This document shows, in pieces, positions 1-36,097 of a stretch of DNA of 36,097 nucleotides; within the stretch, counting starts at the first letter, position 1; every line of letters starts with the position of its first letter. The DNA comes from Coriobacteriia bacterium (lineage in GTDB: Bacteria > Actinomycetota > Coriobacteriia > Anaerosomatales > PALSA-660): NCBI GenBank assembly GCA_025361505.1, contig JANYKZ010000059.1, forward strand, positions 1 to 36,097, written 5' to 3'. Under the pieces are notes generated by a model, which searched no databases, was not told the origin of the DNA, and saw nothing but the letters and a program-made list of their open reading frames with translations. The position numbers were made by a program, and so were the translations under genes.

Positions 1-17
1 TTGCCCCACGATGCGAA

Positions 18-60
18 CAGAGGGGCGCGCCCCCCCAGGGGGGGGGGCCCCGCCCCTCTG
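18..60 (-). terminator. Strong GC hairpin ending the V-ATPase operon
   Basis: A perfect 10-bp outer inverted repeat (18-27 with 51-60, CAGAGGGGCG/CGCCCCTCTG) encloses a C7 run and a G10 run that can extend the stem. It lies about 60 nt past the atpD stop, the right place for the operon terminator. There is no clear U-tract after it on the minus strand, so it would be a tail-less terminator or a 3'-end stabilising hairpin. A small GGAGC/GCTCC stem lies at 75-89. I see no gene in 1-121. Confidence 0.6.
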
Positions 61-121
61 CCGTCCTGCGAAGCGGAGCCGTCAGCTCCAAGGCCCCCCG
101 GCCCAAGGGCGACGACCCGCT

Positions 122-775
122 CTAGGCGGCTCCCTGTGCGATCTTCTTCTTAGCCTCGATCTTCTTCTTGACCTTCTTCAGACGGAACAGGTCCTCGCGG
201 GCGCGCTCGTCGAGCGTCTGGCGGATGTAGGCGACCTGCTCCTTCAGCCCGGGAACCGTGATCTGCTCGAGGGCGTTCACGCGGCGGTTCGTCTTCTGGA
301 TCTCTTCGCCGAGCCGCTTCAGGCGGGTCTCGATGTCCGCGTACTCGATGATGACGTCGAGGATGTTCTCGAACCGGTCGGCTGCCTCGTCGATGCGGCT
401 CGAGACGCCGGTGATCGAGTAGCCTCGCGTGAACGAGCTGCGGACCGGGCTCTTGCCCTTCGTGACCACCGGGACCGACACACCCATGATCTTGGTACCG
501 GTCATGTCGATGGTCACCTCGCCCTTGGTCGCCATGGCGACCGAGCGGACCGACACGTTCCCGTCGACGGACTTCGCCACGGCGAGAGAGTACTGGGCCT
601 CGGAGACGGCCTTCTGCAGCGAACCGGAGAGGCGCAGGGTCTCGTCCATGACCGACATGAACTCGATGAGCAGCGCGTCACGCTTCTGCTTCAGCAGGTC
701 CATGCCCTGAACGGCGAGCCCGATCTGGGCACGTCTCTCGAGCAGCTCTGATCGTGTTGGCCGGACCTCTTCCAT
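122..775 (-). CDS. atpD: V-type ATPase subunit D (central stalk)
   Basis: Subunit D forms the rotating coiled-coil axle inside the A3B3 head and couples ATP turnover to rotation of the membrane c-ring. The 217-aa product is typical in length. It starts with the family N-terminus (PTRSELLERRAQIGLA), has long charged helices at both ends and ends in a Lys-rich tail. The ATG lies 3 nt after the atpB stop; its own Shine-Dalgarno is weak, so translation is probably coupled to atpB. It is the last gene of the V-ATPase operon. Confidence 0.95.
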   Translation of the reverse strand: MEEVRPTRSELLERRAQIGLAVQGMDLLKQKRDALLIEFMSVMDETLRLSGSLQKAVSEAQYSLAVAKSVDGNVSVRSVAMATKGEVTIDMTGTKIMGVSVPVVTKGKSPVRSSFTRGYSITGVSSRIDEAADRFENILDVIIEYADIETRLKRLGEEIQKTNRRVNALEQITVPGLKEQVAYIRQTLDERAREDLFRLKKVKKKIEAKKKIAQGAA

Positions 776-778
776 GGC

Positions 779-2209
779 CTAGAGATCCCCGCCCTTCGCT
801 GCTGCGGGGGCGTTCGGGTGGTACTTCGGGATGAAGTCGCGGACGCGCTTCAGCTCGCCCATGGGAAGCCCGGCGAGCAGCTCCCACGAGACGGTCAGCG
901 TGTCCTCGATCGAACGACCCTCTTCGCCCTGACCGATGATCGTCTTCTCGAAGTCGTCGGCGAACCGCAGGTAGCGACGGTCCGTGTCGGACAGCGCTTC
1001 CTCGCCGACGATGGCGACCAGACGACGGAGGTCGCGGCCCTGCGCGTACGCAGCGTAGAGCTGGTTCGCGACGGCGCGGTGGTCCTCACGCGTCTTGCCC
1101 TCGCCGATGCCCAGGTTCATCAGGCGGCTCAGGCACGGCAGCACGTCGATCGGCGGGTAGACGCCGCGACGGTGGAGCTGGCGCGAGAGCACGATCTGAC
1201 CCTCGGTGATGTACCCGGTGAGGTCGGGGATCGGGTGCGTGATGTCGTCGTCCGGCATCGTCAGGATCGGGAGCTGCGTGACGGAGCCCTTGTTGCCCTT
1301 GATGCGGCCCGCGCGCTCGTAGATCATCGAAAGGTTGGTGTACATGTAGCCCGGGTAGCCGCGGCGTCCCGGCACCTCTTCGCGTGCCGTCGAGACCTCG
1401 CGCAGCGCCTCGCAGTAGTTCGTCATGTCCGAGAGGACGACGAGGACCTGCATCCCCTTCTCGAAGGCGAGGTACTCGGCCACGGTGAGGGCCACCTTCG
1501 GGGTGAGCAGACGCTCGACGGTCGGGTCGTCGGCCAGGTTGAGGAAGAACACGACGCGCTCGAGCGCTCCGGTGTCCTCGAACTGCTGCATGAAGTAGGC
1601 GGCCTCACGGTGTGTGATGCCCATGGCGCCGAAGACGATGGCGAACTCCTCGCCGGAACCGACGCGCGCCTGACGGATGATCTGCGCCGCCAGCTCGTTG
1701 GCCGGAAGGCCTGAGCCCGAGAAGATCGGGAGCTTCTGGCCGCGGACGAGCGTGTTCAGGCCGTCGATGGCCGAAACGCCGGTCTCGATGAAGTCGGCCG
1801 GCTGGTCGCGGCGGTACGGGTTGATCGGCGAGCCGGTGATCTCGAGGCGCTTCTCCGGGATGACCGGGGCGCCCCCGTCGATCGGCTTGCCGGTGCCGTT
1901 GAGGATGCGGCCGAGCAGCTCGGGCGCGACCTCGACCTTGGCGACCTCTTCGAGGAAGCGGACCGTGGTCTTGTCGGTGTCGATGCCGCGCGTGCCCTCG
2001 AACACCTGGATGACGGCGATGTCGCCGCTGATCTCGAGGACCTGCCCGGTGCGGATGCTGTCATCCGGCATCGAGATGGAGACCATCTCGTTGTAGGCGA
2101 CACCGTGTGCGTTGTGCACGAAGATCAGCGGTCCCGTGACGTACTCGAGGGTCCGGTAGTCGGTCGACAGGAGTGAGCGGCGGGGAGCCGCCTCAGCGGT
2201 CGGCGTCAT
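779..2209 (-). CDS. atpB: V-type ATPase subunit B (non-catalytic head subunit)
   Basis: Subunit B alternates with catalytic subunit A in the cytoplasmic A3B3 hexamer. The 476-aa product has the usual length and has [11 protein letters not shown] where subunit A carries its P-loop, as expected for a regulatory nucleotide site without a GKT motif. Other family segments are visible, such as the [21 protein letters not shown] stretch. Its ATG abuts the atpA stop codon with no gap, which suggests translational coupling and 1:1 synthesis with A. Confidence 0.97.
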
Positions 2210-3961
2210 CTAGAGCACCTCGATTCCGGCGATGTCCTCGGCGAGTGTGGAGGTGAAGGCCTGCATGGACTTGATGGCCTCCTCGTGCGGGGTGGTCTTG
2301 AACCCTGCGATCGAGTCGCGGATCGGCAGCTCGAGCACCTGCCGGAGCGAGACGCCCCTGTTCAGCGCCGCGACGGCGGCGTCCGAGAACGCCAGGATGA
2401 CCTTGAGGATCCAATACGCCTTGAGCGGTGGGCAGTACGCGTCGACGTCGTCGAACGCGAACTGCTGCAGGAAGTCCTCGCGCAGCATGCGCGCGACCTC
2501 CAGGATGATCTTCTCCGACTCCGGCAGAGCATCCGGGCCGACCAGCTGCACGATCTCCTGAAGCTCGGTCTCCTTCTGGAGGATGAACATCGCGCGATCG
2601 CGGTAGGACACCCAGTCGGATGCGACGTTCGTCTCGTACCAGCCGCGGACCTGACCCAGGAACAGGGTGTAGCTCTTGGTCCACGAGATGGCCGGGAAGT
2701 GGCGGCGGTGGGCCAGGCTGGTGTCGAGTGCCCAGAACGCGCCTGTGACGCGCAGGGAGTTCTGCGTCATCGGCTCGGACATGTCGCCGCCTGCCGGCGA
2801 GACTGCGCCGACCATCGTGACGGAGCCGATGCGGTCGTCGGCGCCCAGAGTCTCGACGCGGCCGGACCGCTCGTAGAACGAGGCGAGACGCGTGGCCAGG
2901 TAGGCGGGATAGCCTTCCTCACCCGGCATCTCTTCGAGTCGGCCGGACACCTCGCGGAGCGCTTCGCCCCAGCGAGAGGTCGAGTCGGCCATCATGGCCA
3001 CGTCGTAGCCCATGTCTCGGTAGTACTCGGCGAGCGTCGCGCCCACGTAGATGGACGCCTCGCGGGCCGCGACCGGCATGTTCGACGTGTTGGCCACGAG
3101 CACGGTGCGGTCCATGAGAGGAGCGCCGGTGCGCGGGTCGTCGAGCTGCGGGAACTCCGTGAGGACCTCGGTCATCTCGTTGCCGCGCTCGCCGCAGCCG
3201 ATGTAGACGATGATGTCCACGTCGGCCCACTTGGCCAGCGACTGCTGGGTGACCGTCTTCCCCGTTCCGAAACCGCCCGGGATGATGGCGTTGCCGCCGA
3301 GGGCGATCGGGAAGAACGTGTCGAGGATCCGCATGCCGGTGGTGAACGGCGTCGTCGGGTCCAGCTTCTTCGTGTAGGGACGGCCCTCGCGGACCGGCCA
3401 GCGCTGGGTCATCGTCATCTCGGTGCCGTCTTCGAACTTCGCGACGACGGTATCGATGTTGTACTCGCCCGAGGGGGCGACCCAACTCAGACGGCCCTTC
3501 TTGCGCGGAGCGACCATGATCTTGTGAACGATCGTCTGGCCCTCCTTGACGGTGCCGATCGCGTCGCCGCCGATGACATCCGTGCCGGCAGTAGCCACGG
3601 CCACGAACGGCCACAGCTTGTCCCGGTCGAGCGCGGACGCCACGGTGCCGCGCTCGATGAAGTCACCGCTCTGTTCGGCGATGACCGGGAGCGGGCGCTG
3701 GACGCCGTCGTAGATCGACGTGAGCAGACCCGGGCCCAGTTCAACGGTCAGCGGTGCGTCCGTCGACTCGACGTGGTCGCCGACCATCAGGCCGGAGGTG
3801 TCCTCGTAGACCTGGATCGTCGCGCGGTCGGCCTCGAGCCGGATGACCTCACCCATGAGGCCTTGGGCACCGACGCGCACGACGTCGTACATCTTGGCGC
3901 CGGTCATTCCGGCCGCGACTACGACCGGTCCGGTGATCTTGGAGATGCTTCCTGCGATCAT
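2210..3961 (-). CDS. atpA: V-type ATPase catalytic subunit A
   Basis: This is the catalytic ATP-hydrolysing or ATP-synthesising subunit of the A3B3 head. The 583-aa product has an N-terminal beta-barrel, the bulge region peculiar to V/A-type A subunits (about residues 115-200), a Walker A motif GGFGTGKT at residues 229-236, and the GERGNE segment near residues 257-262 that carries the catalytic glutamate. Length and motifs separate it from F-type beta. Its ATG directly abuts the atpF stop. Confidence 0.98.
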
Positions 3962-4294
3962 CTATCCTCGCCTCAGTGTGATGTCGAATCCGATCGCCCG
4001 ACGGATCAGGCGTGACAGGTAGGCTCTGTGGTCCCCGCCGACGTGCAGCGTCTCCTTTATGGGGAGTGAGACCACGATCGGCCGGTAGATCGAGTCGATC
4101 TTGTGCTGCAGACGCTCGTCGACGCCGGCCATCAGGGCCTCGTTGACGGCGATGATCCCGCTCGTGTCATCGTCGACGAGAGCGGAGAGAAGCCGCCTCG
4201 CCTCCTCGGGAGACTCGGCGGTGACCACGTCGCACCCGGACAGCCTGAAGCCGTCCGCGTGCTCGGGGTCGGTCAGGACGACGAGCTTATACAA
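3962..4294 (-). CDS. atpF: V-type ATPase subunit F (central stalk; ntpG position)
   Basis: Subunit F binds subunit D in the rotor stalk. The 110-aa product has the Rossmann-like start expected of the family (YKLVVLTDPEHADGFRLSG). The start appears to be TTG at 4294, because a stop lies just upstream in frame and no ATG or GTG follows nearby. An AAGGAA Shine-Dalgarno sits at the proper distance inside the end of atpC. The first 8 nt overlap atpC, indicating coupling. Confidence 0.92.
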   Translation of the reverse strand: MYKLVVLTDPEHADGFRLSGCDVVTAESPEEARRLLSALVDDDTSGIIAVNEALMAGVDERLQHKIDSIYRPIVVSLPIKETLHVGGDHRAYLSRLIRRAIGFDITLRRG

Positions 4295-5375
4295 TGATCA
4301 GTTCCTTCCGCATGCGGTCCGAGGGCATGCCGACGGCGGTGCCCTTCACGATGATCCGCAGGTTGGTGACCTCGTTCTGCTTGGCCCACAGGTACGCGAT
4401 CGTGATGCCCACGCCCAGCGGGTCGCCACGACCCGCATCGAGTGCCTTGCGCATCACGTAGTCCTCGAGAGCGCGCTCGAACACCGACAGAGAACCCTCT
4501 TCGACGTAGGTAGCGATGACAGCTTCGAGCTGCCGCGCATACGGGGTCGTCTTCAGAGCGTCGAGGACCTCGTCGACGTCCGACAGGCCGCTCATGGTGT
4601 TGAACAGGTCCTCGCTCACGTACGCTCCGCCAGCCAGGAAGAAGATCCTGGGGCTGATGCCGCCGAGGTCGTTCTTCAGCAACCGGAAGGTCGTGAGCAG
4701 GTTGATGGAGTCGACCTGCAGACCGAGGATGCGTCGAGCGAGCACGACGTTGGCGCGGCGACCCGAAAGACGCTCGGCTGCCCAGCCGGAGTAGTACTTG
4801 TCGAGCGCGAGCTCGAGGCTGGCAAGGTTGCCGCCCTCCCCGTAGGCCGCAAGGGCGCCGCGAAGCGGCACGGCGTACGGAGAACCCCACGTAACGAGCG
4901 TGTCGACCACGGCGCGGATGTCCTCGAGCTGGACGAGCACGTGCAGTTCGGCCGGAGAGAGGGCGCCCACAGCGTACAGGCCGTCCTCGATCTCCTCCGG
5001 CATCAGATGCATGTGCTTACCGCGGATGATCGACTTGATGTTGAACAGGTCCCAGCGCCCCAGGAGCGTTCCGACCAGGTCATGGGCCTCCGCGTTCAGG
5101 AACCCCATCACCTTCTGGAACGTCCCCACCATGTTGGCCCGGAAGGCCTCGTCGACCGCGGCCGGAGTGCGGCCGTGGATGATCGCGGTCTCGATGTCGG
5201 GACCGTACTCGGTGTCGATGAGCTGCTGGATGATCTTGTTGACGTCGGATGACGTCATCAGCTCGTCGAACGTACGGGCGCTGAGCAGCCTCGAGCGCAT
5301 CCCGCGCACGCGCGCGTTTCCGTAACCGTAGTCACGGCCCGGCGTCGGAGCTTTCGTGGCCGTCTGCGCACTCAT
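4287..5375 (-). CDS. atpC: V-type ATPase subunit C (rotor-stalk/c-ring connector)
   Basis: Subunit C (called d in some nomenclatures) is a funnel-shaped helical protein that joins the central stalk to the membrane c-ring. The 362-aa product carries family features: the N-terminal YGNARVRGMRSRLL segment, the RLLKNDLGGISPRIFFLAGG stretch, and C-terminal IAYLWAKQNEVTNLRII, which is highly characteristic. Its ATG overlaps the atpE stop as ATGA, and its 3' end overlaps the TTG start of atpF. Confidence 0.95.
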   Translation of the reverse strand: MSAQTATKAPTPGRDYGYGNARVRGMRSRLLSARTFDELMTSSDVNKIIQQLIDTEYGPDIETAIIHGRTPAAVDEAFRANMVGTFQKVMGFLNAEAHDLVGTLLGRWDLFNIKSIIRGKHMHLMPEEIEDGLYAVGALSPAELHVLVQLEDIRAVVDTLVTWGSPYAVPLRGALAAYGEGGNLASLELALDKYYSGWAAERLSGRRANVVLARRILGLQVDSINLLTTFRLLKNDLGGISPRIFFLAGGAYVSEDLFNTMSGLSDVDEVLDALKTTPYARQLEAVIATYVEEGSLSVFERALEDYVMRKALDAGRGDPLGVGITIAYLWAKQNEVTNLRIIVKGTAVGMPSDRMRKELIIV

Positions 5376-5950
5376 GCGGACAGGACCTCCGCGATCTCGG
5401 ACTGTCCGCGAGTGCGGAACTTCTCGAGTCGGTCCTCGAGTGTGTTGCGGCGAAGCATGTTGCCCTCGTGCGCCACGACGGTTATCCCGCCGCGTGTCGA
5501 AGCGGTCGCGTCGACGGTGCCGACGAGACCCGAAGACCTCAGGAACTCGGTGGCGAGCCCTTCGTCCGCAGGGTCGACCCGCAGCACAACCTCGCCATCG
5601 AGGCCGGCGACGGCCTCTTCGGCCAAGGCGCGGAAGAGCGCCGGGTAGTCCTCGCCCTTCCGTGCGGACGCCATGAGGTCGAGCGCCTCATCGAACGACG
5701 TGACGATCGCGCGCTCCTTGACGCCGGCCACGGAGCGCCGGCCTTCAAGGCGTGCCGAGTTCACGGCACGCGCCGACGTCAGCGTCGCATGAGCGCGCGC
5801 CGCCTCCACCTTGTTCGCACGAATGAGCTTGCCCTGCTCCTCGGCGTCTTCCTTGATGCCTCGGGCCTGCTCTCGGGCAGCTTCGATCGCCTCGCGGCTC
5901 TCCTGCTCACCCTGCTCTTCGAGCGCTATGAAGATGTCTTCTATCGCCAT
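5372..5950 (-). CDS. atpE: V-type ATPase subunit E (peripheral stalk)
   Basis: Subunit E pairs with the G/H-type subunit to form the peripheral stalk that keeps the head from rotating. The 192-aa product has a long Glu/Ala/Arg-rich N-terminal helix (about residues 8-75) followed by a compact C-terminal domain, the normal architecture. A GGGGGAG Shine-Dalgarno precedes the ATG. The operon position (between K and C) matches the ntp-type gene order. Confidence 0.92.
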   Translation of the reverse strand: MAIEDIFIALEEQGEQESREAIEAAREQARGIKEDAEEQGKLIRANKVEAARAHATLTSARAVNSARLEGRRSVAGVKERAIVTSFDEALDLMASARKGEDYPALFRALAEEAVAGLDGEVVLRVDPADEGLATEFLRSSGLVGTVDATASTRGGITVVAHEGNMLRRNTLEDRLEKFRTRGQSEIAEVLSA

Positions 5951-5989
5951 TCAGGACTCCCCCTGTTGCTTGTAAGAGTTCGAGAGTCC

Positions 5990-6316
5990 TTAGCCGTTGA
6001 TCATGATCGCTGAGACGAATCCCAGCAGAACGATGACCTCGGGAAGCGCCTGGAGCGTGATGACCCAGATGGCGACCTCAGGACGCTCTGCGAGCGTGCC
6101 GGCGCCGGCAGAGCCGATCTTGGCCTGTGCGTAGGCAGCGCCCAGCGCAGAGAGACCCATGGCCAGTCCAGCAGCGATAGCCTTAGCTGCAGAGACCTGC
6201 CACGCTACCGCCACAACGGCGGTTCCAGCATCCTGCGCGAGCGCGATCGCGGGGAGAACCAACGCGATCAGGAACACTCCTGCGGACAGTACCTTCGTGA
6301 GCCGCTTGTCCATCAT
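5990..6316 (-). CDS. atpK: V-type ATPase subunit K (c-ring proteolipid), single-hairpin form
   Basis: Subunit K forms the ion-carrying membrane ring. The 108-aa product has an N-terminal hydrophobic segment (about 10-27) ending in ALAQDA, which resembles a signal peptide, then one hairpin of two membrane helices (about 32-65 and 79-106). The ion-binding glutamate is E93 in QALPEVIVLLGF. It is thus a two-helix form rather than the duplicated four-helix K of Enterococcus. ATGATG at the start overlaps the atpI stop; either ATG may be used. The coupling ion (H+ or Na+) cannot be settled from sequence alone. Confidence 0.93.
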   Translation of the reverse strand: MMDKRLTKVLSAGVFLIALVLPAIALAQDAGTAVVAVAWQVSAAKAIAAGLAMGLSALGAAYAQAKIGSAGAGTLAERPEVAIWVITLQALPEVIVLLGFVSAIMING

Positions 6317-8316
6317 GCCTGCCCTTCACCTCCGGTCTTACGGAACGGACTGTACTCGGTGTTGCCGGCCTCGAAAAACTTCCCGAAGAACTCGAGGAAG
6401 TTGAGACGCAAAGCGTGGATCGACGGGCTGAACGCCGCGATCACGAAGTTGAGCGTGTGCAGGACGATGCCCAGCAACACACCCATGAGAAGGCCCACCG
6501 GCTTGATGGGGCTGCCCGCCAGCTTGACGACGATGCCGTTGATGGCGCTCGCAAAGATCGCGCCCGCAAGGCCGACGGCCATGATTCGGATGTAGCTCGC
6601 GATGTGGGACGCCGTCTCGATCGTCTCGACGACACCCATGATGCCGCCGCCGCGGATGGCGAACACGAACCCGCCGAGCGCCACCGCCGCGAAGATCCAC
6701 ATGCCCACGGTGCTCATGGTGCCGAGCGTGGCCGCAGCCATGCCGAGAGCGACGGAGATGAACAGGGCGATGAGCAGGACGAGGATGCCGCCGCGCTCCT
6801 GGAGGTGATGTTTGTTGCCGGTGCGAACGGCGTTGATCACGCCGAGGCTCAGGCCCAGGACGATCTGGATCACACCGACGGAGAGTGCGATCAGCATGAA
6901 CGGCATGACCAGCTCTTCGCGGTTGAACGGCAGCGTCACGCCCAGCACGCTGATCTTGTGGATCAGGTTGAGGCTGGCCGGGCCCTCTCCGAGGAGGTTG
7001 CCGAAGAACTCGCCGTAGAAGATGCCGAAGACGATGCACATCGTCGCCGCGGGTCCGAGGACCGATGTGGCGGTCTGGATGCCCTCGTTGTCCTTGAATC
7101 GCGAACGCAGGAACAGCACGATGCCCATCATGATCAGGCCGTAGCCGATGTCGCCGACGATCATCCCGAAGAAGATCGGGAAGAACAGGAACAGCGTCCA
7201 GGTCGGGTCGAGGGTGCCGTACCGCGGCGTGCCGTAGACACCCAGCAGGGTCTCGAACGGCTTGAGGGCCTTGGTGTTCGAGAGGGCGACCGGCGTCTCG
7301 GCCATGTCCTTCTCTGTGATCTCCTTGCGGGAGATGATGACGTCCATGCCGAAGGCCGCCTTCATCTCCGCCTCGAGCTCAGCCAGATCGGCGGCGGGGA
7401 TCCATCCGGTGATGACGAAGGCGTACTCCGTCTGTCCGAACTTCGGGATGGTCGCGATCTCGTCGATCTTGTCGGTCAGCACGTCGCGGACCGTGGCCAG
7501 GCGCAGGTACCACTTCGCCGACATGGACTCCAGCTCGAGCCGCACGGCCTTCAGGTCGTCCGGGAGCGTCTTGCGGCGCTCGCGGATCGAATCGTAGGCC
7601 TGGTCGAACGGGAGGCCCTGCATGTCGGAGGGAAGGCGGATCTGGTTGACGTTCTCCATCGCCAGGAACTTGTGGACCGGCTCGGAGTACGTGCGGCTGA
7701 ACACCACGATCGCCGCGGTCGTATCCTCGTCGACATCCGTCGAGACGATGTCGCACTGCTTGTGCGTGATGGTGTCGAGCTCTTCCTTCAGCTGCTCGAG
7801 CAGCCCCTTGTAGCGGCGCTCGATGAGCAGCGCGACCGAGTCGAACGCACCGGTCGTGACGATCTGCCGCGCGAGCGGCTGGATCTTGTGCAGGATCGGC
7901 TCGTACCGGCCGAGCAGGGAGATCTCGTTCTCGATCTCGGACTGCGACTGGGCGAGCGAAGCGGTGCGCTCCTCGACCTCATCGATGATCTTGACGACCT
8001 CGTCCGACAGTTCGCCGGACTCGAGCTTCCACAGCTTCAGGTACTCCTTCTGCCGTGCGACCTCGTCGACGTGCGAGCCCGGAAGCTGCAGCGCCTTGAT
8101 GATGGCGCGTACGCGGATGAGGAGGTCCTCCATCCGCTCGCGCTCACTTGCCTGACCGAGAGCCACGTCCATCTGGTCGATGGGCATGTCCCCGGAGCCG
8201 ATCTTCTTGGTGAGATCCTCGATGTGGAGCTTGCCCTGCTCGTGCAGCAAGCTCACCGCTTCAAAGAAGCGGTTCTTCGGTCCGATGATCTCGACCCGTG
8301 CCATCGGGACGAGCAC
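6313..8316 (-). CDS. atpI: V-type ATPase subunit I (a-type stator/ion channel)
   Basis: Subunit I provides the ion half-channels beside the c-ring and anchors the peripheral stalks. The product (667 aa from this start) has a soluble, coiled-coil-rich N-terminal half (to about residue 340) and a C-terminal half with several membrane helices. The essential channel arginine lies in the SYIRIMAVGLA helix. I chose GTG at 8316 because an AGGGGG Shine-Dalgarno stands 8 nt away and because MLVPMARVEIIG matches the family N-terminus; the track's start at 8325 lies too close to that motif. Confidence 0.94.
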   Translation of the reverse strand: MLVPMARVEIIGPKNRFFEAVSLLHEQGKLHIEDLTKKIGSGDMPIDQMDVALGQASERERMEDLLIRVRAIIKALQLPGSHVDEVARQKEYLKLWKLESGELSDEVVKIIDEVEERTASLAQSQSEIENEISLLGRYEPILHKIQPLARQIVTTGAFDSVALLIERRYKGLLEQLKEELDTITHKQCDIVSTDVDEDTTAAIVVFSRTYSEPVHKFLAMENVNQIRLPSDMQGLPFDQAYDSIRERRKTLPDDLKAVRLELESMSAKWYLRLATVRDVLTDKIDEIATIPKFGQTEYAFVITGWIPAADLAELEAEMKAAFGMDVIISRKEITEKDMAETPVALSNTKALKPFETLLGVYGTPRYGTLDPTWTLFLFFPIFFGMIVGDIGYGLIMMGIVLFLRSRFKDNEGIQTATSVLGPAATMCIVFGIFYGEFFGNLLGEGPASLNLIHKISVLGVTLPFNREELVMPFMLIALSVGVIQIVLGLSLGVINAVRTGNKHHLQERGGILVLLIALFISVALGMAAATLGTMSTVGMWIFAAVALGGFVFAIRGGGIMGVVETIETASHIASYIRIMAVGLAGAIFASAINGIVVKLAGSPIKPVGLLMGVLLGIVLHTLNFVIAAFSPSIHALRLNFLEFFGKFFEAGNTEYSPFRKTGGEGQA

Positions 8317-8362
8317 GACCATCACCCCCTCGGTAGGACCAAACCCCCAGCGTGGCGGGCGG

Positions 8363-8734
8363 TCAGACCTCCGTTACGGCCTTCACGATGGCATCCGCCG
8401 CAAGAGCGCGGCGTCCCGCCAGTGACTCCTCCAGTGCGGCAGCGTCAGCAGCCGCCTTCGCGCGTATCGCCGACGCGTCCTTGTCTGCCTGTGCCAGCGC
8501 AGCCGCCTCAGCCTCGCGAGCGAGCCGATCCCCCTCGGCCTCCGCCTTCGCGATGATCTCCGCCGCCTTGCGGCGGGCGTCCGCGACGATCTCGTCCGCT
8601 TCCTTCTTCGCCTTCATCACGCGTCCGGAGATCTCCATCTCCTTCTCGCGGATGCGGTGAAGCGGCGAGGCGCTGTCGTGCCCCACGACGTCCTGGTGGA
8701 ATTTGATCTCCTCCAGCACCTTGTCGTCGACCAC
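8363..8734 (-). CDS. V-type ATPase subunit H/G-like peripheral-stalk coiled coil (ntpF position)
   Basis: A 123-aa, Ala/Glu/Lys/Arg-rich protein that is almost entirely predicted coiled coil (about residues 25-105, KAKKEADEIVADARRKAAEI). Such low-complexity helices are hard to assign by sequence alone, but as the first gene, directly before subunit I, it fits the G/H (ntpF, AhaH) subunit that pairs with E in the peripheral stalk. The start is GTG at 8734, preceded by an AGGAG Shine-Dalgarno. Confidence 0.85.
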   Translation of the reverse strand: MVDDKVLEEIKFHQDVVGHDSASPLHRIREKEMEISGRVMKAKKEADEIVADARRKAAEIIAKAEAEGDRLAREAEAAALAQADKDASAIRAKAAADAAALEESLAGRRALAADAIVKAVTEV

Positions 8735-8876
8735 GGCGTCTCCTCTCGGTCACTGAAGGCGCGCCCTGTTGGGTCGCGCCTCGACTCTCTACAGCCGAAC
8801 GCGGGCGGCGTAATGCCCGCCTCAGGGGTAAGTGTTCTGCGCGACGCCGTCGATTCCTGCAAGGTCCGTCCGGATT
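8735..8876 (-). other. Intergenic region alr to V-ATPase operon, two hairpins
   Basis: This 142-nt gap separates the alr block from the V-ATPase operon. Two inverted repeats are visible: GCGGGC/GCCCGC at 8801-8820 (8-nt loop) and GGCGCG-CCC/GGG-T-CGCGCC at 8758-8780 (TGTT loop). One or both may terminate alr transcripts or structure the V-ATPase leader. I could not find a convincing -35/-10 pair, so whether the V-ATPase operon has its own promoter here is open. Confidence 0.4.
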
Positions 8877-10019
8877 TCAGAGGACCTTCGCGGGGAGATG
8901 CGCGCGGGACAACCGGGCGCCGTAGCCGCAGACGAGCTCGTAGTTGATCGTCCCGAGGCATTCGGCCTGCTCATCGATGGTGAGCGTGCGGTCTCCCTGC
9001 ACCCCGACCAGGACAGCCTCGTCGCCCTCAGAGACGTCGAGACCGCGCGGCACCTCGACCATGAGCTGGTCCATACACACGCGGCCGACCTGCCGGCACT
9101 CGACCCCGCCGAGCAGCACCCGCATGACGCCCGAGAGCCCGCGACGCACGCCGTCGGCGTAGCCGAGGGGCAGGGTGGCGACCGTCGTCGGGGAGGCGGC
9201 GCGCCACGTCAGTCCGTACGAGACGCCCTCCCCCATCGGCACGCGGCGGACCTGGCTCACGCGCGCCTTGACCGCCATCGCGGGGTGCAGGTCGATCACG
9301 CCTCGGGTCGCTTCGCAGGGGTGCAGCCCGTAGAGCGCGATGCCGCACCGCACCATGTCCAGATGGGTCGCGGGGTGCAGGATCGTGGCCGGGGAGTTCG
9401 CGGCGTGCACGATCCCGGGATCGATGCCGCGCTCCCTCATCCCGGCGACGGCCGTCGCGAACCGCTCGACCTGACGCTCGAAGTCCCAGTCCCCGGGGAC
9501 GTCGGCGGTCGCGAAGTGCGTGAAGACGCCTTCGAGCGCGATGCCGGGAAGGTCGCGCAGCGTCTCGGCGAACGCGGCGGCGTCGGTCCAATCGACCCCG
9601 ATCCGGTTCATGCCGGTGTTCACCTTCAGGTGGAACGGGACCGCGGATCCGGCGGCGACCCCCGCGTGCGAGAGCGCTCCGGCGAACTCGGCCGAGTAGA
9701 GCGAAGGCCTGAGGCCGTAGCGCACGAGTGAGCCCACCGAGGAGACCGGCGGCTCGGAGAGCAGGTGCACCGGCGCGGTGATGCCCGCCCTGCGCAGCCT
9801 GATGCCCTCGTCGACGGTCGCCACGCCCAACCGGTCGGCGCCCGCCGCAAGGGCGGCCTGAGCCACCTCCGACGCTCCGTGGCCGTACCCGTCCGCCTTC
9901 ACGACGGCCATGAACAGCGTTCCGGGACGAGTGAGCGCCTTGAGCGTGACGACGTTGTGCGCGACCGCCTCGAGGTCGACCTCGGTCCAGGCCCAGCGCC
10001 GGTCTGCGGGGCCCGTCAC
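8877..10019 (-). CDS. alr: Alanine racemase
   Basis: A PLP enzyme that interconverts L- and D-alanine, supplying D-Ala for peptidoglycan. The 380-aa product has the PLP-lysine motif AVVKADGYGHGA (K41), the barrel-domain segments typical of the family, and the C-terminal catalytic tyrosine motif VSYGLTWRA. The ORF track shows a 791-aa frame, but only the part after the nnrD stop is real. I chose GTG at 10019, 2 nt past that stop. The Shine-Dalgarno is weak, so translation is probably coupled to nnrD. Confidence 0.95.
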   Translation of the reverse strand: MTGPADRRWAWTEVDLEAVAHNVVTLKALTRPGTLFMAVVKADGYGHGASEVAQAALAAGADRLGVATVDEGIRLRRAGITAPVHLLSEPPVSSVGSLVRYGLRPSLYSAEFAGALSHAGVAAGSAVPFHLKVNTGMNRIGVDWTDAAAFAETLRDLPGIALEGVFTHFATADVPGDWDFERQVERFATAVAGMRERGIDPGIVHAANSPATILHPATHLDMVRCGIALYGLHPCEATRGVIDLHPAMAVKARVSQVRRVPMGEGVSYGLTWRAASPTTVATLPLGYADGVRRGLSGVMRVLLGGVECRQVGRVCMDQLMVEVPRGLDVSEGDEAVLVGVQGDRTLTIDEQAECLGTINYELVCGYGARLSRAHLPAKVL

Positions 10020-10021
10020 GA

Positions 10022-11386
10022 TCAGCCGGCCAGCGAGCGGACGATGTCGGACTTGCTGATGATCCCGATGAGCTTGTCGCCCTCGATGACGGGGATCCGG
10101 GCTACGTCGCGCTCCATGATCAGCGTGGCCACATCGGAGACGAGCGCCTCCGGCGAGACGGTCACCGGATCGGGCGTCATGACGTCCGCGACGCTGGCGG
10201 CCACCGCCTTGCGCAGGGCGGACTCGTAGCGGTCTGTCGACCCGGGAGCGAAGACGTAGCCGCCGAGCAGGCTCAGGTACGTGGGGAAGTGGACCTTCAC
10301 GTCCTGCATGATCAGATCGCTCTCGGTCACGAGCCCGACCAGCCTGTCTCCCTCGACCACCGGCAGCGAGCCGATGTGCTTCTCGGTCATGAGGTGCGCG
10401 GCGTCGGTGACCGTCATATCCGTCCCGACAGTGACGGGATCGGGGGTCATGATGTCGCGCGCGGTGAGTTCGGTCATCGGGCGTCCCTCCATCGTGGGTC
10501 GGGCCCCGGCCGCGAGCAGCGGGCGGAAGGCCTCGGGAAGATATGCAACCACATCCTCGGCGGTACAACAAACCGCGGTGAGCGCGTCGGCCGCGGCGGC
10601 GCCCGCGGAGCCGTGCAGATATGCGCCCAGTGCCGCGGCCTCGAGGGCGGGGGTTCCCTGGGCAAGCAGCGTCCCGATGATGCCGGACAGGACGTCGCCG
10701 GTCCCCAGAGTCGCCAGCTCCGGCCCGCCGGTCGGGTTCACGACGATGCGGCCGCCCCCCGCCACGAGCGTCCCGGGACCCTTGAGCACGACGGTAGCGC
10801 GACCGACCGCGAGCGAGCGCGCGGCGCCGTCGCGGTCCGCGTCGACCTCGGCACGGCTGATGCCGAGAAGGCGCGCGGCTTCGCCAGCGTGCGGCGTGAG
10901 CACCGTGGGGGCGGAACGGGCTGCGACGAGGGACAGGTCCGATCCCAGCGCGTGGAGCGCGTCGGCGTCGATGAGCAGCGGGAGCGTCACGCGGGCGACC
11001 AGCTCTCGGACGGCTTCCGCGGTCGCTCGGCCGCGCCCCAGGCCCGGCCCGAGCACGACCGCGTCGGCCGATCCGGCGGCCGTGAGCACGGCCTCGACGG
11101 CGTCGGATGCGAAGACACCGGACGCGTCCGCCCGCACGGCCAGCTTCACGGGAGCGGTGAGTTTGATCTCCACGACCGACAGCGACGGTTCGGGGACCGC
11201 GACCGTGACGTACCCCGCGCCCGCACGAAGCGCGGCGGTGGCGGCGAGGCACACCGCTCCGGTCAGCCCCGGGGCTCCTCCCACGATCAACACGCGGCCT
11301 CGGGTCGCCTTGTGGTCCGACTCGCGGGGCGGCCGGACGAGCCGCGCGTACTCGGACGCGTTCCAGGACTCGCGCTGTCCGCTCAC
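10022..11386 (-). CDS. nnrD: ADP-dependent NAD(P)H-hydrate dehydratase fused to a CBS-domain pair
   Basis: Residues about 20-290 form a YjeF C-terminal-type dehydratase that repairs damaged NAD(P)HX: VLIVGGAPGLTGA near the N-terminus, LTPHAGEAARLLG, VVLKGPGTLVA and the diagnostic ATLGTGDVLSGIIG. The usual N-terminal epimerase domain (NnrE) is absent. Without a stop codon the frame continues into two CBS domains (about 309-360 and 399-454, each beginning with an IMTPDPVTV/VMTPDPVTV motif), which commonly bind adenine nucleotides. An internal Shine-Dalgarno and ATG at Met304 suggest the CBS part can also be made alone (10022-10477, 151 aa). The start is GTG with an AAGGAGG Shine-Dalgarno. The assignment is firm for both halves; the functional meaning of the fusion is unknown. 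Confidence 0.9.
   Translation of the reverse strand: MSGQRESWNASEYARLVRPPRESDHKATRGRVLIVGGAPGLTGAVCLAATAALRAGAGYVTVAVPEPSLSVVEIKLTAPVKLAVRADASGVFASDAVEAVLTAAGSADAVVLGPGLGRGRATAEAVRELVARVTLPLLIDADALHALGSDLSLVAARSAPTVLTPHAGEAARLLGISRAEVDADRDGAARSLAVGRATVVLKGPGTLVAGGGRIVVNPTGGPELATLGTGDVLSGIIGTLLAQGTPALEAAALGAYLHGSAGAAAADALTAVCCTAEDVVAYLPEAFRPLLAAGARPTMEGRPMTELTARDIMTPDPVTVGTDMTVTDAAHLMTEKHIGSLPVVEGDRLVGLVTESDLIMQDVKVHFPTYLSLLGGYVFAPGSTDRYESALRKAVAASVADVMTPDPVTVSPEALVSDVATLIMERDVARIPVIEGDKLIGIISKSDIVRSLAG
10475..10490 (-). promoter_or_regulatory. Internal Shine-Dalgarno and ATG for the CBS half of nnrD
   Basis: GGAGGG (10485-10490) lies 7 nt before an in-frame ATG (10475-10477) that opens MTELTARDIM, exactly at the start of the CBS module. 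No stop codon separates this from the dehydratase domain. The arrangement is what a separate CBS gene would have, so it may give an independent short product or be a remnant of one. Confidence 0.55.
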
Positions 11387-11419
11387 CCGTCCCCCTCCTT
11401 CGCGCCTCTCGCCCGCATC

Positions 11420-11896
11420 CTAGGAGGACGCCGGCGGCTCCAGATCGTCGAGCAGGGACTTCGCGTCCCTGAACACCCCGGCTCGCCGTTTCGCCGCTTC
11501 GCGCGCCTCGTCGGGCTCGGGCTCCCGCGTGATCGCGACCGCCGAGGCGACCGCCGTGGTGTGCGTGTAGGAGAGCGACAGGTGCAACTCCCGGACGCCG
11601 ATCTCCTCGGCCACCTCCGCGGCCCGTCCGCTCAGGCGCGGGGTCGGACGTCCGCCGGCGTCGCGCACGACCTCGACGTCTGTGAACTTCATGCCCGCAA
11701 AGCCCGTTCCCAGCGCCTTGAGCACCGCCTCCTTGGCGGCGAACCGCAGCGCATAGTGGATCTCCGGGCGATTGCGCTTGTCACAGTAGGCGCGCTCGGC
11801 CTCCGAGAACAGGCGCTCCTTCATCCGCGGATGGCGCGCCAGCGCCGTCGCCATCCGGTCGATCTCGACGATGTCGACCCCGAGCCCGGTGATCAT
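11420..11896 (-). CDS. acpS: Holo-[acyl-carrier-protein] synthase with C-terminal extension
   Basis: AcpS transfers 4'-phosphopantetheine from CoA to acyl carrier protein, activating fatty acid synthesis. Metal-binding motifs are present: GVDIVEI (D8) and RFAAKEAVLKALGTG (E56). The later motif reads LSLSYTHT, with Tyr110 where most family members have His (SLSHT). The enzyme core ends near residue 123, and a charged 35-residue tail makes the product 158 aa instead of about 120-130. Its ATG abuts the glmS stop. Confidence 0.92.
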   Translation of the reverse strand: MITGLGVDIVEIDRMATALARHPRMKERLFSEAERAYCDKRNRPEIHYALRFAAKEAVLKALGTGFAGMKFTDVEVVRDAGGRPTPRLSGRAAEVAEEIGVRELHLSLSYTHTTAVASAVAITREPEPDEAREAAKRRAGVFRDAKSLLDDLEPPASS

Positions 11897-13726
<1,830 letters not shown>

Positions 13727-13761
13727 GTTCTCGACCTCCGGGTCGCTGGGTTGTGGTCAGG

Positions 13762-13838
13762 AGGACCCTCTACGACTGTGCGCGGGCGCAGCAGCCGCCG
13801 GCGCATCGAGGGTGCGTGCGCATCGCGCACAGGGTCCT
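13762..13838 (-). other. Long stem between the ribozyme and the glmS ribosome binding site
   Basis: On the minus strand, AGGACCCU (13831-13838) pairs perfectly with AGGGUCCU (13762-13769). The stem then continues with GUGCGCG/CGCGCAC (right arm 13778-13784) after an 8-nt one-sided bulge. A second copy of GGACCCU at the 3' edge of ribozyme P4 could compete for the same GGGUCC arm. It could be a 5' stabilising stem, an attenuator or a switch; no function is proven. Confidence 0.55.
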
Positions 13839-13845
13839 TCAGGGT

Positions 13846-13993
13846 CCGCACCGTTTTGTCTCCGTGGTCGCCCGCGGGCTTTGTCGGTGCGGTCACGACA
13901 CCTCGATGAGATGCCGGGGAGCCATCCGCCGAATTTTTCGATGAGCTCCCGCCTCGTCGACTGCCATGTTCAGGTGCAGGCAGTCCCGGCGCT
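13846..13993 (-). ncRNA. glmS ribozyme (glucosamine-6-phosphate-activated self-cleaving riboswitch)
   Basis: The RNA upstream of glmS matches the glmS ribozyme. It starts with the cleavage-site motif A|GCGCCGGGACUGCC (cut expected between 13993 and 13992). P1 is ACUGCC/GGCAGU (13979-13984 with 13960-13965) and is followed by the conserved CGACGAGG. The core reads AUCGAAAAAUUCGGCGGAU, flanked by GGGAGC/GCUCCC. P2 pairs CGCC with GGCG. P3 is CGGCAUC/GGUGUCG (13910-13916 with 13896-13902). P4 is CCGCACCG/CGGUGCGG (13885-13892 with 13846-13853), containing P4.1 CCGCGG-GCGA-CCACGG. In known examples GlcN6P acts as a cofactor for cleavage and the cut mRNA is degraded, lowering GlmS. The class is recognised from memory of the consensus and was not tested by a covariance search. 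Confidence 0.93.
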
Positions 13994-14143
13994 TCGGTGG
14001 TGCGGTGTCAGATGCCGACGGCCCCTCCCTCCCGCCACCGGTGAGCGGTCCTCGGACCCGGTGACTACGTGGAGAATCGTAGCACCCGTCGGGTGTCGTG
14101 TTCGGTCACGGTTCGTTGACGGCTCGCGCAAGCGGACGGTGGC
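13994..14143 (-). other. Upstream leader of the ribozyme; glmM 3' end
   Basis: This is the rest of the 417-nt glmM-glmS gap. It holds a short CACCC/GGGTG hairpin (14083-14095), a -10-like TACGAT (14076-14081), and a purine-rich tract with three adjacent G-runs (about 14020-14034) just before the ribozyme. No ORF in it looks like a gene. Confidence 0.4.
14076..14081 (-). promoter_or_regulatory. Candidate -10 box for glmS ribozyme transcript
   Basis: TACGAT on the minus strand matches four of six bases of the vegetative -10 consensus and lies about 85 nt before the ribozyme cleavage site. I found no good -35 at 16-18 nt, so this is a weak proposal; glmS may instead be read through from glmM. 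Confidence 0.25.
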
Positions 14144-15478
14144 TCAGCCGAGTTCGTGTTCGACGACCGCGACGAGCCTGTCGACGCTGGCCTGCGCGAC
14201 GTCCGGGTCGGAAGCCTCGACCATGACCCGGACGAGCGGCTCGGTGCCGCTCGAGCGCACGAGCACGCGCCCGCTCACTCCGAGGAGCTCCTCCTCGGCC
14301 GCGATCGCGGACGCGAGGGCGGCGCTGGTCGCGACGCGGCCCTTGTCGGCCACCCGCACGTTCACCAGGACCTGCGGATAGCGCTTCATGATCGATGCCA
14401 GCTCCGAGAGGGACTTGCCCATGACACGCATCACGCGGGCCAGCTGCAAGGCTGTCAGAAGACCGTCGCCCGTCGTGGTGTGCTCCATGAAGATCACGTG
14501 GCCCGACTGCTCTCCTCCCAGCATGGCTCCCATCGAGCGCATCTGGTCGAGCACGTAGCGGTCCCCGACCTTGGTCTTGATCACGCGGATGCCGATACCG
14601 CGCATCGCGACGTCGAAGCCCAGGTTGGTCATCACCGTTCCGACGACGGTGTCGTAGGGAAGCCGGGACTCGCGCTTCAGTTGCGCCGCGACGATGGCCA
14701 TCATCTGATCCCCGTCGATCTCGGCGCCCGCCTCGTCGACCGCGAGCACGCGGTCCGCGTCGCCGTCGTGCGCGATGCCGAGGTCGGCCCCCGACGAGCG
14801 GACCAGCTCGACGAGCGGATCGAGGTGCGTCGACCCGCAGGCCGCGTTGATGTCCATGCCGTTCCAGTCGCAGTTGATCGCGACCACCTTGGCTCCCAGA
14901 CGCTCGAGGGCGATCTGACTCGTCCGCGCGGCCGCCCCATGCCCGCAGTCGAGAGCGATCTTCAGACCGTCCAGCCGCTCGGGGACCGTCGCGACCGCGT
15001 GCGCGACGTAGCGTTCGATCGCGTCCTCGATCGGGTGCGCCACGCCGACGCGCGCGCCGGTCGGGCGAACGGGGCGGTCGCCGGAGGTCACGTGCGACTC
15101 GATCCGGTCCTCGAGCTCGTCGGGGAGCTTGAACCCATCGCGGCTGAAGAACTTGATGCCGTTGTACTCGGCGGGGTTGTGCGAAGCGGAGATGACGACC
15201 CCGCCGTCGGCGCCCAGTTCGCGTGTCAGGAACGCGACCGCGGGCGTCGGGACGATCCCGGCGAGCAGCGCGTCACAGCCCGCGGAACAGATTCCGGCGA
15301 CCAGCGCCGCCTCGAGCATGTCGCCGCTGATCCTGGTGTCCTTGCCCACGACGATGGAGCCGCGACGGCCGTCCGCAAGGAAGGCGCCGGCGGCCTCGCC
15401 GAGACGGAATGCGAGTTCGGGAGTGAGCTCGGAGTTCGCGATGCCGCGGACCCCGTCGGTTCCGAAGAGACGGGACAT
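14144..15478 (-). CDS. glmM: Phosphoglucosamine mutase
   Basis: GlmM converts glucosamine-6-phosphate to glucosamine-1-phosphate, the step after GlmS. The product is 444 aa from the chosen start and begins MSRLFGTDGVRG, as the family does. The phosphoserine loop is VVISASHNPAEYNG (Ser99), the metal loop contains DGDADR, and the C-terminal phosphate-binding segment is VRSSGTEPLVRVMVE. I chose ATG at 15478 rather than the track's 15499 because AAGGA stands 9 nt before it and family alignment starts there. GlmM and GlmS lie side by side, so the pathway order is reflected in the gene order. Confidence 0.96.
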   Translation of the reverse strand: MSRLFGTDGVRGIANSELTPELAFRLGEAAGAFLADGRRGSIVVGKDTRISGDMLEAALVAGICSAGCDALLAGIVPTPAVAFLTRELGADGGVVISASHNPAEYNGIKFFSRDGFKLPDELEDRIESHVTSGDRPVRPTGARVGVAHPIEDAIERYVAHAVATVPERLDGLKIALDCGHGAAARTSQIALERLGAKVVAINCDWNGMDINAACGSTHLDPLVELVRSSGADLGIAHDGDADRVLAVDEAGAEIDGDQMMAIVAAQLKRESRLPYDTVVGTVMTNLGFDVAMRGIGIRVIKTKVGDRYVLDQMRSMGAMLGGEQSGHVIFMEHTTTGDGLLTALQLARVMRVMGKSLSELASIMKRYPQVLVNVRVADKGRVATSAALASAIAAEEELLGVSGRVLVRSSGTEPLVRVMVEASDPDVAQASVDRLVAVVEHELG

Positions 15479-15562
15479 GGATGCGTCCTTGTCGTCCAAG
15501 GGCGCTCGCCTCGTGCGGCGCGCCCGGCTGGTCCCCTATGGGCAGATGATACCGCTCACACA

Positions 15563-15600
15563 GAGACCCGCCGCTTCGGTCGACGAAGGCGGCGGGTCTC
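15563..15600 (-). terminator. Intrinsic terminator-like hairpin after rpsI
   Basis: GAGACCCGCCGC-CTTCG pairs with CGAAG-CGGCGGGTCTC through 16 bp with one bulged C and a TCGAC loop, 24 nt past the rpsI stop. The stem is very stable; the downstream sequence (TGTGTGAG) has no long T-run. Position and strength support termination of rplM-rpsI before glmM. A -10-like TATCAT lies just after it (15546-15551), without a recognisable -35. Confidence 0.75.
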
Positions 15601-15624
15601 GTAAGGTGCGTGCGGAGCGATCGG

Positions 15625-16020
15625 CTAGCGCTTGCTGAACTGCGGCTTCTTGCGCGCCTTCTTCAGTCCGTACTTCTTGCGCTCGACCATGCGCGGGTCG
15701 CGGCGCAGAAGGCCTTCCTTCTTGAGGTCGGCGCGGTAGTCGTCGCCGGCCTCCAGCAGCGCACGGGAGATGCCGTGGCGCAGCGCGCCGGCCTGGCCCG
15801 AGAGGCCGCCGCCGTGGAGCTTGGCGATGACGTCGAACTTGCCGACGGTGTCGGTCACCTTGAACGGCGACTCGATGAGGGTCATGAGTACGGCGCGGCC
15901 GAAGTAGCCCGCGGCCTCACGGCCATTGACGGTGATGGTTCCGGTGCCGGGCATCAGGCGCACGCGCGCGACCGAGGTCTTGCGGCGTCCGGTGCCGAGG
16001 TAGACAGCCTTATCGGTCAT
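15625..16020 (-). CDS. rpsI: 30S ribosomal protein S9
   Basis: S9 sits in the head of the small subunit, and its C-terminal tail reaches the P-site tRNA. The 131-aa product has the family start [16 protein letters not shown], the [15 protein letters not shown] segment and the conserved basic C-terminus ending KKPQFSKR. It follows rplM after 6 nt, the widely conserved L13-S9 pair. Confidence 0.98.
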
Positions 16021-16026
16021 CGGTGC

Positions 16027-16461
16027 CTAACCTTCCAGCGTGATCTGACGGGGCTTCTGAGCCTGGTTCTTGTGCTCCGGACCTGCGTACACCTTGAGCT
16101 TCATGCCCATGGCGCGGCCGAGCGTGTTCTTCGGAAGCATGCCCTTCACGGCGTGCTCCAAGACGCGCTCCGGATGCTTCGCCAACTGGTCTCCGAGGGA
16201 GATCTCCTTGAGACCTCCGGGGAAGCCGGTGTGGCGGAAGTACTTCTTGTCCGTGAGCTTCTTGCCGGTGACCTTGATCTTCGAGGCGTTCACGACGATC
16301 ACGAAGTCACCGACGTCCACATGCGCGGTGTACTGCGGCTTGCGCTTGCCCTTGAGGATCTGGGCGATCTCGCTTGCGAGCCGGCCGAGCGTCATGTCGG
16401 TGGCGTCGACCAGCAACCATTCGCGCTCGACTTCACCGACCTTGGCGTGGTACGTCTTCAC
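16027..16461 (-). CDS. rplM: 50S ribosomal protein L13
   Basis: L13 is an early-assembly protein of the large subunit. The 144-aa product has the typical [43 protein letters not shown] and [10 protein letters not shown] motifs. A GAGGAG Shine-Dalgarno lies at the right distance. A hairpin and a candidate promoter precede it, suggesting rplM-rpsI is transcribed as its own unit. Confidence 0.98.
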
Positions 16462-16496
16462 TCGTTCTCCTCAACACTTGCGCGTGATTCGCGATT

Positions 16497-16536
16497 GGTG
16501 CGTTCCATGAGTTTACGGGGCTCTGCGGAACGAACC
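16497..16536 (-). promoter_or_regulatory. Leader hairpin upstream of rplM
   Basis: GGUUCGUUCC (16527-16536) pairs with GGAACGCACC (16497-16506) over 10 positions with a single mismatch, around a 20-nt loop, about 35 nt before the rplM ATG. L13 leaders with a regulatory stem are known in Firmicutes. Whether this is homologous cannot be told by eye. Confidence 0.5.
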
Positions 16537-16541
16537 CTCAC

Positions 16542-16570
16542 AGTCTGCCACGCGGGACCGTGCTCGTCAA
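16542..16570 (-). promoter_or_regulatory. Candidate promoter for rplM-rpsI
   Basis: A -35 box TTGACG (16565-16570, five of six consensus) is followed after exactly 17 nt by CAGACT (16542-16547, three of six consensus). It sits in the truA-rplM gap, just before the leader hairpin. The -35 is good and the -10 weak. Confidence 0.4.
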
Positions 16571-16615
16571 CGAAACAAACGCTACCGGGCGTGTCCACTC
16601 ATCTCCGGCCGCGCG

Positions 16616-17395
16616 TCACAGCCAGCAGTCATCGGGGTACGTCACGTTCCAGAGCGTGAGCCCATGGGGCGGCGCCGTGATCCCCGCGGCGCCGCGGTGC
16701 CGGGCCGCGAGCGCCTCCGCCATCCACTCCGGGGTGCGCTTGCCCTTCCCCACCTCGACCAGCGACCCGACGACGATGCGCACCATGGAGTGCAGGAAGC
16801 TGCGCCCGGTGATCCGCACGACCACGCAGTGTTCCCCGAGTTCGCACGCGGGGCTGATCTCGATCGTCTCGATCGCGCGCACCGTCCTCTGCCCCTCCGC
16901 GCTCGGACCCACGCAGAAGGAGCGAAAATCGTGCTCGCCCACCAGATACGCGGCGCCCTCTCTCATCGCGTGGAGGTCGAGCGTCTTCTTCGTCCACCAC
17001 GCCCGGTCGCGCAGGGCGAGGGGCGGAGTCGGCCCGGGAACGAGGAAGTAGCGGTACTCGCGCAGCACCGCGTCGTGGCGGGCCGAGAACCGCTCGCCGG
17101 CCGAGCTCACGCCGGTGACGACGATCTCCGGACCGGCGAGCGCGCTCAACGCGCGGTGCAGGTACGCCGCGTTGGGATCGCCGGGGGCGGAGGGGAAGCT
17201 CACGACCTGCCCGAGCGCGTGGACCCCGGCATCGGTCCTCCCGGCGACCACGGTCAGGATCTCGCGCCCTGTCACCCGGCGAAGGGCGGCTTCCAGCGTG
17301 CCCTGCACGGTGGCGAGCCCCGGCTGTCGCGCGAAACCGTGGAACGCCGCCCCGTCGTACGAGACGATCAAGACGGTGGTCCGCCACGCGCTCAC
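16616..17395 (-). CDS. truA: tRNA pseudouridine(38-40) synthase TruA
   Basis: TruA makes pseudouridine at positions 38-40 of tRNA anticodon arms. The 259-aa product has the catalytic aspartate in AGRTDAGVHA (D55), the N-terminal VSYDGAAFHGFARQ motif and the C-terminal FLHSMVRIVVGSLVEVGKGK segment. The ORF track shows a 539-aa frame, but the real start is GTG at 17395, which overlaps the ecfT stop as GTGA. It ends the ECF-truA set. Confidence 0.96.
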   Translation of the reverse strand: MSAWRTTVLIVSYDGAAFHGFARQPGLATVQGTLEAALRRVTGREILTVVAGRTDAGVHALGQVVSFPSAPGDPNAAYLHRALSALAGPEIVVTGVSSAGERFSARHDAVLREYRYFLVPGPTPPLALRDRAWWTKKTLDLHAMREGAAYLVGEHDFRSFCVGPSAEGQRTVRAIETIEISPACELGEHCVVVRITGRSFLHSMVRIVVGSLVEVGKGKRTPEWMAEALAARHRGAAGITAPPHGLTLWNVTYPDDCWL

Positions 17396-18186
17396 AGGAG
17401 CACCCCCACGGCGATGACCACTCCGCCCGAGACGAGCATGGCGACCCAATCGGCGGTCCCCATCCGCGACTCCACGAGGCGCGTCCGGCCCTCGCTGCCG
17501 CGATAGCAGCGCGCTTCCATCGCGGTGGCGAGCGCGTCGGCCCTGCGGAAGAGTTGAAAGAACAGCGGGACGAGGACCGGCGCGTAGGCGCGCGCCCTCG
17601 CGATCGGGCCTCCGGCATCGAACGAGGCTCCGCGGGCCTGCTGCGCGGTCATGATCTGTTCCGCCTCCTCCGCCGTGGTCGGTATGAACCTGAGGGCTAT
17701 CGTCAGCGTCATCGCGAGGTCGCCCACCGGGACCCGTACCCGCTTCAAAGGCGCGAGGACCCGCTCTATCCCGCCGGCGAGTTGTACCGGACTCGTGGTC
17801 AGCGTCAACAGCGACGTCCCGGTCACGAGGAGCAGTATCCGCGCGGCGAAGAACAGTCCCATCCGCAGCCCCGCACCGTCGATGGCCAGCGGCCCGAGGC
17901 GCACGAGCGCCTCCGTCGGCTGCCAGCGCACCATGTTGAACACGATCGTGACGACCATGATGAAGCCGACCGCCCTCAGGCCGCGAGCGACCGCTCGAAC
18001 CGGCACGCGCGAGATGGCGATCGCCGCGGCCACCACGGCGCCGAGTGCGGCGAGTCCCGCGAACCCGCGGACAACGAAAAGCGCCACGGTGAACGCCGCC
18101 ACGACGCCGATCTTGGCGGCGGCGTCGAGCCGGTGCACGGACGAGTCGCCCGGCACGTACTGCCCGATCCCGCTCATGCGGCTCAC
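17392..18186 (-). CDS. ecfT: ECF transporter transmembrane subunit EcfT
   Basis: EcfT is the membrane scaffold that links the two ATPases to substrate-binding S components in vitamin or metal uptake. The 264-aa product starts near the typical YVPGDSSVHRLDAAAKI segment, has about five hydrophobic helices and carries two Ala-Arg-X coupling motifs (QARGASF and EARCYRG) for the ATPases. I chose GTG at 18186, overlapping the upstream stop as GTGA with a GGGAGG Shine-Dalgarno 9 nt away; ATG at 18177 is the alternative. No S component is nearby, so this is probably a shared group II module. Confidence 0.93.
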   Translation of the reverse strand: MSRMSGIGQYVPGDSSVHRLDAAAKIGVVAAFTVALFVVRGFAGLAALGAVVAAAIAISRVPVRAVARGLRAVGFIMVVTIVFNMVRWQPTEALVRLGPLAIDGAGLRMGLFFAARILLLVTGTSLLTLTTSPVQLAGGIERVLAPLKRVRVPVGDLAMTLTIALRFIPTTAEEAEQIMTAQQARGASFDAGGPIARARAYAPVLVPLFFQLFRRADALATAMEARCYRGSEGRTRLVESRMGTADWVAMLVSGGVVIAVGVLL

Positions 18187-19037
18187 GAGCGGGCACCTCC
18201 CGACGAGAGCCCCTCCGCGATGAGAGCAGCCGCACGGTCGATGTCGAGGGTCAGCGTCCCCGGGGCCAGCAGCCCTCGCTCGCGGGCGAGCATGAGCGCC
18301 CGAGGCACCTCGGGCGGGTCGACATCCCCCGCCTCGCTGAGGCGCGGCAGCGCCTCCAGGAGTGCGGGCACGTCGCCGTCGAACACGGGGCGCCCCGCGC
18401 GAAGCACGAGGACGCGGTCGGCGCTGTCCAGGAACATTTCCGCGTCGTGGGTCACGACCAGCACGCCCGCTCCCGCGCGGGCGGACTCGATGGCCTCGCA
18501 CACGGACCGGCGTCCCTCCGCGTCGAGGCCCGCCGTCGGCTCGTCGAGCAACAGGTAGCGCGGATGCATGGCCAGCACGCCGGCGAACGCCGCGCGGCGC
18601 GCCTCTCCTCCGGACAGCGACCACGGCTCGCGGGGACCGAACGTCACCGGGTCCAGCCCCACGGCGCTGAGCGCGTCCCGAGCGTCCTCAAGCGCCTCGT
18701 CCGGTGTGCGGCCGAGGTTGCGCGGCCCGAAGGCGCAGTCCTCCGCGACGCTGAGCGAGAAGAACTGCGACTCGGGGCGCTGGAACAGGAGGCCCACGGC
18801 TCCCCTCGCCGATCCCCGTCCGCTCGCGGGGAGTCCGTCGATCTCGACGCGTCCACGGGAGACGGACAGCAGACCGGCGGCGGCGCGCAGAAGGGTCGTC
18901 TTGCCCGAGCCCGTGGGCCCGAGGACGACGACGAGGTCCCCCCGCGAGAGGGTGAGCGACACGGCGTCCAGAGCCACGGCAGCCAGTGCCGTGCCTGTCG
19001 CGTACTCGCAGACGATGTCGTCCAGGATCAGCGCCAC
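18183..19037 (-). CDS. ecfA2: ECF transporter ATP-binding protein (second ATPase)
   Basis: One of two ABC ATPases that drive EcfT. The 284-aa product has Walker A GPTGSGKTT, Q-loop LLFQRPESQFF, signature LSGGEARR, Walker B YLLLDEPTAGLD and a switch histidine in VVTHDAEM. The GTG start overlaps the preceding ATPase gene by 10 nt and its stop overlaps ecfT, so the genes are probably translated together. The substrate depends on unknown S components. The assignment of A1 versus A2 is by order only. Confidence 0.93.
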   Translation of the reverse strand: MALILDDIVCEYATGTALAAVALDAVSLTLSRGDLVVVLGPTGSGKTTLLRAAAGLLSVSRGRVEIDGLPASGRGSARGAVGLLFQRPESQFFSLSVAEDCAFGPRNLGRTPDEALEDARDALSAVGLDPVTFGPREPWSLSGGEARRAAFAGVLAMHPRYLLLDEPTAGLDAEGRRSVCEAIESARAGAGVLVVTHDAEMFLDSADRVLVLRAGRPVFDGDVPALLEALPRLSEAGDVDPPEVPRALMLARERGLLAPGTLTLDIDRAAALIAEGLSSGGARS

Positions 19038-19843
19038 AGCGACGCCACCAGGCTCTCAGCGTCGGCCGCGGACAAGGGGACGTCGAGCCCGCGTTCCCTG
19101 AGTGCTGCGGCCAATCGGGCGGCGGGCGAGAGCGCCAGCCCGAGCAGTGCCATCATTCCCGCATCGCCCAGGAGGCCGTCCGGCCCGCCGTCGAACACGA
19201 CCCGACCGGAGTCGAGGCCGATCACGCGGTCGGCGCGAGCGATGCCCGTGATGTCGTGCGAGACGACCAGGACGCCATGGCCCTCCGCGCGAGCGAGCCG
19301 CTCGGTGATCTCCAGGACCGCCCGGCGCCCGGCGGGGTCCAGCATCGCGGTCGGCTCGTCGAACACGAGGTATCGCGGGCGCATCGCGAGCGCACCCGCA
19401 ACGGCCAGGCGCTGCTTCTGGCCCTCGGACAACAGGTGAGGCTCCCTGCGCTCGAGGCCTTGGAGGCCGACGGCCGCGAGCGACGAATCGACCCGGACCC
19501 TGATCTCGGCGCTCGGCACCCCGATGTTCTCGGGACCGAACGCGCAGTCCTCCTCGACGACCGTCCCAACGATCTGGTCGTCCGGGTCCTGGAAGACCAT
19601 GCCCACCATCGACCGGACGTCCCACAGGGACTCAGGAGCGGCGGTATCGATGCCGTCGACCAGCACGCGGCCGGACGTCGGTTCGAGCAACCCGTCACAC
19701 AACCGGGCGAGCGTGGACTTGCCGGACCCGTTCGCGCCGACGACCGCCACCACCTCGCCTGCCTCGAGCGTCACGCAGACGTCGTCAAGCGCCAACGGCG
19801 CGTCGGCGCGGTAGCGGAAGCTGACGGACTCGAAGCGAATCAC
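19028..19843 (-). CDS. ecfA1: ECF transporter ATP-binding protein (first ATPase)
   Basis: The first ABC ATPase of the ECF module, 271 aa from the chosen start. It has Walker A GANGSGKST, Q-loop MVFQDPDDQIVG (typical of Ecf/Cbi ATPases), signature LSEGQKQR, Walker B YLVFDEPTAMLD and a switch histidine in VVSHDITG. I chose GTG at 19843, where the IRFESVSFRY strand begins. The track's 302-aa version would run through the hairpin region and lacks family similarity there. The gene follows rplQ, a synteny seen widely in Gram-positive bacteria. Confidence 0.93.
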   Translation of the reverse strand: MIRFESVSFRYRADAPLALDDVCVTLEAGEVVAVVGANGSGKSTLARLCDGLLEPTSGRVLVDGIDTAAPESLWDVRSMVGMVFQDPDDQIVGTVVEEDCAFGPENIGVPSAEIRVRVDSSLAAVGLQGLERREPHLLSEGQKQRLAVAGALAMRPRYLVFDEPTAMLDPAGRRAVLEITERLARAEGHGVLVVSHDITGIARADRVIGLDSGRVVFDGGPDGLLGDAGMMALLGLALSPAARLAAALRERGLDVPLSAADAESLVASLWR

Positions 19844-19868
19844 GGGCGGGCGGGTCCTTTCAATGCAG

Positions 19869-19902
19869 CGGGAGGGCCGGCGCCTTGCGCGCGGCCCTCC
19901 CG
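19869..19902 (-). terminator. Hairpin after rplQ, candidate end of the ribosomal operon
   Basis: A perfect 11-bp inverted repeat (CGGGAGGGCCG/CGGCCCTCCCG) with a 12-nt loop lies 50 nt past the rplQ stop and 26 nt before the ecfA1 start. The downstream sequence lacks a T-run. It may terminate or attenuate the ribosomal operon and so set lower ECF expression. Confidence 0.55.
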
Positions 19903-19951
19903 AGATAGTACCGAAGCCTGGCGCGTCGAGTGACACGCCGCTCGCCGTGAC

Positions 19952-20344
19952 CTACTCCACGAGCTCCATGATGACCATCGACGCGTTGTCGCCCTTGCGG
20001 GGACCGAGCTTCAGGATGCGGGTGTAGCCGCCCGGACGCTCGGCGAAACGCGGTGCGATGTCGTGGATCACGCGGTAGGAGACCTCGAGGTCCTGCTTGC
20101 CGGTCGTCGGATTGACCAGCTTCTTCTCGCCACCGAGCGCCGCGATGATCAGCCTGCGGGAGTGGACATCTCCGCGCTTGCCCCAGGTGATGATGCGGTC
20201 CACAAGAGCGCGGACCTCCTTGGCGCGCAGCTCGGTCGTCTTGATGCGCTCGTGCGTGAGCAGCGCCAGAGCGAGACTGCGCAGGATGGCCTTGCCGTGA
20301 GCGGCGTTCGCGCCGATCTGGTGGCCCTTCTTCAGGTGTCGCAT
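19952..20344 (-). CDS. rplQ: 50S ribosomal protein L17
   Basis: L17 lies near the exit tunnel of the large subunit. The 130-aa product has the family start MRHLKKGHQIGANAAHGKAILRSLA (first residues visible), the THERIKTTELRAKEVR segment and the GGYTRILKLGPRKGD motif. It is the last gene of the alpha operon, 17 nt after rpoA. Confidence 0.98.
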   Translation of the reverse strand: MRHLKKGHQIGANAAHGKAILRSLALALLTHERIKTTELRAKEVRALVDRIITWGKRGDVHSRRLIIAALGGEKKLVNPTTGKQDLEVSYRVIHDIAPRFAERPGGYTRILKLGPRKGDNASMVIMELVE

Positions 20345-20361
20345 GTGCTTTGAGTCTCCCT

Positions 20362-21291
20362 CTAGCCCTTGAGCCCCAGGCCCATCTGCTGAAGCTTGTC
20401 TTTCACTTCTTCGATGGACTTGGCGCCGAAGTTACGGATGTTGAGAAGATCGGCCTCCGTGCACTCTGCCAGCTGGCCGATGGTGTTGACACCCTGGCGC
20501 TTGAGGCAGTTGAACGAGCGGACCGTGAGGTCGAGGTCCTCGATCGGTGTGTCGAGCGGACCGGCGCCATCTGCGGGCTTGTCGACGAACGTGACGTCGA
20601 GCTCCGCCTCGGACTGGTCCTCGAACAGCATCATATGGTCGTTGATGATCTTGGCGGAGCGGGCCACGGCGTCAGCCGGGTCGACCGCGCCGTTGGTCTC
20701 GATCTCGACCGTGAGCTTGTCGTAGTCGGTGCGCTGCCCCACGCGGGTGTTCTCCACGAGGTAGGTGCAGCGGACCACCGGGCTGAACAGCGAATCCACG
20801 GTGATGACACCCAGCGGATCGTCGCTGCGCTTGTTGCGGTCAGCGGAAACGTAGCCGCGACCGACTTCGATACGCATGGACATCTCGAGCTTGGAACCCT
20901 TGTCGAGGGTCGCGATGACCGCCTCGGGGTTGACCAGCTCGAACTCGGACGGCACCACGAGATCGGCGCCCGTCACGGTCTTGGGACCGGACACGGACAG
21001 CGTCGCGACTGCGTCGTCACCGATGCCGGTCGAGCGGAACACCAGCTGCTTGACGTTCAACACGACGTCCGTGACGTCCTCGCGGACTCCCGGGATCGCG
21101 GTGAACTCGTGCTGGACGCCCTCGATGCGGATCGACGTCGCGGCTGCTCCCTGGAGCGACGAGAGCAGCACCCGGCGCATGCAGTTGCCCAGGGTGTACC
21201 CGAAACCGCGCTCGAGCGGCTCCACGACATAGCGAGCGGTACGCGTGTCGATCGGCACGACCGAGACAGACGGCCTCATGAACTCTGTCAT
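20362..21291 (-). CDS. rpoA: DNA-directed RNA polymerase subunit alpha
   Basis: The alpha subunit dimer nucleates RNA polymerase assembly and contacts upstream promoter elements and activators. The 309-aa product has the N-terminal assembly domain (PLERGFGYTLGNCMRRVLLSS) to about residue 225, a linker, and the C-terminal domain with the NCLKRQGVNTIGQL and RNFGAKSIEEVKDKL helices. It sits between rpsD and rplQ as in most bacteria. Confidence 0.98.
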   Translation of the reverse strand: MTEFMRPSVSVVPIDTRTARYVVEPLERGFGYTLGNCMRRVLLSSLQGAAATSIRIEGVQHEFTAIPGVREDVTDVVLNVKQLVFRSTGIGDDAVATLSVSGPKTVTGADLVVPSEFELVNPEAVIATLDKGSKLEMSMRIEVGRGYVSADRNKRSDDPLGVITVDSLFSPVVRCTYLVENTRVGQRTDYDKLTVEIETNGAVDPADAVARSAKIINDHMMLFEDQSEAELDVTFVDKPADGAGPLDTPIEDLDLTVRSFNCLKRQGVNTIGQLAECTEADLLNIRNFGAKSIEEVKDKLQQMGLGLKG

Positions 21292-21329
21292 CTACCTAGC
21301 CTCCTTGGCGGGATACCTACGAACACCGG

Positions 21330-21956
21330 TTACTTGGAGTAGAGCTCGACGATGAGCTGCTCGCGAACCGGCAGGTCGATCTGGTCGCGGGTCGGAAGTG
21401 CCAGGACCTTGCCCTGGAGCTTCTCGACGTCCACCTGCAGCCACGCGGGAACTTCGATGCGGGCGGACGAGATGATTGCCGCCTTCACCACGGTGAGGTC
21501 CTTGGCCTTCGGCGCCACGGAGACGACGTCCCCGGGACGGACGCGGTACGAGGGGATGTTGACCCTCGCGTCGTTGACCATGATGTGGTTGTGACGGACC
21601 GTCTGCCGCGCCTCGTCGCGCGATGCGGCGAAACCGAGGCGGTAGACCACGTTGTCAAGACGGCTCTCGAGCAGGCGGAGAAGGTTCTCGCCCGACTTGC
21701 CCTGCTGCCGGCTTGCGATCGTGTAGTACGTGCGGAACTGCTTCTCCAAGACGCCGTATGAGCGCTTGGCCTTCTGCTTCTCGCGGAGCTGCACCCGATA
21801 CTCGCTGTCGCGCGGACGCTTCTTACCGGCCTGGCCAGGCGGGAACGGGCGGCGTTCGACGCCGCACTTGTCGCTGTAGCAGCGATCGCCCTTCAGGAAC
21901 AGTTTGATGCCCTCACGACGGCAGAGGCGGCAGTCCGCGCCTGTGTAACGTGCCAT
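21330..21956 (-). CDS. rpsD: 30S ribosomal protein S4 (zinc-binding form)
   Basis: S4 is a primary 16S-binding protein and, in several bacteria, a repressor of its own operon. The 208-aa product carries four cysteines near the N-terminus (CRLC...CYSDKC), the zinc-binding form of S4, and the S4 RNA-binding domain ([20 protein letters not shown]) in the middle. A consensus AGGAGG Shine-Dalgarno precedes the ATG. Confidence 0.98.
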
Positions 21957-21982
21957 CTTTCGAATTCCTCCTAAAGGAAGAG

Positions 21983-22387
21983 CTAAACGCGGCGGCGCTT
22001 GCGCGGCCGGCAGCCGTTGTGCGGGACGGGCGTGCAGTCCTGGATGCTGGCGATCTCAAGGCCGGTGGCCTGCAGAGACCTGATCGCCGTCTCGCGACCG
22101 GAACCGGGACCCTTCACGAACACGGACACCTTGCGCATGCCGTGCTCCATCGCGTCCTTCGCGCACTGCTCAGCAGCGAGCTGTGCGGCGAACGGCGTCG
22201 ACTTGCGGGAACCCTTGAAGCCCACCTGGCCCGCGCTGCGCCACGTGATGACGTTGCCCGCGGGATCCGTGATGGAGATGATCGTGTTGTTGAACGTGCT
22301 CTTGATGTGCGCCTGACCCACAGCGATGTTCTTGCGCTCGCTGCGCTTAACGCGGGTCTTGACGGTCTTCTTCTTCGGAGCCGCCAT
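21983..22387 (-). CDS. rpsK: 30S ribosomal protein S11
   Basis: S11 forms part of the small-subunit platform near the mRNA exit. The 134-aa product has the family core [16 protein letters not shown], the [18 protein letters not shown] helix and the C-terminal [17 protein letters not shown]. It follows rpsM after 2 nt. Confidence 0.98.
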
Positions 22388-22389
22388 CG

Positions 22390-22767
22390 CTACTTACCTA
22401 CCTTCTTCTTCGCGCCGATCTGACGACGCGGGCCCTTACGGGTACGCGCGTTCGTGTGGGTCCGCTGTCCGCGGACCGGCAAACCCTTGCGATGGCGAAG
22501 GCCGCGGTAGCAGCCGATCTCCATGAGACGCTTGATGTTCTGGCTGACCTCGCGACGCAGGTCACCCTCGACCTTGATGTTGCGGTCGATGAACTCACGG
22601 AGGCGGACGACTTCCTCCTCGGTGAGGTTACGTACACGCGTGTCCGGGCTGATGCCCGTCTCGCGCAGGATCTTCTGGCTGGTCGTGAGACCGATCCCGA
22701 AGATGTAGGTGAGGCCAATCTCCACACGCTTCTCGCGGGGAAGGTCGACACCGGTTATACGTGCCAA
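22390..22767 (-). CDS. rpsM: 30S ribosomal protein S13
   Basis: S13 sits in the head and contacts the large subunit and P-site tRNA. The 125-aa product begins [20 protein letters not shown] and ends with the basic [24 protein letters not shown] tail typical of the family. The initiation codon is TTG at 22767, with a GGAGG motif upstream; no ATG or GTG is available at the family start. Confidence 0.97.
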
Positions 22768-22789
22768 CGTATTTCTCCTCCGGGTAGGA

Positions 22790-22903
22790 CTAGCCCTGCC
22801 GCTGCTTGTGACGCGGGTTCTCGCAGATCACGAGGACGCGCCCATGGCGGCGGATGACCTTGCACTTCTCGCAGATCCTCTTCACAGAGGGTCGTACTTT
22901 CAT
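22790..22903 (-). CDS. rpmJ: 50S ribosomal protein L36
   Basis: This short gene is missing from the ORF track. Translating the minus strand from ATG at 22903 gives 37 aa: [20 protein letters not shown] then [17 protein letters not shown]. The zinc ligands C11, C14, C27 and H32 are present, so it is the zinc-binding form. It lies between infA and rpsM, its usual place. Confidence 0.97.
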
Positions 22904-23029
22904 CTGCCGTTCCCTTCACACGTAGTTCTCTCTATGTACACACCCAGCCGCAGGTGTAGGTTGTCGCGCCCATGACAAACGCCCCCGGGTGTGTCCCTCG
23001 GTTCCCGGTGGCGGGCCGTGCCGTGCGTG

Positions 23030-23251
23030 TTACTTGTAGCGATAGGTGATGCGACCACGCGTGAGGTCGTAGGGAGAGAGCTCGACGACCACCTTGTCGC
23101 CCGGGAGGATCCGGATGTAGTGCATCCTCATCTTGCCCGAGATGTGCGCAAGCACCTTGTGGCCGTTCTCCAACTCGACGCGGAACATCGCGTTGGGGAG
23201 AGGCTCCACTACGGTGCCTTCCATCTCTATGGCGTCGCCGTTCTTTGCCAA
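23030..23251 (-). CDS. infA: Translation initiation factor IF-1
   Basis: IF-1 binds the ribosomal A site during initiation. The 73-aa product is a single S1-like OB fold with the family motifs [40 protein letters not shown] and [15 protein letters not shown]. The start is TTG at 23251 with an AGGAG Shine-Dalgarno. It follows map and precedes rpmJ, as in many Gram-positive bacteria. Confidence 0.97.
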
Positions 23252-23337
23252 ACAGAGCTCCTTCTACAGGCGGGTCGTGAAGCCGCAAACGGGAAGTATA
23301 CCGCCACGCACCCGCATCGTCCAGTATCGGACGTCGT

Positions 23338-24084
23338 TCACTCCAGCGTCAGGACCAGAGGCCCGTCGTGCGTCACCGCGACCGTGTGTTCGAAGTGCGC
23401 CGACAGCGATCCATCGGCGGTCACCACGGTCCAACCGTCACCAAGCTGGCGGACGTCCGCGCCGCCGGCGTTGACCATCGGCTCGATCGCGATGACCATA
23501 CCCGCCAGCAGCACCGTGCCTTTGCCGGCGGTGCCATAGTTCGGCACCTGCGGCTCCTCGTGCATCGCACGCCCGATCCCGTGCCCGACGTACTCCCGGA
23601 CGACGGAGAAGCCCGCGCCCTCGGCCACGCCCTGGACCGCGTAGCCGATGTCCCCCAGGCGCATGCCCGGCCAGCAGCGCGCGATCCCCGCCTCGAGGCT
23701 CTCCCGCGTCGCGACCAGCAGGCGCTTCGCTTCGTCCGAGACCGTTCCCACAGCGAAGGTCCGGGCCGAGTCTCCGAAGTAGCCGTCGATCACCGCACCG
23801 ACATCCACGGAGATGATGTCGCCGTCGGAGAGCTTGCGGCGACCGGGGATACCGTGTACGACCTCGCTGTTGAGCGACGCACAGATCGTGGCCGGGTAGC
23901 CCTGGTAGCCCTTGAACGCGGCCCGGGCGCCTGCTGCTCGGATGACGTCAACGGCGACCTCGTCGAGGTCGGCCGTCGTGACGCCGACCGCGACCGCATC
24001 GCCGACCGCGCGCAGGGCACGGGCCGTGATGCGCCCCGCCTCACGCATGAGGGCGATCTCCGAAGCGGACTTGCAGGCGATCAT
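23338..24084 (-). CDS. map: Type I methionine aminopeptidase
   Basis: This enzyme removes the initiator methionine from nascent proteins. The 248-aa length is normal for type Ia. The five metal ligands are all in recognisable motifs: IISVDVGAVIDGYFGDSART (two Asp), GHGIGRAMHEEP (His), AIEPMV (Glu) and FEHTVAVT (Glu). It lies between adk and infA in the usual spc-operon extension. Confidence 0.97.
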   Translation of the reverse strand: MIACKSASEIALMREAGRITARALRAVGDAVAVGVTTADLDEVAVDVIRAAGARAAFKGYQGYPATICASLNSEVVHGIPGRRKLSDGDIISVDVGAVIDGYFGDSARTFAVGTVSDEAKRLLVATRESLEAGIARCWPGMRLGDIGYAVQGVAEGAGFSVVREYVGHGIGRAMHEEPQVPNYGTAGKGTVLLAGMVIAIEPMVNAGGADVRQLGDGWTVVTADGSLSAHFEHTVAVTHDGPLVLTLE

Positions 24085-24096
24085 CGATGCACTTCC

Positions 24097-24747
24097 CTAG
24101 GCGATGCTGCGGAGCAGGGACGCGATGTCTGCGTAGACATCGTCCACGTCACGGTCACCATCGACCGCACGGAGCAGGCCCTTGTCGCGGTAGTACTCGA
24201 TCAGGGGCCGGGTGTTGGCTTCGTAGACCGTGAGGCGGTTGGTGACCGTCTCGACGGAGTCGTCAGCACGCTGGTAGACCTCGCCGCCGCAGGAATCGCA
24301 GACGCCCTCGGCGTCCGGCATGTCGCCCATGACGTTGTAGATGCGCCCGCAGGCTCGGCACTGGCGCCGGGAAGTCAGCCGAGCCACAAGGGCACTCGAC
24401 GGAACGTCCACGAGCACGACTGCGTCGAGCGCGCGGCCCATGGAGGCGAGAGCGGCCCCCAGCGCGTCTGCCTGCGGAACGGTGCGGGGAAACCCGTCGA
24501 GGATGAAGCCCGCTTCGCAGTCGGGCTGCGTCAACCGCTCCTTGACGATGCCGATGGTGACCTCGTCGGGCACGAGTTCCCCGGCGTCCATGTAGCGCTT
24601 CGCCTCGAGTCCCAGCGGGGTACCGTCCGCGACCGCCTTGCGGAAGATGTCCCCCGTCGAGATGTGCGGGAGAGAGAACTCCTCGACCATGCGGGCGGCC
24701 TGCGTGCCCTTGCCCGCCCCGGGCGCTCCCAGCAGCACGATGTTCAT
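24097..24747 (-). CDS. adk: Adenylate kinase (zinc-binding LID)
   Basis: Adk interconverts 2 ADP with ATP and AMP. The 216-aa product has the P-loop GAPGAGKGTQ near residue 7, the AMP-binding segment HISTGDIFRKAV and FILDGFPRTVPQ. A long LID domain carries four cysteines (CRACGR...CDSCGG), the zinc-binding form common in Gram-positives. Its start follows a strong hairpin in the secY-adk gap. Confidence 0.97.
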   Translation of the reverse strand: MNIVLLGAPGAGKGTQAARMVEEFSLPHISTGDIFRKAVADGTPLGLEAKRYMDAGELVPDEVTIGIVKERLTQPDCEAGFILDGFPRTVPQADALGAALASMGRALDAVVLVDVPSSALVARLTSRRQCRACGRIYNVMGDMPDAEGVCDSCGGEVYQRADDSVETVTNRLTVYEANTRPLIEYYRDKGLLRAVDGDRDVDDVYADIASLLRSIA

Positions 24748-24785
24748 CTCGACCGCCTCCCCACTCCGCCGACAGATGGTGCGCC

Positions 24786-24816
24786 GGGCGGGACCCGGTT
24801 CGACCGGGCCCCGCCC
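24786..24816 (-). promoter_or_regulatory. 14-bp stem-loop in the secY-adk gap
   Basis: On the minus strand GGGCGGGGCCCGGU pairs with ACCGGGUCCCGCCC around a 3-nt CGA loop. The only non-Watson-Crick pair is G-U in minus-strand RNA; the plus-strand transcript would have an A-C mismatch there, so the structure favours the minus strand. It may attenuate or process the transcript between secY and adk. Confidence 0.6.
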
Positions 24817-24822
24817 CGCAGT

Positions 24823-24834
24823 GATACCGGTATC
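24823..24834. repeat. 12-bp perfect palindrome GATACCGGTATC
   Basis: GATACCGGTATC lies 9 nt past the secY stop and 6 nt before the secY-adk hairpin. It could be a protein-binding site or simply extend RNA structure; one copy was noticed. Confidence 0.4.
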
Positions 24835-24843
24835 GCGACTCCC

Positions 24844-26100
24844 CTACTTGAAGAAGCCGTCGTAGTGCCGCATCTTCAGCTGGCTCTCCAGCTGGGTCAT
24901 CGTCTCGAGCGCGACGCCGACCATGATCAGGATCGACGTGCCGCCGAACATGCGCAGCAGCGACATGGAGTCTCCCGACGCCTGGAACAGCAGCGTCGGC
25001 ACCGTCGCGATGGCCGCGAGGAACAGCGCGCCGGGAAGCGTGATCCGGTTGAGGACGTGCTCGATGTGCTGCGACGTGGCCTTGCCCGGACGGACGCCCG
25101 GGATGAACCCGCCCTGCTTGCGCAGGTTATCGGCAAGGTCGATCGGGTTGAAGATCAGGGCCGTGTAGAAGTACGAGAAGAACACGATCAACAGTGCCAT
25201 CAGAGACCAGTTGAGCCAGCCTGATGCCAGTGCGTTTGCGACGTTCTTCAGCCAGGTCACGTTCGACAGACCCGCGAGCACGACCGGGAAGTTGAGCACC
25301 GAGCTCGCGAAGATGATCGGGACCACGTTCGCCGCGTTGAGCTTCAGCGGGATGTAGGTGCCGACGCCCCCGAAGACCTTGCGGCCGACGACCCGCTTCG
25401 CGTACTGCACGGGGATGCGGCGCTGCGCGCGCTCCATGGTGACGATCGCCACGATGATGCCGAACGCGGCGATAATGACCGCGACCGCCCAGTACCACTG
25501 GTTCAGCTGGAACGACTGGAGGAGCGTCTGCGGGAAGCGCGAGACGATGCTGGCGAAGATCAGCAGGGACATGCCGTTGCCGATGCCGCGCTGCGTGATG
25601 AGCTCGCCCATCCACATGATGAACGCCGTGCCGGCCACGAGGCTCATGACGATCAGGATCATCGTCACCGGGCTGAACCGCACTCCGAGCTGTCCCTGGA
25701 ACGTGAACATCAGGGCGACGGACTCGACGAGGCCCAGGCCGAGGGTCATGTAGCGCGTGATCTGGGTGATCTTGCGCTGCCCGGTCTCGCCCTCCTTGGA
25801 CCACTTCTCGAGCTGCGGGATGACCGCCTGCATCAGCTGCATGATGATCGACGAGGTGATGTACGGCATGATCCCGAGCGCGAAGATCGCGAAGTTCTGC
25901 ATCGCGCCGCCGGAGAACAGGTTCAGCAGCCCCAGCGCGCCCGAGGACGTCGCCGTGGTCAGCTGGTCGATCATAGCGCGGCTGACCCCCGGGACCGGGA
26001 TGTGCGAGCCGACGCGGTAGAGGGCGATGATCGCGAGAGTGAACAGGATCTTCTTGCGAAGGTCCGGCACGCGGAACGCGTTCGCGAGTGCCTCGAACAT
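24844..26100 (-). CDS. secY: Preprotein translocase subunit SecY
   Basis: SecY forms the protein-conducting membrane channel. The 418-aa product has about ten hydrophobic helices. Recognisable segments include HIPVPGVSR at the first periplasmic loop, the GIMPYITSSIIMQL helix, and the cytoplasmic loop region GGFIPGVRPGKATSQHIEHVLNRIT. Its ATG lies 2 nt after rplO, as in the standard spc operon. Confidence 0.98.
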   Translation of the reverse strand: MFEALANAFRVPDLRKKILFTLAIIALYRVGSHIPVPGVSRAMIDQLTTATSSGALGLLNLFSGGAMQNFAIFALGIMPYITSSIIMQLMQAVIPQLEKWSKEGETGQRKITQITRYMTLGLGLVESVALMFTFQGQLGVRFSPVTMILIVMSLVAGTAFIMWMGELITQRGIGNGMSLLIFASIVSRFPQTLLQSFQLNQWYWAVAVIIAAFGIIVAIVTMERAQRRIPVQYAKRVVGRKVFGGVGTYIPLKLNAANVVPIIFASSVLNFPVVLAGLSNVTWLKNVANALASGWLNWSLMALLIVFFSYFYTALIFNPIDLADNLRKQGGFIPGVRPGKATSQHIEHVLNRITLPGALFLAAIATVPTLLFQASGDSMSLLRMFGGTSILIMVGVALETMTQLESQLKMRHYDGFFK

Positions 26101-26102
26101 GG

Positions 26103-26543
26103 CTACTCGACCGTCCCGCCGGCTGCTTCGATCTTGATCTTCGCCGTGGCGGAGACCTTCTGGACCCTGATGATGAGCTTGCGAGTGATCTCGCCGTCAC
26201 CCAGGACCTTGACCGCCGCGTCGGCGGACTTGATGACGCCCTTCGCCTTCAGGCTCGCGCCGTCGACGATGTCGCCGTCGACGAAGAGGCCCTCGAGGCG
26301 GGCGACGTTGACCACGTCGTACTCGGTGCGCCAGTGGTTCGTGAAGCCCGGAAGCTTCGGCAGACGCATCGCGAGCGGGTTCTGTCCGCCCTCGAAGCCC
26401 GGACCCTTGCCGCCACCGGCGCGAGAGTTCTGGCCCTTGTCGCCGCGACCGGCAGTGCTTCCGTGGCCGCTGCCGTTCCCGCGTCCTACGCGCTTGCGCT
26501 TCTTGGTCGACCCGGGGGCCGGTGAGAGGTCGTGCAGCTGCAT
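26103..26543 (-). CDS. rplO: 50S ribosomal protein L15
   Basis: L15 is a late-assembly protein of the large subunit. The 146-aa product starts MQLHDLSPAPGSTKKRKRVG, followed by the Gly-rich extended region GNGSGHGSTAGRGDKGQNSR. I chose ATG at 26543 (AAGGAG Shine-Dalgarno, family alignment) over the track's 26567. Confidence 0.97.
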   Translation of the reverse strand: MQLHDLSPAPGSTKKRKRVGRGNGSGHGSTAGRGDKGQNSRAGGGKGPGFEGGQNPLAMRLPKLPGFTNHWRTEYDVVNVARLEGLFVDGDIVDGASLKAKGVIKSADAAVKVLGDGEITRKLIIRVQKVSATAKIKIEAAGGTVE

Positions 26544-26631
26544 GTTCGTTCTCCTTCTGTACGCCATCGGACCTCCGTCATGGAGACCCGATCGCCGGCC
26601 GCTCGCCGCCGGCGGACTGGACCGGAACGTG

Positions 26632-26826
26632 CTAGATCTCTTCGACCTTCACCAGGTGCTTGACCTTGAAGATCATCCCACGGATGACGGGCGTGTCAGC
26701 CTGCTCCACGGTGTGGTGCATGCGCAGGATCCCCAGAGCGCGGACGGTCCGTCGCTGATCGCGAGCGAGCCCGATGCCGCTGCGTACCTGGGTGATCCGG
26801 AGCGTCTTGGCAATCTCCTTCGCCAT
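26632..26826 (-). CDS. rpmD: 50S ribosomal protein L30
   Basis: A small large-subunit protein absent from some bacteria. The 64-aa product has the [20 protein letters not shown] start and the [15 protein letters not shown] segment of the family. I chose ATG at 26826, just after the rpsE stop, because family similarity begins there; the track's start overlaps rpsE. Confidence 0.96.
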
Positions 26827-26831
26827 GGCTC

Positions 26832-27341
26832 CTACTCCTCCCAACCGTAGATCTGGCCGATGGTCTTGCCGCGGCGGCGCGCGATCGTCTGCGCACTCGC
26901 GACAGACTGCAGGCCCTGAGCCGCAGCCTTGACCATGTTCAGCGCGTTGTCAGAACCCAGCGACTTCGAGAGCACGTCGGTGATCCCGGCGAGCTCCAGC
27001 AGGGCGCGGACGGGTCCGCCCGCGATGATCCCGGTACCGGGAGCGGCCGGCTTGAGCATGACGCGCCCTGCGCCGAAGTGGCCCATCACCGCGTGCGGGA
27101 TGGTCCCTTCGACGATCGGGAACTTGAACATGTTCTTCTTCGCGTCTTCGACGCCCTTCTTGATGGCCACGGGGACTTCGGCGGACTTTCCCATGCCGAC
27201 GCCCACGTTGCCGTTGCCGTCCCCGACCACCACGAGCGCCGTCAGCGAGAAGCGACGGCCGCCCTTGACGACCTTGGACACGCGGTTGATGTAGACGACC
27301 TTTTCCTGCAGCTCCGAGACCGGAGCGAGATTACGCGCCAT
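26832..27341 (-). CDS. rpsE: 30S ribosomal protein S5
   Basis: S5 helps keep decoding accurate and lines the mRNA entry site. The 169-aa product has the N-terminal double-stranded RNA-binding domain ([20 protein letters not shown]) and the C-terminal domain with [19 protein letters not shown] and [13 protein letters not shown]. It has the usual place between rplR and rpmD. Confidence 0.98.
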
Positions 27342-27357
27342 TTCGAGATCGTCCTTT

Positions 27358-27726
27358 CTAGAACGTGAGCCCGGCCTCGCGGGCGCCGTCGGCCAGGGCC
27401 TTGACGCGGCCGTGATACAGGCGGCCGCCGCGGTCGAAGACGACCTCGGTCACACCCTTCTCCAGTGCGCGCTTGCCGACCGCGACGCCGACAGCGGCGG
27501 CGGCGGCAACGTTGCTGCCGTTCTTGATGGAGCCCTTTACCTCGGCGTCCAACGTGGATGCCGACGCGATTGTCAGACCGGTCACGTCATCGATGATCTG
27601 TGCGTAGATCTGCGCGTTGCTTCGCGTCACCCTCAAGCGCGGACGAGCGGTGGTCCCTGAGACCTTGCCGCGAACCCTACGCTGACGGCGAGCGAGCTTG
27701 AACGCCTTTGCCTTCAGGTTGTCCAT
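27358..27726 (-). CDS. rplR: 50S ribosomal protein L18
   Basis: L18 binds 5S rRNA and joins it to the large subunit. The 122-aa product has the basic N-terminus ([19 protein letters not shown]), the [17 protein letters not shown] strand and the C-terminal [20 protein letters not shown] motif. Confidence 0.98.
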
Positions 27727-27743
27727 GTGCTCTTCAGCCCTTC

Positions 27744-28280
27744 CTACTTCGCCGTCTTGCCGAGCTTGCGACGGACATGCTCACCCTCGTACCGAACACC
27801 CTTGCCCTTGTACGGCTCGGGCTTGCGCCAGCTGCGGATCTCGGCGGCCACCTGGCCGACGCGCTGCTTGTCGATGCCGCGCACCGTGATCTTGGTCGGC
27901 GCCGGCACTTCGAACGTGATGCCGTCAGGCGCCTTCACGAGCACGGGATGGCTGAACCCCAGCGCGAGCTGGATGTCCAAGCCCTTGAGCTCGGCGCGAT
28001 AGCCGACGCCCACGATCTCGAGGTTCTTGTGGAACCCCTCCGACACACCGGCGACCATGTTGGCCACCAGCGTACGGGTCAGGCCATGCAGGGAGCGGTG
28101 TCCCCGCTCGTCGCTCGGACGGGTGACCGTCAGGACACCCTCCTCGAGCGTCACGGTCATGTCCGCGTTGAACGTCTGCGTCAGTGACCCCTTCGGTCCC
28201 TTGACGGTGACCGTCGATCCGTCGATCTGAACCTCGACCCCGGACGGGACCGGGATGGGCTGCTTGCCGATTCGAGACAC
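27744..28280 (-). CDS. rplF: 50S ribosomal protein L6
   Basis: L6 lies near the factor-binding site of the large subunit. The 178-aa product starts [20 protein letters not shown] and has the two repeated alpha/beta domains; the second carries the [20 protein letters not shown] and [19 protein letters not shown] motifs. Confidence 0.98.
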
Positions 28281-28310
28281 GGCGGTGGCTCCTTTCCTTG
28301 TCCTGTCCGT

Positions 28311-28709
28311 CTACCAGATGTAGGCGATGACTTCGCCGCCGACGGCGGCCTTCTTTGCTTGCTTGTCGGTCATGACGCCCGAGGACGTCGAGATGACCGC
28401 TATTCCAAGGCCGCCGAGAACGCGCGGGAGCTCGTCCTTCTTCGCGTACACGCGCAGGCCCGGCTTGCTGATGCGCCGGATGCCGGTGATGACGCGCTCA
28501 CGCTTCGGGCCGTACTTCAGGTCCAGCGTCAACGTCGCCTGGACATCGCCCGGAACGACCCTGTAGTCGGAGACGTAGCCCTCCTGCTTCAGGATGCGGG
28601 CGATCTCGACCAGCTTCTTCGACGACGGCATGGAGACCGAGCTCTGGAATGCGTTGTTCGCGTTCCTGATCCGGGTCAGCATGTCGGCGATCGGGTCGGT
28701 CATGCTCAT
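28311..28709 (-). CDS. rpsH: 30S ribosomal protein S8
   Basis: S8 is a primary 16S-binding protein; in E. coli it also represses the spc operon. The 132-aa product has [16 protein letters not shown] at the N-terminus and the C-terminal [20 protein letters not shown] motif. An AGGAGG Shine-Dalgarno lies 8 nt before ATG 28709. The 105-nt gap before it contains a GGCCGC/GCGGCC hairpin directly after the rpsZ stop. Confidence 0.98.
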
Positions 28710-28814
28710 GTTGGATACCTCCTATGGTCCTGTCGAACTCCTAGCGAGAGAGTGGTTCGCGCACTCCCGTGGAATGCACGCCTTCCCGCACGCTCGGCCG
28801 CGTCGGTCTGCGGC

Positions 28815-29000
28815 CTACCAGCTTGCCTTGCGAACGCCCGGAACCTCGCCCTTGTTGGCCAGTTCGCGCAGGCACACGCGGCACAGACCGAACTGACGAT
28901 AGAACGCCCTCGGGCGGCCGCAGCGGTTGCAGCGGCTGACGCTGCGAGAGCTGAACTTCGGCACTCGATTGGCCTTCGCGATCATCGACTTCTTGGCCAC
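28815..29000 (-). CDS. rpsZ: 30S ribosomal protein S14, type Z (zinc-binding)
   Basis: The short zinc form of S14. The track hides it inside a 171-aa shadow frame. Starting at GTG 29000 gives 61 aa beginning [18 protein letters not shown] after the Met, with the two zinc knuckles CNRC and CRVC and the expected C-terminus [17 protein letters not shown] lies 8 nt before this GTG; another GTG two codons upstream is too close to it. Confidence 0.96.
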
Positions 29001-29064
29001 TACCACTACCTCCTGGAACGTGGTGCCGAACGCGCCCGTCTGAGCGCCCCGGCGGTACCGGACT

Positions 29065-29607
29065 CTATTTCTTGAAGGGGAACCCGAAGCCGTCGAGCAG
29101 GGCGCGGCATTCCTCATCGGTGTTTGCAGTCGTGACGAACGTGATGTCCATGCCGCGCACGCGATCGACCTTGTCGTAGTCGACCTCAGGGAAGATGAGC
29201 TGCTCATCCACGCCCATGGAGTAGTTGCCGCGGCCGTCGAAGGACTCCGGGTTGATGCCGCGGAAGTCGCGGATGCGCGGGAGCGCAGTCGCGAGCAGGC
29301 GGTCCAGGAACTCCCACATGCGGTCGCCACGCAGCGTCACCTTGGCGCCGATCGGCATACCCTTGCGCAGCTTGAACGCCGCGATCGATTTCTTGGCGCG
29401 TGTGGTCATCGGCTGCTGGCCGGTGATCGTGCGCAGGTCGGCCACGGCCGCATCCAGGAGCTTCGCATCCTGGGAGGCGCCGCCGACGCCCATGTTGATG
29501 ACGATCTTGCTGAAACGCGGCACCTGGTTGACGTTGCCGTACGCCAGCTCGGTCATGAGCTTCGATACGACCTCGTTCCGGTACTTCTCTTTGAGTCTCG
29601 GGGCCAC
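29065..29607 (-). CDS. rplE: 50S ribosomal protein L5
   Basis: L5 binds 5S rRNA and contacts the P-site tRNA. The 180-aa product has [20 protein letters not shown] at the N-terminus, then [14 protein letters not shown] and the C-terminal [22 protein letters not shown] chose GTG at 29607 because a GGAGGA Shine-Dalgarno stands just before it and the length then matches the family; the track's 212-aa version adds an unrelated N-terminus. Confidence 0.96.
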
Positions 29608-29716
29608 TGTGTTCCTCCGGTCCTTCTTGTTCTCGCGGGCGTCAGATTCCTGACCCGACGTCACTTGGCTCACCGCCGCTTTCCGTGCGCGGCAGCTGCA
29701 CAACGCCTCGTACGTA

Positions 29717-30040
29717 CTACTTGTCGATGTCCTTGCCGCACTTCTTGCAGACGCGGATGCGCACGCCGGCCTCGCGACGACGGCTGACGCGGGTCGGCTG
29801 CGAGCAGCTCGGGCAGATCAGCATGACGTTGGACACGTGCATCGTGCCCTCGTGCTGCATGATCCCGCCCTGCGGGTTCTTCTGGCTCGGACGCGTCGCG
29901 CGCTTGATGATGTTCGCGCCCTCGACCGTCACGCGCTGCTTCTCGGGGAAGGCCTTGAGGATCTTCCCTTCCTTACCGTTGTCCTTGCCGGCGATGACAC
30001 GGACCTTGTCGCCGCGCCGGACGTGCATGGAACTGGCCAT
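29717..30040 (-). CDS. rplX: 50S ribosomal protein L24
   Basis: L24 initiates large-subunit assembly. The 107-aa product has the KOW motif ([20 protein letters not shown]) at the N-terminus. The C-terminal part has two CxxC pairs (CPSC and CKKC) that may bind zinc. A GGAGG motif lies 10 nt before the ATG. Confidence 0.97.
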
Positions 30041-30055
30041 GTATACAAGGCCTCC

Positions 30056-30424
30056 TTAGATGACTTCGGGCGCGAGCGACACGATCTTCATGTAGCGCTT
30101 GTCGCGCAGCTCGCGCGCGACAGGCCCGAAGATGCGCGTGCCGCGCGGGTTGCCCTGGTTGTCGATGATGACTGCGGCGTTGTCGTCGAACTTGATGTAG
30201 GACCCGTCAGCGCGACGGACCTCCTTCTTGCAGCGGACGACTACCGCCCTGACGACATCGCCCTTCTTGACCGCCCCGTTCGGGATGGCTTCCTTCACGG
30301 TGACGACGATGACGTCGCCGACGCGGGCGTAGCGGCGCTTGGAGCCGCCGAGCACCTTGATGCACAGCACCTGCCGTGCACCTGAGTTGTCCGCGACTTT
30401 GAGTCGGGTCTCTGCCTGGATCAT
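30056..30424 (-). CDS. rplN: 50S ribosomal protein L14
   Basis: L14 takes part in intersubunit bridges. The 122-aa product starts [20 protein letters not shown], and also has [13 protein letters not shown] and [16 protein letters not shown] chose ATG at 30424, matching the family; the track's 30451 adds nine unrelated residues. Confidence 0.97.
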
Positions 30425-30488
30425 GTCTTCCTCCGGGACTGGCCGGGCCATGCACGCACGTCATGTGCGCGAGCGGGCCCGAGGTGAA

Positions 30489-30749
30489 CTACTTGGCCTT
30501 CTCCACGATCTCGACGAGACGCCAGCGCTTGAGCTTGGACAGCGGACGCGTCTCCATGATCGTGACGACGTCACCGACTCCGCACTCGTTGTTCTCGTCG
30601 TGGGCGTGGTACTTGGTGCTGTGGGTCATCATCTTGCCGTAGAGCGGGTGCGGCTTGCGGCTCTCGATCTTGACGACACAGGTCTTGTCGCCCGCGGTCG
30701 AAACCACGACGCCCTGCCGCGACTTGCGGCTGTTGCGATCCTCGGTCAT
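30489..30749 (-). CDS. rpsQ: 30S ribosomal protein S17
   Basis: S17 is a primary 16S-binding OB-fold protein. From ATG 30749 the product is 86 aa and starts [20 protein letters not shown], with the [18 protein letters not shown] segment. AGGAAGG lies 9-10 nt before this ATG, whereas the track's GTG at 30773 overlaps the rpmC stop and has no Shine-Dalgarno. Confidence 0.95.
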
Positions 30750-30772
30750 CTGGACGATCCCTTCCTCACTCA

Positions 30773-30988
30773 CTAGGACGCCGCGGCCTGGCGGGCCGCT
30801 TCGATCTCGCGGGAGCGGACCTCTGTGTGCAACCGCGCGATGTCACGCTTGACGTCCTTGATCTTGCCCGGGTTGTCGAGCTGACCGGTGGCCAGCTGGA
30901 ACCTCAGGTTGAACAACTCCACGCGAGCGTCCTTGAGCTTCTGCTCAAGATCCGACGCTGACATATCCCTGATCTCGCTTGCCTTCAT
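30773..30988 (-). CDS. rpmC: 50S ribosomal protein L29
   Basis: L29 lies beside the exit tunnel near the signal recognition particle docking site. The 71-aa product has the two-helix hairpin form with [20 protein letters not shown] and [18 protein letters not shown]. Its ATG abuts the rplP stop. Confidence 0.97.
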
Positions 30989-31417
30989 CTATGACTCACC
31001 GCCGCTGTCGGCTCGGGTGACGAACTTGCACTTGATCGGCAGCTTCTGAGCAGCCAGCCTCATTGCTTCCTTGGCGACCTCATCGGACACGCCCGCGATC
31101 TCGAACATGATGCGGCCGGGCTTGACGACGGCCACCCACTTCTCCGGGTTTCCCTTGCCGGAACCCATGCGGGTCTCGGCGGGCTTCTGGGTGACGGGCT
31201 TGTCCGGGAAGATCGTGATCCACACCTTGCCGCCACGCTTCATGTAGCGGGTCATCGCGACACGAGCGGCTTCGATCTGCCGGTTGGTGATCCATTCGGC
31301 TTCGAGCGCCTTCAGGCCGTAGTCGCCGAAGTTCAGCTCGGTCCCGCCCTTGGCGGTCCCGTGCCAGTTGCTTCCGCGCTGGACCTTGCGGTGCTTGACT
31401 CTGCGGGGCAGAAGCAT
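30989..31417 (-). CDS. rplP: 50S ribosomal protein L16
   Basis: L16 shapes the A-site and peptidyl transferase region. The 142-aa product starts [15 protein letters not shown] and has the [20 protein letters not shown] and [20 protein letters not shown] motifs. It follows rpsC after 2 nt and abuts rpmC. Confidence 0.98.
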
Positions 31418-31419
31418 CT

Positions 31420-32151
31420 CTAGCCTCGACCTCCCCCATCACGGCGAGGACGACGGTCGTCGCGATCGCGCTGCGGACGGGACGGACGCGCGTCGGCGGC
31501 CTCGTACAGCGAAGCGATGGTCTGGCCGGGCATCAGGTCGCCACGGTAGACCCAGACCTTCACGCCGCACGCACCGAACGTCGTGCGCGCCGAGGCGGTG
31601 CCGTAGTCGATCTTGGCACGCAGGGTGTGCAGCGGCACGCGACCTTCGCGATACCACTCCCGGCGTCCCATCTCGGCGCCGCCGAGACGGCCCGAGCACT
31701 GGATACGGATACCGAGCGCCCCGCCCTTCATGGCGGCGGTGACGGCCTTCTTCATCGCGCGGCGGAAACCGACGCGAGCCTCGAGCTGCTCGGCGATGCC
31801 CTGTGCGACGAGGACCGCATCCAGCTCGGCGCGCTTGATCTCGTTGATGTTCACCGAGATGTGGCCGCTGCTGATCTTCTCGAGGTCCTTGCGAAGGATG
31901 TCGACCTCCGTGCCCTTCTTGCCGATCACGATACCAGGACGCGCGCTGTACAGGGTCACCGTGACCTTGTCGCCCGTGCGCTCGATGTCGACGCGGGAGA
32001 GAGCGGCCCGCTTCAGGCGCTTGACGAGGTAGCGGCGCAGCTTGATGTCCTCGAACAAGGTCTTGTCGTAGCCCTTGCCCTGGAACCAGCGGGAACGCCA
32101 CTCCTCGGTGATGCCGAGGCGGGGACCGACGGGATAGACTTTCTGGCCCAT
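31420..32151 (-). CDS. rpsC: 30S ribosomal protein S3
   Basis: S3 forms part of the mRNA entry channel. The 243-aa product has the N-terminal domain, a KH domain with the loop [12 protein letters not shown], and the C-terminal domain with [20 protein letters not shown]. It ends in an Arg/Asp/Gly-rich tail of about 25 residues, an extension common in Actinomycetota. Confidence 0.98.
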
Positions 32152-32155
32152 GAGA

Positions 32156-32497
32156 TTAAGCCCCCTCTCGCTGCTTGACGACGATGGTGATATGGGCCGA
32201 GCGCTTCAGGATCTTGAACGCGCGACCCATGGCGCGCGGCTGGATCCGCTTCAGCGACGGGCCCTGGTTCACGAAGGCCTCGGAGACGTAGAGCGTCTCC
32301 GGGTTGACCTTCAGGTTGTGCTCGGCGTTGGCGACCGCGCTGGCGAGCACCTTTCCGACGATCTCCGCCGCACCCTTCTCGGTGAAGCGAAGGATGGTCG
32401 CGGCCTCGCTCGCGGACTTGCCGCGAACCAGATCCACGACGAGGCGCGCTTTGCGCGGACTGATCCGCACGTACCTCGCTATTGCTCTTGCTTCCAT
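32156..32497 (-). CDS. rplV: 50S ribosomal protein L22
   Basis: L22 lines the exit tunnel with its beta-hairpin. The 113-aa product has [20 protein letters not shown] near the N-terminus and the hairpin region [20 protein letters not shown]. It is separated from rpsC by 4 nt. Confidence 0.98.
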
Positions 32498-32574
32498 TTA
32501 GTTCACAAGACCTTTCGGCTCCTACGCGGCCGCCCGCATCTTAGCGGCCGTACCGGTGCGATCATCCGTGTCGG

Positions 32575-32850
32575 CTAGCGCCGGACCTTCTTGTTGTCCG
32601 CATGTCCCTTGAACGTGCGCGTCGGCGAGAACTCGCCGAGCTTGTGCCCGACCATGGACTCGGTGACGTACACCGGGACGTGCTTGCGACCGTCGTGCAC
32701 CGCGATGGTGTGTCCCACCATCTCGGGGAAGATGGTCGAGGCGCGGGACCAGGTCTTGATGACCTTCTTCTCGCCAGCCTCGTTCATCTTGCGGATCCTC
32801 GCCAGCAGCCGAGGCTGGACGAAGGGCCCTTTCTTCAGGCTTCTGCTCAT
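32575..32850 (-). CDS. rpsS: 30S ribosomal protein S19
   Basis: S19 sits in the head and contacts tRNA. The 91-aa product starts [16 protein letters not shown] and has [20 protein letters not shown] and [18 protein letters not shown]. It lies between rplB and rplV as usual. Confidence 0.98.
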
Positions 32851-32891
32851 GTACTACTCCAGTTCCTGCTCGAAAGACTTCGTACCGACCG

Positions 32892-33722
32892 CTACTTCTT
32901 GCGGCGACGGATGATAAGACTGCTCGAGGCCTTCTTCTTGTTACGCGTGCGGTGGCCCTTGGTCGGGACGCCCCACGGGGTGACCGGGTGACGGCCGGCG
33001 GTCTTGTTCTTGCCCTCGCCGCCGCCGTGCGGATGGTCGACAGGGTTCATGGCGGTACCGCGGACGCTCGGGCGCTTGCCCAACCAGCGGTTACGGCCGG
33101 CCTTGCCGATCGAGATGCCCTCGTGCTCGGCGTTACCCACGACGCCGATGGTCGCCCTGCACGTGAGCGGGACCATGCGCATCTCCGAGGACGGCATACG
33201 CAGGATCGCGTATAGGCCTTCCTTGGCCATGAGCTGGATCGAGGTGCCGGCGGAACGGGCCATCGCGGCGCCGCGTCCCGGCTGAAGCTCGACCGCGTGG
33301 ACGACAGTACCCGTCGGGATGTCGGCCAAGACGAGGCAGTTGCCCGGCTTGATGTCCGAACCCGGACCGGAGGTGACGGTGTCGCCGACGGCCAACTTGC
33401 CCGGGCACAGGATGTAGCGCTTCTCACCGTCCGCGTAGTGGAGCAGCGCGATACGGGCGGAGCGGTTGGGGTCGTATTCGATCGTGGCGACCTTCGCGGG
33501 TACGCCGTCCTTCTTCCGCTTGAAGTCGATCAAGCGGTACTGACGCTTGTGGCCGCCGCCCTGGTGGCGCGTGGTGATGCGGCCGTTGTTGTTCCGCCCG
33601 CCCGTCTTGTGCAGAGGGGCCAGCAGGGACTTCTCCGGATCCTTACGCGTGATCTCCGCAAAGTCGGAGACCGACTGGAACCGTCGACCCGGTGAGGTCG
33701 GCTTGTATTTCTTGAGTGCCAT
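32892..33722 (-). CDS. rplB: 50S ribosomal protein L2
   Basis: L2 is needed for subunit joining and peptidyl transfer. The 276-aa product starts with [16 protein letters not shown] and has the C-terminal [12 protein letters not shown] segment that holds the conserved histidine of the family. A GAGGAGAAGG stretch provides the Shine-Dalgarno. The 159-nt gap before it contains an elaborate RNA structure (see below). Confidence 0.98.
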
Positions 33723-33738
33723 TCCTTCTCCTCTCTCA

Positions 33739-33810
33739 AAGCCCGATGGCCGAGTCCGCTGGGCACTCTCGTCACGTCCTCACGTGACTTACGAACTCGA
33801 CGCCGGGCTT
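33739..33810 (-). promoter_or_regulatory. Nested three-stem RNA element directly before the rplB ribosome binding site
   Basis: In minus-strand RNA, AAGCCCG (33804-33810) pairs with CGGGCUU (33739-33745). After a 2x3 internal loop GUCGAGU (33795-33801) pairs with ACUCGGC (33749-33755), with one U-G. A 6x15 internal loop leads to the hairpin GUCACGU/ACGUGAC (33771-33788, 4-nt loop). The basal stem ends a few nt before the rplB Shine-Dalgarno, a position suited to translational control. Confidence 0.6.
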
Positions 33811-33813
33811 AAC

Positions 33814-33860
33814 ACGGTGCCGGGCGGCTCCATTCAGGATCGAACGAAGACCGGCACCGT
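33814..33860 (-). promoter_or_regulatory. 10-bp stem-loop after rplW, upstream part of the rplB leader
   Basis: ACGGUGCCGG (33851-33860) pairs perfectly with CCGGCACCGU (33814-33823) around a 27-nt loop, 21 nt past the rplW stop and 3 nt before the nested element. Together they fill nearly the whole rplW-rplB gap. Confidence 0.6.
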
Positions 33861-33881
33861 CGGCCGTCTGGCGGGGCGGAC

Positions 33882-34169
33882 CTACCTGCCGCCCTCGAAG
33901 AACTCGATCTTGTCGCCCTCCTTGAGGGTGACGACGGCCTTCTTCCACGTACGGGTCATGCCGGTCGACGCCCGAAGGCGGCGCTTCTTGCCCGGCACGT
34001 TCATCGTGTTGACGCTCACAACGGTCACCTTGAACACGGCGGCGATGGCGTCGGCGATCTCAGGCTTACGGGCGCTCTTGTGGACCTCGAACGTGTAGCG
34101 ATTGTGCTCGATCCCAGCGTAGCTCTTCTCCGAGATGATGGGGCGGATGATCAGGCTGCGGGCATCCAT
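33882..34169 (-). CDS. rplW: 50S ribosomal protein L23
   Basis: L23 is the docking site for trigger factor and the signal recognition particle at the exit tunnel. From ATG 34169 the product is 95 aa and starts MDARSLIIRPIISEKSYAGI, with VFKVTVVSVNTMNVPGKKRR following. The track's 158-aa version runs into rplD in the wrong frame. The ATG is 1 nt past the rplD stop. Confidence 0.97.
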   Translation of the reverse strand: MDARSLIIRPIISEKSYAGIEHNRYTFEVHKSARKPEIADAIAAVFKVTVVSVNTMNVPGKKRRLRASTGMTRTWKKAVVTLKEGDKIEFFEGGR

Positions 34170-34170
34170 G

Positions 34171-34794
34171 TTACGCAAGCACCCCCTCAAGGTACTCGAG
34201 CGCCGGCTTCGTGAGAACGAGCGCGACGTTGTCGACCAGGTCATAGGTGTTCGACTCGCTTGCGGTGATGACCCGCACGCGCTCGATGTTACGGAACGAC
34301 TGGATCGCCACGATGTCGCCGTTGGGGACGACCACGGTGATGCGACCCTTGACGCCAAGGGCGTCGATCGCGGCGGCCGCGGACTTCGTCGACGGAGCCG
34401 TCCAGCTGAACGCGTCGATCACGTGGAGCGCGCCCTCGGCGGCCTTCGCCGACAGAACGCTGCGCATCGCGAGCTTCACGACCTTGTTCGGGACGCGGAA
34501 CCCGTAGGTACGGGGGTGCGGTCCGAAGACGACACCACCGCCGGTCCACTGCGGCGAACGCGTCGAACCGGCACGCGCGCGACCGGTCCCCTTCTGGCGG
34601 AACGGCTTGGCGCCGCCGCCCGAAACCTGGCCGCGGGTCTTGGTTTGATGCGTACCGGCGCGCTTGCCGGCCATCTGGCTGCGCACCACGAAGTGCACCG
34701 CGTGGGTGTTCGGCACGACGCCGAAGACGGTAGCGGAAAGCTCCGCCGTCCCGACCTTCGCACCATTCATATCCTTGACTTCGACAGTAGCCAT
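34171..34794 (-). CDS. rplD: 50S ribosomal protein L4
   Basis: L4 reaches into the exit tunnel; in E. coli it also represses the S10 operon. From ATG 34794 the product is 207 aa and starts [15 protein letters not shown]. The long basic tunnel loop is clear ([20 protein letters not shown], then [16 protein letters not shown]). The track's 249-aa version adds residues from inside rplC in another frame. Confidence 0.97.
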
Positions 34795-34822
34795 CTCTGT
34801 GTGTCTCCTCGATTCCTGCAGG

Positions 34823-35443
34823 CTAGCTCGCGCGAATGACAAGCAGGCCGTTCTTGCCGCCGGGGACTGCGCCCTTGACGACGAGCAGGTTCTGCTCCGC
34901 ATCGACCTTGATGACTTCAAGCTTCTGTACCGTGACGGTGTCCACGCCCATGTGACCCGGCATCCGGGTCCCGCGAAGAACGCGGGAGGGAGACGCGCAC
35001 ATGCCGATCGAGCCGGGCGCGCGGTGGAAGTGCGAACCGTGGCCCCCGGGACCGCCCTTGAAGTTGTGACGCTTCATGACGCCGGCAAAGCCCTTGCCTT
35101 TGCTCGTGCCGGCGATGTCGACCTTGGCACCGACTTCGAAGATGTCGACCAGGATCTTCTGGCCGCGCTTGAAGCTCTCCCCCTCGTCGAGGCGCTCCTC
35201 GACGATGTGACGCTTGGGCTCGAGGTTCGCCTTAGCGAAGTGACCCTGGGTCGGCTTGTTGGCCTTGCCTTCCTTCATATCACCGAACGCGAGCTGCACG
35301 GCGTCGTAGCCGTCCTTCTTCATCGTCTTGACCTGCGAGACGAAGCAGGGACCGGCTTCGATCACGGTCACCGGGATCAGCCGGTCGTCATCGCTCCAGA
35401 CCTGGCTCATGCCCAGCTTGCGGCCGAGTATCGTCTTACCCAT
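34823..35443 (-). CDS. rplC: 50S ribosomal protein L3
   Basis: L3 is an assembly initiator near the peptidyl transferase centre. The 206-aa product starts MGKTILGRKLGMSQVW and has the central GGPGGHGSHFHRAPGSIGM loop. The residue after SIG is Met, where E. coli has the glutamine methylated by PrmB, so that modification is not expected. The 140-nt gap before it is structured. Confidence 0.97.
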   Translation of the reverse strand: MGKTILGRKLGMSQVWSDDDRLIPVTVIEAGPCFVSQVKTMKKDGYDAVQLAFGDMKEGKANKPTQGHFAKANLEPKRHIVEERLDEGESFKRGQKILVDIFEVGAKVDIAGTSKGKGFAGVMKRHNFKGGPGGHGSHFHRAPGSIGMCASPSRVLRGTRMPGHMGVDTVTVQKLEVIKVDAEQNLLVVKGAVPGGKNGLLVIRAS

Positions 35444-35478
35444 CGTCTGTGACTCTCTTCCTTCTCGCGCGGTCGTGG

Positions 35479-35564
35479 GACCCGTTCGTGCCGCGCCCGC
35501 AATCGTTGCGGGTCACACCCCAGAGGACCGCTCCTCATGATTGACGCCGGTCGCGAAGCGACCG
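35479..35564 (-). promoter_or_regulatory. Structured rpsJ-rplC intercistronic region
   Basis: In minus-strand RNA there are three clear hairpins: CGGUCGC-UUC-GCGACCG (35548-35564), GAGGA-GCGG-UCCUC just after it, and CCCGCAA-CGA-UUGCGGG (35496-35512). GACCCG (35509-35514) can instead pair with CGGGUC (35479-35484), which excludes the last hairpin. Such alternatives could support attenuation or translational control of rplC. Confidence 0.5.
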
Positions 35565-35583
35565 AGTAGCACCGTGTCGTGAG

Positions 35584-35892
35584 CTAGAGCTTGATCTCGA
35601 TGTCGACCCCGGCCGGCAGCTCAAGACGCATGAGCGAGTCGACGGTCTTGGCGGTCGGATCGAGGATGTCGATCAGCCGCTTGTGGATCTTCATCTCGAA
35701 GTGCTCGCGGCTGTCCTTGTTGACGTGCGGCGAGCGGATGACGCAGTACAGGCTGCGCTGCGTCGGCAGCGGGATCGGCCCGGAAACGCGCGCGCCGGTC
35801 CGCTGAGCCGTCTCCACGATCTGCGCCGCCGACTGATCGAGCAGTCGGTGGTCGTAAGCCTTGAGGCGGATTCGAATCCGCTGCCTTGCCAT
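35584..35892 (-). CDS. rpsJ: 30S ribosomal protein S10 (NusE)
   Basis: S10 is a head protein and also acts with NusB in antitermination. The 102-aa product starts [19 protein letters not shown] and has [19 protein letters not shown]. It starts 11 nt after the tuf stop, so the str-type gene tuf and the S10 operon are joined here. Confidence 0.98.
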
Positions 35893-35903
35893 ATTGACTC
35901 CGG

Positions 35904-36097
35904 TTACTCAGTGATCGTGATGACAGCCCCGGCGCCGACGGTGCGTCCACCTTCGCGAATTGCGAAGCGCTGTCCGACTTCGAGAGCAATCGGGGTGATG
36001 AGCTCGACCGTCATGTCGACGTTATCGCCAGGCATGATCATCTCGGCTCCTTCGGGCAGTCCGATGGCTCCGGTGACGTCGGTCGTGCGCATGTAGA
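35904..36097 (-). CDS. tuf: Elongation factor Tu, C-terminal part (cut by window edge)
   Basis: Only the last 63 or so codons are in the window. The frame runs to the window edge (TAC precedes the ATG shown in the track), giving [16 protein letters not shown], then [20 protein letters not shown] and the end [14 protein letters not shown], the C-terminal beta-barrel of EF-Tu. The track's Met start is internal. Confidence 0.96.

Follow-up and report, generated by a model that had tools for sequence, protein, structure and literature searches.

The glmS ribozyme is best known from B. subtilis and T. tengcongensis. In tested members of the class, GlcN6P binds the ribozyme and participates in the cleavage chemistry (PMC6154101); the scissile position lies between A-1 and G1 (PMC11602151), and the cleaved glmS message undergoes degradation (PMC11477304). 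In 2007, the class was reported from few bacterial groups only (PMC2258182). The locus described here lies in a 36,097-nucleotide stretch of DNA (the window), and its glmS leader, judged from the sequence, holds a complete and ordinary glmS ribozyme, a further member of this known family. Like the RF00234 members of B. subtilis and T. tengcongensis, it has the cleavage site, the core blocks, the helices P1, P2, P3, P4 and P4.1, a putative P2.2 pairing, a position above glmS and one copy per genome; unlike them, it has GC-rich P1, P4 and P4.1 stems (65% GC overall), and a GC-rich linker of 109 nt separates it from the start codon of glmS. The genome had been described as of actinobacterial type, in agreement with the closest named GlmS relatives (82-74% identity), which are mostly metagenome-assembled genomes labelled Coriobacteriia, Actinomycetota/Actinobacteria or Anaerosomatales, the last being an order of Coriobacteriia within Actinomycetota.

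Regarding its identity, the Rfam glmS model (RF00234, gathering score 37) matches positions 13836-14004 of the minus strand with 92.7 bits and an E-value of 1.9e-20, and cmscan aligns it from end to end (model positions 1-167 of 167). RF00234 is the only Rfam family matched in the window, and it is single-copy genome-wide. The original prediction of a glmS ribozyme is therefore confirmed by a full-length match well above the cut-off, returned by the covariance-model search that it had proposed; all the parts that it named (cleavage motif, P1, core, P2, P3, P4 and P4.1) were found, and its interval, 13846-13993, runs exactly from A(-1) through the final P4 base.

As for the genomic setting, the ribozyme sits between glmM and glmS, on the same strand as both. 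The controlled gene, glmS, at 11897-13726 (minus strand), encodes a glutamine-fructose-6-phosphate aminotransferase of 609 aa (TIGR01135, 853 bits, cut-off 418), and acpS is downstream of it; the upstream gene, glmM, at 14144-15499 (minus strand), encodes a phosphoglucosamine mutase (TIGR01455, 567 bits, cut-off 447.6), and rpsI lies farther upstream (15625-16020, minus strand). The 109-nt linker, counted from the end of the RF00234 model to the glmS start codon, includes a Shine-Dalgarno sequence, GGAGGT, at 13734-13739 (minus strand), 7 nt 5′ of the ATG. Elsewhere in the window, a single 454-aa frame at 10022-11386 (minus strand) combines an NAD(P)H-hydrate dehydratase domain with two C-terminal CBS domains.

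Sequence and alignment together place the predicted cleavage site between A13993 and G13992 (minus strand, as are all the elements that follow), the G being the first of GCGCC, and this is the same cut position proposed originally. The alignment, made with MAFFT, comprises 63 ribozymes from the order of the window and from other families of the phylum. Across it, AGCGCC at the cleavage site, GACGAGG, UCGA and UCGGCGG are invariant; taken as A|GCGCC (13993-13988), GACGAGG (13958-13952, 7/7 bases invariant), AUCGA (13942-13938) and UCGGCGG (13932-13926), the core positions are invariant or nearly so, and the window ribozyme contains the AUCGA...UUCGGCGGAUG core stretch. P1 is a hairpin spanning 13959-13985, in which 13985-13979 pairs with 13965-13959 (97% of cells paired, two-sided changes in 4/7 pairs). 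P2, spanning 13917-13950, joins 13950-13945 to 13922-13917, with two-sided changes in every pair, and encloses the core hairpin, in which UCGA (13941-13938) and UCGG (13932-13929) occur without variation, together with CGGAUG. P3, spanning 13896-13916 (13916-13911 with 13901-13896), appears both in the RF00234 match and in the minimum free energy fold, and has 83% of its cells paired. P4, spanning 13846-13892 (13892-13886 with 13852-13846), encloses P4.1 (13878-13872 with 13867-13861), and all 13 counted pairs of the two helices have two-sided changes. P1, P2, P3, P4 and P4.1 are recovered in the minimum free energy fold of 13727-13992 of the minus strand (z -3.37). The P2.2 pseudoknot (13927-13991) was drawn by eye, guided by the 5-53 pair (PMC7125110), and joins CGCC (13991-13988) to GGCG (13930-13927); it yields no covariation because both strands are invariant. 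A candidate P3.1 of three pairs, UCA with UGA, can also be drawn by eye and was kept outside the pair counts.

The structure derived from the model pairs 89.4% of the cells of the alignment, compared with 75.2% in column shuffles; when the partners are slid by 1-3 columns, pairing falls to 32-52% of cells. Two-sided changes amount to 312 versus 97 in the shuffles, the covariation score is 0.422 versus 0.171, and helix covariation thus far exceeds both controls. The signal sits in P1, P2, P4 and P4.1, while the invariant core hairpin contributes none; we think that the shortfall in P2 pairing reflects in part shifts of the stem frame between families in the MAFFT alignment. The expectation that GC-rich stems would be a source of covariation was well founded, since 26 pairs change on both sides among the 63 sequences.

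A plain -35/-10 scan gave no canonical sigma-70 promoter for the leader. A search for TGnTAnnnT with at least 4/6 hexamer matches gave a predicted extended -10 promoter, TGCTACGAT, at 14076-14084 (minus strand), and 44 of 48 members of the order have a similar element 58-97 nt 5′ of the cleavage site; over all loci tested, such an element occurs in 3.6% of shuffled upstream segments. Because this element is conserved upstream, transcription likely starts near 14069, and the ribozyme is likely part of the glmS message.

The linker itself folds into a GC-rich hairpin, GGACCCUGUGCGCG...CGCGCACAG...AGGGUCC (13761-13838, minus strand), and a small hairpin that takes in part of the Shine-Dalgarno sequence (z -2.0). 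These folds would suit control at translation or termination, in which binding of GlcN6P would hide the Shine-Dalgarno sequence or make the 109-nt linker fold into a terminator, but the scan found no terminator-like site, the linker sequence is unconserved, and such control would leave the invariant catalytic core unexplained. In the 48 members of the order, moreover, the Shine-Dalgarno sequence is paired at 0.62, versus 0.66 with shuffled flanks; a hairpin that hides it is not supported, as its pairing is not above that of the shuffled flanks, and control of this type is extremely improbable. A conserved second structure between ribozyme and glmS was likewise rejected, since linker sequences differ among relatives.

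The preferred reading is that the 5′ leader of glmS carries a standard glmS ribozyme-riboswitch, in which, by homology with the tested members, GlcN6P would induce self-cleavage and decay of the glmS mRNA; we give it a probability of about 95%. The extended -10 promoter just upstream would produce the leader transcript, in which the ribozyme would fold with an open GlcN6P pocket; when abundant, GlcN6P, the product of GlmS, would bind as a catalytic cofactor, and the RNA would self-cleave at the A13993-G13992 step. RNase J, following the B. subtilis pattern, would then degrade the downstream glmS mRNA with its 5′-OH end, and less GlmS would be made. In that species, RNase J reportedly degrades the cleaved glmS message, as described by Collins et al. 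in 2007. The genome of the window encodes an RNase J homologue (567 bits, cut-off 400); this gene is weakly discriminating and permissive only, because the control search gave a match in 13 of 14 genomes, over the cut-off in nine. In this scheme, the sequence, structure, covariation, position, conservation and RNase J gene come from the present analysis, and ligand dependence, cleavage and the decay route are carried over from the family.

Regarding distribution, the counts rest on the standard Rfam model. RF00234 matches were found in 48 of 61 genomes of the order (that of the window and 60 relatives) and, at the level of the class, in 55 of 300, where a single match is weak and partial; a draw of 397 genomes across the phylum gave 75 with a match. 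With these counts, the host background is not unusual, and the class is established in the order; the emphasis placed originally on an unexpected background and on rarity was overdrawn, given the order and phylum figures. In the class beyond the order of the window, full matches occur in five genomes of one family (f17), with glmS following the ribozyme in the three confirmed by script; these members differ from the window copy by a short P1 and a weakly matching P4.1. A core-only partial match of 26.4 bits, below the cut-off, was seen in genome G493 (L200, 301-339), and glmS was not seen in the fetched stretch around it. Other Actinomycetota ribozymes (families f30, f36, f20, f45 and f41) have the same architecture and, at every locus that the script could check, lie above glmS. 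Over all, the glmS start codon is 49-216 nt downstream in 97 of 100 ribozyme loci, that of the window included; the remaining three, all from f41, failed the motif filter of the script, so that their downstream gene was not placed. No ribozyme was found at two Collinsella glmS loci or at 20 GlmS loci whose hosts belong to other phyla or are unnamed. Among the papers searched, with dedicated distribution surveys outside this scope, no title, abstract or searched passage reported actinobacterial glmS ribozymes.

The three f41 loci, L148, L149 and L150 (genomes G094, G120 and G238), come from small, AT-rich genomes within the phylum. Their matches cover ∼240 nt, about positions 401-643 of each locus, and differ from the window ribozyme by an insert of ∼50 nt within the core hairpin, by GCGCA or GCGAA, in place of GCGCC, after the cleavage site, and by loss of the 5-53 pair.

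Within the order, the 13 relatives without the ribozyme include seven whose GlmS is 73-79% identical to that of the window and three with a divergent GlmS (50-51% identity). An orthologous glmS without the ribozyme is found at L182-L187 and L194 (glmS at position 1500; L187 and L194 on the reverse strand); several relatives are of this kind, and the ribozyme is therefore dispensable in this order. No degenerate remnant of the ribozyme was found at E ≤ 1 in the leaders of the seven, so that loss looks like deletion and not slow decay where this was tested. Several ribozyme-less relatives retain TGGTATAAT or TGCTATAAT shortly before glmS; with the extended -10 element kept near glmS in several sequences, the pattern resembles a deletion that took the ribozyme out from between the promoter and the ribosome-binding site. 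At L189, L190 and L191, which have the divergent GlmS and no ribozyme, a different gene precedes glmS, an apparent glmS replacement. In the GlmS tree, the ribozyme-less orthologues are scattered at several points among sequences with the ribozyme, and mapping ribozyme presence onto the tree takes four or more changes on branches with good support, counting the outgroup rows; as the tree is rooted at the midpoint only, the direction of change is inferred. The simplest reading of these sequences would be repeated loss of the ribozyme within the order, plus glmS replacement in one branch.

Such repeated loss among relatives, and the few non-standard pairs that the RF00234 alignment marks in the window copy, in P1 and P4.1, could point to a decayed, inactive ribozyme that retains structure only. 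Against this, the window copy keeps every core base that is invariant in the 63-sequence alignment, its helices are intact and its fold is as expected, and the relatives tested lost the ribozyme without leaving the remnants that decay should leave; a decayed copy is very unlikely because the core is intact.

In conclusion, the standard ribozyme-riboswitch leaves the known glmS mechanism unchanged, and the locus contributes a GC-rich ribozyme set with strong helix covariation. The genome counts indicate that the glmS ribozyme is common in parts of Actinomycetota, compared with the description of few groups in PMC2258182, and some modest extra value lies in the losses seen repeatedly within the order and in the f41 variants with their larger core. 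Pairs of relatives that share a similar promoter but differ in whether the ribozyme follows it would help in asking how much the cell gains from the switch. More tentatively, and with odds slightly against it, the ribozyme of the Actinomycetota glmS leader may be old and lost many times, with the Anaerosomatales losses placed after a retained promoter and before the ribosome-binding site, and with the core enlarged in f41; if this is true, the group would be a natural record of a ribozyme switch being discarded or remodelled.
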